A stretch of 64,000 bases of DNA, taken from assembly GCA_024682375.1 (NCBI GenBank), contig JAIKZI010000066.1:1-64000 (forward strand), in the 5' to 3' direction. This stretch comes from Lachnospiraceae bacterium. GTDB lineage: Bacteria > Bacillota > Clostridia > Lachnospirales > Lachnospiraceae. How positions within the stretch are numbered: the stretch's first letter is position 1; every line of letters begins with the position of its first letter. The notes beneath the pieces were generated by a model that was not told the DNA's origin, did not search any database, and saw only the letters and a program-made list of their open reading frames with translations. The position numbers and the translations under genes were made by a program. This document shows positions 1 to 64,000 of the stretch, one piece after another.

Positions 1-803
1 TTTGTAGGATCCTTCTTTACCATATTCGCATATCGAATAATGTAAAGAACTACGATTAAAGTTCCAAGAACTAGACCTACAAGTCTAAAATTCATTCCTT
101 CTGTAAAGCTGATTCCTGCTGCATTAGATGCAATAACTGTACAGAATGGGTTAACAGTTGAGAACATAGTACCAATTGCAGAACCCATATAGATAGCAGC
201 GATACCAACCATAGCATCATATCCTGCTGCCAGAAATATCGGAATTACAATCGGGTAAAAAGCAATCGTCTCCTCTGCCATACCAAATGTTGTTCCACCT
301 AGAGAAATCAGAAATGTAACAAAGATAATAAGTATATACTCATGTCCCTTTGTCGCTCTAGATAGTGCTGCAATACCGGACTTAATTGCTCCAGTATAAT
401 TGATTACACCGACTACACCACCAATCATAAATACGAATAGGATGATATCGATACAATCCTGAATACCAGCAACAGGTGCCAATACTACTTCTTTAGGACC
501 CTGAGGATTAGCCTTAACCTTTTCGTAAGTACCTGGAATTGCGATAGGCTTATTGATACTTCCATCAGTGAACTTTGTAACACTATTCTTGATGCCAAGT
601 TTATCAAGTGTCTTCTGTGTAGCATCAAGTTCTTTTGTACTGCCGTCAGGCTTTGTCTCTACGAATACATTGTTTTCTGCATTGTACTCGAGTTTTGCAT
701 AAGAACCTGCGTCAATAAAGTGGGTCAATACTGCTGCCAAGATAAGAACGATGAACAGAACAGTAAAGGCTGTCGGGAAAGACAGCTTTTTCTTTTTTTC
801 CAT
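1..803 (-). CDS. YfcC/DcuC-family membrane transporter, partial (C-terminus runs off the window start)
   Basis: Open minus-strand frame from ATG at 803: MEKKKKLSFPTAFTVLFIVLILAAVLTHFIDAGSYAKLEY...; hydrophobic, GGTTFGMAEET-type motif also present in the complete YfcC-like protein at 30598-32037. Confidence 0.8.
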   Translation of the reverse strand, partial: MEKKKKLSFPTAFTVLFIVLILAAVLTHFIDAGSYAKLEYNAENNVFVETKPDGSTKELDATQKTLDKLGIKNSVTKFTDGSINKPIAIPGTYEKVKANPQGPKEVVLAPVAGIQDCIDIILFVFMIGGVVGVINYTGAIKSGIAALSRATKGHEYILIIFVTFLISLGGTTFGMAEETIAFYPIVIPIFLAAGYDAMVGIAAIYMGSAIGTMFSTVNPFCTVIASNAAGISFTEGMNFRLVGLVLGTLIVVLYIIRYANMVKKDPT

Positions 804-935
804 AATTTCTTCCCCCATAAGCTAAATGTGTGAGTTATTCAAGAAAATTATACCACTTGTTAATCAATTCACCGTTGCAATAAATTCATCTTAAAGTTGT
901 CCTATTTTCATTTTTATTTTATATTTATAAATCTT

Positions 936-1919
936 TTAAAAAATATATCCCAAACCTTTGAAACTTTCAGCTTGTTTTTCATCCTCAAATTTCACTGTAA
1001 GGATTCCCTGATTAATAGAAATATTCTTTCCCAAAATTTTTATATGCCTCTGCGAAACGTAATGTGTCCATTTTGTATTTCTATTTGCAATCTGCTTCCC
1101 ATTGCTATAAACACACAAAATATTTTCCCCCGGATAATCTACTATATCGGAAAAAAGAACTATTCCATTGCCATCTGATAAAAAGCCCTTTCTACCATTT
1201 CCTAAAATTGGCTTTTCAATTTCTATACTATATTTAAGACCATCCTTCTTAAATCTATTTACCCGTATCCAAAAAGCTTTTTCAAAATATTGAGTTTCTA
1301 TATTCTTTGGTTTTTCTTTTTTCTGAATTGGACTTGGATCATTTAAAATCTCCGAATCCACTACTTCTTCTACAGCTCTTGCAAATATCTCATATCCTTC
1401 ATCATTAGGATGAGTTCCATCGCAAACCAATGCATCATAACCTCTCAAATCTTCCTGAAATGGCTGTATCGTATCTACTACTGGAATCCTATAATAGTTT
1501 GCAATTTTTAAAATGCTATTCATCTTGTTCGTGTATTCTTTTTGAGAATGCTCTTGAATTGATATAATTGAGCAAAGAGGATATTGCGTAAGTATCTTTC
1601 GAATCAATGCCTCGTAGTAAATCTCGAAGTCAGTTTCCTCATCGTTATGACCGAAACAGATAAATACAAGGTCATATTTAATATCTTTATCTATCTGAAG
1701 CAAACGTACAAAACCCGCAAAAGCTGATTCACCTCCCAACGAAACATTTGTCATCATCACTTCTGCACCATACTTTTCTTCAATATGATCTTTTAAAAGA
1801 GCTGGCCAGGCCTTCGAATCATCCGAAGCGCCATAACCAACACCTATAGAATCCCCTACGATAAGAATATTTACTTTCTCACCGTTTCTTATTTTTTTGA
1901 ATGCACTTATTTTTTCCAT
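936..1919 (-). CDS. SGNH/GDSL-type esterase or lipase family protein
   Basis: GDSIGVGYG block, GGES, FGHND, and DGTHPN catalytic Asp/His block. Confidence 0.85.
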   Translation of the reverse strand: MEKISAFKKIRNGEKVNILIVGDSIGVGYGASDDSKAWPALLKDHIEEKYGAEVMMTNVSLGGESAFAGFVRLLQIDKDIKYDLVFICFGHNDEETDFEIYYEALIRKILTQYPLCSIISIQEHSQKEYTNKMNSILKIANYYRIPVVDTIQPFQEDLRGYDALVCDGTHPNDEGYEIFARAVEEVVDSEILNDPSPIQKKEKPKNIETQYFEKAFWIRVNRFKKDGLKYSIEIEKPILGNGRKGFLSDGNGIVLFSDIVDYPGENILCVYSNGKQIANRNTKWTHYVSQRHIKILGKNISINQGILTVKFEDEKQAESFKGLGYIF

Positions 1920-1971
1920 GAAAAAAGCCCCTTTTATTAATCTATTATCTATCTAGTTAAACTTCCCTTTA

Positions 1972-2856
1972 CTATTTTTCTAAGAATCGTTTCAAATCTT
2001 CTAAAGTCTTTTCTGCTTCTTTTCTTCCCTCCTGGTAAACTCTCTCAAGTTCTTTTGGATCACTCTCTGTTCTAGAGATACCTAGTGCCTTCGATGGTCT
2101 GATAACAAAAGATGTACCCTCTATTTCTCTCTTCTTTATCTCTTCCATCTGGTGATTATACATATCAGGTCTCTTCGCAAGAGCCTCAGCTACTTTAGGA
2201 TATTTTCTAAGTGCTACTTTTAAAAGAGCTACACTTTTACCCTTCTTCTTTCTGTATCCTTCAGGCTGAGTCAAAATGATGAGGTTTCGATTATAACCTA
2301 GATCCTCCATATGTTTAAAAGGAACTGAATCAGTAATTCCACCATCTAAAAGCGTATATCCACTTACTTTAACCGGCTTAGATACTATTGGCATTGATGC
2401 AGAAGCTTGCATCCATTTAATATCTGTCCCCTTGCCTTTCATACATTTATGATATACACATTTTCCTGTAACCACGTTAGTAGCACCAATATAAAACTCG
2501 AGAGGATTCTTTTCAAAAGTTTTTTGATCAAACGGATCCAACTTTTCAGGAATCTCATGGTAACAAAAGTCAGCACCATATAAATCACCTGTCTTCATCA
2601 AAGAACTGAAACTGCAGAATCTAGGATCCTTACTATATTTTTTGTTATATCTAATTGCTCTTCCAATCTGTTTTGATTTGAAATTACAACCAAAAGCTGC
2701 ACCGGCCGAGATTCCAGCCGCCCCATCAAAATCAATATTATTTTCCATAAGGACATCTATAACACCACACGTAAACATTCCACGCATAGCTCCGCCCTCC
2801 ATGATAAGGCCTCTCTTTATCTTCTTTTCTGTATTTGTACTAGTCATTAAAATCAC
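1972..2856 (-). CDS. Patatin-like phospholipase family protein
   Basis: GGAMRGMF oxyanion motif, GISAGA nucleophile motif, DGGITDS dyad. Confidence 0.9.
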   Translation of the reverse strand: MILMTSTNTEKKIKRGLIMEGGAMRGMFTCGVIDVLMENNIDFDGAAGISAGAAFGCNFKSKQIGRAIRYNKKYSKDPRFCSFSSLMKTGDLYGADFCYHEIPEKLDPFDQKTFEKNPLEFYIGATNVVTGKCVYHKCMKGKGTDIKWMQASASMPIVSKPVKVSGYTLLDGGITDSVPFKHMEDLGYNRNLIILTQPEGYRKKKGKSVALLKVALRKYPKVAEALAKRPDMYNHQMEEIKKREIEGTSFVIRPSKALGISRTESDPKELERVYQEGRKEAEKTLEDLKRFLEK

Positions 2857-2876
2857 CCCTGTTACTATAAAACAGT

Positions 2877-4286
2877 CTACACCCTTACAATCTTCACTAC
2901 CGTCTCCACATGCACCGTATTCGGGAACTGATCCACAGGAGTGACTTCACAAATCTTATAGCCACCCTCACAAATCAACTTTAAATCACGAGCAAGAGTT
3001 GACGGATTACAACTTACATAAACAATCCTTTTAGGTGCCATCTTATGCATAGTCTCAATGCACTTAGAATCTAAGCCCTTACGAGGAGGATCTACACAGA
3101 TCACATCAGGATGGATACTCTTCGAATCAGCATTCTCCTCTGCTGCCTTACGATAAAACTCAGGCAAAACCTCCTCAGCCTTACCAACAAAAAATTCTGT
3201 GTTATCAATTCCATTCAACTTAGCATTTTTACGTGCATCTAAAACAGCAGGCTCAACTATCTCAATTCCATAAACCTTCTTAGCTTTCTTAGCTAAAAAT
3301 AGAGAAATCGAACCAATTCCACAATACAAATCCCAAACAGTCTCTTCACCTGTCAAATTCGCATACTCAAGAGCCTTATTATAAAGCTTCTCTGTCTGAT
3401 ATGGGTTTACCTGGAAAAAAGACTGCGCACTTATCGAAAACTTGATATCACCGATCTGATCCTCAATAGTATCTTTTCCATAGATAACTCTAGTCTTTCG
3501 ACCTAAAATGACATTATCTTTTCTAGTATTTGTATTTACTGAAATAGAAGCTATCTTTGGAAGTTCCTCTATCAATCTGGAAACTAACTCATCCTCAAAG
3601 TTTCTATTCAAAACTTCTATGCTCTCGCCATTTACGATAAAGCAAACCATAATCTCGCCGCTCTTATATCCGTAACGAATCAAGATATGACGAACCAAAC
3701 CCTTGCCGGTTACTTCATCGTATGGAGGAATATTTTTTTCCTGCATAAAATCAGAAACGACTTTTGTAATTATGGAATTATCTTCACTTCCGAGCATGCA
3801 ATCATCAATTGGCACAATTCTATGACTATGATTTGCATAAAATCCAGTGATAACTTTTCCATCACGATTCATGCCAACAGGATACTGCGCCTTATTTCTA
3901 TAACGAATCGGCTTATCCATTCCGATAATCGGCTTCATAACACCATCGACAAAACCTTCCTCGAAACCTCCAAGCCTAATTAAGTCCGAACGAACCTTAG
4001 CAGCTTTCCACTCAAGCTGCTTCTCGTAACTAAGCTCCTGAATCTGGCATCCACCGCACTGCTTCGCAATAGGGCAAAAAGGCTTCACTCTATCACAGGA
4101 TGGCTCATCTACAGAAATCACTCTTGCAAAACCATGTGTCTTCTTAAGCTTTGTAATTCCTGCCGTTATAGTATCGCCTTTTATAGCTCCAGGCACGAAA
4201 AAGGCCATTCCTTCGTAATGGCCTATTCCTTCACCGTTCACTCCGATGTCTTCGATATAAAGTTTAATTACATCATTCTTTTCCAT
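2877..4286 (-). CDS. rlmD: 23S rRNA (uracil-C5)-methyltransferase, RlmD/RumA family
   Basis: TRAM-like N-terminus, Fe-S cysteines (CDRVKPFCPIAKQCGGCQIQ), DLYCGIGSISLFLA, DPPRKGLD, YVSCNPSTLARD. Confidence 0.93.
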   Translation of the reverse strand: MEKNDVIKLYIEDIGVNGEGIGHYEGMAFFVPGAIKGDTITAGITKLKKTHGFARVISVDEPSCDRVKPFCPIAKQCGGCQIQELSYEKQLEWKAAKVRSDLIRLGGFEEGFVDGVMKPIIGMDKPIRYRNKAQYPVGMNRDGKVITGFYANHSHRIVPIDDCMLGSEDNSIITKVVSDFMQEKNIPPYDEVTGKGLVRHILIRYGYKSGEIMVCFIVNGESIEVLNRNFEDELVSRLIEELPKIASISVNTNTRKDNVILGRKTRVIYGKDTIEDQIGDIKFSISAQSFFQVNPYQTEKLYNKALEYANLTGEETVWDLYCGIGSISLFLAKKAKKVYGIEIVEPAVLDARKNAKLNGIDNTEFFVGKAEEVLPEFYRKAAEENADSKSIHPDVICVDPPRKGLDSKCIETMHKMAPKRIVYVSCNPSTLARDLKLICEGGYKICEVTPVDQFPNTVHVETVVKIVRV

Positions 4287-4289
4287 AAA

Positions 4290-5249
4290 TTAAATATCCT
4301 CTGAGCTTGTCGCTCTGAAGTTTGTCTCAAGGAATCTGTTGTATCCCATCCAACCCTTTGAATCAGGTGTACTGTTTTCAAGAGCTTCTCTAAATGTCTC
4401 CATCTTTGCATCCATATTATCAGCATGTGAAAGCGCTACTGCTTCGATAAGAGCTGGTACCTTTGGTGAACCAAACTCAAGCTGACCATGATGAGCTAGG
4501 ATACAATGGATAAGCTCGTTCTTCTTCTTTTCCGGAAAATCAGGAATATTCTTTATCTTATCGCGAACCATTCCTGCACCGAGCACAATATGACCGAGAA
4601 GCTGGCCCTCGTCTGTATAGATGTTTTCAGGGAACTCTGAAAGCTCGTCTACCTTTCCAATATCATGACAAATTGCTGCTGTCACAAGAAGGTCACGATC
4701 TAACATGCTTCCGTAGTGACGAGCAAAATGATTGCAAAGTGATGCAACCGAAAGTGTGTGCTCTAAAAGTCCACCACTGAATCCATGATGAACAGACTTG
4801 GCAGCTGAATGAGCCTTAAAAGTCTTTATAAACTCCTGATCCTCTACAAAAAAGCTCTGAAGAAGCTTCTTCATATATGGCTTCTCGATAGAATCGATAA
4901 GCGCGAGCAAATTATTATACATCTTATCTATATCGAAACGACTTACTGGAACATAATCTGCCGGATTATAAGTTCCTTCATCAGCCTTCTTAATCTTGTA
5001 AATCTTGAACTGCAAAGTTCCATTATATAAAGTAACATCACCAGAACATACAACGAAATCCAAGTCATTTACTTCAAAAATTCCCGGATCTGATGGTGAC
5101 CAAACCTTTCCATCAAGCTTACCTGTCTTATCACAAAGCTCAATTGAAAGATAATCCTTTCCAGCCTTTGTCGTCTGGTTTACAACTTTCTTGCAAAGGA
5201 ATACATTATCTGCTAAACGCATTCCATCATTCATTTCATTAATGAACAT
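4290..5249 (-). CDS. yhaM: 3'-5' exoribonuclease YhaM family (OB-fold plus HD domain)
   Basis: OB-fold N-terminus; HHGFSGGLLEHTLSV...ICHDIGK HD motif. Confidence 0.9.
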   Translation of the reverse strand: MFINEMNDGMRLADNVFLCKKVVNQTTKAGKDYLSIELCDKTGKLDGKVWSPSDPGIFEVNDLDFVVCSGDVTLYNGTLQFKIYKIKKADEGTYNPADYVPVSRFDIDKMYNNLLALIDSIEKPYMKKLLQSFFVEDQEFIKTFKAHSAAKSVHHGFSGGLLEHTLSVASLCNHFARHYGSMLDRDLLVTAAICHDIGKVDELSEFPENIYTDEGQLLGHIVLGAGMVRDKIKNIPDFPEKKKNELIHCILAHHGQLEFGSPKVPALIEAVALSHADNMDAKMETFREALENSTPDSKGWMGYNRFLETNFRATSSEDI

Positions 5250-5430
5250 TAATATCTCCGTTCTAATTATATCTAAAACTATTTCTAGCCCATTTTCTCA
5301 ATGTTCACATTATAAATTCAATCAAACATTCTATGCAACCTTATCTTTCATTATTAAGGAAAAAATAATATCCATTTATGTTATAATCATTTAGTTAATT
5401 TAAACAGTTTTAACATATATAAGGAAAGTT

Positions 5431-7827
5431 ATGAACAAAAAAGTTTATCACACTCTTGAATTTGACAAAATTGTAGAAAGACTCTGTGATTTGGCTTCAA
5501 GCGACAAGGGAAAATCCTATTGTTCACTTCTCGCTCCTATCACAGATATTGAAAAAATAAAAGTTCGCCAAACTGAAACAGCAGATGCTCTTGCTCGTGT
5601 AATAAGAGATGGAAATATTTCTTTCTCAGGAGCTAAAGACATAAACGTTTTTAAAAAGCGTCTTGAAATCGGTGGAACCCTCAATATGGCTGAGTTTTTA
5701 ACCATTGGAGGGCTTCTTTCTGCTGCTCATACTGCGATTAGTTATAATGAATCCTCTAAAGAAAGCGACAGAAAAGATACTCTGACTGATTATTTTAATT
5801 CTCTTTCTTCCTGCGATTCACTTCGAAAAGAAATTCAAAGAACTATTCTTTCTGAAGATGAAATTTCTGATGATGCTACTCCAGAACTTCGAAGTATTCG
5901 ACGCAAAATCGGTGGCTTTTCAGACAAAATTCGTTCTGAAATGACACGTCTTCTAGCTGGAAAGGCCCGTGATTTTCTTCAGGATTCTGTAATAACTGAA
6001 CGTGACGGCCGCTACTGTCTTCCAGTAAAAGCTGAGTTTAAATCACAAGTTCCAGGTATCGTCCACGATCAGAGTTCCAGTGGTCAAACGCTCTTCATCG
6101 AGCCAATCTCAGTAGTGAAGATGGACAACGAACTTAAAGAACTTTTTGCCGAAGAGAAAAAAGAAATCAACCGTTACCTTGCTTCACTTTCAGCTCAGGC
6201 ACAAGAACACCTTTCAGAGCTAGAAATCGACTTCAAGGTTCTATCCGAACTCGATTTCATCTTTGCAAAGGCTTATCTTGCGGAAAAAATGAATGCCATC
6301 AAGCCTGAACTTAACACAGACGGTCGTATTAATCTTCGAAAGGCAAGACACCCGCTCCTCTCTCAGGACAAGGTTGTCCCTATCGATGTAAATTTAGGAA
6401 TAGATTTCAACCAGCTAATCATCACAGGACCTAATACTGGTGGTAAAACAGTTACTCTAAAAACAGTTGGTCTTCTTACTCTTATGGCTCAGGCTGGTCT
6501 TCATATTCCAGCTGGCGACAGAAGTGAAATGTCCGTATTCCACAACGTTTACGCTGATATCGGAGATGAACAGAGTATCGAACAATCGTTATCAACATTC
6601 TCAGGTCATATGACAAACGTTGTTAACATTCTTCGTTCTGTTGAACAGAGTGGAAAGGATTCACTCGTACTTTTCGACGAGCTTTGTGCTGGTACTGATC
6701 CTACAGAAGGAAGCGCTCTTGCTACATCAATTCTTGATGAATTACACCGCGAGGAAATTAGAGTTCTTGCCACAACTCACTATAGTGAATTGAAGATTTA
6801 TGCGCTTTCAACTCCAGGAGTAGAAAATGCTTCTTGTGAATTCTCCGTAGAGACCTTAAGTCCTACTTACCGTCTCCTCATCGGAATTCCTGGAAAGAGT
6901 AACGCTTTCGCTATTTCAAGAAAACTCGGTCTTTCCGATGCAATCATAGAAGATGCAAAAGAACTCATCTCTAAGGAAGATCAATCTTTTGAAGATATGA
7001 TTTCTGATCTTGAGGAAAAAAGACTTTCCATCGAACGCACTGAGTCAAAAATCAAGCGTGATAATGAGGAAATAAAAGCCCTAAAGGCTGAAATTGAAAA
7101 GCAGAAGAAAGAACTTAACGACAAGAAAGCCCACCTCATCGAGGAGGCTCATAAAGATGCAGCTCGCATCCTAAAAGAAGCTAAAGACGAGGCAGATTCA
7201 ACAATCAAATCCATGAGAAAACTAAAGGCCCAAAACCCTGACCTCTCAGAAATGGAATCACTTCGTACCGGCCTTTCAAAGAAGTTAAACCAGGCTCAAT
7301 CCAAATCTTCTATGAAGATCAAAAAAGCAAAAAGCACAGGCACAGTAAAGGCCGACCAGCTCCACATCGGTGATATGGTAAGAGTTCTTTCTCTAAACCT
7401 ATCCGGAACCATCCACTCTCTTCCAAACAAAAAGGGTGAACTTACAGTCCAGATGGGTATCATGCAGTCAAAAGTAAACATTAATGATATCGAACTCATG
7501 CAGGAAGATGACACTGCTAAGAAATTCAGAGAGAAAAAAAGAAAGACAGCAACTCACACCTTCTCAGGTGGTTCTGCAATGTCTATCTCTCCAGAGCTAA
7601 AGCTTCTGGGCCTCACAGTTGATGAAGCTATCTCGAAGCTTGACAAGTACATAGACGACGCTTACATCTCGCACCTTAAATCAGTACGTATCGTCCACGG
7701 CAAAGGCACAGGAGCCCTCAGAAACGCCGTACAGGACTATCTCAACACAAATGCTTATGTGAAGTCATATGATAAGGCTGCATATGGCGAAGGTGATGAT
7801 GGTGTTACAGTGGTTAAATTGTTCTAG
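5431..7827 (+). CDS. mutS2: Endonuclease MutS2 / ribosome-collision factor family, with C-terminal Smr domain
   Basis: ITGPNTGGKTVTLKT Walker A; DELCAGTDPTEGSALA; coiled coil; Smr VRIVHGKGTGALR. Confidence 0.97.
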   Translation: MNKKVYHTLEFDKIVERLCDLASSDKGKSYCSLLAPITDIEKIKVRQTETADALARVIRDGNISFSGAKDINVFKKRLEIGGTLNMAEFLTIGGLLSAAHTAISYNESSKESDRKDTLTDYFNSLSSCDSLRKEIQRTILSEDEISDDATPELRSIRRKIGGFSDKIRSEMTRLLAGKARDFLQDSVITERDGRYCLPVKAEFKSQVPGIVHDQSSSGQTLFIEPISVVKMDNELKELFAEEKKEINRYLASLSAQAQEHLSELEIDFKVLSELDFIFAKAYLAEKMNAIKPELNTDGRINLRKARHPLLSQDKVVPIDVNLGIDFNQLIITGPNTGGKTVTLKTVGLLTLMAQAGLHIPAGDRSEMSVFHNVYADIGDEQSIEQSLSTFSGHMTNVVNILRSVEQSGKDSLVLFDELCAGTDPTEGSALATSILDELHREEIRVLATTHYSELKIYALSTPGVENASCEFSVETLSPTYRLLIGIPGKSNAFAISRKLGLSDAIIEDAKELISKEDQSFEDMISDLEEKRLSIERTESKIKRDNEEIKALKAEIEKQKKELNDKKAHLIEEAHKDAARILKEAKDEADSTIKSMRKLKAQNPDLSEMESLRTGLSKKLNQAQSKSSMKIKKAKSTGTVKADQLHIGDMVRVLSLNLSGTIHSLPNKKGELTVQMGIMQSKVNINDIELMQEDDTAKKFREKKRKTATHTFSGGSAMSISPELKLLGLTVDEAISKLDKYIDDAYISHLKSVRIVHGKGTGALRNAVQDYLNTNAYVKSYDKAAYGEGDDGVTVVKLF

Positions 7828-7879
7828 TCCTTCTACATTATTTATACAAAAAATATATAGATTTTATAACATATAAATT

Positions 7880-8060
7880 CAGCAAAAAAGGATTGAATTA
7901 AGGCTTCGGTCGTAGAGTTTCTAATTTATCACGAATCTCTTTTTTTAACGCGAGAGCGAATAACTCGCTTCGCTCAAACATATCCGCTCTCGCTAAAAAG
8001 TAATTCGTGATAAATAAAAATCTCTACCTCCCTGCAGAAAAATTCAATCCTTTTTTGCTG
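7880..8060. repeat. Long nested inverted repeat IR-1 in the mutS2/rplQ convergent intergenic region
   Basis: Perfect 20-bp outer arms 7880-7899/8041-8060 (cagcaaaaaaggattgaatt), 13-bp arms 7924-7936/8003-8015, 9-bp arms 7950-7958/7985-7993. Confidence 0.9.
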
Positions 8061-8195
8061 TCTTTACATGTTCATATAATCTAAATATATTCAACATAAA
8101 TATATCTTCCAAAAACAAACTTACTATTTCCGCAACACTCCTACACCACCCTCCACCAATACTCATTAAATCAAAAAATTTCTCGCAGTATCAAA

Positions 8196-8482
8196 AAAGC
8201 ACTCTGCATTTTTGCAGGGTGCTTTGGGATTTTTTTGTATGTAATTGTATATTTTTCTCTATGACTATTTTTAGCGGAGTGAGCTAGAGATTCAATAGAA
8301 TATTTTTGTTTTTTAGCAATGATGAATATGTCTGAGCGAAGCGAGTTGTTCATCATTGCGTAAAAAAACTTAAAATATGATATTAGAATCTCTGTGAACG
8401 TAGAGTTTTAGTCATAGAGAAAAATATACACCTACATACTATAAAAATAAAAAAAGCACCCTGCAAAAATGCAGAGTGCTTT
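8196..8482. repeat. Long nested inverted repeat IR-2 in the mutS2/rplQ convergent intergenic region
   Basis: Perfect 30-bp outer arms 8196-8225/8453-8482, perfect 22-bp arms 8246-8267/8409-8430, perfect 11-bp inner arms 8316-8326/8349-8359. Confidence 0.92.
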
Positions 8483-8504
8483 AAAAATGCTTGAAAAAGT
8501 AAAA

Positions 8505-9026
8505 TTAGATGAGCTCAAGAAGTACTTCGAGTGCTCCGTCACCTTTTCTCTGGCCAATCTTTACAATTCTTGTGTAACCACCGTTACGGCCAACGTACTT
8601 AGGTGCTACTTCTTCAAAGATGTAGTTAGGTACGTTAAGTGACTTTCTCTTCTTCTGAGAAACAACTTCAGATACAGGGTAAAGAACCTTGAGCATCTGA
8701 CGACGTGCATGAAGTCTTGAAGGCTGATCCTTCTTGATTGTCTTATCAACTGTATCGTATACAGTTACCTTCTTGCCGTCTTTAACTTCTTTAACTCTCT
8801 TACCGTCAGCGTCTTTACGAGCGACTTTAGCCTGAACAGTAACTTCGTCAAAGTTGTTCATCTCTTTAACAGCTGAAGCGATGATTCCTTCAGCGATCTT
8901 TCTTACTTCCTTAGCCTTAGCTTCAGTTGTAACGATCTTTCCGTTAACGAGAAGTGATGTAACCTGTCCTCTAAGAAGAGCTTTTCTCTGTGAAGAAGTT
9001 CTTCCAAGTTTTCTATATTTTGCCAT
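8505..9026 (-). CDS. rplQ: 50S ribosomal protein L17 (with an internal extension)
   Basis: MAKYRKLGRTSSQRKALLRGQVTSLL...; last gene of the alpha operon. Confidence 0.97.
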   Translation of the reverse strand: MAKYRKLGRTSSQRKALLRGQVTSLLVNGKIVTTEAKAKEVRKIAEGIIASAVKEMNNFDEVTVQAKVARKDADGKRVKEVKDGKKVTVYDTVDKTIKKDQPSRLHARRQMLKVLYPVSEVVSQKKRKSLNVPNYIFEEVAPKYVGRNGGYTRIVKIGQRKGDGALEVLLELI

Positions 9027-9156
9027 TTTTTACTCCTTATCTAATGGTATACCAATTGATGCCTTTAGGACTTATTCAATTGGCATATAGTTCCATTTAG
9101 AGATTCAAAGTCATGTGCCTAGACCGGACTTATCATGACCTCTTTAATATTACTTA

Positions 9157-10119
9157 TTAATCTTCAGTGATACGAAGCTTAAGGTTAAGCTCTTCGAGCT
9201 TGTTAAGTACTTCATCAAGAGACTTCTTACCAAGGTTACGAACCTTCATCATCTCATCTGGAGTCTTATTGCAAAGCTCTTCCACTGTATTAATTCCTGC
9301 TCTCTTCAAGCAGTTGAATGAACGAACTGAAAGTTCAAGTTCATCGATTGTCATAGACATTGTAGCATGTGTATTATCTGTCTCCTGTGGAGCGATAACT
9401 GATGCTTCTTTAGCAGCTTCTGTAAGGTTAACGAAGAGGCTTAAGTGCTCTGACATAACCTTAGCAGCAAGACTTACTGCTTCGTCTGGTGCGATAGCTC
9501 CGTTTGTGAAAACGTCGAGTGTAAGCTTATCGTAATCTGTCTGCTGACCAACACGAGTATTTTCAACCTTAAGGTTTACTCTGTCGATTGGTGTGTAGAT
9601 AGAATCGATAGCAATAACACCGATAGGAGTGTCATCAGACTTGTTCTTATCTGCTGAAATGTATCCACGACCATCTGTAATAGTCATATCGATGAAAAGC
9701 TTGCTTTCTTTGCCACCGTTAAGGTGTGCAATTACGAGATCTTTGTTGATGATCTCAAGGTCATCGCTGAGCTGAATATCAGCTGCTGTTACGACGCCTT
9801 CGCCTTCGAAGTCGATATATGCCTTTTTAGGCTCACCATTACCGCTGTTATCACGGATAGCAAGTTCCTTGATATTAAGAACGATCTCTGTTACATCTTC
9901 CTTAACACCAGGGATAGAGCTGAACTCATGAAGTACGCCATCAATTTTGATCTGGCTTACTGCAGCTCCAGGCAGAGAAGAAAGCATGATTCTACGAAGA
10001 GAATTTCCGAGTGTAGTTCCGTAACCTCTTTCAAGAGGCTCAACTACAAAACGGCCATACTTCTTGTCTTCAGATATCTCGGCGATTTCAATGTTGGGTT
10101 TTTTGAAATCAAACACCAC
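9157..10119 (-). CDS. rpoA: DNA-directed RNA polymerase subunit alpha
   Basis: [22 protein letters not shown]-terminal [11 protein letters not shown]. Confidence 0.98.
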
Positions 10120-10161
10120 TGTACCTCCATCCTTTTACTGAATTCTTAGCAACTTTACTTA

Positions 10162-10755
10162 TTACTTTGAATACAGCTCGACGATAAGCATCTCATTTAC
10201 AGGAACGTCGATCTGGTCTCTTGAAGGAAGAACCTTAACTGTTCCTTTGAGGTTTTCGCTATCACATTCAAGCCATTCTGGTACTACTCTACCGTTTGTT
10301 GTTTCAAGAATGTCCTTGAATCTCTGAAGATCTTTCTTCTTTTCAGCAACTTCAATAACGTCACCGGCTTTAACCTGGTAAGATGGAATGTTTACAACCT
10401 TACCATTTACAAGAAACATCTTGTGGTCAACAACCTGACGAGCTTCTCTTCTTGTACGAGCGAAGCCAAGACGGAATACAACATTGTCGAGACGAGACTC
10501 GAGCATTGTCATCAGGTTATCACCTGTCATTCCCTTCATTCTTGTTGCTTTCTTATAATAGTTACGGAAAGGCTTCTCAAGCATTCCGTAGATGAATTTA
10601 GCCTTCTGCTTTTCTCTTAACTGAAGACCATATTCTGAAATTTTACGACGTGAGTTCCTCGGCTGTCTTTTAGACTTCTTATCTACTCCAAGATATACAG
10701 GATCAAGGCCGAGGGATCTGCATCTCTTAAGGACAGGTGTTCTGTTTACTGCCAT
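10162..10755 (-). CDS. rpsD: 30S ribosomal protein S4
   Basis: RCRSLGLDP..., [23 protein letters not shown]. Confidence 0.98.
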
Positions 10756-10772
10756 ATTTTATTCCCTCCTGA

Positions 10773-11162
10773 TCAGACTCTTCTACGCTTTGGCGGACGA
10801 CATCCGTTATGTGGTACTGGTGTTACATCCTGAATACTTGTAACCTGAATACCATTTGCTGCGAGCGCTCTAATAGCTGCTTCTCTACCTGAACCAGGTC
10901 CCTTTACCATAACATCTACAGACTTCAGACCTGTTGGTGCTGCAGCCTTTGCCGCTGTCTCAGCCGCCATCTGTGCGGCGTACGGAGTAGATTTCCTTGA
11001 ACCCTTAAAGCCTAGTCCACCAGCTGATGCCCATGAAAGAGCATTTCCGTTAGCATCTGTAAGTGTAACAATAGTATTGTTAAAAGATGCCTGAATATGT
11101 GCCTGGCCATGTTCAACGTTTTTCTTGACACGCTTTTTTGTGACCTTATTTGTTTTAGCCAT
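10773..11162 (-). CDS. rpsK: 30S ribosomal protein S11
   Basis: [19 protein letters not shown]...[12 protein letters not shown]. Confidence 0.98.
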
Positions 11163-11211
11163 AATAAAAAACTAACCTACTTTCTTGAATTTTACCGAAA
11201 ACGAAAATTAA

Positions 11212-11583
11212 TTATTTCTTCTTGTTTGCGATTGTCTTACGTGGGCCTTTTCTAGTACGAGCATTAGTCTTAGTCTTCTGACCACGTACTGGAAGTCCCT
11301 TTCTGTGACGAATTCCGCGGTAGCATCCGATCTCAGTGAGACGCTTAATGTTCATAATAACTTCTCTTCTAAGATCACCTTCTACTAGGATGCCGCTCTC
11401 ATCAAGAGCATTACCGATCTTCTTAACTTCATCATCTGTTAGATCCTTTACTCTTGTGTCAGGATTTACTCCTGCAGCTTCAAGAATCTTTACAGCACTA
11501 GTTTTTCCAATGCCGTAGATATAAGTCAATCCGATCTCGATTCGTTTTTCTCTCGGCAAATCCACACCTGCAATTCGAGCCAT
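11212..11583 (-). CDS. rpsM: 30S ribosomal protein S13
   Basis: [26 protein letters not shown]; start set at the internal Met because the ORF-track start is overextended. Confidence 0.97.
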
Positions 11584-11722
11584 GTGTATCTTTTCCTCCA
11601 ATTTTTTAAACAATTACAATCTGAGCCCATCATTTGGTATGTGAAATGATAGACTCGGTCTATAAAATCAGAAAGACATTACGTCCTTCTGCAGCCGCTA
11701 ATTTTAAGTATTTGAGAGACAA

Positions 11723-11836
11723 TTAGCCCTGTCTCTGCTTATGCTTGGGATTTTCACAGATGATTCTGATTTTCCCTTTTCTCTTAATTACCTTGCACTT
11801 TTCGCACATAGGCTTAACGGAAGATCTTACTTTCAC
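11723..11836 (-). CDS. rpmJ: 50S ribosomal protein L36 (37 aa, GTG start, zinc-binding form)
   Basis: Absent from the ORF track; translated by hand: (V/M)[43 protein letters not shown] ribosome-binding site just upstream of GTG. Confidence 0.96.
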
Positions 11837-11965
11837 GGGATGTACCTCCTCTCCTGATCTCACTTTTCAAGCATATTCTAAAAACGTTTTTAAAAAAGGC
11901 TGCAACCCACCTCTTAAAAAACGTTCGTTACAAATTATATCTACAGTTAGATGAATTGTCAATAT

Positions 11966-12184
11966 TTATTTATCTCTCCATACAATTCGACCTTTTGTCA
12001 GATCATATGGTGACATTTCAATAGTAACCTTGTCTCCTGGAAGGATTCTAATGTAGTTCATTCTTAGCTTACCGCTGATATGAGCTAAAATCTCAAGTCC
12101 ATTTTCAAGTTTTACCTGAAACATAGCATTTGGAAGTTTCTCAAGGACTGTTCCTTCTACTTCAATAGTATCTGCTTTTGACAA
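11966..12184 (-). CDS. infA: Translation initiation factor IF-1
   Basis: [23 protein letters not shown]...[16 protein letters not shown]. Confidence 0.97.
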
Positions 12185-12203
12185 AACTATTCCTCCTGTA
12201 AAT

Positions 12204-12854
12204 TTACTTATCTAAGATCTTAGTAATAAGATCAAATTCTTCATCGATTGCATTTTTTCCGCTGACAGAATCTAAAACTCCAAGATTTCTATAATAATCT
12301 ACGAGTGGCTCTGTCTGCTCATGATAAACTGAAAGTCTTTTAAGAACTACTTCTGGTTTATCATCTTCTCTCTGTACGAGTGTCTCGCCATCATCATCAC
12401 AAATTCCATCAGTCTTAGGCTTAAGTGATGGTGTAACTGTATGATAAATTCTCTTGCACTTAGGACAAGATCTTCTACCAGACATTCTTTCAACGATATC
12501 CTCGTCACTTATTTCAAGATTGATAACGTGATCAACCTTTTCATCAGTCTTTGAAAGTTCTTTTGTAAGAGCTTCTGCCTGAGGGATTGTTCTTGGGAAT
12601 CCATCAAGGATGAATCCTTCTTTACAATCTGCTTTACGAATTCTGTCTGCGACAAGATCACAAGTGAGTTCATCAGGAACTAATGCTCCTTCATCCATGA
12701 ACGCTTTTGCTTTCTTACCGAGCTCTGTCTGATTCTTGATATTCTCTCTAAAGATATCTCCTGTTGAGATATGAGGAATATTGTAATGAGCAGAAAGTCT
12801 GGATGCCATAGTACCTTTTCCAGCACCAGGTGCACCTAACATAACAATCTTCAT
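12204..12854 (-). CDS. adk: Adenylate kinase
   Basis: [19 protein letters not shown]...C..D lid cysteines; DGFPRT; start trimmed from ORF-track 12875. Confidence 0.97.
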
Positions 12855-12867
12855 AGGTTCTCCATTT

Positions 12868-14181
12868 CTATTCACTTAGGAATCCCTTGTAATTTCTAAC
12901 TAACATTTGTGACTCAACCTGCTGTAGTGTTTCAATAACAACACCTACAATGATAATGATTGAAGTTCCACCAAATGAAACATTTGCTTTGAATAATCCA
13001 TTAAGAACTATTGGAAGCATTGAAACAATTGAAAGACCGACTGCACCAATCAAAATAATATAATTTAGAATTGATGTAAGGTAATCGCTTGTTGGCTTAC
13101 CAGGTCTAATACCTGATATGAATCCACCAGATTTCTTCATATTATCTGCAATCTCAAGTGGGTTAAATGTTATTGATGTATAGAAATATGCAAAAGCTAT
13201 AATCAGAACTAAATAAAGTACTGCGCCTAATGTATATATCCAATTTGTTTTGTTGAACCAATTTGATTCAGACATACATCTTAGTACTGTTGCCCAAAAT
13301 CCTGTACCCTGTCCAACTCCAAGGAATGAACAAATGATAACAGGTGTCTGCATAAGAGACTGAGCGAAGATAACTGGCATAACACCACCAGTATTAACTT
13401 TAAGAGGAATATGTGTACTCTGTCCTCCATAAGTTCTCTTGCCTCTAAGCATTTTTGAGTACTGAACAGGGATCTTTCTTTCAGCTCCCTGAAGAACTAC
13501 TACCATAAGTACAATTGCAATGATAACTGCTGCAATGATAACACCAGCTAAAATTCCATTTGCAACTCTCTGGCCCTTGATAAACTGATTAAACAGAGTA
13601 GTCAAGTCTTCTGGTACTCTAGAAATGATATTTACAATAAGTACGATAGAAATACCGTTTCCAATACCATTTTCAGTAATTCTCTCACCAATCCACATAA
13701 GGATTGTTGAACCAGCTGTAAGTACTGCAATGAGTGTTATAACGCTCATTGGACCATAATTTTCTAAATAGCCGCTTCTTCCGAATCCGATAGCCATAGC
13801 TCCTGATTCAAGAAGTGAAAGACCAACTGTTACAAAACGAGTGATCTTTGTCATAAAACGACGTCCCTGCTCCCCATCTCTTGATATCTCTTCCAGCTTA
13901 GGAAAAGCGATCGTGAGAAGCTGAATAATAATCGAAGAAGTAATATATGGCGTAATATTCAGCGCAAAAATACTCATTCGTTCAAGCGAACCGCCGGTGA
14001 TCGCATCGAAAAAATTCATGGATTCACCAGCGTTGCCGAACAAGCTGTCAAATACGCCTTCGCTTACTCCCGGAGCGGGAATCTGAGAACCAAGTCTAAT
14101 AACAAAAAGCATTAGAAATGTGAAGAATATTCTATTTCTCAGATCTTTGATTTTAAAAGCATTGCGAAGGGTTTTAAGCAT
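12868..14181 (-). CDS. secY: Preprotein translocase subunit SecY
   Basis: Multi-[31 protein letters not shown]-like motif, [25 protein letters not shown]. Confidence 0.98.
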
Positions 14182-14182
14182 A

Positions 14183-14623
14183 TTAGATCACCTCGCAGCT
14201 TCCACCTGCCGCTTCAATCTTTTCCTTAGCTGATGAGCTGAAAGCTGCTGCTTTAACAACAAGCTTCTTTGTAAGCTCACCGTTACCAAGAATTTTAATA
14301 CCGTCTCTAGAATTCTTAACGATTCCAGTATTCTTAAGAAGCTCTGCATCAATTACAGTTCCGTTGTCAAATCTGTCGAGAACAGAAACATTAATTGTTA
14401 CGATTTCCTTAGTATTACGGTTTGTAAATCCTCTCTTAGGGATTCGACGGAAAAGTGGCATCTGTCCACCTTCGAATCCTGGTCTAGGCGCACCTGAACG
14501 TGCTTTCTGACCTTTATGTCCTTTACCGGCTGTCTTTCCGTTTCCTGAACCATGACCGCGGCCTCTTCTGAAGTTGTCGCTCTGCACGCTTCCCTTAGCC
14601 GGAGATAGATTAGATAAATCCAT
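14183..14623 (-). CDS. rplO: 50S ribosomal protein L15
   Basis: [26 protein letters not shown]. Confidence 0.98.
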
Positions 14624-14647
14624 TTTAATACCTCCTATATTCCAGTA

Positions 14648-14836
14648 TTAAGCATCGACTTCTTCAACAGTTACCATATGGCGAACGTTCTGAATCATTC
14701 CTCTAGTAGCCTTGTTGTCTGGAAGAACAACTGTTGAATTAATCTTATGAAGTCCGAGTGCCTCTACGGTCTTTACGTTTCTTGGAACCTGTCCGATTTT
14801 AGACTTCACTAATGTAATTTTTAAACTTTTAGCCAT
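14648..14836 (-). CDS. rpmD: 50S ribosomal protein L30
   Basis: [26 protein letters not shown]; start trimmed. Confidence 0.95.
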
Positions 14837-14846
14837 GATATCCTCC

Positions 14847-15356
14847 TTAACCAAGAACTTCTTCTACGCTCTTACCGCGAAGACGAGCTACTTCTTCAGG
14901 GGACTTAAGCTCTGAAAGAGCCTTAATTGTTGCAAGAACAACGTTCTGCTTGTTTGAAGAACCAAGTGACTTAGTACGGATATTCTGGATACCTGCAAGA
15001 TCACATACGGCACGAGCAGGACCACCAGCGATTACACCAGTACCTTCTGGAGCCTTCTTAAGAAGAACAGATGCACCTGTGTGCTTACCAATGATGTCAT
15101 GAGTAATGCTGTGTGCTTCGTTCATCTTAACTTCTACCATGTTCTTGATGGCATCTTCTTTACCCTTACGGATAGCGTCTGGGATCTCAGCTGACTTACC
15201 AAGACCAGCACCTACGTGTCCGTTACGGTCTCCAACTACAACGAGGGCTGCGAAACGCATGTTACGTCCACCCTTAACTACCTTCGTTACTCTTTTGATT
15301 GCTACTACCTGGTCATCTAATTCCATCTGACCGAGGTCGATATTTGTATTCTTCAT
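14847..15356 (-). CDS. rpsE: 30S ribosomal protein S5
   Basis: [31 protein letters not shown]. Confidence 0.98.
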
Positions 15357-15371
15357 TTATCGTGTTCCTCC

Positions 15372-15740
15372 TTAGAATTCAAGACCAGCTTCTCTAGCAG
15401 CGTCTGCAAGAGCTGCTACTTTACCTTTATAAATGTAGCCGCCACGGTCGAATACAACTTCTTTAATACCTTTTTCGATTGCCTTCTTAGCAATTGCTGT
15501 ACCAAGAGCCTTAGCTGCTGCTACGTCGTTTGTGTGCTCGAGATCACCCTTCAGATCTTTATCAAGAGTTGAAGCAGCAACTAAAGTGTTGCCAGCTTCA
15601 TCATCGATAACCTGTACATACATATTCTTATTGCTTCTGAATACGCAGAGACGCGGTCTGTCAGGGGTGCCTACGAGATGATTTCTTAATCTTCTGTGCT
15701 TTTTCTCGCGAACTAAAGATCTAGATTTCTTATTGATCAT
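15372..15740 (-). CDS. rplR: 50S ribosomal protein L18
   Basis: [20 protein letters not shown]...[12 protein letters not shown]. Confidence 0.98.
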
Positions 15741-15758
15741 ATCTTCTCACTCCTTCAA

Positions 15759-16298
15759 TTATTTCTTACCGGTCTTGCCTGCAAGACGGCGAACATGTTC
15801 TGTAGAATACTTAATACCTTTACCCTTGTATGGTTCAGGTTTTCTCTTCTCGCGGATATTAGCCGCATACTGTCCGACCTTTTCCTTGTCAATTCCGGAA
15901 ACAATGATGTTATTACCTTCGACTTTTGATTCAATTCCTTCTGGATCTTCCATCTCTACTGGATGTGAATATCCAAGGTGAAGTGTCAACTTCTTACCAG
16001 ACTTTTCAGCACGATATCCGACACCATTGATTTCAAGAGTCTTAGTATATCCCTCAGCTACGCCTGTTACCATATTCTGAATCAGAGATCTAGTAAGGCC
16101 GTGAAGTGATTTATTTTTCTTTAAATCATTTGGTCTCTCAACGATAACTTCTTCGCCTTCTTTCTTGATAGTCATCTCAGCTGGGAGAACTCTATCAAGA
16201 GTACCTTTAGGACCTTTTACAGTCACATGATTATTTTCTGCAATATCTACAGTTACACCTGCAGGGATTGCGATTGGCATTCTTCCTATACGTGACAT
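15759..16298 (-). CDS. rplF: 50S ribosomal protein L6
   Basis: [15 protein letters not shown]...[12 protein letters not shown]. Confidence 0.98.
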
Positions 16299-16376
16299 GC
16301 CCGTACCTCCATTTGTATGTCCGACCTAAATGATCGGTTTATACTTTTTTCCTATTAATATTACGTATACGTTCTC

Positions 16377-16778
16377 TTACCAAACGTATGCAAGAACTTC
16401 TCCACCAACACCAAGCTTACGAGCTTCTTTGTCAGTGATTACGCCCTTGTTTGTTGAAAGGATAGCAACTCCAAGTCCACCAAGAACTCTAGGTACGTTG
16501 TCCTTTCCAGCGTATACACGAAGACCTGGTTTAGAGATCTTCTTAATACCTGAAATAATCTGATCTTTCTTAGCACCTGAGTACTTAAGAGTTACACGGA
16601 TTGATTTGAACTGTCCGTCTTCTACGATCTCATATTTCTCTACATATCCCTCGTCAACAAGAATATCGGCGATGGAAATCTTCATCTTTGATACAGGAAT
16701 ATCTACTGTATCATGCTTTGCAGTATTTGCATTACGGATTCTCGTAAGCATATCTGCGATTGGATCACTTATATTCAT
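16377..16778 (-). CDS. rpsH: 30S ribosomal protein S8
   Basis: [14 protein letters not shown]...[11 protein letters not shown]. Confidence 0.98.
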
Positions 16779-16803
16779 GATTTTTTGTCCTCCTACAAAA
16801 AGC

Positions 16804-16989
16804 TTACCAGGAAGCCTTCTTTACTCCAGGGATCTCACCCTTATACGCAAGTTCACGGAAACATACTCTGCAGATTCCGTATTTCTTTAGTACAGAATGA
16901 GGACGACCGCAGATCTTACAGCGTGTATATTCTCTTGTAGAGAATTTCTGCTTTCTTGCCTGCTTAACTTTCATTGATTTCTTAGCCAT
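16804..16989 (-). CDS. rpsZ: 30S ribosomal protein S14 type Z (zinc-binding)
   Basis: 61 aa; [25 protein letters not shown]. Confidence 0.97.
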
Positions 16990-17004
16990 GTTTTCCTCCT
17001 GAAA

Positions 17005-17544
17005 TTACTTAGCGAAAGGCATTCCGAAGAATCTTAACAATTCTCTAGCTTCCTCATCTGTCTTTGCTGTTGTAACAACAATGATATCCATTCCACGGAT
17101 CTTATCAACCTTATCGTACTCGATTTCTGGGAAGATGATCTGCTCTTTGATACCAAGTGCATAGTTTCCTCTACCATCGAATGAATCAGCGTTGACACCT
17201 CTAAAGTCACGTACACGTGGAAGTGCAAGATTTACGAGACGATCAAGGAAATCGTACATACGCTCACCACGAAGTGTAACCTTACATCCGATACCCTGTC
17301 CTTCTCTGATCTTGAAGTTCGCTACTGAATTCTTAGCCTTAGTAACAACTGGCTTCTGTCCTGCGATAGTTGTCATGTCTGCTACTGCAGCATCAAGAAT
17401 CTTTGCATTTTCCTTAGCTTCACCAACACCCATGTTGATAACGATCTTCTCAAGCTTAGGAATTTCCATTTCATTCTTATATCCGAACTTATCCATCATC
17501 TGCTTTGTGATGTTGTTCAAATATTCATCTTTAAGTCTACTCAA
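17005..17544 (-). CDS. rplE: 50S ribosomal protein L5
   Basis: [11 protein letters not shown]...[21 protein letters not shown]. Confidence 0.98.
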
Positions 17545-17570
17545 AGTAATAGTCCTCCTTTCCGTAAATA

Positions 17571-17879
17571 TTAGTCGATCTTCTCGCCAGTAATCTTAGC
17601 GATACGAACTTTTTTACCGTCTTCAACCTTGAAGCCAACTCTTGTTGTCTTGCCGTCTACAAGAAGCATTACGTTAGAAAGGTCGATAGGAGCTTCCTGC
17701 TCAACGATTCCACCGTTCTGGTTAGCCATGCTTGGCTTTGTGTGCTTCTTGATCATGTGAACGCCTTCAACAACTACACGGTTGTTCTTACGATCAACGG
17801 AAAGGACTTTTCCTTCATTATTCTTATCAGCACCAGCGATAACACGTACTGTATCGCCAACTTTGATTTTTGTTGTCAT
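17571..17879 (-). CDS. rplX: 50S ribosomal protein L24
   Basis: [25 protein letters not shown] motif. Confidence 0.97.
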
Positions 17880-17890
17880 CCTGCTACCTC

Positions 17891-18259
17891 CTACAATACT
17901 TCAGGAGCAAGAGAAACAATCTTCATAAACTTCTTGTCACGAAGTTCTCTTGCAACTGGTCCAAAGATACGTGTTCCTGTTGGAGTATTGTCATCTTTAA
18001 TGATAACGGCTGCGTTCTCATCGAATTTGATGTAGCTTCCGTCTTTACGGCGTACGCCTCTCTTTGTACGAACGACAACGGCCTTTACAACATCACCCTT
18101 CTTTACAACTCCGCCGGGTGTTGCCTCTTTTACAGTAGCACGTACAACGTCGCCGATGTTTGCATATCTCCTTGTGGAGCCGCCTGTAACACGGATTACG
18201 AGAAGCTCTCGCGCACCAGTATTATCAGCTACAGTTAATCTGCTTTCCTGCTGTACCAT
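17891..18259 (-). CDS. rplN: 50S ribosomal protein L14
   Basis: [24 protein letters not shown]. Confidence 0.98.
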
Positions 18260-18277
18260 TTCAAGCCTCCTTAATCC

Positions 18278-18535
18278 TTATTTAGCTCTTTCAATAACTG
18301 AAACAAGTCTCCATCTCTTATCTCTAGAAAGTGGTCTTGTTTCCATAACACGAACTGTGTCACCCTTATGTGCTTCATTATTCTCGTCATGTGCTTTTAG
18401 CTTGTAAGCCTTCTTGACGATCTTGTTATATAGAGGATGGCGTTCGTTAGTGTTAACAGTCACAACGATAGTTTTATCCATCTTGTCAGATGTGACAATT
18501 CCTACACGTGTTTTTCTAAGATTTCTCTCTTCCAC
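18278..18535 (-). CDS. rpsQ: 30S ribosomal protein S17
   Basis: [19 protein letters not shown]. Confidence 0.97.
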
Positions 18536-18559
18536 GTCTGTTCTCCTTTCGTGATCCTA

Positions 18560-18766
18560 TTACCTAGCCATTCTCTTCTCTGTAATGAGTGTCTGAATAC
18601 GGGCAATATTCTTTCTAACTTCCTTGATTCTACCTGTATTTTCAAGCTGATTAGTTGCATTCTGGAATCTAAGGTTAAAAAGTTCCTTCTTTGCATCTAC
18701 AAGCTCAGCAGAAAGTTCTTCTACAGACTTTGTACGTAAGTCCTGTACATAATCCTTAGTTTTCAT
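18560..18766 (-). CDS. rpmC: 50S ribosomal protein L29
   Basis: [47 protein letters not shown]; start trimmed. Confidence 0.96.
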
Positions 18767-19193
18767 TTGCTTCACCGCCTTCCAATCCTTCGCGGGCAAC
18801 AATCTTGCAAGCGCAAGGAAGTTTATGAGATGCCAAACGAAGAGCTTCTCTAGCTACATCTTCAGGTACTCCTGCGATTTCAAAAAGTACACGACCAGGC
18901 TTAACAACTGCTACCCAGTAATCTACAGGTCCTTTTCCTTTACCCATTCGAGTACCAGCTGGCTGGCTTGTAATAGGCTTATCTGGGAAAATACGGATCC
19001 AAACTTTACCGCCACGCTTAATGTGACGAGTCATAGCTACACGGGCTGCTTCGATCTGTGTTGACTTAATCCAACATGGATCAAGTGATACGATACCGAA
19101 ATCACCATTTGCAATAGTATTTCCTTTAGAAATCTTACCTGCAAGACTTCCGCGGAACTGCTTTCTATGCTTTACTCTTTTAGGCATTAACAT
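18756..19193 (-). CDS. rplP: 50S ribosomal protein L16
   Basis: [17 protein letters not shown]...[21 protein letters not shown]. Confidence 0.97.
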
Positions 19194-19851
19194 TGCGGTT
19201 TACTCCTTCCTTTTTATGTTTCTTTGGAAGAATCTCTCCCTTGTAGATCCAAACCTTAACGCCGACCTTACCGTATGTTGTATCTGCTTCTGCAAATCCA
19301 TAATCGATGTCAGCACGAAGTGTCTGAAGTGGGATAGTACCTTCGTTATATGCTTCTTTTCTAGCCATATCAGCACCGCCAAGACGACCAGAGCAAGATA
19401 CCTTGATACCCTGTACGAAGTTAGACTTCATTGATCTTGACATGCATGACTTCATAGCACGTCTGAAAGAAACACGATTTTCAAGCTGCTGAGCTACGTT
19501 CTCAGCTACAAGCTGTGCATCTTCATCAGGACGCTTAACTTCCTTGATGTCGATAACAAGCTTATTCTCAGTAAGTTTCTGAACTTCTGACTTAATCTTT
19601 TCGATTTCTGCACCGCCCTTACCGATAACGACACCAGGCTTTGCAGTATAAACGATAACCTTAACACGGTCTGAAGCACGCTCGATATCAATCTTTGAGA
19701 TTCCTGCGTTGTAAAGCTTCTTCTTAAGGAATTTACGGATTTTCTGATCTTCGATTAGGTAATCAGCGAATTCCTTCTCAGCATACCATCTTGAACCCCA
19801 GTCCTTGATAACGCCGACTCTTAAACCATGAGGATTAACTTTCTGTCCCAT
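19180..19851 (-). CDS. rpsC: 30S ribosomal protein S3
   Basis: [20 protein letters not shown] domain [12 protein letters not shown]. Confidence 0.98.
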
Positions 19852-19865
19852 TGTTTTCCTCCTTT

Positions 19866-20252
19866 TTACTTCTCATCAAGAACAACAGTGATATGGCTCA
19901 TTCTCTTTTCGATTCTATAAGCTCTACCCTGGGCTCTTGGACGGATTCTCTTCATAGTCGGTCCTTTATTTGCGTAGCACTCAGCTACATAAAGGTTTTC
20001 TCTCTTCATACCATTGTTTGTTTCAGCATTAGCTGCTGCTGACTCAAGAAGCTTTCTAACTACGCTAGAAGCATATCTTGGGTTGTATGTTACGATTGCA
20101 ATTGCAGATTCAAGATCCTTTCCTCTGATTGCATCAAGTACGAAGCAAGCTTTTGTAACAGACATTCTTGCGAAAGACAGTTTCGCAGAAGGTCTCTTAT
20201 CTTTCTGTTCGTTTCTCTCACGCTTAATCTGGGTTCTATGTCCCTTAGCCAT
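19866..20252 (-). CDS. rplV: 50S ribosomal protein L22
   Basis: [22 protein letters not shown]...[11 protein letters not shown]. Confidence 0.97.
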
Positions 20253-20278
20253 GATGAAACCTCCTTTCAACTAACGAC

Positions 20279-20563
20279 CTATCTTCCGGTCTTTCTTGCG
20301 TCATTGTTACCATGATGTCCACGATATGTTCTTGTAAGAACAAACTCGCCGAGTTTGTGTCCAACCATATCTTCTGTAACATAAACAGGAACATGCTTTC
20401 TTCCGTCATGAACGGCGATTGTAAGTCCTACCATATTAGGGAAGATAGTTGAACGACGTGACCATGTCTTGATTACGGTCTTATCGTTTGAAGCAACTGC
20501 GGCTTCAACTTTCTTAAGCAGGCTTGCGTCTGCGAAAGGTCCTTTTTTCAATGAACGGGCCAT
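20279..20563 (-). CDS. rpsS: 30S ribosomal protein S19
   Basis: [19 protein letters not shown]...[16 protein letters not shown]. Confidence 0.98.
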
Positions 20564-20574
20564 AATTTACCTCC

Positions 20575-21417
20575 TTATTTGATTGCCTTACCGTCTCTTC
20601 TTCTGATGATAAGCTTATTGGACTGTTTCTTCTTCTTACGTGTCTTAAGTCCCATAGCTGGTTTACCCCAAGGAGTGCAAGGTCCTGGACGTCCAACTGG
20701 AGCCTTACCTTCACCACCACCGTGTGGATGGTCATTAGGGTTCATAACAGAACCACGTACTGTTGGGCGGATACCCATGTGACGTTTTCTTCCGGCTTTA
20801 CCAATCTTAACAAGGTTATGGTCTGCGTTACCAAGACTACCGATTGTAGCACGGCATGTAAGCTTAACTCTTCTCATTTCTCCTGAAGGAAGACGAAGTG
20901 TTGCATAACCATTCTCTTTAGCCATGAGCTGAGCTGAACCACCAGCTGAACGAACGAGCTGTCCGCCTCTACCTGGATAAAGCTCAATGTTGTGGATCTC
21001 AGTACCTACTGGGATGTTCTCAAGTGGAAGGCAGTTACCAATACGGATTTCTGCGTCAGCACCGTTCATAACTGTCATACCGTCTGTAAGACCAGCAGGA
21101 GCAAGGATGTATGCCTTTGAACCATCAGCATAGTGAAGAAGTGCGATGTTTGCTGTACGGTTAGGATCGTATTCGATACCAGCAACCTTAGCAGGAACTC
21201 CATCCTTATTTCTCTTGAAATCGATAATTCTATATTTAACTCTGTTTCCGCCTCCACGATGACGAACAGTAATCTTACCCTGGTTGTTACGTCCTGAGTT
21301 CTTCTTCTTTGTAACAACGAGTGACTTCTCTGGAGTCTTCTTTGTGATCTCTGAGAAATCAGATCCGCTCATGTTTCTTCTGGAAGGTGTATATGGGTTA
21401 TATGTCTTAATTCCCAT
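20575..21417 (-). CDS. rplB: 50S ribosomal protein L2
   Basis: [22 protein letters not shown]...[21 protein letters not shown]. Confidence 0.98.
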
Positions 21418-21477
21418 TATTTTCTCCTTTCAAACCATTTGTTGTCGCACTTTGTTTTGTGCATAATTACTCAAGGA

Positions 21478-21777
21478 TTAAAGACTCTGGAAAAGGTCGA
21501 TATCCTTTGAGTCAGCTGTAAGCTTAACAATTGCTTTCTTACCAGCAGCTGTTCTACCTACAACCATTCCACGGCGCTTGTTCTTTCCAAGAACGTTCAT
21601 TGTGTTAACGGAAGCAACCTTTACACCGTCGAACATCTTCTCAACAGCTTCCTTGATCATTGTCTTGTTAGCTTCTGGATGAACAAGGAATGTATATTTC
21701 TTATCTGCCATCAAAGACATTGAGTTCTCTGTGATAACAGGACGTATAACGACGTCATAATACTGAACGTTTGCCAT
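21478..21777 (-). CDS. rplW: 50S ribosomal protein L23
   Basis: [26 protein letters not shown]. Confidence 0.97.
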
Positions 21778-22400
21778 TATGCGTATACCTCCTCAATCTT
21801 CTGTACAGCAGACTTTGTTGTAACGATAGTGTTGTACTTAAGAATATCGTAAACACTAAGTGTGTCTGCCATTGTAGTTCTAACATCAGCGATGTTTCTT
21901 GCTGAAAGTACTACGTTCTTGTCTTCGTTGTTCTCAAGAACAAGAAGAGCCTTGTTTACATTAAGAGCGTCGAGAACTGCCTTCATTTCCTTTGTCTTAA
22001 TCTCTGAAAGTGAAAGATCATCGATAACGATGAATTTGTTCTCCTGAACTGTTGAAGTAAGAACTGACTTAAGAGCAAGTCTTCTTTCCTTCTTGTTCAT
22101 CTTGATGCTGTAATCTCTTGGAACTGGAGCGAATACAACACCGCCGCCTGTCCACTGTGGAGCACGGATAGAACCCTGTCTAGCATGACCTGTTCCCTTC
22201 TGTCTCCAAGGCTTACGTCCACCACCACGTACTTCTGAACGTGTCTTAGCTTTCTGTGTGCCCTGACGCTTGTTAGCAAGCTGAGTCTTTACAGCTTTAT
22301 GTACAAGGTTTTCATTAACTTCTACATTGAAAATAGCATCGCTAAGTTCAAGCTTGTCAACTTCTTTACCTTTCATATCAAATACTGATACTGTAGCCAT
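21777..22400 (-). CDS. rplD: 50S ribosomal protein L4
   Basis: [39 protein letters not shown]. Confidence 0.98.
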
Positions 22401-22426
22401 ATTTACGTTTCCTCCTTTCCTGATTC

Positions 22427-23104
22427 TTAAGCCTTAACTGACTCTCTGATAGTAACGAGAGATTTCTTTGGTCCTGGAACTGATCCACGGATCAGGAGAA
22501 GGTTCTTATCAGCGTCAACTCTTACTACTTCAAGGTTCTGAACTGTTGTCTTTGCAGTTCCCATATGTCCAGGCATACCCTTGCCCTTGAATACCTTGCT
22601 AGGTGTAGAACAAGAACCGTTAGAACCTGCATGACGATGGTATTTAGAACCGTGAGCCATAGGTCCTCTGTGCTGGTTGAATCTCTTGATTGCAGATTCG
22701 AATCCATGTCCCTTAGAAGTAGCTGTTGCGTCAACCTTATCGCCTACAGCGAAGATATCTGCCTTGATCTCGTCAGCTACGTTGTACTCTGAAGCGTTCT
22801 CAAACTTGAATTCTCTTACGAACTTCTTTGAAGATACGCCAGCCTTTTCGAAGTGTCCCTTCTCTGGCTTATTTGTACCGTGACGATGAGCAACAGATTT
22901 CTTACCCTGTGCGTCTCTTTCAACTACTTTGTCTTTGTTGTCCAGGAATCCGACCTGAACTGCCTCATAACCGTCGTTCTCAAGTGTCTTAACCTGAGTA
23001 ACTACGTTAGGGCCTGCCTCAAGTACAGTAACTGGGATGAGTGTTCCATCCTCGTTGAAGACCTGAGTCATTCCAAGCTTCCTACATAGGATTGCTTTCT
23101 TCAT
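22427..23104 (-). CDS. rplC: 50S ribosomal protein L3
   Basis: [20 protein letters not shown]...[19 protein letters not shown]. Confidence 0.97.
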
Positions 23105-23202
23105 TTGAATTTCCTCCAAAATCTACAGCGGAGCACATGTGTGCTCATTCTAGCGCAGCGGAGCATATAAATGCTCATGCTTTAATAAGTTTCGTGAAAG
23201 AT

Positions 23203-23520
23203 TTATTTCTCTTTCATCTTGATGTCGATGTAGACACCAGCTGGCATTTCGAGTCTTGACAATGACTCAACAGTTTTCTGTGTTGGTGTCATAATGTCGA
23301 TAAGTCTCTTGTGAGTTCTTCTCTCGAACTGCTCTCTTGAATCCTTATACTTATGAACAGCTCTAAGAATTGTTACAACTTCCTTCTTTGTTGGAAGTGG
23401 AACTGGTCCGCTTACTACAGCGCCGTTCTTCTTAACTGTTTCGATGATCTTTGCAGCAGATGCATCTACTAACTCATGATCATAAGCTTTAAGTGTGATT
23501 CGCATTACCTGAGTTGCCAT
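23203..23520 (-). CDS. rpsJ: 30S ribosomal protein S10
   Basis: [28 protein letters not shown]...RTHKRLIDI. Confidence 0.98.
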
Positions 23521-23540
23521 AAAAAAAGCCGCCTCCTTTT

Positions 23541-23647
23541 CGTACTATTCGTACGACAAGTGGTGACTGTACACTTTCCCGTGTGTGTCCTACACAACAC
23601 GTTTGTTTCTACAACATGGTAGACATTATTTGTACAGTGACTTGTCG
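23541..23647 (-). promoter_or_regulatory. Structured 5' leader of the S10 operon (candidate autoregulatory RNA)
   Basis: Hairpin cgtac/gtacg at 23541-23555; long-range stem 23554-23561/23640-23647 plus 23566-23573/23631-23638 upstream of rpsJ. Confidence 0.55.
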
Positions 23648-23737
23648 CCAGTTTCTCGACTTGACATTCGCTCCACGGAGATACCTACCGAAGTAGCAAC
23701 TTCACGCTTCATCGCTATCAATGTCACAGCACAAATA

Positions 23738-23766
23738 AATATACAACCATTTTCGTTTCTACGCAA
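23738..23766 (-). promoter_or_regulatory. Putative sigma-A promoter for the S10 operon
   Basis: Minus strand TTGCGT-N17-TATATT. Confidence 0.6.
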
Positions 23767-23793
23767 GTAATTTAAAATATTTTTTGTATTTTT

Positions 23794-24681
23794 TTAAATA
23801 CAATATCTGCAAGACGCTCCTTCAGGCAAAACCAAGCCTGATTTTGTAACAGGAAGTCCAATCTCAGCACTATCACATTTTCCCTTGTGATTTTTAAGAA
23901 CAGTTTCTACCATATAAGACATAACTGCAGGCTGTAGTCCAGTTGTATATGAGTTCACCAGGAAAAAAAGTGGCTCATCAGCAAGGATTGCCTCAGTCTT
24001 CTGAATCAGGTCGTATACAGAATCTTCAATTTTCCAAATCTCGCCCTTAGGTCCTCTTCCATATGAAGGCGGATCCATAATAATCGCATCATACTTGTGT
24101 CCACGGCGAGCTTCTCTTTCTACAAATTTTAAGCAATCATCCACAAGCCATCTGATTGGAGCATCTTTAAGTCCGGAACACTCAGCATTTTCTTTTGCCC
24201 AGTTCACCATTCCTTTAGACGCATCCACATGAGTTACCTTCGCGCCAGCTGCGGCTGCAGCAAGAGTGGCGCCACCAGTGTAGGCAAAAAGATTAAGTAC
24301 ATTGATTTCTCTTTCAGGATTTTCTTTCTTGGCATTTTCAATTTTCTCAGAAAACCAGTCCCAGTTAGTTGCCTGTTCTGGAAAGAGTCCTGTATGTTTA
24401 AACTTAAAAGGCTTCAATCTAAATGTTAGCTTTTTAGATGATGGAAGTTCATATGAAATTTCCCACTCATTTGGCAAATCGAAGAATTCCCAATCACCGC
24501 CGCCTTTAGCACTTCTATGATAAGTGGCATTAGTATGTTTCCACTCGTATCCTTTTTTCCCGGTGTTCCAAATAACCTGAGGATCTGGTCGACGTAAAAT
24601 ATAGTCGCCCCATCTCTCAACCTTTTCACCAGTAGCAGTATCAATTACTTCGTAATCTTTCCATCTATCAGCTATCCACAT
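23794..24681 (-). CDS. Class I SAM-dependent (rRNA-type) methyltransferase
   Basis: LNLFAYTGGATLAAAAAGAKVTHVDASKGMVNWAKEN; IIMDPPSYGRGPKGE. Confidence 0.88.
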   Translation of the reverse strand: MWIADRWKDYEVIDTATGEKVERWGDYILRRPDPQVIWNTGKKGYEWKHTNATYHRSAKGGGDWEFFDLPNEWEISYELPSSKKLTFRLKPFKFKHTGLFPEQATNWDWFSEKIENAKKENPEREINVLNLFAYTGGATLAAAAAGAKVTHVDASKGMVNWAKENAECSGLKDAPIRWLVDDCLKFVEREARRGHKYDAIIMDPPSYGRGPKGEIWKIEDSVYDLIQKTEAILADEPLFFLVNSYTTGLQPAVMSYMVETVLKNHKGKCDSAEIGLPVTKSGLVLPEGASCRYCI

Positions 24682-24741
24682 AAATTTCTATTCCTTCTAT
24701 ATAAATATACTTTTGATTTCTTCTATATAATACGCAAGAAA

Positions 24742-24772
24742 AAAGATGCTACTCAAGATGAGTAACATCTTT
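24742..24772 (-). terminator. Rho-independent terminator after the HAD hydrolase gene
   Basis: Minus strand aaagatgttactcatcttgagtagcatctttttt. Confidence 0.75.
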
Positions 24773-24786
24773 AATATAATACAAGT

Positions 24787-25434
24787 TTAAAAAAATTTTT
24801 CAAGTTCTGATGTATTATCTACCAAAGCTATATGCTGTTTTTGTTCCAAAAGCTCTCTGCTCCTAAATCCCCATGTAACAAGGATACAATCAAGTCCAGC
24901 ATTTTTTGCAGTTTCAGCATCTACATCGGAATCACCGATATAAACGGTTTCACTTGACTTTGCTCCAATCGAATCCATTGCCTGATAAACCGCATCCGGA
25001 GCGGGCTTTACATTCATACCCGGTTTAACCCCGAAAGCATCGTCGATCAAATCTCCAAAATATGATTCCTTCATCTCACGAACTGCAGCATCATATTTAT
25101 TTGAAACGATTGCAGATTTAACCCCTGAACTTCTAATTTTCTGAAGCAAATCTTCTATTCCATCATATGGAGCAGTCTGGTCTTTGCAGTGTTCCATATA
25201 ATACTTTTTAAACAAATCGAACTTCTCCTCAAAAAGAGGATCATTCTCACCGTCAGGAAGAGCACGACTCATAAGCTTTCTATTTCCGTTTCCGACCATC
25301 TTTCTGATTTCTTCTACGGAAAAAATTTTATGTCCATACTTTTCGCAAACGAAGTTGACGGCGCTTCTCAAATCCAAAAGAGAATTGAGAAGTGTGCCAT
25401 CCATATCAAAAATCGCATACTTATACGTTTGCAT
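24787..25434 (-). CDS. HAD-family hydrolase (phosphoglycolate-phosphatase-like)
   Basis: YAIFDMDGTLLNS, VSNK, YIGDSDVDAETAKNAGLDCILVTWGFR; start trimmed to MQTYKY. Confidence 0.9.
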   Translation of the reverse strand: MQTYKYAIFDMDGTLLNSLLDLRSAVNFVCEKYGHKIFSVEEIRKMVGNGNRKLMSRALPDGENDPLFEEKFDLFKKYYMEHCKDQTAPYDGIEDLLQKIRSSGVKSAIVSNKYDAAVREMKESYFGDLIDDAFGVKPGMNVKPAPDAVYQAMDSIGAKSSETVYIGDSDVDAETAKNAGLDCILVTWGFRSRELLEQKQHIALVDNTSELEKFF

Positions 25435-27034
25435 TTCTAATAGCCTCTCTAACATGGAGGATTCTAGAAGGTGTAACTGAAAGCTCATCTACTCCCATTT
25501 CGATAAACTTCTCTGTAAGTGAAGTATCTGCACCGAGCTCACCACAGATTCCAACCCATGCTCCGCCTTTATGTCCGTTCTTAATTGTCATCTCAATAGC
25601 GCGAAGTACAGCTGGATGATGTGTATCAATCATGCTTTCAAGTGCAGCATTCTGTCTATCAGCTGCCAAAGTGTACTGAGTCAAATCATTAGTTCCGATT
25701 GAGAAGAAGTCAACTTCCTTAGCAAGTTCTTCACTCATAAGAACTGCAGCTGGAGTCTCAACCATGATACCCTGTTCTACATCACCGTAAGGTACACCCT
25801 GTTCATCGAGTTCAGCTTTTACCTCTGCTACGATTTCTTTAATCTTCTTAACTTCATCAACAGAAATGATCATAGGATACATAACGCTGATCTTTCCGAA
25901 TGAGCTTGCTCTAAAGATAGCACGAAGCTGTGTTTTGAAAACATCTACTCTATCAAGACAGATTCTAATAGCTCTGTAACCAAGAGCTGGGTTCTCTTCC
26001 TTAGCAAGGTTAAAGTAATCAACCTGCTTATCAGCACCGATGTCAAGAGTTCTAATGATAACCTTCTTACCAGCCATCATTTCAGCAACAGTCTTATAAG
26101 CATTGAACTGTTCTTCCTCTGTTGGATATGTGTCAGATTCAAGGTATAAGAATTCAGATCTGAATAGACCAATTCCACCAGCATCATTCTGAAGAACTGA
26201 TGCGACATCCTTTACACCACCGATGTTTGCATAAAGGTTAATCTTAGTACCCTTCTTAGTAACATTTTCCTTACCACGAAGCTCCTGAAGAAGACGCTCT
26301 TTTTCTTCATCTTTCTTCTTAAGTTCTTCATATTTCTTTATCTCTTCCTCAGTTGGTTCGATAATAAGTTTTCCTTCGTAACCATCTACGATACCAAACT
26401 TTCCATCACAGTCTTCTGGGAAATCAACACCAATAAGTGCTGGAATATTCATAGTACGAGCAAGAATAGCTGTATGTGAATTTGTAGATCCACCATGTGT
26501 TACAAATGAAAGAACCTGAGACTTATCAAGCTGAACTGTCTCTGAAGGAGCCAAATCATCAGCAAGAAGAATTGAAGGTTCATCACCTGTCATCTTAGCT
26601 TCTTCTACACCCTGAAGCACACTAACTACACGGTTAGAAATATCCTTGATATCTGCAGATCTAGCCTGCATATATTCATCGTCCATAGCTGCAAACATCT
26701 GTGAGAAATTATCTCCAGTAGTAGCAACAGCATACTCAGCATTCACTTTCTGAGATACGATTATATTTTTGATTGATTCATTGAAATCTAAATCTTCAAG
26801 AAGCATCTGGTGAACATCAAAAATAGCAGCATTAGCTTCTCCAACTTCCTTCATAGCCTTATCATAAAGACCTTTTAACTGAGAAAGTGCAGTAGCCTTT
26901 GCATCTTCATAACGTTTTACTTCTGAATCTGTATCTTCTACATGCTCACGCTTTACCATATTTTCATTCTTGTGATAAATGTGAAGTTTTCCTATAGCAA
27001 CGCCTGTTTTTGCGCTTTTCCCTTTATAATCCAT
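25421..27034 (-). CDS. ptsI: Phosphoenolpyruvate-protein phosphotransferase (PTS enzyme I)
   Basis: GGSTNSHTAILARTMNIPALIG; FRSEFLYL; FFSIGTNDLTQYTLAADR; GICGELGAD. Confidence 0.96.
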   Translation of the reverse strand: MDYKGKSAKTGVAIGKLHIYHKNENMVKREHVEDTDSEVKRYEDAKATALSQLKGLYDKAMKEVGEANAAIFDVHQMLLEDLDFNESIKNIIVSQKVNAEYAVATTGDNFSQMFAAMDDEYMQARSADIKDISNRVVSVLQGVEEAKMTGDEPSILLADDLAPSETVQLDKSQVLSFVTHGGSTNSHTAILARTMNIPALIGVDFPEDCDGKFGIVDGYEGKLIIEPTEEEIKKYEELKKKDEEKERLLQELRGKENVTKKGTKINLYANIGGVKDVASVLQNDAGGIGLFRSEFLYLESDTYPTEEEQFNAYKTVAEMMAGKKVIIRTLDIGADKQVDYFNLAKEENPALGYRAIRICLDRVDVFKTQLRAIFRASSFGKISVMYPMIISVDEVKKIKEIVAEVKAELDEQGVPYGDVEQGIMVETPAAVLMSEELAKEVDFFSIGTNDLTQYTLAADRQNAALESMIDTHHPAVLRAIEMTIKNGHKGGAWVGICGELGADTSLTEKFIEMGVDELSVTPSRILHVREAIRNANV

Positions 27035-27215
27035 TTCTACTCCTTTACTATCCAAAAATCCTTATGTATTATAGCACCTCAGTGCAAAATATAATATGGT
27101 TAATATATACATTATTGAACTCATATGAGCCCGATTTGTACATAATTTAACAAAAGTTCAAGAAATATACAAGTCTTTTTATGCTATAATAGCAAGAAAA
27201 ATCAACGAGGTACCT

Positions 27216-27962
27216 ATGGAACAAAATTATAAGTTAACAATTCAATATGACGGAACCCGTTACTTCGGATGGGAACACCAGCCCGATAAAGAAACAATTC
27301 AAGGAAAACTAGAGGAGGCAATTTCTAAATCTCTAAATATTCCTATTGATTCTTTTAAAATAATCGGTGCCGGAAGAACCGATGCCGGAGTGCATGCCCG
27401 AGAGATGACTGCAAACGTTGTCCTAAATTCGGGACTCCAAGAAAACATACTTCGCGACAAACTAAATTCCGCTCTTCCATCCGATATAGCAGTTCTTTCT
27501 GTAAAAGTGGCATCTGAAAGATTCCACGCCAGATACAATGCTGTCGGAAAGACTTATGATTATACTATAAGTGACGGTCCGATAAAACCCATTTTTAATA
27601 GAAAGTACGTAACCATTCTAGATAAACAGCTTGATACGGATGCTATGAAAATCGCTGCCAACTATATGACAGGAAAACACGATTACAAAGCATTTTGTGG
27701 TAACTCACATTTCAAAAAATCCAGTGTAAGAATTGTGGATAAGATTACTATTTCAAGGAAAAACGGTTTATTAACCCTTTCCTTCCACGGAACCGGATTC
27801 TTACAAAACATGGTTCGTATCATGGTCGGAACTCTAATCGAAGTCGGTTATCACAGAATCGACGCCGAAAGCATTCCAGAGATTATCGAATCATTAGATA
27901 GAAAAAAGGCAGGCCCAACTGCTCCAGCAAAAGGGCTCTGCCTTAGAAAGGTCGATTACTAA
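27216..27962 (+). CDS. truA: tRNA pseudouridine(38-40) synthase TruA
   Basis: YDGTRYFGWEHQP; GAGRTDAGVHA; FLQNMVRIMVGTLIEVG. Confidence 0.97.
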   Translation: MEQNYKLTIQYDGTRYFGWEHQPDKETIQGKLEEAISKSLNIPIDSFKIIGAGRTDAGVHAREMTANVVLNSGLQENILRDKLNSALPSDIAVLSVKVASERFHARYNAVGKTYDYTISDGPIKPIFNRKYVTILDKQLDTDAMKIAANYMTGKHDYKAFCGNSHFKKSSVRIVDKITISRKNGLLTLSFHGTGFLQNMVRIMVGTLIEVGYHRIDAESIPEIIESLDRKKAGPTAPAKGLCLRKVDY

Positions 27963-27976
27963 ATCGACCTTTTTTC
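27947..27976. terminator. Terminator hairpin overlapping the truA stop codon, between convergent truA and the flavoprotein gene
   Basis: aaaggtcgat tact aaatcgacctttttt. Confidence 0.8.
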
Positions 27977-27977
27977 T

Positions 27978-29159
27978 TTACATAGTATTCATGTCCATTT
28001 CATGCCCTGCTTTTATAATCGCATCCCTAAGCTCTATAAATTTTGAATCATCATTTTTAGTTCTACGAGTCTTTATTGTCAAAACAGGATCTATGACTTC
28101 GATGCCTTCCATTTCAGAAAGCGCATCTTTTATCTTCTTGGCAGCGACCGGTGCCCAAGAACCATTTTCCACAATAGCAATCTTTCTATTCTGGAACTTC
28201 TTTATTTTAAGATGGTACAAAAAATCTTCCACGCAAGGGAATAATTCACCATCATATGTGATTGAGCAGATAATGGTTCTATCAAAACAAAAAGCACCTT
28301 CAACTGCTCTGGCCATATCATCTCTATTCAAGTCGATAATTACAACCTTTTCACCTTTATTCTGCAATAAATCAGAAAGATATAAAGCCGCTTCCTTTGT
28401 ATTGCCATGAGCTGAAGCATAACACAACAGCACACCCTTTCGTTCCGGTTTATATTTACTCCACTTGTCGTAATATTCCAGGAATTCAACTAAATCTTCT
28501 TTTAAAACATGACCATGCAAAGGTGCAATTATTGACACGCCAAGTGCATTTACTTTTTTCAAAAGTGTCTGTACGCTAGCGCCATATTTTCCGACTATAT
28601 TAAAATAATATCTTCTGGCTTCAACCAACCAGCTCACACCATTTCTCGTTGTACCAAAAGAGCCAAATGCATCTGCGGAAAAAAATACCTTTTCTTTTTT
28701 CTCAAATGTCATCATAACCTCCGGCCAATGAACCATAGGCGCAAGTATGAATTGTAAAGTATGTTCGCCTAAAGAAATCTCATCATTTTCTTTTGCGACA
28801 ATAACTCTATCAGAATAATCTTCATCTATAAACTGGGGCAGCATGTCAGAAGCTTTCTTCGACATAACAAGCTGCATGTCTGGAAATCTTTCACAAAGCT
28901 CACTAATACCACCACTGTGATCAGGTTCTAGATGTTGTACTATCAAATAATCAGGTTTTCTACCATTTAAAACCTTCTTGATATTTAGTAGCCACTCTCC
29001 TGTCGCACGCCTGTCAACAGTATCAAGCACAGCAATCTTTTCATCCAAAATAACATACGAATTATATGTCACTCCAAAATCCAATCTGTACTGTCCTTCA
29101 AACAGATCCAGCGCGCCATCATCTACACCGACATATCTGATATTCTCTGAGATTTCCAT
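27978..29159 (-). CDS. FprA-family A-type flavoprotein (metallo-beta-lactamase plus flavodoxin)
   Basis: HLEPDHSG diiron motif; C-terminal flavodoxin domain VLLCYASAHGNTKEAA. Confidence 0.9.
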   Translation of the reverse strand: MEISENIRYVGVDDGALDLFEGQYRLDFGVTYNSYVILDEKIAVLDTVDRRATGEWLLNIKKVLNGRKPDYLIVQHLEPDHSGGISELCERFPDMQLVMSKKASDMLPQFIDEDYSDRVIVAKENDEISLGEHTLQFILAPMVHWPEVMMTFEKKEKVFFSADAFGSFGTTRNGVSWLVEARRYYFNIVGKYGASVQTLLKKVNALGVSIIAPLHGHVLKEDLVEFLEYYDKWSKYKPERKGVLLCYASAHGNTKEAALYLSDLLQNKGEKVVIIDLNRDDMARAVEGAFCFDRTIICSITYDGELFPCVEDFLYHLKIKKFQNRKIAIVENGSWAPVAAKKIKDALSEMEGIEVIDPVLTIKTRRTKNDDSKFIELRDAIIKAGHEMDMNTM

Positions 29160-29175
29160 GCGATCCCCCTTCTAA

Positions 29176-30441
29176 CTAAACAGTTACATCTGTCCATTGT
29201 TTCTGAAGATGGTAATTCTTTCTAAATTCACCTGGAGTCACACCACGAAGCCTTACAAAATTTCTGTTAAATGTCTTTACTGTATTATAACCTACATCAA
29301 CTGCAATATCGACCAGGCTATCCTGCGTTTCAAGCAACATTCTGCACGCCTGATTGATACGAAGATAATTCAAAAAGCTTTCGAAATTCTTCTCAACTAT
29401 GTAGATTAACATCTTATTCATATCTACTACACTGACTCTAAATTTATCAGCAACCGTAGCTGCATGAATATCTTCCATATAATGATTTCCGATATATGAT
29501 ACGATTTCGAATCCTTTTTCCCTAGTGTCAGAATCAGGTTCATCACCCATAATACTGTAAATCTGCCTGTACTGTTTAGGTGTATAACCGGTTCTCGAAG
29601 AAAAAGAACGAACCAAATGTGACGCATCAGTATATCCAACCAAAAATGCGATATCTGTAAGCGCAAGTTCTGTATAAATCAAAAGATCTGTTGTCTTCGA
29701 TATTCTCATTTCATTTCCAAGAGCTGATAATGACATACCTGTCAGTTCTTGGATATCACTTTCAATCTTCTCTTCAGTATAATCAAACACATCTGAAAGA
29801 TTAGATAGAGTTGGATGATCTGCAATATGAGAATAGATATATTGCAAAATTTCTGAACGCTTATCATCCACAGCTGTCTCGGTCTGTTTTCCAGAAGTTA
29901 CGAGATGTCTATTATAAAGTATCAAAAGTTCCATCAACTTGTTTGTTATCAAAAGTGATCTAAGTTCAGGATCCTTTCCTTCGGAAAAAAGTGATTCCAT
30001 TCCTATTTCATCCTTTATGATATCTAAGCAATCCAAGAATCTTTCTCTCTCGCCTTCATGTAAATGTATCAGTGGATATTCTCTGATAGGATCATAAATT
30101 TTTAATGCTCCACCCGGAGTATTGTAACCGGTTCTCAGAGAGGAATATATTAATTCAGAATTAAACACAACCTTGATCATTGTAAGAGGCTCTTCAACCT
30201 CATCAACCATTGTTGTTGACCATGGAAGAATGCAGAAGAAGCAATTTGGTTTAGCCTGATATTCAGTTCCATTAATTGTAATTTTAGCTCTGCCTTTTTT
30301 CACAAGCCAAAATCTAGCTGTCTGATGAATGATTGGTATAGTCATTGAATCAATAAATTCAACGTCATATGTACAAAACTTTCGTCTATCATATGCAGAA
30401 CACGCCTGTTCCTGTAGTTCTTTTACTGATTGCATCTGCAC
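29176..30441 (-). CDS. AraC-family transcriptional regulator with two AraC-type DNA-binding regions
   Basis: N-terminal cupin-like part; first AraC domain ending ...DIAFLVGYTDASHLVRSFSSRTGYTPKQYR, second ending ...DIAVDVGYNTVKTFNRNFVRLRGVTPGEFRKNY. Confidence 0.88.
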   Translation of the reverse strand: MQMQSVKELQEQACSAYDRRKFCTYDVEFIDSMTIPIIHQTARFWLVKKGRAKITINGTEYQAKPNCFFCILPWSTTMVDEVEEPLTMIKVVFNSELIYSSLRTGYNTPGGALKIYDPIREYPLIHLHEGERERFLDCLDIIKDEIGMESLFSEGKDPELRSLLITNKLMELLILYNRHLVTSGKQTETAVDDKRSEILQYIYSHIADHPTLSNLSDVFDYTEEKIESDIQELTGMSLSALGNEMRISKTTDLLIYTELALTDIAFLVGYTDASHLVRSFSSRTGYTPKQYRQIYSIMGDEPDSDTREKGFEIVSYIGNHYMEDIHAATVADKFRVSVVDMNKMLIYIVEKNFESFLNYLRINQACRMLLETQDSLVDIAVDVGYNTVKTFNRNFVRLRGVTPGEFRKNYHLQKQWTDVTV

Positions 30442-30541
30442 TCCTTATTTGCCTAAAATATTCGTGTTTAGTTTATCACAATATATTTTTATGTGCAAAA
30501 TTTTTTATTTGAAAATAAAATATGGTCAAAATTTTTGAAAC

Positions 30542-30577
30542 AAAAAAGAGACTTTGGAAAAACCAAAGTCTCTTTAA
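30542..30577 (-). terminator. Terminator after the arc-operon transporter
   Basis: Minus strand aaagagactttggtttttccaaagtctctttttt. Confidence 0.85.
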
Positions 30578-30597
30578 TGTAGTTAATTTAATTGGTA

Positions 30598-32037
30598 TTA
30601 AAGTACAAGCATACCGATTACAAGAACTGCACCGATGAATACAAAGAGTATTCCAAGAAGTTTCTTAACCCATGCAATGTATGATGTGTAAGGAACTTTT
30701 GCAAGTGCAAGACCACCCATGATGAATCCGCATGTAGGTGTGAATAGGTTTACAAGACCATTTGCACCAACGATTGTCATGATAGCAGTCTCTGAAGACC
30801 ATCCCATTCCGTGTACAATAGGTGTAACGATAGGAGCTGAAAGTCCAGCAAGTCCTGATGAAGATGGTACAAGGAATGAAAGAACTAGGTGAAGGAGATA
30901 GTTAAGGAATTCGAAGATTCCTGATCCCATACCAAGGTTCTTAATTCCGTTTACAGCTACCTGAACAAGCCATGCGCCCATTCCTGTAGCATTCATAACT
31001 ACTGTTGTAGCACGAGCAAGTGCAATTACAAGGTTAACGCCGATCATGTCAGCGATACCAGCTTCGATTACAGTAGGAAGCTTTGACTTATCTTCCATAC
31101 CAACAAGAGCGATGATAAGACCCATTAAGATGAACCATGAAGCTGCATCTGTGAAGTACCAATCACCAAGCTGTGCACCTGTAAGGAATTTAGACCAGCC
31201 GAAAGCATTGTAAACGCCTTCGTTGAGTGATGCCCAAGGAATGAATCCGAAGATCATTACTACAAATGCGAATCCGAAAAGGATAAGGCAAACTTTCTGC
31301 TTACCTGTAAGCTCTGAGCTTGTCTCTCCCTGATGGAATTCTTTTCTGCACTCTTCAAGCTGCTCATGTGTGAAGATTGAGCCCTTACCAGCCTTAACCT
31401 TCTTAGCGTAGTTTACAACATAGATAGTTGCAATTAAGTAGCAACCAATCCAAAGGATAACACCCATAAGAAGGATTGTTCCCATGTTTGATTTAACGCC
31501 TGCGCCCTTAGCAGCATCTACAGCAGCACCAACAGCGAATGGGTTAACTGTAGATCCGATTACACCAGTACCAGCTCCAAGAAGAACTGTTGCAGCACCA
31601 ACAAGTGGGTCCATGCCTGCTGCTAGCATAGTAGAAGCAAGAAGGATGTAGAAACCTACTGTCTCTTCACCCATTCCGTATGTTGTTCCACCAATTGAGA
31701 AAAGGAACATCATAATAGGAATAAGAATAATTTCTTTTCCGTCGAGCTTCTTAACAAGTACATTGATACCTGTTTCAAGTGCGCCTGTAGCTGTTACCAT
31801 TGCAAGGAAAGCTCCAAGGCAGAAGCAGAAACCAATTACTTCACGAGCATCATAAAATCCATTGATTGGAGCAGTAAGGAATGTATCAATACCAGCTCCA
31901 ATAACCTTAGCACTCTTACCGTCTGCAGTTGTATATCCCTGTCCGTTAAGGAAAACAGTGATAAGTGAAATAACAGCAAGTACGAGCAAAAGAATTTCAT
32001 AAGTGTTCAGCGAACGTCTCTTCTTTGTTTCGTTCAT
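30598..32037 (-). CDS. YfcC/DcuC-family transporter (putative arginine/ornithine exchanger by context)
   Basis: Hydrophobic, GGTTYGMGEETVGFY motif; last gene after arcC. Confidence 0.85.
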   Translation of the reverse strand: MNETKKRRSLNTYEILLLVLAVISLITVFLNGQGYTTADGKSAKVIGAGIDTFLTAPINGFYDAREVIGFCFCLGAFLAMVTATGALETGINVLVKKLDGKEIILIPIMMFLFSIGGTTYGMGEETVGFYILLASTMLAAGMDPLVGAATVLLGAGTGVIGSTVNPFAVGAAVDAAKGAGVKSNMGTILLMGVILWIGCYLIATIYVVNYAKKVKAGKGSIFTHEQLEECRKEFHQGETSSELTGKQKVCLILFGFAFVVMIFGFIPWASLNEGVYNAFGWSKFLTGAQLGDWYFTDAASWFILMGLIIALVGMEDKSKLPTVIEAGIADMIGVNLVIALARATTVVMNATGMGAWLVQVAVNGIKNLGMGSGIFEFLNYLLHLVLSFLVPSSSGLAGLSAPIVTPIVHGMGWSSETAIMTIVGANGLVNLFTPTCGFIMGGLALAKVPYTSYIAWVKKLLGILFVFIGAVLVIGMLVL

Positions 32038-32057
32038 GTCAATATTTCCCCCTCTAA

Positions 32058-32993
32058 TTATTTGTGGATACGTGTTCCAGTCTTACCTTCAAGGGCTTCC
32101 TTAGCTTTCTCAAGAGATGTAATGAGAGCTGTTCCGTTCTCAGTATTCTTTACGAAAGACATGCATGATTCAATCTTTGGAAGCATTGATCCAGGAGCGA
32201 ATTCTCCATCGTCAGCGTACTTCTGGCACTGCTCAAGAGTGAGATCCTCAAGGTTCTCCTGCTCTGGAGTATTGAAGTGGATAGCAACCTTCTCTACAGC
32301 TGTAAGGATAACGAGCATATCAGCGTTAAGTTCTCTAGCGAGAAGTGATGAAGCTCTATCCTTATCGATAACAGCTGCAACACCTGTGCATCCGTCATCT
32401 TCTTCAACTACAGGGATTCCGCCGCCACCAGTTGAGATAACAACGTTTCCACTTTCAACGAGCTGCTCAATCATAGGTAGCTCAACGATCTTCTGAGGAA
32501 TTGGTGAAGGAACTACACGACGGTAACCACGTCCTGCATCTTCAACGAATGTCCAACCCTTATCAGCTGCAATAGCATCAGCCTGCTCTTTTGTATAGAA
32601 AGAACCAACTGGCTTTGTAGGATGAGAGAATGCTGCATCGTTTCTATCTACGATTGTCTGTGTTACAACACTTGCAACAGGCTTGTTGATGTGACGCTTG
32701 TTGAGCTCACGTCCGATTGCCTGCTGAAGGTGATAACCAATATATCCCTGTGTCATCGCACCACATTCTGGAAATGGAATGTAAGGTGTGTTTCCACCAT
32801 TATTAGAAGAATAGTCCATAGCGAGGTTAACCATACCAACCTGTGGTCCGTTGCCGTGGCCGACAACAACGTCATATCCCTGCTCTACGAGGTCTACGAT
32901 AGTTCCTGCTGTGTTCTTTACTAAAAGGAGCTGTTCTTCTGGAGAATTGCCAAGGGCGTTTCCGCCCAAAGCAATTACAAGTCTCTTAGCCAT
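32058..32993 (-). CDS. arcC: Carbamate kinase
   Basis: VIALGGNALG; VVGHGNGPQVG; VISTGGGGIPV. Confidence 0.96.
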   Translation of the reverse strand: MAKRLVIALGGNALGNSPEEQLLLVKNTAGTIVDLVEQGYDVVVGHGNGPQVGMVNLAMDYSSNNGGNTPYIPFPECGAMTQGYIGYHLQQAIGRELNKRHINKPVASVVTQTIVDRNDAAFSHPTKPVGSFYTKEQADAIAADKGWTFVEDAGRGYRRVVPSPIPQKIVELPMIEQLVESGNVVISTGGGGIPVVEEDDGCTGVAAVIDKDRASSLLARELNADMLVILTAVEKVAIHFNTPEQENLEDLTLEQCQKYADDGEFAPGSMLPKIESCMSFVKNTENGTALITSLEKAKEALEGKTGTRIHK

Positions 32994-32996
32994 TAA

Positions 32997-33992
32997 TTAT
33001 TTAAGTGTAGCATACATTACGGCCTTGATTGTATGCATTCTGTTCTCAGCTTCATCGAAACAACGGCTCTGTGGTCCGTAGATTACGTCGTTAGTAACTT
33101 CTACGCCGTCCATGCCGAATGTCTGGTATACCCACTCACCATTCTCAGTGTTTCTGTCATGGTATGAAGGTAGGCAGTGAAGGAAGATAGCTTCAGGCTT
33201 AGCCTTAGCCATAAGTTCCTTGTTAACCTGGTATGGCTTAAGAATGTCAATTCTTTCCTGCCATTTCTCAATTGGTTCACCCATTGATACCCAGATATCT
33301 GTGTAGATAACGTCAGCATCTTTAGCAGCTGCGTTAACATCTGTTGTGCACTCGATAACAGCGCCTGTTTCCTTAGCAACTTCCTTGCATGTGTTAACAA
33401 GCTCTTCAGCTGGCATAAGTTCCTTAGGACCGCAAGCTACGAAGTGCATACCAAGCTTAGCAGATACAACCATAAGTGAGTTAGCAACGTTGTTTCTAGC
33501 GTCACCGAAGAATACCATCTTCTTACCCTTTACACACTGGCCGAACTCTTCCTGGATTGTAAGAACGTCAGCAAGCATCTGTGTTGGGTGGAAGTCATCT
33601 GTAAGACCATTCCATACAGGAATTCCTGAATATTTAGCAAGGTCTTCTACATCACTCTGAAGGAATCCACGGAATTCGATACCGTCGAACATTCTTCCGA
33701 ATACGTAAGCTGAATCCTGGATAGACTCTTTCTTACCCATCTGTGATGAACCTGGATCAAGATATGTAACACCCATACCAAGGTCCATAGCACCTACTTC
33801 GAATGAACATCTTGTTCTTGTTGAAGTCTTCTGGAAAAGAAGAACGATGTTCTTTCCTTCGAGGAAACGATGTGGAATACCGTTTCTCTTCATGTTTTTG
33901 AATTCTCTTGAAAGATCAAGAAGGTAGTTGATTTCAGCTGGTGTGAAATCGAGAAGCTTAAGGAAGCTTCTTCCTCTTAAGTTGACACCCAT
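32997..33992 (-). CDS. argF: Ornithine carbamoyltransferase
   Basis: KTSTRTRCSFEVGAMDLGM; FHPTQMLADVLT; HCLPSYHD (catabolic arcB role inferred from context). Confidence 0.96.
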   Translation of the reverse strand: MGVNLRGRSFLKLLDFTPAEINYLLDLSREFKNMKRNGIPHRFLEGKNIVLLFQKTSTRTRCSFEVGAMDLGMGVTYLDPGSSQMGKKESIQDSAYVFGRMFDGIEFRGFLQSDVEDLAKYSGIPVWNGLTDDFHPTQMLADVLTIQEEFGQCVKGKKMVFFGDARNNVANSLMVVSAKLGMHFVACGPKELMPAEELVNTCKEVAKETGAVIECTTDVNAAAKDADVIYTDIWVSMGEPIEKWQERIDILKPYQVNKELMAKAKPEAIFLHCLPSYHDRNTENGEWVYQTFGMDGVEVTNDVIYGPQSRCFDEAENRMHTIKAVMYATLK

Positions 33993-34033
33993 TTTAAATC
34001 TCACTTTCTAAAATAAAAAAATATTTCCTTTGC

Positions 34034-34073
34034 GAAGAAACGCCCAGCGGGGGTGCTGGGCTTTAGTTTCTTC
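34034..34073 (-). other. Strong intergenic hairpin between arcA and argF
   Basis: gcccagc/gctgggc (34042-34048/34055-34061) nested in gaagaaac/gtttcttc (34034-34041/34066-34073). Confidence 0.75.
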
Positions 34074-34116
34074 AAGTAAAAAATCAAATGTTTAAGCACA
34101 TTTGTTTCTTATAAAA

Positions 34117-35343
34117 TTAGTCCTCACGAACGAGAGGCATTGACATACAACGTGGGCCTCCTCTACCTCTTGAAAGCTCAGCTGATGGCATTTCGAGAAC
34201 GTCAAGGCCTTTCTTTCTAAGAAGCTCGTTTGTAACATCGTTTCTCTGGTAAACAACGATCTTACCAGGAGCGATACAAAGTGTGTTAGAACCATCGTTC
34301 CACTGCTCACGAGCAGCAGCGATGAGATCGTCACCACCACAAGGGATAAGTTCAACATCATGTCCGATGTACTTAGCAAGAACTTTCTCAAGTGTTGTGT
34401 CAAGACGCTGTGTCTTGATTTCACCTTCCTTATCACCAGGTGTGAGTTCGTAAACTACAAGTGGTCCGATGATAGCTGGGTGAATTGTAAACTTGTCTTC
34501 ATCGATCTGTGTAAATACAGTATCGAGGTGCATGAATGCACGGCTTACAGGAATCTGGAATGCAAGTACTGTACGGATCTTGCAATCTGGATCTGCAAAG
34601 AGGTTTCTAGCAGCTCTTTCGATAGCATCAGCAGATGTTCTCTGTGAAATACCGATAGCAAGAGTCTCAGCTGTGATGTTAAGAACGTCACCACCCTCGA
34701 TGTTTGCAGAGTTTTCTCTTCCGTAGTAGTTCTTTACGTATCCTGCGAAATCTTCATGATATCTGAAGATGTAATCAGAATAGATAGTCTCACGACATCT
34801 AGTTGGGAATCTCATCTTGTGGATGAATACACCATCACCAACTGATGCGAATGGGTCTCTCTGGAAGTAGAAGTTTGGCATTGGATCAACGATAAGGTGA
34901 TCTGGCTCTGAAAGCATATCTTCAAGAGTAAACTTAGCGTACTTCTCGCCCATCTCTTTAAGTGTGATACCTTCAATAGTCTTAAGGACAAGGTCCTTAC
35001 CCTTGAAGTTATCAAGTAAGTAGTCTTTAAGGACTTTCTGCCACTTCTCTGTGTGGATTCCAGCCTCGATTAACCACTGTGTGATGAATTTGTCTGTAAG
35101 TTCTGGATGCTGCTCAAGAACTTCTGTCATAAGATCTTCGATGTATGTAACTTCTGTTCCATTGTCACGAAGGATCTTAGCAAAAGCGTCATGCTCTTCC
35201 TGTGCCACTCTCAGGAAAGGAATGTCGTCGAACAACAGCTCTTCCAATGTATCTGGAGTAAGGTTCAAAAGTTCTCTTCCAGGTCTGTGAAGAAGGACTC
35301 TCTTAAGCGGCTTAATTTCGCTAGTAACATGAATACCTTTCAT
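34117..35343 (-). CDS. arcA: Arginine deiminase
   Basis: SEIKPLKRVLLHRPGRE; PNFYFQRDPFASVGDG; NIEGGDVL; MSMPLVRED. Confidence 0.97.
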   Translation of the reverse strand: MKGIHVTSEIKPLKRVLLHRPGRELLNLTPDTLEELLFDDIPFLRVAQEEHDAFAKILRDNGTEVTYIEDLMTEVLEQHPELTDKFITQWLIEAGIHTEKWQKVLKDYLLDNFKGKDLVLKTIEGITLKEMGEKYAKFTLEDMLSEPDHLIVDPMPNFYFQRDPFASVGDGVFIHKMRFPTRCRETIYSDYIFRYHEDFAGYVKNYYGRENSANIEGGDVLNITAETLAIGISQRTSADAIERAARNLFADPDCKIRTVLAFQIPVSRAFMHLDTVFTQIDEDKFTIHPAIIGPLVVYELTPGDKEGEIKTQRLDTTLEKVLAKYIGHDVELIPCGGDDLIAAAREQWNDGSNTLCIAPGKIVVYQRNDVTNELLRKKGLDVLEMPSAELSRGRGGPRCMSMPLVRED

Positions 35344-35577
35344 ATTAGCCCCTTTCTGTTTTTCAAACTATAGTCTATAAGTTACTTCAAAAGGAAAAAT
35401 GAAATTCATAATTGTTAATAGTGGCCTAACAATTTTTTAATCTCATTTTCATACCGACATTATGATAAAACTTTTGCACAAAAGAACAAGGACATTTACC
35501 TGGTGTTTTATTGTACTTAACCAAATAAATGTCCTCTACATTCAAAATATTGTGTGAAAACTTAACAGGATTGTTAA

Positions 35578-36300
35578 TTAAATTTCGACTTCCGGATGTT
35601 CTTTGTCTATTAATGCCAAAGTAACAGTCTTAGCATCGAGGTATTTTTCCATCAAAGTTTTCAATTCTTCTAGCGCTGCTTTCAAATCATCTACTCTATC
35701 AGGTTCGATACATTCGAGCACAACAACCTCATTACGTGTATCATCATTTACCTCTGTTCTCTGGCCATCTCTCCAGTTCCAGCAGCGGCAGATAACACCT
35801 GTATTATCATAGTAAGCAAGTTCTCCTTCAAGAGGTGGTTCTTCCTTATCTGATCCAATTGGAAGGAAGCTCTCTCCGCCCTTCATAACACCGAGGCGAA
35901 TATCTCCATCGATAGCATCCTTATTTTCACATCCGATAGGGAATGCATGCTTAAGTGAAATTGCATTTGTTATATCTACTGAAGGTGCGATACAGCCAAC
36001 TGGCTTCTCATGAAGAACTCTTTTAAGAAGGTTCTCCATAGAACATCTTGCACCCTTCTTTGTTGGGAATTTTGAATATGCTGCTCTCCATGCTGCAACT
36101 ACTGGATTTTCAGAAATTGTATCACTTACCAAGAACTTCTTTGCGGCTACATTTGCATCATCAAGAATCTTCTTAACTTCATCTGCTTCAGCACCCTCTA
36201 GTTCCTTTGATTCCTGAACTCCGTCGAAAGAAACAACACCGATAACTGCATCCGGGAAAAGGTCCCAAAACTCTTTATCTGCAACGAATTTTTTCATCAA
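35578..36300 (-). CDS. B3/B4 (tRNA-binding-like) domain protein
   Basis: WRAAYSKFPTKKGARCSMENLLKRV...SLKHAFPIGCENKD motif set of B3/4 proteins. Confidence 0.8.
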   Translation of the reverse strand: MMKKFVADKEFWDLFPDAVIGVVSFDGVQESKELEGAEADEVKKILDDANVAAKKFLVSDTISENPVVAAWRAAYSKFPTKKGARCSMENLLKRVLHEKPVGCIAPSVDITNAISLKHAFPIGCENKDAIDGDIRLGVMKGGESFLPIGSDKEEPPLEGELAYYDNTGVICRCWNWRDGQRTEVNDDTRNEVVVLECIEPDRVDDLKAALEELKTLMEKYLDAKTVTLALIDKEHPEVEI

Positions 36301-36406
36301 AAAATCCTCCCTTAATAAAAAAATACCCTTTAATTATTCCTTTTTTATGTTAATTGATTTATAGTCAATTTGTCAAAATAAATACAGAAATATTGGAGGC
36401 ACAATA

Positions 36407-37492
36407 ATGGAAGTTTCGGAACTTTTTTCCACACTACATAACAATCCTGAGTTTTCCGAGCATGAAACGAAAACCCTCGAAATTTTAAAGACATATATTA
36501 AAGAAAACACTGACTTAAAAATCGTAGATCATAACAATTTCTTCTATGGAATTCACGATGAAAATGCCGATAGAACAATAGCCGTTCGAGCTGATATTGA
36601 TGCAATTGCGAATTCAGAAGGCAAGGCCTTCCACGGTTGTGGCCACGACGGTCACTCATCCATGGCTTGCGAAGCAGCAAGACTTCTTTCTGGAAAAAAG
36701 ATTGGCAAGAACGTTATCTTCCTCTTCCAGCCAGCAGAGGAAAACGGAGCCGGAGCAAAATCATGTTTTCCTATGTTTGACGAAAACAATATTGATTTAA
36801 TTCTCGGCCTTCATAACATTCCCTCCTACAAAATGGGGACGGTACTTTTGACCAAAGATTCATTTGCAGATGCATCCACGGGAATCTGCATTAAATTCAC
36901 TGGTGCACAGAGCCATGCAGGATGTCCAGAAGAAGGATTAAACCCTGGATTCGCAATCAGCAATTTGGTTTGTAAACTCGATGAGATTATAAATAGAGAT
37001 ATATACGAAAAACCTGTTTTATCTACACTTATTTGCGTGAATGTCGGCGAAAAAAACTATGGCATCAACGCTGGTTACGGAGAATTATGTTTGACCTTAA
37101 GAGCTCAAAAATCCAGCGACTTAAGCATCCTAGTCAACACCGTTTTAGATGAAGCAAAGAAATCTGTTGAAGAAGTTTTTAAGGATAAATCATCCAATGT
37201 GACAATTTCCTACGAGCTTTTAGACGAGTTTCCATCGACTGAAAATACTAAATCTGAAGCAGAAAGAATTTGCAAAGAAATTGAAAACTCATCTCTAGAC
37301 TATAAATACCTAGATAGACCTATGCGTTGGTCTGAAGACTTTGGTAATTACAGGGAAAAAAGTAAATCTTTCTTCTTCGGTTTAGGAGCAGGCGAAGACC
37401 ATCCAGGACTTCATACCGAAGAATATTGTTTCCCAAAAGAACTTCTAGAAATCGGTGCCAAAACCTGGGTAAAAATCATTGAATTAGCATAA
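36407..37492 (+). CDS. M20-family amidohydrolase/peptidase
   Basis: AVRADIDAIAN; FHGCGHDGHSSM; FLFQPAEENGAGAK; GLHNIPSY. Confidence 0.92.
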   Translation: MEVSELFSTLHNNPEFSEHETKTLEILKTYIKENTDLKIVDHNNFFYGIHDENADRTIAVRADIDAIANSEGKAFHGCGHDGHSSMACEAARLLSGKKIGKNVIFLFQPAEENGAGAKSCFPMFDENNIDLILGLHNIPSYKMGTVLLTKDSFADASTGICIKFTGAQSHAGCPEEGLNPGFAISNLVCKLDEIINRDIYEKPVLSTLICVNVGEKNYGINAGYGELCLTLRAQKSSDLSILVNTVLDEAKKSVEEVFKDKSSNVTISYELLDEFPSTENTKSEAERICKEIENSSLDYKYLDRPMRWSEDFGNYREKSKSFFFGLGAGEDHPGLHTEEYCFPKELLEIGAKTWVKIIELA

Positions 37493-37510
37493 ATAATTTC
37501 ACATAAAAAT

Positions 37511-37546
37511 AAGCTATGGTCTTGCAATCGCAAGGCCATAGCTTTT
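37511..37546. terminator. Bidirectional terminator between convergent M20 amidohydrolase and oxidoreductase genes
   Basis: aagctatggtcttgc aatc gcaaggccatagctttt. Confidence 0.85.
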
Positions 37547-37564
37547 ATTAGTTTAAGAATAAAA

Positions 37565-40363
37565 TTACTTCTTCTTTCTATTCTTGATAATCTTGATCTG
37601 TCTCTTTGCAGCATATGGAAGTACTGCTCCAAGTTTTTCCTCTGTCTTTAACATATTTGATGCTTCAGGGAAGTCTCTCTTTAAGTGGATAGCATCAAAT
37701 TCACACTTTGTAGTACAAAGTCCACATCCGATACAACGGTTTTCATCAACCTTTGTAGCTCCACAGCCAAGACATCTCTTAGCTTCTGTCTTAACCTGTT
37801 CTTCTGTAAATGTAAGGCGTAAATCATCAAATGTCTTTGTAGGATCTCCAGCCTTCATTCCAGGAGTCTGACGTGGTGCATTGTCAAAGTTTTCAACCTT
37901 GATATCGTCCTTATCAAGTTCGATAAAGTGACGAAGGTCACGGTTGATTGTCATTGACTGACCTGGATGTACAAATCTATTGATTGAGTTTTCAGCGATT
38001 CTACCTGCTCCAATTGCATCAATAGCGAATCTAGGTCCAGTATAAGCATCTCCTCCGACAAAGATATCCTCTTCTGCTGTCTGAAGTGTTACAGGGTCAG
38101 CTTTTGCTGTCATATTTCTATTGAATTCCACCTTTGTACCCTTGAGAAGGTCTCCCCATTCAATAGACTGACCGATACTTAGAAGTACATGTGAGCACGG
38201 AATTGTAATTGTTTCACTCTCATCATACTGAGGATTGAACCTTCCATCAGCATCTTTTACGGATGTACACTTCTTAAATACAATTCCTGTTACATGACCA
38301 TTCTCTGTAAGAATTTCCTTAGGGCCCCAACCATTTTTGATGTCGATTCCCCAGTTCTTTGCATCAGCTACTTCATCTTTTGCAGCTGGCATTTCATTCT
38401 CACCCTCAAGACAAAGCATAGTTACTTTTCCATCTGTAAGTCTGATAGCAGAACCAGCTACATCGATAGCAACATTACCACCACCGACTACAACTACATC
38501 GCCATCTAAGTTTGTAAGACGACCCAGGTTTACATCACGTAAGAAGTCAACACCTGTGATAACGCCTTCTGAATCTTCTCCTGGCACGCCAGTCTTTCTA
38601 CCGCCCTGAGCGCCAATTGCAACATAAAATGCTTTATATCCTTCATCACGAAGATTCTGAATTGTAATATCTTTTCCAACTTCAGTATTGAACTTAAACT
38701 CAACACCCATTTCAACCAATACATCAATTTCAGCCTGAATAACATCTTTCTGTAATCTATATGAAGGAATTCCGTTGAGAAGCATACCACCTGCTCTAGA
38801 TTCCTTTTCAAATATAGTTACAGGATATCCATGCTTTCTTAAATAGAATGCAGCTGACATACCTGCAGGGCCGGCTCCGATTACGGCAATTTTTTCCTCT
38901 GTCCAGAATCCGCCATCATCCTTCTCACAAATTGGGATGTATCTCTTGTCTGCATGGAGTTCCTGTGCCGCGATGAACTTCTTGATTTCATCGATAGCAA
39001 TTGGCTGATCCACCGTACCTCTTGTACAAGCATCTTCACAACGTCTGTTACAGATAGCACCACATACAGCCGGGAATGGGTTGTCTTCTTTAATAAGCTT
39101 CAAAGCTTCCATATATCTGCCTTCGGCTGCCATCTTGACATAACCCTGAATAGCTAGATGAGCAGGACATGCTGTCTTACATGGAGCTGTACCTGTTTCG
39201 TAGCAGTTGATCTTTGAAGTTTCTCTATAATCAGGGTTCCATTTTTCTGGTCCCCACTTAACATCATCTGGAAGTTCTGATACAGGATATTTAACCTTTG
39301 TACCATCGGCCTTGCAAAGTTTCTGTCCAAGCTTAGCTGCACCAACAGGACAAACTTCTACACACTTACCACAAGCTACACAGTTTTCAGGTTCTACATA
39401 AGCTCTATATGCTGAACGTGAAAGGTTAGGTGTGTTATATAGCTGCGAAGTACGAAGCGCATTACAAACGCCAGGCGCACAATTACAAAGACCTACAATT
39501 TTTTCCTTGCCATCGATATTTGTAGTCTGATGTACGAAACCATGTCTCTCACCACGCTCACAAATTTCAATAGCCTCTTCCTTTGTGATATAACGTCCTA
39601 CTCCTCTATCTACGAGGAATTCTGCCATATCACCGAGACCGATACAGAATTCACCAGGAATTTCACCTGAACCTTCACCACGAGTCTGCTGCTGTAGACG
39701 GCATGAACACTGACCTACGCATAGCTTTCCATCATATTTTTCAAGCCAATGAGAAATATGTTCAATACTGATTGAAGTATTCTCAGCCTCAATAGCTTTT
39801 TCAACCGGGATTACGTGCATACCTACACCGGCTCCACCCATAGGAACCATCTCAGTCAAACCTTCTAGAGGCATCTGTGTCATAAGGTTAAAGAATGTAG
39901 CAATTTCAGGATGTTCCTCGAGAAGTTTAGGCTGCATCATCATGAACTCTGCAATACCTGGTACAAAAATCGGGACATCATACTGAAGATGTTCATCTTC
40001 GTTTTCTCTGTTCGACTCAATAGCTCCAATCCAAAGAAGATCTTTAATCATCTTCTCTGTCTCTTCAAGAGACATATTGTTCATCTTTGCAAGTGCAGGT
40101 GCATCATAGTTCACTCTAGTCTTTTTGAAACTAAGCATGAATTTTACCTGCTCTTTTGTAAGAACCGCATCAAGTGCCCAATACTCTGGATCCTGAGATG
40201 TCATCTTTCCAGGAAGTTTTACAGGGACACGGTCTGTAATCATTGCCCCTAATTTTTTAAGAAGTTTATCCTTCTCCATGTCCTTTGGAACGAAATTTGG
40301 ATCTGGTTTAAAATCCCTCTCGTTCGTCATACGTCTGTCCGCTTTTGTAATTTTAGTTGCCAT
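37565..40363 (-). CDS. FAD-dependent, 4Fe-4S-containing oxidoreductase (GltD-like core; long N-terminal domain), copy 2
   Basis: CVACGKCVEVCPVGAA; IAVIGAGPAGMSAAFYLRKHGYPVTIFEKE; VVVVGGGNVAID; C-terminal CIGCGLCTTKCEFDAI. Confidence 0.85.
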   Translation of the reverse strand: MATKITKADRRMTNERDFKPDPNFVPKDMEKDKLLKKLGAMITDRVPVKLPGKMTSQDPEYWALDAVLTKEQVKFMLSFKKTRVNYDAPALAKMNNMSLEETEKMIKDLLWIGAIESNRENEDEHLQYDVPIFVPGIAEFMMMQPKLLEEHPEIATFFNLMTQMPLEGLTEMVPMGGAGVGMHVIPVEKAIEAENTSISIEHISHWLEKYDGKLCVGQCSCRLQQQTRGEGSGEIPGEFCIGLGDMAEFLVDRGVGRYITKEEAIEICERGERHGFVHQTTNIDGKEKIVGLCNCAPGVCNALRTSQLYNTPNLSRSAYRAYVEPENCVACGKCVEVCPVGAAKLGQKLCKADGTKVKYPVSELPDDVKWGPEKWNPDYRETSKINCYETGTAPCKTACPAHLAIQGYVKMAAEGRYMEALKLIKEDNPFPAVCGAICNRRCEDACTRGTVDQPIAIDEIKKFIAAQELHADKRYIPICEKDDGGFWTEEKIAVIGAGPAGMSAAFYLRKHGYPVTIFEKESRAGGMLLNGIPSYRLQKDVIQAEIDVLVEMGVEFKFNTEVGKDITIQNLRDEGYKAFYVAIGAQGGRKTGVPGEDSEGVITGVDFLRDVNLGRLTNLDGDVVVVGGGNVAIDVAGSAIRLTDGKVTMLCLEGENEMPAAKDEVADAKNWGIDIKNGWGPKEILTENGHVTGIVFKKCTSVKDADGRFNPQYDESETITIPCSHVLLSIGQSIEWGDLLKGTKVEFNRNMTAKADPVTLQTAEEDIFVGGDAYTGPRFAIDAIGAGRIAENSINRFVHPGQSMTINRDLRHFIELDKDDIKVENFDNAPRQTPGMKAGDPTKTFDDLRLTFTEEQVKTEAKRCLGCGATKVDENRCIGCGLCTTKCEFDAIHLKRDFPEASNMLKTEEKLGAVLPYAAKRQIKIIKNRKKK

Positions 40364-40387
40364 AAAAATTTCCCTCTATTATTAAAA

Positions 40388-40435
40388 TATCCTTGTGTTT
40401 AAATATTCATTATGGAAAAAATAAACACAAGGATA
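40388..40435. repeat. Perfect 14-bp inverted repeat between hypA and oxidoreductase copy 2
   Basis: tatccttgtgttta 40388-40401 / taaacacaaggata 40422-40435. Confidence 0.9.
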
Positions 40436-40452
40436 AGTTATTACATTATGAA

Positions 40453-40809
40453 CTAATCTTCCTCAGTTTCTGCTTCAACGGATTTGATTACGCATCCATT
40501 ACCCCGCAATAAATATGTTTCCGGACTATTACAATATGGACAGATTTTTCCATATTTTACGGTCTCATATTCTTTATTACATGATGTGCAAATCGTATAC
40601 GCCTTTTCTGTTTCAAGAATCATTTTGCAATTCTTTAACTTCTCATGACGTACCTTAAAGTAGTCCCAACAGTCGATAAAGTAATCTGTCATAATACCAG
40701 ATACCTCTCCAACCTCAAGGGTTACTGAACCATAATTAGTTATTTTTTCCTCAACAGCTAACTCGTCAAGAGTACTTGCGAGATGTGTTACTATTCCTAA
40801 CTCGTGCAT
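40453..40809 (-). CDS. hypA: HypA-like nickel metallochaperone
   Basis: MHELGIV Ni-site N-terminus; CTSC...CPYC zinc site. Confidence 0.88.
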   Translation of the reverse strand: MHELGIVTHLASTLDELAVEEKITNYGSVTLEVGEVSGIMTDYFIDCWDYFKVRHEKLKNCKMILETEKAYTICTSCNKEYETVKYGKICPYCNSPETYLLRGNGCVIKSVEAETEED

Positions 40810-40833
40810 TAAAATCCCATTTCTAATTCAAGA

Positions 40834-43632
40834 TTATTTATTCTTGTTTTTATTCTTTATAATCTTGATCTGTCGCTTTGAAGCATATGATAGAACCGCT
40901 CCTACCTTGTCCTCACATTTGATCATATTAGAAGCATCTGGGAAGTCTCTCTTTAAGTGGATGGCATCGAATTCACACTTTGTAGTACAAAGTCCGCATC
41001 CGATACAACGGTTTTCATCAACCTTTGTAGCTCCACAGCCGAGGCATCTCTTAGCTTCTGTCTTAACCTGTTCTTCTGTGAATGTAAGGCGTAAATCATC
41101 AAATGTCTTTGTAGGATCTCCAGCCTTCATTCCAGGTGTCTGACGAGGTGCATTATCGAAGTTTTCTACCTTTATATCGTCCTTATCAAGTTCTATGAAG
41201 TGACGTAAATCACGGCTAACTGTCATAGACTGGCCTGGATGTACGAATCTATTGATTGAATTCTCTACTATTCTACCCGCACCGATAGCATCGATAGCAA
41301 ATCTAGGTCCTGTATATGCATCACCACCGACAAAGATATCCTCTTCTGCTGTCTGAAGTGTTACAGGATCAGCTTTTGCTGTCATATTTCTATTAAATTC
41401 TACCTTTGTTCCCTTGAGAAGGTCTCCCCACTCAATTGACTGTCCAATACTTAGAAGTACATTTGAACAAGGAACTGTAATAGTTTCGTTCTCATCATAC
41501 TGAGGATTGAATCTTCCATCCGCATCTTTTACAGATGTACACTTCTTGAATACAACTCCAGTAACATGACCGTTTTCTGTAAGAATCTCCTTAGGTCCCC
41601 AACCATTTTTGATGTCGATCCCCCAGTTCTTAGCATCAGCTACTTCATCTTTTGCAGCTGGCATCTCATCTTCACCCTCGAGGCAAAGCATTGTGACTTT
41701 TCCATCAGTAAGTCTAATAGCAGAACCAGCAACATCAATTGCTACATTACCACCACCGACTACAACTACATCGCCGTCCATCTTTGTAAGACGACCAAGG
41801 TTTACATCACGTAAGAAATCAACACCTGTGATAACGCCTTCTGAATCTTCTCCTGGCACGCCAGTCTTTCGACCGCCCTGAGCGCCGATTGCAACATAAA
41901 ATGCCTTGTATCCTTTGTCACGAAGTTCCTGAATAGTGATATCCTTACCAACTTCTGTGTCAAATTTGAATTCAATTCCCATTTCAACCAGGACATCGAT
42001 TTCAGCCTGGATAACATCCTTTTCCAATCTATATGAAGGAATTCCATTTAGGAGCATACCGCCCGCTCTAGATTCCTTTTCAAAGATAGTTACAGGATAT
42101 CCATGCTGTCTTAAGTAAAATGCTGCAGACATTCCCGCTGGGCCTGCACCAATTACAGCAATCTTTTCATCTGTCCAGAATCCACCATCGTCCTTCTCAC
42201 AGATTGGGATATATCTCTTATCTGCATGGAGTTCCTGTGCCGCGATGAATTTCTTGATTTCATCGATAGCAATTGGCTGATCCACTGTACCTCTAGTACA
42301 TGCATCCTCGCATCGTCTATTACAGATAGCACCACATACAGCCGGGAAAGGATTATCCTGCTTGATAAGTTTTAAAGCATCGAGATATCTTCCCTCTGCT
42401 GCCATCTTTACATAACCCTGAACAGCTAGATGAGCTGGACACGCTGTCTTACATGGAGCTGTACCAGAATCATAGCAATTGATTCTGATATCTTCTCTAT
42501 AATTAGGATTCCATTTTTCCGGTCCCCACTTAACATCATCCGGGAGCTCTGAAATTGGATATTTAACTTTTGTACCGTCAGCCTTGCATAGTTTCTGACC
42601 TAGCTTAGCTGCACCGACAGGACATACTTCTACACACTTACCACAAGCTACACAATTTTCAGGTTCCACATATGCTCTATATGCTGAACGTGAAAGGTTA
42701 GGAGTATTGTATAACTGTGAAGTACGAAGCGCATTACATACACCAGGTGCACAGTTACAGATAGCTACGATTTTATCTTCACCATCGATATTTGTAACCT
42801 GATGAACGAAACCATGTCTTTCAGCTCTTTTACAAACCTCAAGTACTTCCTCTCGAGAAATATAGCGACCCATACCTCTCTCAACGCAGTACTCAGCCAT
42901 ATCGCCTACACCGATACAGAATTCTCCAGGAACTTCTCCCGAGCCTTCTCCTCTCATAGACTGCTGAATACGACATGTACACTGTCCTACTGAATATTTA
43001 TCGTATTTATCTAACCAATGAGAAATATGTTCAATACTAACTGACTCATTTTCTGACTCAATAGCTTTTTCAACCGGAATAACATGCATTCCGACACCAG
43101 CACCGCCCAATGGAAGGAGTTCTGTCATTCCTTCTAGAGGCATCTGTGTCATAAGATTGAAAAAAGTAGCAAGTTCTGGATGCTCACTCGTAAGTACCGG
43201 ATTCATCATCATAAACTCGGCAATGCCTGGTACGAAAATTGGGACATCATACTGAAGATGTCCATCTGCATTCTCTCTGTTTGACTCCAAACATCCAATC
43301 CAAAGAAGATGTTTAATCATCTTCTCAGTATCCTCGAGCGACATGTTGTTCATTCTTGCAAGTGCAGGAGCATCATAATTTACCCTAGTCTTTTTGAAAG
43401 AAAGTAAAAACTTAACTTCTTCCTTTGTAAGAACTGCATCAAGAGCCCAATATTCCGGGTCCTGTGAATTCATTGCTCCTGGCAATTTCTTTGGGATACG
43501 ATCTGTAATCATAGCTCCTAATTTCTTTAGAAGCTTGTCCTTTTCTTTGTCCTTTGGAACAAAATTAGGATCTGGAACGTAGTCCCTCTCATTAGTCATT
43601 CGTCTGTCCGCTTTAGTAATTTTTTCGGCCAT
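40834..43632 (-). CDS. FAD-dependent, 4Fe-4S-containing oxidoreductase, copy 1 (near-identical paralog)
   Basis: Same 932-aa length and domain order as 37565-40363. Confidence 0.85.
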   Translation of the reverse strand: MAEKITKADRRMTNERDYVPDPNFVPKDKEKDKLLKKLGAMITDRIPKKLPGAMNSQDPEYWALDAVLTKEEVKFLLSFKKTRVNYDAPALARMNNMSLEDTEKMIKHLLWIGCLESNRENADGHLQYDVPIFVPGIAEFMMMNPVLTSEHPELATFFNLMTQMPLEGMTELLPLGGAGVGMHVIPVEKAIESENESVSIEHISHWLDKYDKYSVGQCTCRIQQSMRGEGSGEVPGEFCIGVGDMAEYCVERGMGRYISREEVLEVCKRAERHGFVHQVTNIDGEDKIVAICNCAPGVCNALRTSQLYNTPNLSRSAYRAYVEPENCVACGKCVEVCPVGAAKLGQKLCKADGTKVKYPISELPDDVKWGPEKWNPNYREDIRINCYDSGTAPCKTACPAHLAVQGYVKMAAEGRYLDALKLIKQDNPFPAVCGAICNRRCEDACTRGTVDQPIAIDEIKKFIAAQELHADKRYIPICEKDDGGFWTDEKIAVIGAGPAGMSAAFYLRQHGYPVTIFEKESRAGGMLLNGIPSYRLEKDVIQAEIDVLVEMGIEFKFDTEVGKDITIQELRDKGYKAFYVAIGAQGGRKTGVPGEDSEGVITGVDFLRDVNLGRLTKMDGDVVVVGGGNVAIDVAGSAIRLTDGKVTMLCLEGEDEMPAAKDEVADAKNWGIDIKNGWGPKEILTENGHVTGVVFKKCTSVKDADGRFNPQYDENETITVPCSNVLLSIGQSIEWGDLLKGTKVEFNRNMTAKADPVTLQTAEEDIFVGGDAYTGPRFAIDAIGAGRIVENSINRFVHPGQSMTVSRDLRHFIELDKDDIKVENFDNAPRQTPGMKAGDPTKTFDDLRLTFTEEQVKTEAKRCLGCGATKVDENRCIGCGLCTTKCEFDAIHLKRDFPDASNMIKCEDKVGAVLSYASKRQIKIIKNKNKNK

Positions 43633-43659
43633 TTTAATATCCCCTCTACTATTAAATGA

Positions 43660-44406
43660 TTAAAGCTGGTCAACCTCCCTTGAAGAATCATCCTGATCAT
43701 CAAAATCAAATGGATCATCAGAATCATCATCGTACTCTGAATCATCGTCGTACTCTGAATCGTCGTCGTACTCTGAATCATCGTCGTACTCTGAATCATC
43801 ATAATCATCTAAGAAATCAGAATTTCCTTCATTTTCATAATAATCAGATAAACCCTTTTGCAGCATATCCTTTACACCGGCACGCTGTGCCCCTCTAAGC
43901 AAAAGTGCAAAGAATAGAATTGTTATAATTATTCCGATTACCCCAGTGCACAATCCCGCAATTGCAAATCCACTTTTTGGTACTTCGAAATCCTTATCTT
44001 TTCTAAGCTGAACTATTCCAAATATGATAGCCAAAATTCCAACTATCAAATTGAAAATGTTAAAGACGAAGAAAATCACGCTAATCACACCTAGCACTAA
44101 ACTTATAATACCAAGAATATTAGTATAATTTCCTTTTCCTCGGTTTAGGTTTGAATAGTTAGATGCTGCTCCATAACGGCTATTTGCATAGCTTTCGCCA
44201 TTATTGTTATTATTTTGACCATAGTTATTATAACCCGAATTATAGGTATTTTGTCTATAGTCATTGTTAAGGTTTTGTCCATTGTTTTCATGGTTTTCCT
44301 GTGAATCACTGGCCTGATTTGACTCACATGTCACATTTTCTTTTGTAGTTTCCTTCTTTTCTTCAGAATCTACTCTTTTTTCCTCATCAAAAATGTTATT
44401 ATCCAT
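43660..44406 (-). CDS. DUF4190-like small membrane protein with acidic repeat tail
   Basis: Asn-rich N-terminus; two TM segments ILGIISLVLGVISVIFFVFNIFNLIVGILAIIFGIVQLRK; SEYDDD repeats at C-terminus. Confidence 0.7.
   Translation of the reverse strand: MDNNIFDEEKRVDSEEKKETTKENVTCESNQASDSQENHENNGQNLNNDYRQNTYNSGYNNYGQNNNNNGESYANSRYGAASNYSNLNRGKGNYTNILGIISLVLGVISVIFFVFNIFNLIVGILAIIFGIVQLRKDKDFEVPKSGFAIAGLCTGVIGIIITILFFALLLRGAQRAGVKDMLQKGLSDYYENEGNSDFLDDYDDSEYDDDSEYDDDSEYDDDSEYDDDSDDPFDFDDQDDSSREVDQL
43724..43795. repeat. Four 18-bp in-frame tandem repeats encoding SEYDDD
   Basis: Units at 43724-43741, 43742-43759, 43760-43777, 43778-43795 (t-c-[ag]-t-c-[ag]-tcgtactctgaa). Confidence 0.95.
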
Positions 44407-44438
44407 GATTTTCTCCGTTCTAATACTGTTATTTTTGA

Positions 44439-46259
44439 CTATTCTACAGTAACAGACTTAGCAAGGTTTCTAGGCTGATCAGGATTTACATCCTTCTCAA
44501 CAGATGTGTAATATGCCAAAATCTGAAGTATAACTGCTGCCTCAAATACAGAAAGTTCATCACGAATTGCTGGAAGTGGAATATGAACATCACAAACTGA
44601 TGGATCTGTGATTTTCTCATCCTTGCTTAGAAGAACTACAAAAGCTCCTCTAGCCTTTACTTCTCTGATATTTGAAATAACCTTCTGATATACATGTTCC
44701 TGAGTAGCAATAGCAATTACAGGAACGCCTTCGCTGATAAGAGCAATTGTTCCATGCTTAAGCTCACCGGCAGCGTATGCCTCTGCATGAATGTATGAAA
44801 TCTCTTTAAGCTTTAGTGCACCTTCCATAGAAAGTGTGTAATCTAAGCCTCTTCCGATGAAGAATGCATCATGTGCATTTGCCATTCTAGCAGCATATGT
44901 ACGAATGATATCTTCCATCTCGAGAACTTTCTTGATTGCATCTGGTACTTTTTTCAAGTCAGCGATGAAGCTTTCAATCTTAGACTTCTCGCAAAGATTG
45001 TTTACAACACCGATACGAGCACCGATTAGATACATCGCTGCAACCTGAACTGTGTATGCCTTTGTAGAAGCAACTGCAATTTCAGGGCCGGCATGTGTAT
45101 AAAGCACATACTTACTCTCACGAGCGATTGTAGAACCTTTTACATTTACAACAGCAAGTGTTCTATCAGTCTTTGTCTTTGCAAGACGTAGTGCCTCAAG
45201 TGTATCAATAGTCTCACCTGACTGAGATACTACGATTACAAGAGTCTTATCTGTGATTGTAGGTCTCTCATATCTAAACTCAGATGCGATTGCCACATTT
45301 ACAGGAAGTCCAATATGATTCTGGATCAAACTTCTTCCTACATTTCCTGCATACATAGCTGTACCACAAGCGATTACTGTTACATCAGTGATACCCTCAA
45401 AAAGTGAATCATCAATTCCATCATCTGAAAAATCAGGAAGATTATTCTTAATTCTGAAGTTTACTGTGTTGGCAAAAGCAGTTGGCTGCTCATGGATTTC
45501 CTTGATCATATAGTGAGGATATCCATTCTTTTCCGCAGTAGAAACATCCCAATCAACCGTAAGATATTCTGGTTCTACTTCCTTGCCTTCTAAGTCATGA
45601 ATTTCGATTCCATCCTTTGTAAGCTTTCCAATGCAGTACTCAGGAAGTACGAAATACTTATTTGTAAACTCGATAAAAGCTGTCAAATCAGAAGCTACAA
45701 ATGCTCCCTGTTCTTTTGTATATGTAGCAACCATAGGGCTGACATTTCTTACGATATAAATCTCGCCCGGATGATTCTTGAACATGATACAAAAAGCGAA
45801 TGAGCCCTTGATATCCTCAAGGCCTTTCTTAATCGCCTCAATGGGATTACCATTAAAGTTTGCATCAAATACTGCTGCCGCAACCTCAGTATCAGTCTCT
45901 GAACGAAGCTTACCCATGAGCTTATACTTCTCAATAAGCTGATGATAATTTTCAATAATTCCATTATGGATAAGAGTTACATTGTTAACTCTATGAGGAT
46001 GAGCGTTTGCATTAGTTACTCCACCGTGAGTAGCCCATCTAGTATGACCAATACCACAAGTTGAGATATTTTCTTCATCTACGATTGCACGTAAATCAGA
46101 TACCTTTCCAGCTGTCTTTCTAACTGAAATATGTCCAGAATTCTCTTTGAAAAAAGCAATTCCGGCACTGTCATATCCTCTATACTCAAGTCTCTGAAGA
46201 CCATCTAAAAGGATATCCTGCGCTGCGCGCTTACCTGTGAATCCAATAATTCCACACAT
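44439..46259 (-). CDS. glmS: Glutamine-fructose-6-phosphate aminotransferase (isomerizing)
   Basis: MCGIIGFTGKRAAQDILLDGLQRLEYRGYDSAG; two SIS domains; DQPRNLAKSVTVE. Confidence 0.97.
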   Translation of the reverse strand: MCGIIGFTGKRAAQDILLDGLQRLEYRGYDSAGIAFFKENSGHISVRKTAGKVSDLRAIVDEENISTCGIGHTRWATHGGVTNANAHPHRVNNVTLIHNGIIENYHQLIEKYKLMGKLRSETDTEVAAAVFDANFNGNPIEAIKKGLEDIKGSFAFCIMFKNHPGEIYIVRNVSPMVATYTKEQGAFVASDLTAFIEFTNKYFVLPEYCIGKLTKDGIEIHDLEGKEVEPEYLTVDWDVSTAEKNGYPHYMIKEIHEQPTAFANTVNFRIKNNLPDFSDDGIDDSLFEGITDVTVIACGTAMYAGNVGRSLIQNHIGLPVNVAIASEFRYERPTITDKTLVIVVSQSGETIDTLEALRLAKTKTDRTLAVVNVKGSTIARESKYVLYTHAGPEIAVASTKAYTVQVAAMYLIGARIGVVNNLCEKSKIESFIADLKKVPDAIKKVLEMEDIIRTYAARMANAHDAFFIGRGLDYTLSMEGALKLKEISYIHAEAYAAGELKHGTIALISEGVPVIAIATQEHVYQKVISNIREVKARGAFVVLLSKDEKITDPSVCDVHIPLPAIRDELSVFEAAVILQILAYYTSVEKDVNPDQPRNLAKSVTVE

Positions 46260-46348
46260 TTTGTTGTTTCTCCTATTAAAAAACCTACTATTTATTCAAA
46301 TACGAATGGAGAAAAAACCACCCCTGATTTTTCCCCTTCGCAAGGAAT

Positions 46349-47365
46349 CTAATTAAATCCCACAAATTTCTGAGACATATGATACAAGCCTAAATAAATT
46401 CTTCTACCCAGACGTCCAGGAAGATTAGATGCTAAACCAAACAATCCCAATCTCATATGCCAGAAAGTCTTAGGGCACTTCTTATGACAATAAGCCCAAA
46501 GATTCTTAACCTTTCTAATATTTTCCTTATCCTTTGACACACATCCAAGTGAAGCACTGACTGTTGTAATCATTTCAAGGAATGAAAGCATATATCTTCT
46601 TAAATATGGTTCATCGATAGACCATACATCATAAGCATCGATAAGAAGCTTGTTAACACGAAGCTGCTGATCAATTCTCTTTATCATAATCTGCTCATTT
46701 ACAGACTGCCCCTCACGTCCAATGTAATATCTATAGAAATCTACATTTAGATAGTAAATTGTTTTTACATATGGAAGTGGAACATATACAAAGAGGTTAT
46801 CCACATAGAAAGTATGCTTTGGAAGTACTAATCCACATTCTCTAAGCATTTCTGTTCTATAAGTAACTGAATGCATCAGAATAGTAAATCCTTTTATCAC
46901 TCTCTTCATATCCTTCCAACCGATGATACGGTCTGTAGGGAAAAGGAGTGTATAAAACATAGTTCTTCTATGGTTTTCCGAAACTTTTTCATAAACATAG
47001 TTAGTAAGAAGCATATCCACAGGATTTCCTTCATTTACCAGTTTCTTTAAAGTCTCAATAACCTTCATATAAGCATCGTAATCTACCCAGTCATCTGAAT
47101 CGACTACTTTGTAATACATACCAGTAGCATTTCTAAGTCCAGCATTTACAGCCTCACCATGTCCACCATTTGGCTGATGAATAGCTTTACAAATTCCTGG
47201 ATATTTTGCTTCATATTCGTCAGCAATCTTTGCTGTATTATCTGTAGATCCATCATCTACAATCAAAATTTCAACATCATCTCCGCCAGGGAGTAGTGAT
47301 TCTATACATTTACTCATATATTCCTCTGAGTTATAGCATGGAATCGCAAAAGTAATTAATTTCAT
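46349..47365 (-). CDS. Glycosyltransferase family 2
   Basis: FAIPCYNSEEYMSKCIESLLPGGDDVEILIVDDGSTDNTA; VDSDDWVD. Confidence 0.92.
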   Translation of the reverse strand: MKLITFAIPCYNSEEYMSKCIESLLPGGDDVEILIVDDGSTDNTAKIADEYEAKYPGICKAIHQPNGGHGEAVNAGLRNATGMYYKVVDSDDWVDYDAYMKVIETLKKLVNEGNPVDMLLTNYVYEKVSENHRRTMFYTLLFPTDRIIGWKDMKRVIKGFTILMHSVTYRTEMLRECGLVLPKHTFYVDNLFVYVPLPYVKTIYYLNVDFYRYYIGREGQSVNEQIMIKRIDQQLRVNKLLIDAYDVWSIDEPYLRRYMLSFLEMITTVSASLGCVSKDKENIRKVKNLWAYCHKKCPKTFWHMRLGLFGLASNLPGRLGRRIYLGLYHMSQKFVGFN

Positions 47366-47480
47366 TTGAGTCAGTCTATTCCTTTCTGTCTCATTTTTTA
47401 CAGAGTTATATCACTCTACATAATCCTAAAAATTATAACCTTTATTCAGGAAAAAATAAAGCACTCATACATACATAAAA

Positions 47481-47510
47481 AAGACGAGATGAACTTAATC
47501 ATCTCGCCTT
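47481..47510 (-). terminator. Terminator after the aminotransferase gene
   Basis: Minus strand ggcgagatgattaagttcatctcgtctttttt. Confidence 0.8.
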
Positions 47511-47528
47511 TTGTCGTGTCATGTGACA

Positions 47529-48815
47529 CTATTTCTTTAATATTTCATCTATTGTTGCAAGTCGCACACACAGAGTAAATACATCCATAGCCGTCTGCAA
47601 TTCCTCGAGCGTCGGGAAGGATGGCGCTATTCGAATCACAGAATCCTTTGGATCTTGACCATATGGAAATGGAGCTCCCGCTCCTGTCAAAGTAACTCCG
47701 AGTGCAAAACACATACTGACAACCTTGGATGCAACATTTGGAATTGTTCTAAATGTAATAAAATAACCGCCGTTTGGATTATTCCAGGTTCCGACATTTT
47801 TTCCCGAAAGATCTCTTTCCAAAGTATTTATTACGCACAAAAACTTAGGTCTTAAAATCTTCGCATGCTTTTTCATATGCTCTCTGATGCCGGCTGCATC
47901 TTTAAAAAATTTGATATGTCTAAGCTGATTAACCTTATCATAACCTATTGTCTGAACTGTCATCGAGCTTATTATATCTTTTTTATTTTCAGGTGATGAA
48001 GCCACTCCTGAAATTCCTGAGCCAGAAAAACTAATCTTTGAAGTAGACATAAATTCAAATACAAGATTTGGATTTCCAGCCTTTTTACATTCCAAAAGGA
48101 TATCCGGAATCTGATCCTGTTTTTCTATTTCATCATAAAGATAATGCACTGCATAAGCATTATCCCAAAAGATTCTAAAGTCCTTTGCGGCAGGTTTTAG
48201 ATTTGCAAATCGCTTTACAACCTCTTCTGAATAAACAATACCTTCTGGATTTGAATATTTAGGTACACACCAGATTCCTTTTACAGAATCATCTTTCACA
48301 TACTCTTCAACCAAATCCATATCAGGGCCATCACTATTCATCGGAATAGGAATCATTTCAAATCCAAAATGTTCGGTTATAGAAAAATGTCTGTCATATC
48401 CAGGAACAGGACATAACCATTTTACTTTTTTAAGCTTTGACCAAGGTTTTTCTCCTAAATATCCAAAAGAAAAACCTCTGGCTATCTGATCATACATAAC
48501 ATTCAAAGATGAATTACCACATACAATCACGCTATTGGGATCACAAGAAACCATAGAAGCCAAAAGTTTCTTTGCACCCTCAAGTCCTTCCAAAACGCCA
48601 TAATTTCTGACATCCATTCCGGAATCTACATCGATAACCTCATCATGCGAGATTGGCGCAAGCATTCCCATGGACAAATCCAGCTGCTCAACGGAAGGCT
48701 TTCCTCGTGCCATATTCAGTGAAAGCTCCATCTTTTCATACTTTTTATATGCAGAAACTAAGCTTTCTTTTTCTTTAAGTAAATCTTCTCTTGTCATCTG
48801 ATCGTATGGAATCAT
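47529..48815 (-). CDS. Class I PLP-dependent aminotransferase (MocR-like/aspartate aminotransferase subgroup)
   Basis: ELSLNMARGKPSVEQLDLS; YSNPEG; DNAYAVH; STSKISFSGSGISG. Confidence 0.88.
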   Translation of the reverse strand: MIPYDQMTREDLLKEKESLVSAYKKYEKMELSLNMARGKPSVEQLDLSMGMLAPISHDEVIDVDSGMDVRNYGVLEGLEGAKKLLASMVSCDPNSVIVCGNSSLNVMYDQIARGFSFGYLGEKPWSKLKKVKWLCPVPGYDRHFSITEHFGFEMIPIPMNSDGPDMDLVEEYVKDDSVKGIWCVPKYSNPEGIVYSEEVVKRFANLKPAAKDFRIFWDNAYAVHYLYDEIEKQDQIPDILLECKKAGNPNLVFEFMSTSKISFSGSGISGVASSPENKKDIISSMTVQTIGYDKVNQLRHIKFFKDAAGIREHMKKHAKILRPKFLCVINTLERDLSGKNVGTWNNPNGGYFITFRTIPNVASKVVSMCFALGVTLTGAGAPFPYGQDPKDSVIRIAPSFPTLEELQTAMDVFTLCVRLATIDEILKK

Positions 48816-48885
48816 ATCGGCTCCTTATGAAAACTTGTCTTCATATCAAATATAAATATACGGTCAAAATGAATTTAATTCAATG

Positions 48886-51471
48886 TTAAATTTCAACAAT
48901 AAGTTTGTCAGAATCGGCATCATAATTTACTTTAAGGACTGATTTAGGTTTTACATTTCCTTCCAAAATAACCTTTGCAATCAAAGTCTCTACAGACTTT
49001 TCAAGGAATCTCTTCAAAGGTCTTGCACCAAACTGTGGTTCATAGCCCCTATCGCTAATATACTTTATAGCCGAATCACTAAGAACACATTCAAGTTCCT
49101 TATCTGCAAGTCTACGATTTAAATCCTTCATTTGAAGATCAATAATTCTATTGATATTATCTTTTGTCAGTGGCTTGAACATGATAATTTCATCCAAACG
49201 GTTTAAAAACTCCGGTCTGAATGAAGCCTTAAGTGTCATATCAACAGCAGTCCTTGCATCTTCAGTTATTTCTCCATCTTCGCCTATACCATTCAACAGA
49301 TTTTCAGAGCCGATATTAGATGTAAGAATAATAATTGTATTCTTGAAATCTACAGTTCTACCCTGTGAATCGGTAATTCGTCCATCATCTAGAACCTGGA
49401 GAAGAACATTCCATACATCCGGATGAGCTTTTTCCACTTCATCGAAAAGAACTACCGAATAAGGTTTTCTTCTAACGGCTTCTGTTAGCTGACCGCCTTC
49501 GTCATATCCAACATATCCCGGAGGAGCTCCAATTAGACGTGACACTGAATATTTCTCCATGTACTCCGACATGTCAATTCTGACCATGTTTGCTTCATTA
49601 TCAAAAAGTGTTGCAGCAAGTGTCTTTGCAAGTTCTGTCTTACCTACACCAGTAGGTCCCAAGAACAGGAATGAACCGATTGGCTTGGACGGATCTTTAA
49701 TACCTGCACGGGATCTGATAATAGATTCAGTAACAAGTTTTACTGCTTCATCCTGTCCAACAACTCTCTTATGAAGTTCAGTATCGAGATGAAGTACCTT
49801 GTTTCGTTCTGTTTCATTTAGCTTTGAAACTGGTATTCCCGTCCATCTGGAGACGATTTCTGCAATCTCATCTTCAGTAACATTCTCATGAATGAGCGAG
49901 ATATCCTTTACCTCGATATTCTTCTCTTCCTCTTCGAGTTTCTTCTCAAGCTCAGGCAGGCGACCATACTGAAGCTCGGCTGCCTTGTCTAAATTATATT
50001 CCTGCTTTGCTTTTGCGATTTCATTCTTTACAGATTCAATCTGTTCACGAAGCTCTGAAACACCAGTCAGAGACTTCTTCTCGTTATCCCACTGGGCCTT
50101 CATGACATTCAGTTTATCTTTGTACTCAGACAACTCTTTCTGAAGTTCAACAAGACGCTGTTTTGAAAGATTATCGGTTTCTTTTTTCAAAGCAGTCTCT
50201 TCGATTGAAAGCTGCATTACCTTACGATTAAGTTCATCCACTTCTTCTGGCATAGAATCCATTTCAGTCTTTATAGATGCGCAAGCCTCATCAACCAGGT
50301 CGATAGCCTTGTCAGGAAGGAATCTATCAGAAATATATCTATCGGAAAGTGTAGCCGCGGCGACAAGTGCAGCATCTGCAATCTTTACACCATGGAAAAC
50401 TTCATATCTGTCTTTCAAACCACGAAGGATAGATATAGTATCTTCGACTGTAGGTTCATCAATCATAACCGGCTGGAATCGTCTGGCCAAAGCGGAATCT
50501 TTTTCAATATTCTCACGATACTCGTTTAACGTCGTTGCACCGATACAGTGAAGCTCACCACGGGCAAGCATCGGCTTTAACATATTTCCTGCATCGAGAG
50601 AACCTTCTGTCTTTCCGGCACCGACTATAGTATGAAGTTCATCGATGAAGAGAATGATTTCGCCGTTTGAATTCTTCACTTCATTTAAAACAGCCTTCAA
50701 TCTCTCCTCGAACTCACCTCTATACTTTGCACCAGCGACGAGGGATCCCATTTCGAGGGAAAAAATCTTCTTATTCTTCAAATTGTCCGGCACATCGCCA
50801 TTTACAATACGCTGAGCCAGTCCTTCTACAGCAGCGGTCTTTCCTGTACCCGGTTCACCGATCAGGACAGGATTATTCTTTGTCTTTCTGGAAAGAATAC
50901 GGATGATATTTCTGATTTCTGAATCACGTCCGATTACAGGATCAAGCTTACCGTCACGAGCTCGCTCAACCATATCAAATCCATATTTTTCCAATGTATC
51001 ATATGTATCTTCTGGATTATCCGTAGTCACTTTCTGATTTCCTCTAACTTCAGACAACGCAGTGAGAAACCTCTCTCTGGTCAATCCGAATTCTTTAAAT
51101 TTGTTCTTTATAGTCTTGCTAGGTTTCTGGATCATCGCCAAAAACAGATGCTCGACAGAGACGTACTCGTCGCCCATAGCTCTAGCTTCATTTTCTGCAA
51201 AGTTCAGAGCATCGTTCAGCTCTCTACCCATGTAGATTTCTCCGCCACTTACCTTTGTAAGGCTGCGGACCATTTCTTCTACATCATTTTTAAAATAAGT
51301 CAGGTCTATTTCCATCTTCTCGATAAGTCTAGGAATCAGCCCGTCTTCCTGTCTGAGGAGCGCGAGTAGGAGATGCTCTTCAGTCAACTCCTGATTACCA
51401 TATTCGGAAGCGATACTAGAAATATCATTAATCGCTTCGATGGATTTCTGTGTAAATTTCTGGATATTCAT
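48886..51471 (-). CDS. clpB: ATP-dependent chaperone ClpB
   Basis: Two AAA Walker A motifs ([30 protein letters not shown]); coiled-coil middle domain; [15 protein letters not shown]-terminus. Confidence 0.97.
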
Positions 51472-51524
51472 ATACTACCCTCCTTTTTATCAAGGATATA
51501 TCCTAATATTTCTATCTAAAAATG

Positions 51525-51553
51525 GTTATAGCATCTTTTGTTAGCACTGTCAA
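51525..51553 (-). promoter_or_regulatory. Sigma-A promoter of clpB
   Basis: Minus strand TTGACA-N17-TATAAC. Confidence 0.85.
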
Positions 51554-51567
51554 CAGGTGAGTGCTAA
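51541..51567. promoter_or_regulatory. CIRCE element (HrcA operator)
   Basis: TTAGCACTG-TCAACAGGT-GAGTGCTAA; consensus TTAGCACTC-N9-GAGTGCTAA with one mismatch. Confidence 0.95.
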
Positions 51568-51889
51568 TTTTGTTGTTTCGTTAAAAAAGGTAATAAAATA
51601 AAGCCATCCAGCTGAAATAATGTTTTATTAACTGAGTTTCAAAGGCAATTAGTAAATCGACATTTTTGCTCGCTGTGCATCTTATCGATGCATCGAACAC
51701 CTGAAAACTCGCGGCTTTTCTTCTTATAAGGAAGTAGAAAAGCCGCTCAAACATCTTCAGGTGTTCGAACGAGCAAAAATCTCAATCAACTACTTGCACT
51801 TTTCAACTCAAAATAATAAAACACTATTTCATCTGGACAGCTTTTTTTCACCTTCCAAAATAAAACAACAAAATTAGCCCTCACCTGTT
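51552..51889. repeat. ~340-bp nested inverted repeat IR-3 upstream of clpB
   Basis: Outer arms 51552-51578/51863-51889 complementary at 26/27; further aligned arms inward; inner arms ttcgaacacctgaa-type/ttcaggtgttcgaa and gcggcttttct/agaaaagccgc. Confidence 0.92.
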
Positions 51890-51943
51890 TGGATTATGCT
51901 ATAATTTTTAAAACTAACCACAAAATATTCTATATTAAATTAT

Positions 51944-52516
51944 TTATCTAACTCTATATTCAATTTCGTACTGGAATAAACTTTTCTTTAAACTAATTAT
52001 ACTATCTGAAGTCTTCCAATTATAACTTCTATCATTTTTATAATAATAAGGCTTCCCATAAAGAACGCAAAACTTAATCATATAATAATCATAAACTTTC
52101 ATTGTTGATGCTTCAAGACAGCTAGTTTTCACATTAACACCAATCAATGTACCATAGTCATCAAAATCATATTCCTTTTTCAAAACAACTAGTTTTTTAA
52201 AAATATGTTTAAGCGATTGAGTTTCCAGACGATTTTGATCTGTTTCCGTAACATCCTTTTTCTCAATTGCATTAATCTCGCTTATTTTAGTTTCCCCCCA
52301 TTTATATCCAGAATAATAGCCAGATTGATCTTTTATCCATACTATACGTATTAAAATAATTCCAAATAATAATACTGCTAATACAGATTTTGCAATGATT
52401 TTAAAATATTTACTTCGCTTCACATTATTTTTTATTTTTTTCCCACATTTTATACAATAATTATTTTCTAAATAAATCTCACTACCACAATAACCGCAAA
52501 ATACTTTTTTATTCAT
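51944..52516 (-). CDS. Zinc-ribbon, single-TM protein with extracytoplasmic domain
   Basis: CGYCGSEIYLENNYCIKCGKK; TM KIIAKSVLAVLLFGIILIRIV; YGKP...W C-terminal block. Confidence 0.75.
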   Translation of the reverse strand: MNKKVFCGYCGSEIYLENNYCIKCGKKIKNNVKRSKYFKIIAKSVLAVLLFGIILIRIVWIKDQSGYYSGYKWGETKISEINAIEKKDVTETDQNRLETQSLKHIFKKLVVLKKEYDFDDYGTLIGVNVKTSCLEASTMKVYDYYMIKFCVLYGKPYYYKNDRSYNWKTSDSIISLKKSLFQYEIEYRVR

Positions 52517-52532
52517 ATACTGCTTCCATTCA

Positions 52533-53117
52533 TTAATCCAAACTAATTCTTAATGTATTATCCAATTCATATATTTCAATATCGCCCTTAGACATCTCCC
52601 ACATACACCGATTGAGATTTTTTTCAGGTTCGCCATATTTTATTGTATATTTTTTTATTATATTTTTTTTAATCTGACTAATACTGTATATAGAAGCATC
52701 GCTTTCCTTAATTGTAACTAAAACACCCTCCAGCTTATCACCATCAAAATAATACTTGGCAAAGCCATTACATCCAGCAAACCCTTCAAAATTTGTAATT
52801 TTACTAACCCAAGTATCATCTTCTTTTTTTACTATACTATCATTGAAATCACTATTTTTTATTTCTTCTTTAGTACAGCCGCGCTTAATATCACCTAATA
52901 ACCAATCATTCTGCCTTTTTGATTCAAACATTGAAATAATCGATAATACAATCAATATTGTTAAAAAAAAGCAAAAAACAAAAATTTTCAAATTAGAATG
53001 TAAAGATTTTGAGGTTGTTTTTTTATTATGATTTTTAAATGATAAATTATCATATCCACATTTCATACAATATTGATAACCATCAGGTATTTTAGTTCCA
53101 CATCTTCCACAATACAT
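52533..53117 (-). CDS. Zinc-ribbon, single-TM protein with extracytoplasmic domain
   Basis: MYCGRCGTKIPDGYQYCMKCGYDN; TM LKIFVFCFFLTILIVLSIISMF; YGEP...W C-terminal block. Confidence 0.75.
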   Translation of the reverse strand: MYCGRCGTKIPDGYQYCMKCGYDNLSFKNHNKKTTSKSLHSNLKIFVFCFFLTILIVLSIISMFESKRQNDWLLGDIKRGCTKEEIKNSDFNDSIVKKEDDTWVSKITNFEGFAGCNGFAKYYFDGDKLEGVLVTIKESDASIYSISQIKKNIIKKYTIKYGEPEKNLNRCMWEMSKGDIEIYELDNTLRISLD

Positions 53118-53124
53118 AATCTAT

Positions 53125-53646
53125 TTACTCCACTTCACTTACAAAGACTTCTGCTTCCTTATAATTTGACGAGTTTTCAAACATAATTTCAAACTCCCTT
53201 GATTCACCCGGCCCTATTTCTTGATTATCATTAGTATAGTCACTACCAACTATGTCACCATTATAATCATAGAATTTTACCGTTACTTCATAATAAGAAA
53301 TTGTTTTACTATCACTTATATTTCGAACTTTTCCTGATATGGTATGATAATCCGTATAATAATCACTATATTCATCCCAATTAACAACTTCTAAATCATT
53401 AACAGTTGGCCGATACTTTTCTATAAGTTCATTATTTTTCTTTCGTTCTCTAGATGATTGAAATTCCATAAAACAAAAAAAGACCACCACAAAAGCAAGA
53501 GCTAAACCTAATAAAGTATTCAATTTTTTAACATGATTTAATGTCTTTATAGACTGCAATCTACTTCCACATTTTAAGCAGTACTGCATATCATCTGAAT
53601 AAAATTTTAAACACTTTTTACATCTTTTCATCAGCTTCCTCTTCAC
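53125..53646 (-). CDS. Zinc-ribbon, single-TM protein with FxLYD-like extracytoplasmic domain
   Basis: CKKCLKFYSDDMQYCLKCGSRL; TM; ISGKVRNISDSKTISYYEVTVKFYDYNGDIVGS. Confidence 0.72.
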   Translation of the reverse strand: MKRKLMKRCKKCLKFYSDDMQYCLKCGSRLQSIKTLNHVKKLNTLLGLALAFVVVFFCFMEFQSSRERKKNNELIEKYRPTVNDLEVVNWDEYSDYYTDYHTISGKVRNISDSKTISYYEVTVKFYDYNGDIVGSDYTNDNQEIGPGESREFEIMFENSSNYKEAEVFVSEVE

Positions 53647-53651
53647 TTATA

Positions 53652-54065
53652 TTATTTCATCAATCCCAACTTAATCAAAACAGCTGCAAAAAAGATTCCA
53701 ATTCCTCTAATCAACATAGCAAAAGCCACATATATTTTTCCCAAATCTTGATAGTATACCTCTGCAATTGAATCTCCACTTATTGACTCTATCTCCGACA
53801 TATCATTTCCTATAGTTCCAACTTTATATGCACCCCAGAAAAAAATACATAAAATAATAATAGCCAACAAAAAATAAATTCCTTTAATAAAACCATTTGA
53901 ATCTTCATTTTCTTTTGCAAGGACTACATGCTCATTTTGAATAGATTCTTTTTTTTCATAATCCAGTTTGTTTTCTTCTTTTTCAATTTCTTTTAAATCT
54001 AGTCCACAATTCTGACAAATCTTTTCTTCATTATTCACTTCGCTTCCACACTTAGGACAAAACAT
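53652..54065 (-). CDS. Zinc-ribbon membrane protein (two TM segments)
   Basis: MFCPKCGSEVNNEEKICQNCGLDL; two hydrophobic segments. Confidence 0.75.
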   Translation of the reverse strand: MFCPKCGSEVNNEEKICQNCGLDLKEIEKEENKLDYEKKESIQNEHVVLAKENEDSNGFIKGIYFLLAIIILCIFFWGAYKVGTIGNDMSEIESISGDSIAEVYYQDLGKIYVAFAMLIRGIGIFFAAVLIKLGLMK

Positions 54066-54278
54066 TTAACTCCTCCTCATAACAATAAATAATCTCATAT
54101 ATCTATTTCTAATAATACTATTATCTTCTGTTTTCATTGCTATTTCAATATGTTAAATAATTCCCCAAAATATTAAACAATTGTTTTCTATGGTGCAGGA
54201 TTTTCTGATTACAGTATGTTCTAGTTGTGACTTTTATAGATTATCACCAATAATAATATAAAAGCTTACTCTTCCCCT

Positions 54279-54332
54279 ACCACCTGGAAGATGTAGAACT
54301 TAAGATAATATGAATTCTCGCTACCATCGATT
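54279..54332 (-). pseudogene. Detached copy of the rlmI 3' end (C-terminal fragment)
   Basis: 52/54 nt identical to 55098-55151; encodes IDGSENSYYLKFYIFQVV and reads on to GEE-stop, versus ...FQVVEEK-stop in intact rlmI. Confidence 0.92.
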
Positions 54333-54355
54333 GTGAATTAGAAGATTTGGTCACA

Positions 54356-54392
54356 GAAAAAGACCTCACATCGAAATAACGATGTGAGGTCT
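54356..54392 (-). terminator. Terminator after the toxin gene
   Basis: Minus strand agacctcacatcg ttattt cgatgtgaggtctttttct. Confidence 0.88.
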
Positions 54393-54395
54393 TCA

Positions 54396-54653
54396 TTATT
54401 CATAATGTCCTTTACATGCAATTATTCTAATTCCATCTTCAGTGACATCATAAATTAATCTATCTTGTTCATTAATTCTGCGACTCCAAAAGCCGCTTAA
54501 GTTTTCCCCTAATGGCTCAGGCTTTCCAATACCTTCATATGGATTCCTCTGAGCATCCTTAATAAGTTTATTTATCTTCTTTAATGTCTTCTTATCCTGC
54601 GTTTGCCAGTACAGATAATCTTCCCAGCCTCTATCTTCCCATAGTAACCCCAA
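54396..54653 (-). CDS. Txe/YoeB-family type II toxin
   Basis: LLWEDRGWEDYLYWQTQDKKTLKKINKLIKDAQRNPYEGIGKPEPL...GFWSRRINEQDRLIYDV...CKGHYE. Confidence 0.93.
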   Translation of the reverse strand: MGLLWEDRGWEDYLYWQTQDKKTLKKINKLIKDAQRNPYEGIGKPEPLGENLSGFWSRRINEQDRLIYDVTEDGIRIIACKGHYE

Positions 54654-54656
54654 ACC

Positions 54657-54923
54657 TTACTCCTCCAGCAAATCATGCTCCTCAAAGTGCGCTTTACCAG
54701 TTTTAATATCATCTACTATTTTTTCTAAATACTCAATATTCTCCTTAGAATAAAACGGATCAGAAAGAGATACTTCAAACGGAATCCTCTGTTCTCTAGT
54801 CATCTTTTTTGCAAATATAGTAAATGCAGTCGTCATCGACATACCGAGCTTATCACACAATGTTTCCATTTCTTTCTTTAAATCAGAATCCAGTCTGAAG
54901 TTTACATTCACAGATCTTCCCAT
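54657..54923 (-). CDS. RelB/DinJ-family antitoxin
   Basis: VNVNFRLDSDLKKEMETLCDKLGMSMTTAFTIFAKKMTREQRIPFEV RHH domain. Confidence 0.92.
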   Translation of the reverse strand: MGRSVNVNFRLDSDLKKEMETLCDKLGMSMTTAFTIFAKKMTREQRIPFEVSLSDPFYSKENIEYLEKIVDDIKTGKAHFEEHDLLEE

Positions 54924-54945
54924 GGTACGACCTCCTTTCTATAAT

Positions 54946-54990
54946 TTCATTATATCAGCCTTAATCAGTTTTGCAATACGTTATAATGAA
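54946..54990 (-). promoter_or_regulatory. Toxin-antitoxin promoter with flanking inverted repeat (putative operator)
   Basis: Minus strand TTGCAA-N16-TATAAT (54949-54976); ttcattata 54946-54954 / tataatgaa 54982-54990. Confidence 0.65.
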
Positions 54991-55045
54991 TTATCATTAC
55001 ACAGTCAATACTGTCAAATATACAATTAGCTTTATACTCCGATTT

Positions 55046-55073
55046 CAAAAAAAGAACAGGGCTTACGCCCTGT
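55046..55073 (-). terminator. Terminator after rlmI
   Basis: Minus strand acagggcgtaagccctgttcttttttt. Confidence 0.85.
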
Positions 55074-55084
55074 CTTAGAACTTA

Positions 55085-56335
55085 TCATTTCTCTTCCACC
55101 ACCTGGAAGATGTAGAACTTGAGATAATATGAATTTTCGCTACCATCGATTAGAATTGGATGATCTGGGGCCTGTGTTGAGAAGAGGACCTGGCGGATGC
55201 GCTTGTGAGCAGAACGAGCTGCTTCACGCATCATCTTCTCGAAGAGCGGCTGAGTCATAAAGTGTGAACAAGAACAAGTTGCAAGGTATCCGCCTTCACG
55301 AACTAGTTTTAGACCACGAATGTTGATTTCACGATAACCTGTAATTGCTTTTTTCGTTGCCTCACGTGATTTCGTAAATGCTGGTGGATCTAAAATTACA
55401 ACATCATACTTCTCACCTTCCTGTATTAGTCGAGGAAGTTCGTCAAAGACATCAACTTCCTTAAATTTGACTGTATCCGAAAGGCCATTTAATTTTGCAT
55501 TGGCGCTAGCTTCTTCAACTGCAAGTGCGGAAATATCGAGGCCTGTTACGCTGTCGGCGCCAGCAAGTCCCATATTAAGCGCAAAAGTTCCCATATGAGT
55601 AAAGCAATCTAAAGTCTTTGTAAGCTGTCCCTGAGATTTCATATTTGAAATCAATTCCTGAATATGACGTCTGTTTACCTTCTGATCCAGAAAAAATCCT
55701 GTCTTCTGTCCATTCTCTATATCAACCGTATATTTCACGCCATTCTCAGTAATCTGAACTAGAGGACTCATCTCACGATTATCACGTGTCCAGAACCAGC
55801 CTTTGACCTTTGGCATGCCTTCTTTTTTCCTGACATTGGCATCAGAACGCTCAAAGATTCCATTTATGATGACATCATCTTCTTCCATTGCCTTTACAAG
55901 ACCCATTAAAACGATATCTTTTAACTTGTCCATTCCTAGTGAAAGACACTCGAATACTAACAAATCCTCATACTTATCAACAGTTAATCCTGGCAAAAAA
56001 TCTGCTTCGCCGAAGATAACCCTGCAAGAAGATGTATCTACGACAGACTTACGATATTCCCAGGCTGCTTTCGCTCTTTTTTCCAAAAAAGCTGTATCGA
56101 GAGGTTCTTTTCTATAGCGTGAAAGCATGCGAACTCTAATTTTTGAATTCAGATTTATAAATCCATAGCCCATGAAGTAGCCATCAAAATCATGAAGTGT
56201 GATGATATCGCCATTTTCGATTTCTCCACTTACATCTGAAATCTCATTGTCATACACCCATGCACTTCCTGCTTTAAGAGAACGGCCCTCGCCCTTCTTC
56301 AATGTAACTATTCCTTTTGATTCAAGTGTTGCCAT
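55085..56335 (-). CDS. rlmI: Class I SAM-dependent rRNA methyltransferase, RlmI family
   Basis: PUA-like N-terminus; ENGQKTGFFLDQKVNRR; DCFTHMGTFALNMGLAGADSVTGLDIS; LDPPAFTKSREA; CSCSHFM. Confidence 0.92.
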   Translation of the reverse strand: MATLESKGIVTLKKGEGRSLKAGSAWVYDNEISDVSGEIENGDIITLHDFDGYFMGYGFINLNSKIRVRMLSRYRKEPLDTAFLEKRAKAAWEYRKSVVDTSSCRVIFGEADFLPGLTVDKYEDLLVFECLSLGMDKLKDIVLMGLVKAMEEDDVIINGIFERSDANVRKKEGMPKVKGWFWTRDNREMSPLVQITENGVKYTVDIENGQKTGFFLDQKVNRRHIQELISNMKSQGQLTKTLDCFTHMGTFALNMGLAGADSVTGLDISALAVEEASANAKLNGLSDTVKFKEVDVFDELPRLIQEGEKYDVVILDPPAFTKSREATKKAITGYREINIRGLKLVREGGYLATCSCSHFMTQPLFEKMMREAARSAHKRIRQVLFSTQAPDHPILIDGSENSYYLKFYIFQVVEEK

Positions 56336-56374
56336 AATATTCCTTTCACACATAAGTCAAAGAAAGTCTCCCTC

Positions 56375-58093
56375 TCATTCACGGGAGACTTTCATACTTC
56401 TTTTCTTTTCATACATTCTTGCATCAGAAATTCTAAATGCAGTTCTTATGTTATCAATTCCTTCTTCATTTGAATAACAATAACCATATGCTGCACTAAG
56501 AGTCCAATCCGAATGAAGTTTGTTCTGAACTTCAATTTCATGATCTAATTCACGAAGTTTATATTCAACATAATTCTTTTCCAGGCAGTGAGGACTTGTA
56601 AGCACTGCAACAAATTCATCACCACCGGTTCGACCGATAAAGCCCGAACCATCAAGCGCACGTTTTAAAGCATTTGCAAAAGATTTTATATAAAAATCTC
56701 CAGCCTCATGACCATAAGTATCATTTACTTTTTTTAGGCCATTTAAGTCGAACTCAATCAGACAATAATCTTTTCTTTCATCATCAACCAAATCATAGAA
56801 TTCTTCGGTTGCATGTCTGCTGCCGACTCTTGTAAGAGTATCGACATAAGCAAACTCCTCTGCCATACGAACCTTTGCTGTATTGTTTAAGATATAAATA
56901 ACATCTGAAACGTAATCAACCAGAAGTGATATGGTAAAAATAAATGCCGCAAGATAAAGCAGATTGCTATAATGTCCCTCCTCATTTGGTGAGATATATT
57001 TATCGTAATTAAATCTAGCAACCTCTTCGACTGCAAATACCGCCAAAACCAGCATTCCAAAAAGGAGCCAGTTTGACTTACCTTCATTTCTCTTCCAATC
57101 GAAGAAATAAACTACAATTCCAAACAGTACAACACCCAGATCAATCATATGATTAAAAATCAAAAATGACGCCGGATGGTAAGCTTCAAAGAAATATCCA
57201 TATAAAAGAGCAGCCCAGAAAACAAACTGGCTAAAAACTAAAATATTAAATACAATTCTTCGAGCCTTCTTATTCCCAAAATTGACTTCTTCCTGAATAT
57301 AGCCCGTAAAGCAAACAGGAATCATATAAAGAGTTTCAAACTCCATATATGCTCTCACCAGATTATTGTTGGTAAAAAGCTTGATAACATCGGTCGCACA
57401 TGCAGAGTAAAGTCCGGCGAAGAATGCGAATGCGCCGAGCCACATCAGCTTCCACAAATTTATCTTTCGATTTCGTCCAAGTATCAGTCCTATGGAAAAA
57501 AGCACCGACACTGCACCAAACACAACAAGAAACATGGATATTATTATCTGCCAGCTATTATTAGCGATAAAATTCGGCATGAACTCTGTTGCTTCAACTA
57601 TTTCCGGGGAGGAAAGAGATGTAAATGCATTATCTTCATTTACCAACATTTTTATAGAAAGATAATGATTCTGATCTTCTAAGCGGATTGGAATTACATT
57701 ATAACCATAGCCTACAACCTTGTTCTGTTTTATCCTTTCCATTCCATACTCAAAAATTTTGTGTCCAGAAATCTGGACATCCAATCCCGAATGAATTGAA
57801 TAGATAACAAGCACAGGCTGTTTAACTTTTATATCTGGAAGTGGCCTCGCAAAAACAACCACATCGCCTTTATTTACACTCGGAAAGTCGAATTTTCTCA
57901 AATCGACATTCTCATATTCTTTGCCGTTTATCGATACATTCCAGCCTTTATGGATTGAATAGCCTTCTGTATTCTTATTGTGTGTCCCTATCCACTCAAC
58001 AATACAAGCAGCTAAAATCAAAAAAGCTGTTCCGACTATAGCAAGTGTAACTAACGATTGTATTCTTCTTTTTTCCACATTCAAAAATCTCAT
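56375..58093 (-). CDS. Membrane-anchored diguanylate cyclase (GGDEF)
   Basis: Extracytoplasmic N-terminal domain, multiple TMs, FDLNGLKKVNDTYGHEAGD and GRTGGDEFVAVL. Confidence 0.9.
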   Translation of the reverse strand: MRFLNVEKRRIQSLVTLAIVGTAFLILAACIVEWIGTHNKNTEGYSIHKGWNVSINGKEYENVDLRKFDFPSVNKGDVVVFARPLPDIKVKQPVLVIYSIHSGLDVQISGHKIFEYGMERIKQNKVVGYGYNVIPIRLEDQNHYLSIKMLVNEDNAFTSLSSPEIVEATEFMPNFIANNSWQIIISMFLVVFGAVSVLFSIGLILGRNRKINLWKLMWLGAFAFFAGLYSACATDVIKLFTNNNLVRAYMEFETLYMIPVCFTGYIQEEVNFGNKKARRIVFNILVFSQFVFWAALLYGYFFEAYHPASFLIFNHMIDLGVVLFGIVVYFFDWKRNEGKSNWLLFGMLVLAVFAVEEVARFNYDKYISPNEEGHYSNLLYLAAFIFTISLLVDYVSDVIYILNNTAKVRMAEEFAYVDTLTRVGSRHATEEFYDLVDDERKDYCLIEFDLNGLKKVNDTYGHEAGDFYIKSFANALKRALDGSGFIGRTGGDEFVAVLTSPHCLEKNYVEYKLRELDHEIEVQNKLHSDWTLSAAYGYCYSNEEGIDNIRTAFRISDARMYEKKRSMKVSRE

Positions 58094-58135
58094 AACATCC
58101 CTATCAGCTTTCGCTATTTACAAAAGCTATCCCCT

Positions 58136-58804
58136 TTATTTCAAGTATTCAAGTCTGTAGTTAATCAAGTAGTTCACCAAATCATCGAAGCCTTCACCGG
58201 TTTTTGCTGAAACCGGAAATACCTTCGCTTTTGGATTTCTTTCCCTTATATATCCCTTAGCTTTATCCATATCGAAATCAAATACTTCCAAAGCATCAAT
58301 TTTATTAATTATAACCACATCGCATGTCTCGAACATAAGCGGGTATTTCAAAGGCTTATCATGACCTTCTGTAATAGAAAGGATGCACATATTAAGTGCT
58401 GATCCTGCATCGAATTCTGCTGGACAAACCAGATTTCCAACATTCTCAAGAATGATGAAATTATAATCCTCCATCGGAAGATTATTAAGTGCCTGTCTAG
58501 ACATATCCGCATCCAAGTGGCACATACCTCCAGTGTGAAGCTGGATTGAACGCACACCTGCATTTTCTATTGTAATCGCATCGACATCTGAATCGATATC
58601 AGCTTCCAAAACTGCAGGTTTTATATCTTCTGGCAATCTCTTCAAAATATTCAATATTGAAGATGTCTTTCCAGATCCCGGAGATGACATCAAATTTATA
58701 TAGAAGCTTTTTTTATTCTTCATCTCATCTCTAAGCTTCTTTGCTTCAACCTCATTATCGAGGAGAACTTTTTTCTTTAAATCAATTATCTCTACACTAG
58801 GCAT
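58136..58804 (-). CDS. hypB: HypB-like GTPase, copy B (CH metal-site pair present)
   Basis: SSPGSGKTSS; EADIDSDVDAI; GGMCHLDADM; ENVGNLVCPAEFD; NKID; start trimmed. Confidence 0.88.
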   Translation of the reverse strand: MPSVEIIDLKKKVLLDNEVEAKKLRDEMKNKKSFYINLMSSPGSGKTSSILNILKRLPEDIKPAVLEADIDSDVDAITIENAGVRSIQLHTGGMCHLDADMSRQALNNLPMEDYNFIILENVGNLVCPAEFDAGSALNMCILSITEGHDKPLKYPLMFETCDVVIINKIDALEVFDFDMDKAKGYIRERNPKAKVFPVSAKTGEGFDDLVNYLINYRLEYLK

Positions 58805-59468
58805 TTCTTTCCCCCATAACTCTTTCACTAATCCACTCAACTAATTCATCCACACCTTCACCAGTCTTCGCTGAAATAAAGAAAACCTTTGAAGAAGGAT
58901 TTAGTTTGTGAACTCTTTCCACAAGAGCTTCTTCATCAAACGGGAAATAATCCTTAGTATCAATTTTATTTATTATGCAAGCCTGTGTAACCTTGAACAT
59001 AAGCGGATACTTAAGCGGCTTGTCATCTCCTTCCGGAACAGAAAGAATAGCGACATTCAAATTCGCACCAATATCATTTTCCGCAGGGCAAACCAGATTA
59101 CCGATATTCTCCATAAAAATAAGATCTAAATCTTTTGTATCGAAATTTTTTATAGTCTCCAGTGTCATATCTGCATCCATGGCACATTCACCACCAGTAT
59201 GAACCTGGATAGTTTTAACTCCATTATTTTCCATGGTAACAGCATCTACTTCAGCTTCGATATCTGCTTCCATTACCCCAATCTTAAAACGTTTTCTTAG
59301 CTTCGGAATCAAGCTTAACAAAGTAGTTGTCTTACCTGCTCCTGGAGAAGCCATAATATTTATAAGAAACGTATTTTGCGCCTTCATCTCTGAACGAATT
59401 TCGTCCGCAATCCTGTCATTTGCAGCGTTTACGTCCACGTTCAGATTTAAAACTTTAAATCCTGACAT
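58797..59468 (-). CDS. hypB: HypB-like GTPase, copy A (His of metal-site CH pair replaced by Ala)
   Basis: ASPGAGKTTT; EADIEAEVDAV; GGECAMDADM; ENIGNLVCPAEND; NKID. Confidence 0.88.
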   Translation of the reverse strand: MSGFKVLNLNVDVNAANDRIADEIRSEMKAQNTFLINIMASPGAGKTTTLLSLIPKLRKRFKIGVMEADIEAEVDAVTMENNGVKTIQVHTGGECAMDADMTLETIKNFDTKDLDLIFMENIGNLVCPAENDIGANLNVAILSVPEGDDKPLKYPLMFKVTQACIINKIDTKDYFPFDEEALVERVHKLNPSSKVFFISAKTGEGVDELVEWISERVMGERNA

Positions 59469-59613
59469 TACAAAAACCCTCTTTCAAAATTTTATCCTAT
59501 GAAAGTATACTAAAATAAGCTATTCTTTACAAATCAACTGATAAAATTTATTATTGAAATTGGAAAGAAATTATAAATTTTACTTAATCATAAAGACAAG
59601 AAAGGGAAACTCT

Positions 59614-60840
59614 ATGAAAAAAGAAATACTAGAAAGATTTACAAGATATGTAAAGATTCACACAACATCTGAAGAAGATGTAGAACCAATCCCTAGTACT
59701 AAGCGTCAGTTTGACCTTGCTCGCGTCCTCGAAGAGGAACTAAAAGCCATCGGTCTTAACAACGTAAAAGTATCAGAGAACTGCTATGTAACAGCTACTC
59801 TTCCCGCATCAGATGGATTTGAAAACGCAAAGACAGTTGGTTTCATCGCCCACCTAGACACAGCTCCTGACTATTCAGGAAAAAATGTTAACCCAGTAAT
59901 CCACGAAAACTACGATGGAAAAGATGTAGTTCTCGGCGACTCTGGAAAAGTTATCAAGGTAAGCGACTTCCCAGATCTTCCAAAGCTTGCAGGTCGTACA
60001 CTTATCACAGCTGATGGAACAACACTTCTCGGTGCCGATGACAAAGCCGGTGTTACAGCAATCATGACAGCCGTAAACTACTTCATGAACCACCCAGAAG
60101 AAAAACACGGAGAAATCAGAATCTGCTTCACACCTGATGAAGAAGTAGGCCGTGGACCAGAAAAGTTCGATGTAAAAGCATTCAACGCAGACTACGCTTA
60201 CACCGTAGACGGTGACGACGAAAGCGAAGTAGCATACGAAAACTTCAACGCCGCTACATGCTCAATCAAAATCGACGGTGTAAACGTACACCCGGGTGAA
60301 GCTAAAGGCATCATGGTAAACGCAGCATACCTTGCAACAGAAATCGCACAGATGATTCCTAAAAAAGAAATCCCAGCCGAAACAGAAGGCCGTGAAGGTT
60401 TCTACCACCTAATCGACATGAAGGGTGACATCGCTCATGCAGAAATCACATACATCCTTCGTGATCACGACAAGGACTGCTTCGAAGAAAGAAAGAAAGT
60501 AATGCAGGAATTCTGCGACAAGATTTCAGCTAAATACCCAACAGCAAAGGTATCATGCGAAATCAAAGACTCATACGCAAACATGATAGAAATCATGAAC
60601 GCTCACCCAGACATCGTAAAACTTGCAAAAGAAGCAATCGAAGCTCAGGGGCTCACTCCAATCTCACGTCCTATCCGTGGAGGCACAGACGGAGCTCAGC
60701 TTTCATTCATGGGACTTCCATGTCCAAACCTCGGAACAGGTGGCTACGGCTTCCATGGCCCATTCGAGCACGTAACACTCGAGGGAATTGAAACTGTTGT
60801 AAAAGAATTGATTTACATTGGAAAGAATCCTTTGAAATAA
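59614..60840 (+). CDS. pepT: Peptidase T (tripeptidase)
   Basis: ITADGTTLLGADDKAGVTAIM; FTPDEEVGRGPEKFD; RPIRGGTDGAQLSFMGLPCPNLGTGG; start at internal ATG. Confidence 0.96.
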   Translation: MKKEILERFTRYVKIHTTSEEDVEPIPSTKRQFDLARVLEEELKAIGLNNVKVSENCYVTATLPASDGFENAKTVGFIAHLDTAPDYSGKNVNPVIHENYDGKDVVLGDSGKVIKVSDFPDLPKLAGRTLITADGTTLLGADDKAGVTAIMTAVNYFMNHPEEKHGEIRICFTPDEEVGRGPEKFDVKAFNADYAYTVDGDDESEVAYENFNAATCSIKIDGVNVHPGEAKGIMVNAAYLATEIAQMIPKKEIPAETEGREGFYHLIDMKGDIAHAEITYILRDHDKDCFEERKKVMQEFCDKISAKYPTAKVSCEIKDSYANMIEIMNAHPDIVKLAKEAIEAQGLTPISRPIRGGTDGAQLSFMGLPCPNLGTGGYGFHGPFEHVTLEGIETVVKELIYIGKNPLK

Positions 60841-60874
60841 TTTCTTGAATATTATTTAAGAATTTTGTTATGTA

Positions 60875-60920
60875 AAAAAAAGGTTCTGTGATTTACTTTT
60901 AAATCACAGAACCCTTTTTA
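60875..60920. terminator. Bidirectional terminator between convergent pepT and ROK glucokinase
   Basis: ggttctgtgattt acttttaaa aatcacagaacccttttt. Confidence 0.85.
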
Positions 60921-60935
60921 TTATATAAATTTAAT

Positions 60936-61874
60936 TTACAACAACGCCTTCACAGCGCCATACATTCCTGCATCATTTCCCAACTCCGCAAGCACTACCT
61001 TTGCATCCTTCGAAGCGTGAAAAGCATATTCTTTAAAGAACTTCTCTATACGCTCGGTTACTATAGGGCCGTTCTTCGATACACCACCGCCAATTACAAA
61101 TACTTTTGGATCTGTTACGCCTGAAACAAAAGACATAACCATAGCGAGCATAGATGAAATCTCATCTACAAGATCGGATGCAAATTTGTCACCCTTTCCT
61201 GCCTCAGCATAGATTTCTTTTGCTGTTGGGTTTTTGATATTTCGAAGTGATGAAGGTTCATCTGTTTCTGAAAGTCTTCTTTCACAGACCTGTGCAATTC
61301 CTCTGCCTGAAGCGTACTGCTCTAAACAGCCATATTTTCCGCAGTTACATCTAGTCTTTTCATTTGGATTTATTGTAATGTGTCCAATTTCTCCACCTGC
61401 GCCAAAAGCACCAGGTACAATCTTTCCATCTACGATAATTCCACCGCCTACACCAGTTCCAAGAGTTATCATGCAAACATCTTTGTTGCCTTTTCCAGCA
61501 CCCTTCCACATTTCGCCAAGAGCTGCGGCATTGGCATCATTTAAAACAGTTGCTCTGAGCCCGCCCATGGCTTCACTCATCATATCAGCTGCCTTTATAA
61601 CCCCCCAACCGATATTTACACTTCTATTAACTGTTCCATCTGGAAGTACAGGTCCTGGAACATCTAGACCAACACCTTCTAGATCATCAAAAGTTAAATT
61701 TTTCTTTTCCAAAACTTCTTTTACAGAAGAAGCGATATCTGGAAAGATATACTTTCCGCCATCTTCTGTTCTAGTTGGAATTTCCCACTTTTCTAGAAGG
61801 TCTCCTTCTGTAGTAAAAAGACCTAATTTTACTGTTGTTCCACCTACGTCTGCACCAACTGCGTATTTCTTCAT
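60936..61874 (-). CDS. ROK-family glucokinase
   Basis: GADVGGTTVKLGLF; GTGVGGGIIVDGKI; GHITINPNEKTRCNCGKYGCLEQYASG. Confidence 0.94.
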   Translation of the reverse strand: MKKYAVGADVGGTTVKLGLFTTEGDLLEKWEIPTRTEDGGKYIFPDIASSVKEVLEKKNLTFDDLEGVGLDVPGPVLPDGTVNRSVNIGWGVIKAADMMSEAMGGLRATVLNDANAAALGEMWKGAGKGNKDVCMITLGTGVGGGIIVDGKIVPGAFGAGGEIGHITINPNEKTRCNCGKYGCLEQYASGRGIAQVCERRLSETDEPSSLRNIKNPTAKEIYAEAGKGDKFASDLVDEISSMLAMVMSFVSGVTDPKVFVIGGGVSKNGPIVTERIEKFFKEYAFHASKDAKVVLAELGNDAGMYGAVKALL

Positions 61875-61929
61875 CTTGTCCCCTTTTTTCTAGTATAACT
61901 AGCAAAACCAAGCTGTCGTATGGAAAAAA

Positions 61930-62697
61930 TCATGCAGTAAAATCGATTGTCTGTCCTAAATTTTTCTCTTCAGGAGTTCTAACCGTTTCTGTCATCCATT
62001 CCATTTCCTGATCCTTTATTTTCTTAAAGAGATCTTCCACATTATCAGCTTCAACCTTTATTTCAACAGGTTTAGTATACTCTTTTTCCGGCTTTACGTC
62101 AGCCTTCTTTTTAGTTTCTTTCGCCGCTTTATTCTCAGCTTCTTTAGCCGCTTTATTTTTTGCTTCTTTAGCTGCTTTATTTGCATTAGCTCTTATATCA
62201 TTTGCCTTTGATACAATTGCCTGATTTGCTTTAGCCATTACAGCAAAGAAAGTTGTAGTTCCATCAGCATTTATTTGCACGCCAAAACCAGTCACTGTTT
62301 TTCCAGTGCCATCTGTTGCATTTACAAGGTCATTTGCAATCTTCTGAAGCTGTTCTTTAGCATCATCGATTACACCTTCCTGTTTTACCCTGTAATTTTC
62401 ATCGTTGGCCATTTTTTCCACAGTGGCTTCATCGATTACAACTACATCCTTGTCACCTGTGACATACTTTTCAGCGTTTTTCATGGCATTTTCGCTCTCA
62501 TCATTGCTTACTAAAACGAAGTCCATGTCGCCATACTTTTCTTTCAATTTTTCATAATAGGCCTGAGCCTTTTCTGAAAGTTTAGGATTTCCGACTGTCC
62601 TTTGATTTTCCTTCTTTAATTCTTTTACCTGTGCTTTGTTAGCCACAGTTGCAGCAAACGAAGGCATTGCTGCACCATTTACATTACCGAGACTCAT
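61930..62697 (-). CDS. DUF6033-like protein of unknown function with KAAKEA-type repeats
   Basis: KLSEKAQAYYEKLKEKYGDMDFVLVSND...VVVIDEATVEKMANDENYR; low-complexity KAAKEA(K/E)N segment; start trimmed to AAGGAGG-preceded ATG. Confidence 0.7.
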   Translation of the reverse strand: MSLGNVNGAAMPSFAATVANKAQVKELKKENQRTVGNPKLSEKAQAYYEKLKEKYGDMDFVLVSNDESENAMKNAEKYVTGDKDVVVIDEATVEKMANDENYRVKQEGVIDDAKEQLQKIANDLVNATDGTGKTVTGFGVQINADGTTTFFAVMAKANQAIVSKANDIRANANKAAKEAKNKAAKEAENKAAKETKKKADVKPEKEYTKPVEIKVEADNVEDLFKKIKDQEMEWMTETVRTPEEKNLGQTIDFTA

Positions 62698-62899
62698 TGT
62701 TTTTCCTCCTTGAAAAAAGATTTTATACATCCATGCATAATTAGACAGATTCGTGTCTATATTGTATTTCGAATCATTTTGCGAAAAACTTTAACTTTTT
62801 TCTAAAGTAATTAAAAAAATAGTGATTTATTTTTAAATGATTGATATTATAAATATACACACGAAAATTAGTAGACAATTTATATAAAGGAGATGCATT

Positions 62900-63055
62900 A
62901 TGACAGAAGAAGCCTTCAAAAAAACCTTATCAGATTTGATTGCAACTGCATTGAATAATCAATACAGCGATCCTATCCATGCCGATTTATGGCAAGGAAT
63001 CCGAATAGATTTAAATGAGGCTTCTTATAAGCTTGATGAAATCAAGCGAAAATAA
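62900..63055 (+). CDS. Small 51-aa protein of unknown function
   Basis: Absent from the ORF track; ATG preceded by AAAGGAGAT; MTEEAFKKTLSDLIATALNNQYSDPIHADLWQGIRIDLNEASYKLDEIKRK*. Confidence 0.6.
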   Translation: MTEEAFKKTLSDLIATALNNQYSDPIHADLWQGIRIDLNEASYKLDEIKRK

Positions 63056-63057
63056 TG

Positions 63058-64000
63058 TTATTTTAATTTTATCCACTCAGAATCCGGTTTGAGGTCCTTT
63101 GTTTTCAAAGTTTCCTCGCCGGATTTTTTAGTTTTATAAACCAATTCCTGATTCTTTATAGATACCTTTGTGCCCTCAGGAATTGAGCTTGTGATAAAAG
63201 CATTAGAGCCGACTACCGAGTGAGCTCCTATTATTGTATTTCCACCCAGGATTGATGCACCTGAATACAGTGTTACATAATCTTCAATAGTTGGATGTCT
63301 TTTTATACCACGCAGTTTCTGTCCGCCTGATGTAGAAAGAGCTCCAACAGTTACTCCCTGATATATCTTTACATGTTCACCAATTATTGTTGTAGAACCT
63401 ACAACAATTCCTGTTCCATGATCGATGAAGAAATATTTTCCAATCGATGCTCCAGGATGAATATCGATTCCTGTTTTGTTATGAGCATGTTCTGTCATCA
63501 TTCTTGGAATCAATGGAACATTCAATAAGAAAAGTTCATGTGCCATTCTATATACAGCAATTGTGTATATTCCAGGATAACTTAAAACTATTTCGTCCTT
63601 ATTAAGCGCAGCAGGATCACCCTGAAGCGTAGCTTCCAAATCAGTATCCAAATATTCTCGGATTTTTGGAATCTGACTCAAGAATTTAAGTGTGATATCT
63701 GAAGCCTTATTTTCAAGTGATGGCTGACAGATATGTCCTCCAGGGTTTTCTCCTTCTTTCTGGTAATTCAAAACTGTTGTAATCTGTTTTTCAAGACTAT
63801 ACATAACATCTTCAATCAATACGGTGATATTGGATTCCATATTATAACCGCGGAATCTTCTATCTCTGTAATATCCAGGGAAGATGATTCTTAACATCTT
63901 ATGTATGATTTCAACTACAGCTTCCTGATCTGGCTGGTTAAAAACCTCTGTATTATCTATATCCCTTCCTTTTTTATAATCAGAAAGGATAGTCTTTTCA
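63058..64000 (-). CDS. Serine O-acetyltransferase family (EpsC-like), 5' end beyond the window
   Basis: Left-handed beta-helix hexapeptides (GIDIHPGASIGKYFFIDHGTGIVVGSTTIIGEHVKIYQGVTVGALS); frame stays open upstream of the annotated Met to the window end. Confidence 0.9.
   Translation of the reverse strand, partial: EKTILSDYKKGRDIDNTEVFNQPDQEAVVEIIHKMLRIIFPGYYRDRRFRGYNMESNITVLIEDVMYSLEKQITTVLNYQKEGENPGGHICQPSLENKASDITLKFLSQIPKIREYLDTDLEATLQGDPAALNKDEIVLSYPGIYTIAVYRMAHELFLLNVPLIPRMMTEHAHNKTGIDIHPGASIGKYFFIDHGTGIVVGSTTIIGEHVKIYQGVTVGALSTSGGQKLRGIKRHPTIEDYVTLYSGASILGGNTIIGAHSVVGSNAFITSSIPEGTKVSIKNQELVYKTKKSGEETLKTKDLKPDSEWIKLK

Follow-up and report, generated by a model that had tools for sequence, protein, structure and literature searches.

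A dispersed, multi-phylum family of giant bacterial hairpin repeats shares one constant motif by the tip

We describe a family of giant bacterial hairpins that is dispersed and patchy across many phyla, occurs in head-to-head pairs, differs between sister species and has covarying stems. Well-folded members combine long, variable complementary stems and conserved mismatched loops with a near-universal motif by the tip, 5′-TGTYTGA-[stem closed by C(GNA)G]-GAGT-3′, and copies have been amplified within genomes and are present or absent between sister species. The explanation we favor, with evenly balanced confidence, is a multi-phylum, REP/BIME-like family of mobile elements that would act as single-stranded DNA, the constant motif being recognised or nucleating the fold. 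Three members lie in the window, a 64,000-nt stretch of a Lachnospiraceae contig (Table 1).

Table 1. Coordinates of the giant hairpins and associated features in the window.
Feature	Position	Strand	Basis
IR-1, giant hairpin	7868..8072 (about)	motif on minus strand	inverted-repeat search and folds
Constant motif TGTTTGA-GCGAAGC-GAGT(T), centre of IR-1	7962..7980	-	
IR-2, giant hairpin	8196..8482	motif on plus strand	inverted-repeat search and fold
Constant motif TGTCTGA-GCGAAGC-GAGT(T), centre of IR-2	8329..8347	+	
rplQ intrinsic terminator, gene-proximal outer arm of IR-2	8453..8482	-	terminator scan
Second outer arm of IR-2, inverted terminator copy	8196..8225	+	30/30 exact, 100% complementary
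IR-3, giant hairpin upstream of clpB	51552..51889	-	inverted-repeat search and fold
Complete motif of IR-3, TGTTTGA-GCGGCTTTTCTACTTCCTTATAAGAAGAAAAGCCGC-GAGT	51707..51753	-	gapped motif search
IR-3 inner domain, common to two paralogues elsewhere in the genome	51634..51828 (about)	-	82% over 180 bp, 77% over 195 bp
CIRCE-like operator of clpB, TTAGCACTG-N9-GAGTGCTAA	51541..51567	.	consensus match

Giant hairpins of the window and their constant motif

IR-1 and IR-2 are giant imperfect palindromes; mutS2 (5431-7827) and rplQ (8505-9026), both named by NCBIfam, converge on the 677 bp of intergenic DNA that holds them. IR-1 begins 40 bp past the mutS2 stop and has a folding energy of -96 kcal/mol on its minus strand versus -80 kcal/mol on its plus strand, and IR-2, with a fold of -139 kcal/mol, terminates 22 bp from the rplQ stop. 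A first-pass annotation had noticed a 22-mer shared by the two palindromes on differing stems, and this observation holds: the 22-mer is central in each, its copies at 7962-7983 (minus) and 8326-8347 (plus) differ solely by T/C, and the two motifs are oriented head to head with 366 bp between them. The genome-wide search which that annotation proposed places the 19-mer TGTYTGAGCGAAGCGAGTT exactly twice in the 1.91-Mb window genome, both times inside these giant palindromes, and in one further place at up to three mismatches. In two relatives of the same genus with mutS2 after rplQ (L199, L200), the gap on reading appears much shorter and holds only a short terminator, retained behind rplQ; the pair was therefore either gained in the window lineage or lost in the others. 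Both outer arms of IR-2 contain terminator-like sites, and the giant hairpin as such lacks the G+C-rich hairpin followed by a T run of an intrinsic terminator. Elsewhere in the window, an S10-Clostridia ribosomal protein leader (Rfam RF03136) lies at 23642-23720 (minus).

IR-3, whose downstream gene was named clpB by NCBIfam, has a minus-strand fold of -187 kcal/mol. It had been credited with a partial version of the motif; in fact the motif is complete, with a long stem-loop, GCGGCTTTTCTACTT...AAGAAGAAAAGCCGC, forming the tip between TGTTTGA and GAGT, and it recurs identically in the paralogue G000:C57 and as a variant in G000:C63. The outer arms of IR-3 are absent from both paralogues. One outer arm takes in the inner half and spacer of an operator that, from the CIRCE consensus, we take to be CIRCE-like, and an imperfect inverted copy of half this operator and its spacer stands at the far end of IR-3 (about 51863-51889). 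A TTGACA-17-TATAAC promoter underlies the operator, upstream of clpB.

A search with the gapped pattern TGTYTGAGC-N{2,32}-GCGAGT shows that the constant parts are the half-motifs TGTYTGA and GAGT on either side of an apical stem-loop of free length. The first-pass term, apical loop, is slightly off: what stays constant combines an internal loop (TGTYTGA/GAGT) with a small apical hairpin. K-turn RNAs carry a 3-nt bulge and then tandem sheared G.A pairs between two helices; on a reading of the sequence, the family could form tandem G.A pairs beside the tip in the context TGAG/CGAG and conserves them (TGA/GAG), but the stretch of unpaired bases preceding its bulge-side helix is not exactly three long. 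The tip of IR-1 and IR-2 is GC-GAA-GC, and longer tips in the window genome or genus include GCTGC-GAA-GCAGC, GCCGC-GAA-GCGGC, GCCGC-GGA-GCGGC and GCTTCC-GAAA-GGAAGC. We listed 150 tips from 26 genomes spread over many phyla. The seven-base length accounts for 121 of them, 110 of which have the form GC-GNA-GC, every one of the four bases being represented at N (GAA 71, GCA 23, GTA 13, GGA 3); longer stems such as GCC-GNA-GGC also occur, most of them closed by GNA, and the longer apical stems covary. A GNA mini-hairpin consists of a GNA (or GNNA) loop closed by two or more G-C pairs; such hairpins are extraordinarily stable, nuclease-resistant DNA structures, with a Tm of 78 °C for GCGAAGC (PMC4686876), and the same 110 tips fit this definition by sequence.

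Spread, layout and stem evolution of the family

An exact 18-mer scan of 85,462 GTDB species genomes returned at least 118 stretches, the matches listed including Bacillota, Bacteroidota, Pseudomonadota, Nitrospirota, CPR bacteria, Gastranaerophilales and others, which strongly supports the first-pass proposal of a dispersed family in which the tip is constant and the stems vary. Copy numbers are highest in Lachnospiraceae B67 (G066; 67 copies), Sedimenticola (62) and Iodobacter (45). Across the 42 other copy-bearing genomes, a reversed control pattern matched in G066 alone, a genome in which certain stems happen to supply the rest of the reversed motif. The spread is patchy: of the 399 genomes in the window's phylum, 14 carry the GNA form, and in the genus of G066 the family is present in 9 of 24. 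At one orthologous locus, G066 has the element after a gene whose protein is 93-97% identical between the species; several sister species have no element there, and yet another has a different member of the family. No Rfam family matches at or above its gathering threshold, the hairpins giving sub-threshold miRNA-like matches only, and no description turned up in the literature searched by sequence and concept, a search that subscription papers mostly escaped; the family is apparently undescribed in these catalogues and papers, contrary to the possibility of an already catalogued repeat family that the annotation had raised.

The annotation had also asked whether the motif occurs without inverted arms, and it does in two settings, while elsewhere it is usually central in long hairpins. 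In the rumen Eubacterium G036 the motif has 3-bp arms only and no giant hairpin; its loci (for example L433-L441) hold 29 matches of TGTYTGAGCN{2,32}GCGAGT, and the exact copies fetched, with GTT/AAC arms, are a solo form of the motif beside other repeats. The second setting is viral contigs, where 65 matches fall mostly in a few repeated non-hairpin contexts and only 6 of 65 have arms, on which ground we rejected a viral origin. We likewise rejected an amplification or assembly chimera because the arms have diverged and copies recur in both isolates and MAGs. Three further observations concern individual loci. A contig of a same-genus MAG (L004/L006, G005:C319) reads like Bacteroidota DNA, and its three motif copies may be contamination; one of the giant hairpins has a TwoAYGGAY RNA (Rfam RF01731; L288:953-1117, minus) within a few hundred bases of it; and sequences like GGTTACTTTTCTTT / GAAAGTAACC recur outside the hairpins of Parabacteroides (L362-L371), Iodobacter and Variovorax, perhaps as parts of a larger composite unit.

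Of 37 neighboring motif pairs less than 800 bp apart, 31, the window pair included, are head to head, with the minus-strand copy first and the plus-strand copy second; 30 of these 31 are spaced 181-452 bp apart and one 786 bp. Head-to-head pairs occupy the gaps of tandem, convergent and divergent genes about as often as the background does, and the pair, which is BIME-like, therefore appears to form a unit. Single elements lie mostly in intergenic DNA. Genes flanking 40 fetched loci, called as longest-ORF approximations, are ordinary housekeeping genes; no transposase stands out among the 76 flanking genes, and none of the protein families among them recurs convincingly beside elements. We found no mobilising gene beside elements or by a search for Y1_Tnp (PF01797), and no insertion junction or target-site duplication was resolved in the copies compared.

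We folded the hairpin around the motif against shuffled flanks and obtained a median z-score of -9.5 versus -1.1 in control windows. The threshold of z < -3 was passed by 65/121 GTDB copies, 46/46 in G066, 17/17 in G072, 11/11 in Nitrospira and 17/22 in Sedimenticola, versus 3/121, 2/46, 0/17, 1/11 and 1/22 control windows of the same groups. Well-folded groups have complementary arms of ~80-140 nt per side, and hairpin size is roughly 180-340 nt. The hairpin did not beat its shuffles in Parabacteroides, Iodobacter, several Variovorax/Stenotrophomonas copies and other GTDB copies, and the arms of Parabacteroides, Iodobacter and some Variovorax/Stenotrophomonas members are broken by many non-canonical loops.

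Alignment of 26 G066 paralogues gives 99 pairs, 54 of them changed on both sides, and 272 double-change cells versus 71.7 in shuffled and at most 54 in slid controls. The outer 48-bp helix has about 214 two-sided versus 21 one-sided (G-U) cells; shared ancestry of the paralogues inflates the two-sided counts yet does not obviously explain this ratio. Many of the changes are transversions, G-C to C-G and A-U to U-A, without a wobble intermediate, and the internal loops are nearly invariant while the stems vary. The idea that every outer arm is a fresh copy of host flank fits IR-2 and IR-3 and was rejected as a general account; because the G066 outer stems are homologous, and covary, between copies, host capture is occasional. 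Isolated mismatches on the TGTYTGA strand are asymmetric (G.T 78 versus A.C 33, G.A 50 versus C.T 18, T.T 59 versus A.A 11), and therefore this strand appears to be the folded one. Some copies hold additional domains: in three G066 loci (L263, L409, L418) a second hairpin repeat of ~45 nt, TTTGCCTTAGCACGCAG...CCAGTGG...TTTTCTGTGA, apparently another REP-like family, interrupts the right arm, and in Sedimenticola (L387, L390, L393, L065, L080) an extra ~50-nt domain (TTTGTCCACGGATGGACTTATGCCGCGGAGGCC...) sits between GAGT and the right arm.

Mechanism and alternative explanations

In the explanation we favor, the TGTYTGA strand would fold as single-stranded DNA, for example at a replication fork, where the GNA mini-hairpin and adjacent tandem G.A pairs would nucleate or mark the fold. 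A putative hairpin-reading enzyme encoded elsewhere would mobilise the element, while polymerase template switching between the arms would preserve their complementarity and could append inverted copies of host flanks, such as the rplQ terminator and the clpB operator, to the outer arms. We infer single-stranded DNA as the acting form, maintenance of the arms by template switching, and an enzyme or cellular factor that reads the motif. Template switching has been reported to create and maintain perfect stems (PMC8794818), and the two-sided stem changes with few G-U intermediates would fit switching from arm to arm between constant loops held by selection, with selection on the stems equally compatible with their complementarity. 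In carriers as diverse as Lachnospiraceae, Variovorax, Marinobacter, Nitrospira, Parabacteroides and CPR bacteria, a motif of ~18 bases stays near-invariant amid free palindromes, which implies either that some machinery has passed from phylum to phylum or that a cellular factor common to them reads a DNA mini-hairpin. More tentatively, we propose pan-bacterial mobile elements made only of a giant hairpin, whose single-stranded DNA a putative enzyme would recognise via the universal TGTYTGA-[GNA mini-hairpin]-GAGT and whose arm-to-arm template copying would replicate or perfect them and capture host regulatory sequence in inverted form. For studies of how template switching shapes bacterial stems the family is a rich data source, and it can guide the search for the missing mobilising enzyme.

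The main rival to the single-stranded DNA reading is a structured RNA, in which the TGTYTGA strand would be transcribed and its K-turn-like TGTYTGA/GAGT internal loop bound by protein, making a dispersed family of ncRNAs or cis-elements. The likeness lies in tandem G.A pairs adjoining a pyrimidine-rich bulge, stem covariation agrees with it, as do the excesses of G.T and G.A on the TGTYTGA strand, and the slight G.T excess might also point to RNA. However, tandem gene contexts show a weak bias toward antisense (44 versus 26 sense) that would leave the motif strand mostly outside mRNA, pairs occur in every gene context, the outer helix contains few one-sided G-U changes, the C(GNA)G loop at the tip is of the DNA type and Rfam has no match. 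We consider the rival unlikely: of the protein-binding RNA that the first-pass annotation suggested, the G.T excess still speaks in favor, while the tip, the rare G-U intermediates and the antisense bias fit single-stranded DNA better.

Less probable again is a mutational by-product, palindromes that template switching at replication would both generate and perfect without a dedicated enzyme, and in which GNA would be common only as the best folder. The predominance of two-sided changes, the reported capacity of template switching to make and keep stems (PMC8794818) and outer arms that can be inverted host copies all suit this account, but folding alone leaves unexplained the constancy of TGTYT...GAGT across phyla, the shared internal loops, the preferred head-to-head pairing, and 67 copies in one genome when most congeners have none.

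That the hairpins are transcription terminators or stabilisers of mRNA 3′ ends using a stable tip is very doubtful: copies are mostly intergenic, the motif lies a median of 132 bp from the 3′ end of the antisense gene and an IR-2 outer arm is a terminator, but pairs have background gene contexts, divergent ones included, arm length is far beyond any terminator, and gene-proximal terminators are already there. Least probable of all, and already contradicted as a general account unless the transposases were lost after spread, are classical REPs mobilised by a RAYT/TnpA_REP (IS200/IS605) transposase, which would suit the BIME-like head-to-head pairs and the many intergenic copies, but Y1_Tnp is absent from eight carriers (the window genome, G085, G036, G054, G060, G069, G063 and G037), an absence left in some doubt by the incompleteness of those that are MAGs. 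G085 holds 13 exact copies. We thus dropped RAYT/IS200 as general partner; the transposase-type hairpin target that the annotation had suggested is not supported in its RAYT/IS200 form.

Comparison with known systems

REPs are intergenic, multicopy repeats of 20-50 nt with a 5′ GTAG that act as folded single strands (PMC8266576). The family resembles REP/BIME by layout, being intergenic, multicopy, palindromic and paired in inverse orientation, yet it fails three of their defining features: its hairpins exceed 200 nt, the aligned stem of the 26 G066 paralogues, a single subfamily, has no invariant GTAG beside it (the conserved flanks are CAGC / GGCGTACC), and the TnpA_REP gene is missing from the eight carriers, some of them MAGs. 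It differs further in having its constant part near the tip and one motif across many phyla. Mitochondrial double-hairpin elements and sponge RHEs are likewise dispersed hairpin repeats regarded as mobile; they are organellar, and the likeness lies in this general description. Integron attC sites are folded single-stranded DNA hairpins with conserved unpaired bases and variable stems; their tip is variable, their base conserved and their location in cassette arrays, whereas in the family the tip is conserved and copies are scattered. The DNA mini-hairpin d(GCGAAGC), a GNA triloop, has the sequence of the commonest family tip, whose N varies as the GNA rule has it (PMC4686876). Descriptions of these mini-hairpins concern a physical motif and not an invariant tip shared by genomic repeats. 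The family is thus a natural setting for a mini-hairpin so far studied in test tubes.

Follow-up and report, generated by a model that had tools for sequence, protein, structure and literature searches.

The clpB gene of this Lachnospirales-like bacterium lies on the minus strand of the window, by which we mean the whole stretch of 64,000 nucleotides analysed. A long imperfect hairpin, IR-3, adjoins the clpB promoter just upstream. The features of this locus are as follows.

48886-51471, minus strand: clpB gene
51525-51553, minus strand: clpB promoter as read from the sequence, with the -35 box TTGACA at 51548-51553, a 17-nt spacer and the -10 box TATAAC at 51525-51530
51541-51567, no strand assigned: clpB CIRCE operator, TTAGCACTG-TCAACAGGT-GAGTGCTAA with an N9 spacer, one mismatch against the consensus
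51552-51889, minus strand: IR-3, the whole imperfect hairpin element of 338 bases (RNA minimum free energy -181 kcal/mol, z -19)
51552-51578, plus strand: outer left arm, host flank that includes the CIRCE half GAGTGCTAA and is presumed original, 26/27 identical to the inverted distal arm
51863-51889, plus strand: outer right arm, repeating the CIRCE side in inverted orientation and containing TTAGCCCTC (51874-51882)
51634-51828, minus strand: IR-3 core, common to three other loci of the genome at 77-82% identity
51676-51692 (ends approximate), minus strand: side hairpin GATGCATCGATAAGATGC in one arm beside the tip, from the consensus structure
51706-51753, minus strand: apical motif at the tip of the hairpin, TGTTTGAGCG-loop-GCGAGTT

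The clpB operator and the adjoining hairpin

CIRCE was defined as two 9-bp halves, TTAGCACTC-N9-GAGTGCTAA, and the proximal clpB site is canonical: both halves are present around N9 upstream of a heat-shock gene, and an HrcA gene is encoded in the same genome (E 1.7e-61). Besides the clpB site, the genome holds four perfect CIRCE sites elsewhere. The -35 box of clpB sits within CIRCE. The automatic promoter scan missed this promoter, as its rule accepts only a T as the sixth base of the -10 box.

IR-3 begins in the CIRCE spacer, and its pairing is almost continuous from 51552 to 51889. Its folding energy is -181 kcal/mol as minus-strand RNA (z = -19) and -95 as DNA (z = -14), and no shuffled sequence came near either value. 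The arms 51552-51598 and 51843-51889 are 81% complementary, and the match is unevenly spread along them. The outermost 24 nt, AACAGGTGAG[T/G]GCTAATTTTGTTG, agree between the arms at 23 of 24 positions, while the values further inward are 14/24, 20/24 and 20/26, so that, within the outer and middle arms, no other stretch matches as well as the part with the CIRCE half. The drop from 23/24 to 14/24 makes the outer arm look like a separate, later event. An inverted match of 23/24 within about 400 bp is estimated to arise by chance with a probability of the order of 1e-7. Windowed values of arm identity are unreliable for the IR-3 family, because the side hairpin GATGCATCGATAAGATGC, which is nearly invariant across the four element copies described below, shifts the register.

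The sequence-only reading of this DNA had proposed that IR-3 repeats one half of the clpB CIRCE in inverted orientation some 330 bp away, in two distant arms. The mirrored half was confirmed: GAGTGCTAA at clpB is matched at 51874-51882 by TTAGCCCTC, its complement with one change, in a distal arm carrying TTAGCNCTC. The distance was measured as about 306 nt between the proximal and distal half-sites, shorter than proposed, and the two distant arms gave way to near-continuous pairing. Past the arm, the inverted similarity (ATGCTATAA, near the -10 box) was only marginal (p 0.03-0.19), and a longer inverted duplication taking in the -10 box was rejected on this ground.

Element copies, clpB orthologues and a second mirrored control element

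When the genome was searched with a 355-base query, the IR-3 core turned up at three more loci, with 77-82% identity: between prfC and recA, at an ornithine carbamoyltransferase gene and at a znuA-like locus. A covariance model (R1) built on the 149-nt core scores 156-171 bits at all four core copies. The same model gave no match in eight congeners or, within the family, in 298 other genera, where the larger searches were run with stricter filters; a contig search with the first, core-specific pattern and a plasmid search with the IR-3 hairpin also gave no match. The outer arm of the clpB copy is absent from its three paralogues (L002-L004). No direct target-site duplication was apparent on reading the ends of the clpB element, and no clear flank duplication was seen at the other three copies.

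Eleven other genomes, namely two congeners and nine other members of the family, have the same CIRCE with a very similar spacer upstream of their clpB gene. None of these orthologues carries an inverted copy of the 21-mer within the next 600 nt or up to the end of the record, and their best inverted matches have 8-10 mismatches vs one in IR-3. The 11 orthologues include none close enough to date the copying event, and in the congeners the sequence upstream of CIRCE has diverged too far for the insertion point to be placed exactly. Since the outer arm has no counterpart in the other element copies and CIRCE is kept in 11 orthologues without the inverted copy, the copying ran from the operator, half of which was duplicated, to the distal end of IR-3. 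On these comparisons, the CIRCE half within IR-3 is host sequence and not element sequence. A duplication or inversion of the promoter edge, which the sequence-only reading had offered as one of its explanations, is thereby supported, the CIRCE side being present without the distal arm in all 11 orthologues.

A comparable arrangement was found elsewhere in the window, where two further hairpins lie.

8196-8482, plus strand: second hairpin of the same kind, its outermost arms 8196-8225 and 8453-8482 being the rplQ terminator and its inverted copy
7868-8072, minus strand: third hairpin, sharing the apical motif (tip at 7962-7980)

The outermost AAAGCACTCTGCATTTTTGCAGGGTGCTTT of hairpin 8196-8482 has its exact complement at the other end (30/30), and the right-hand arm directly follows rplQ. 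Three congeners (G008, G006 and G007) have one terminator each after rplQ, each with its own sequence. The rplQ terminator mirrored to the far end of this hairpin is an independent second case of copying of a host control element. The two hairpins have opposite orientations and lie between convergent genes. The apical motif TGTYTGAGCG-loop-GCGARTT is common to both and to IR-3, although their stems differ from that of IR-3.

Proposed fold-back copying and competing explanations

We consider it fairly probable, at about 60%, that IR-3 is a non-coding MITE- or REP-like repeat whose CIRCE mirror duplicates, in inverted form, about 27 bp of the host flank, most likely by fold-back copying. During replication, the growing strand would already hold the CIRCE flank, one arm and the tip; it could then snap back upon itself, copy beyond its own arm into the CIRCE flank and go back to its template. 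The sequences show a repeat family, an operator segment of host origin, its inverted copy and the second case at rplQ; from these we infer the template switch itself, the direction of synthesis and the absence of HrcA function in the copy. In both cases, the end of the hairpin away from the flank bears an inverted copy of that flank, at 23/24 for the CIRCE side and 30/30 for the rplQ terminator, and fold-back copying at a hairpin-prone repeat would be their simplest common cause. Template switching at inverted repeats has been reported to homogenise the arms (PMC8604942). Quasipalindrome template switching and foldback inverted duplication (PMC8604942, PMC7467729) share with IR-3 the inverted flank copy beside a hairpin and the homogenised arms; those studies concern yeast, whereas the process proposed here is deduced from bacterial sequence and would act at the ends of a repeat element. 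The mirrored CIRCE half is most likely a by-product of copying and not a second working operator. Mirroring of host control elements onto the far ends of two hairpins in one window would be a direct route for hairpin growth, and would also scatter pieces of operators and terminators. Taken alone, the CIRCE copy is a curiosity; its wider value is as a marker of mechanism, and the wider class of hairpins is more interesting.

Among the other explanations, an RNA role survives best, although we regard it as doubtful. Transcription of the upstream gene would carry the hairpin into minus-strand RNA, where it would serve as a transcription barrier or a stable 3' end insulating clpB, with the CIRCE copy being incidental. 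This would agree with the orientation of the core, which is that of both flanking genes at the clpB, prfC-recA and ornithine carbamoyltransferase loci, and with the prfC-recA copy (L004 1447-1730), which begins about 1 nt past the prfC stop codon, at the position where two congeners (G008 and G004) hold an ordinary terminator after prfC. The prfC-recA region of the congeners is free of the element and too diverged to place the exact junction. The consensus structure contains 11 pairs with changes on both sides, and the sole terminator-like site that the scan placed between the upstream gene and clpB falls within the hairpin. The long stem, however, has no U-tract following it, and the two hairpins at 7868-8482 are oppositely oriented between convergent genes.

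The non-Watson-Crick pairs also bear on this question. In a strand-neutral count on the motif strand in this genome, 24 G.T pairs were found vs 19 A.C pairs, with no overall skew, and one element copy was skewed the opposite way (G.T 1 vs A.C 9). The lack of an overall G.T excess fits pairing at the DNA level rather than selection on RNA. The clpB copy taken alone, with G.T 11 vs A.C 3 on the minus strand, leaves room for RNA selection. An argument for RNA selection from the G.U excess at this copy was rejected, as the early scoring had favoured G.U, the strand-neutral count was 24:19 and the skew was reversed in the hairpins of genome G018 (9:28, also strand-neutral).

It is improbable that the outer arms belong to the element itself, which would have inserted at a CIRCE-like sequence by chance or by target preference, so that the half-site would be the element end. 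The arms do end neatly at the CIRCE spacer, but the other three copies lack this sequence and are not at CIRCE sites, the four perfect CIRCE sites of the genome gave no match to the 355-base query, and the CIRCE half and spacer are kept in clpB orthologues without the element.

We also find very little reason to regard the distal arm as a selected device that would tune clpB, by pairing with the CIRCE half as a cruciform or by giving HrcA a second contact. A cruciform extending to the -35 box is possible in principle, and its extrusion would disturb both this box and CIRCE, since both lie within reach of the arm; HrcA is encoded in the genome. The distal copy, however, is a lone half-site that fails the CIRCE definition: in TTAGCCCTC-N9-GATTATGCT, the second half agrees with GAGTGCTAA at only 3 of 9 positions, and a second HrcA site at this copy is unlikely in view of the missing partner half. 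The distal arm is also unconserved in relatives, and the same mirroring of outer arms occurs at the unrelated rplQ terminator. The second weak HrcA site suggested by the sequence-only reading was accordingly not supported; that reading had named relatives with CIRCE and no distal arm as evidence against its proposal, and the 11 clpB orthologues are of exactly this kind. Chance complementarity can be dismissed despite the AT-rich region, given the z values of -19 and -14, the absence of any equally stable shuffle and the 23/24 match of the outer arm.

Known repeats and the wider class of motif-capped hairpins

Bacterial MITEs such as Correia and QMITE (PMC10969869) resemble IR-3 in being short, non-coding, AT-rich, intergenic and multi-copy, with a strong stem-loop and a location near promoters, and the four copies at unrelated loci of one genome fit this description. 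IR-3 differs from them in being almost all stem, in having no visible direct target-site duplication and in that the outer arms of one copy are host sequence. No related transposase was found for IR-3, the search in this genome covering the Y1 family only. REP or GTAG-tagged palindromes associated with RAYT (PMC2817692, PMC3733652) are likewise intergenic palindromic repeats, presumably moved in trans, and some REPs carry loops of the GCGNAGC type (PMC2817692, PMC3733652). REPs are 20-40 bp long with a GTAG-type (or GTGG) tag, whereas the arms of IR-3 are about 140 nt long with the foot AACAGG and are untagged. PF01797 (Y1/RAYT), which would be expected with a RAYT-associated REP, gave 0 matches in this genome (G000, 94% complete). 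RAYT was also considered as the mover of the motif hairpins, with a Y1 transposase in 11 of the 16 motif genomes, and was rejected given its absence from this one; at all but one of the loci examined, there was no Y1 gene near the motif.

A gapped form of the apical motif occurs in 7 of 61 genomes, with about 24 matches vs 1 for the reversed control, and most of these matches cap hairpins whose arms measure 80-200 nt. An exact 19-mer with a GNA-type loop was found in at least 118 bacterial genome stretches; the matches listed come from Pseudomonadota, Bacteroidota, Bacillota, Fusobacteriota, Nitrospirota and Patescibacteria, and 81 of the 136 19-mer occurrences among them lie on extended hairpins. 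Long hairpins capped by the motif occur in six or more bacterial phyla. Among the 118 stretches listed, no protein family was shared beside the motif hairpins, and a phage search with a viral motif hairpin gave no match. IR-3 and the motif hairpins had no Rfam match at or above the gathering score, and the sub-threshold matches to miRNA families reflect hairpin shape only. A literature search with the 12-mer GAGCGAAGCGAG returned only unrelated papers, and we found no Rfam family or paper describing this class of motif-capped hairpins. The shared cap gives a simple handle on widespread long bacterial hairpins that are absent from Rfam and for which we found no description.

We tentatively raise, as a possibility that is on the whole unlikely, that these hairpins form a bacteria-wide superfamily with a shared cap and otherwise unrelated stems, which would spread or grow by fold-back DNA synthesis capturing the host flank as outer arm. 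If so, each copy would have its own self-complementary arms, and operators and terminators would be captured flank. The hairpins sharing this cap may be one family by descent or may have converged on it as a very stable structure.

Several genomes show particular arrangements of the motif. In genome G023, the motif caps eight hairpins whose arms (109-182 nt) are near-perfect; several have copy-specific outer arms, and many of the copies are delimited by short conserved sequences similar to AAAGTAGG and CCGGCCCC. Its near-perfect stems and copy-specific outer arms fit a repeated re-making of the arms by copying. Genome G018, from a different genus of the same family, has hairpins with the same cap at five loci, about 220-250 bp long and 88-94% alike. 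In Marinobacter, Haemophilus and Variovorax, the motif occurs in pairs of opposed orientation with a spacing of about 180-260 bp, which resembles the layout of BIMEs. One contig (C319) of congener G004 carries three motif copies among Bacteroidales-like genes and is possibly contamination of the bin.

Elsewhere in the window, four consecutive small genes lie upstream of clpB on the minus strand (51944-54065), each with CxxC zinc-ribbon-like motifs near its start and also with a likely transmembrane stretch. At 54396-54923, also on the minus strand, lies what on reading is a likely toxin-antitoxin pair of the RelB/DinJ-YoeB type. An S10-Clostridia ribosomal protein leader (Rfam RF03136) was recognized at 23642-23720 on the minus strand.
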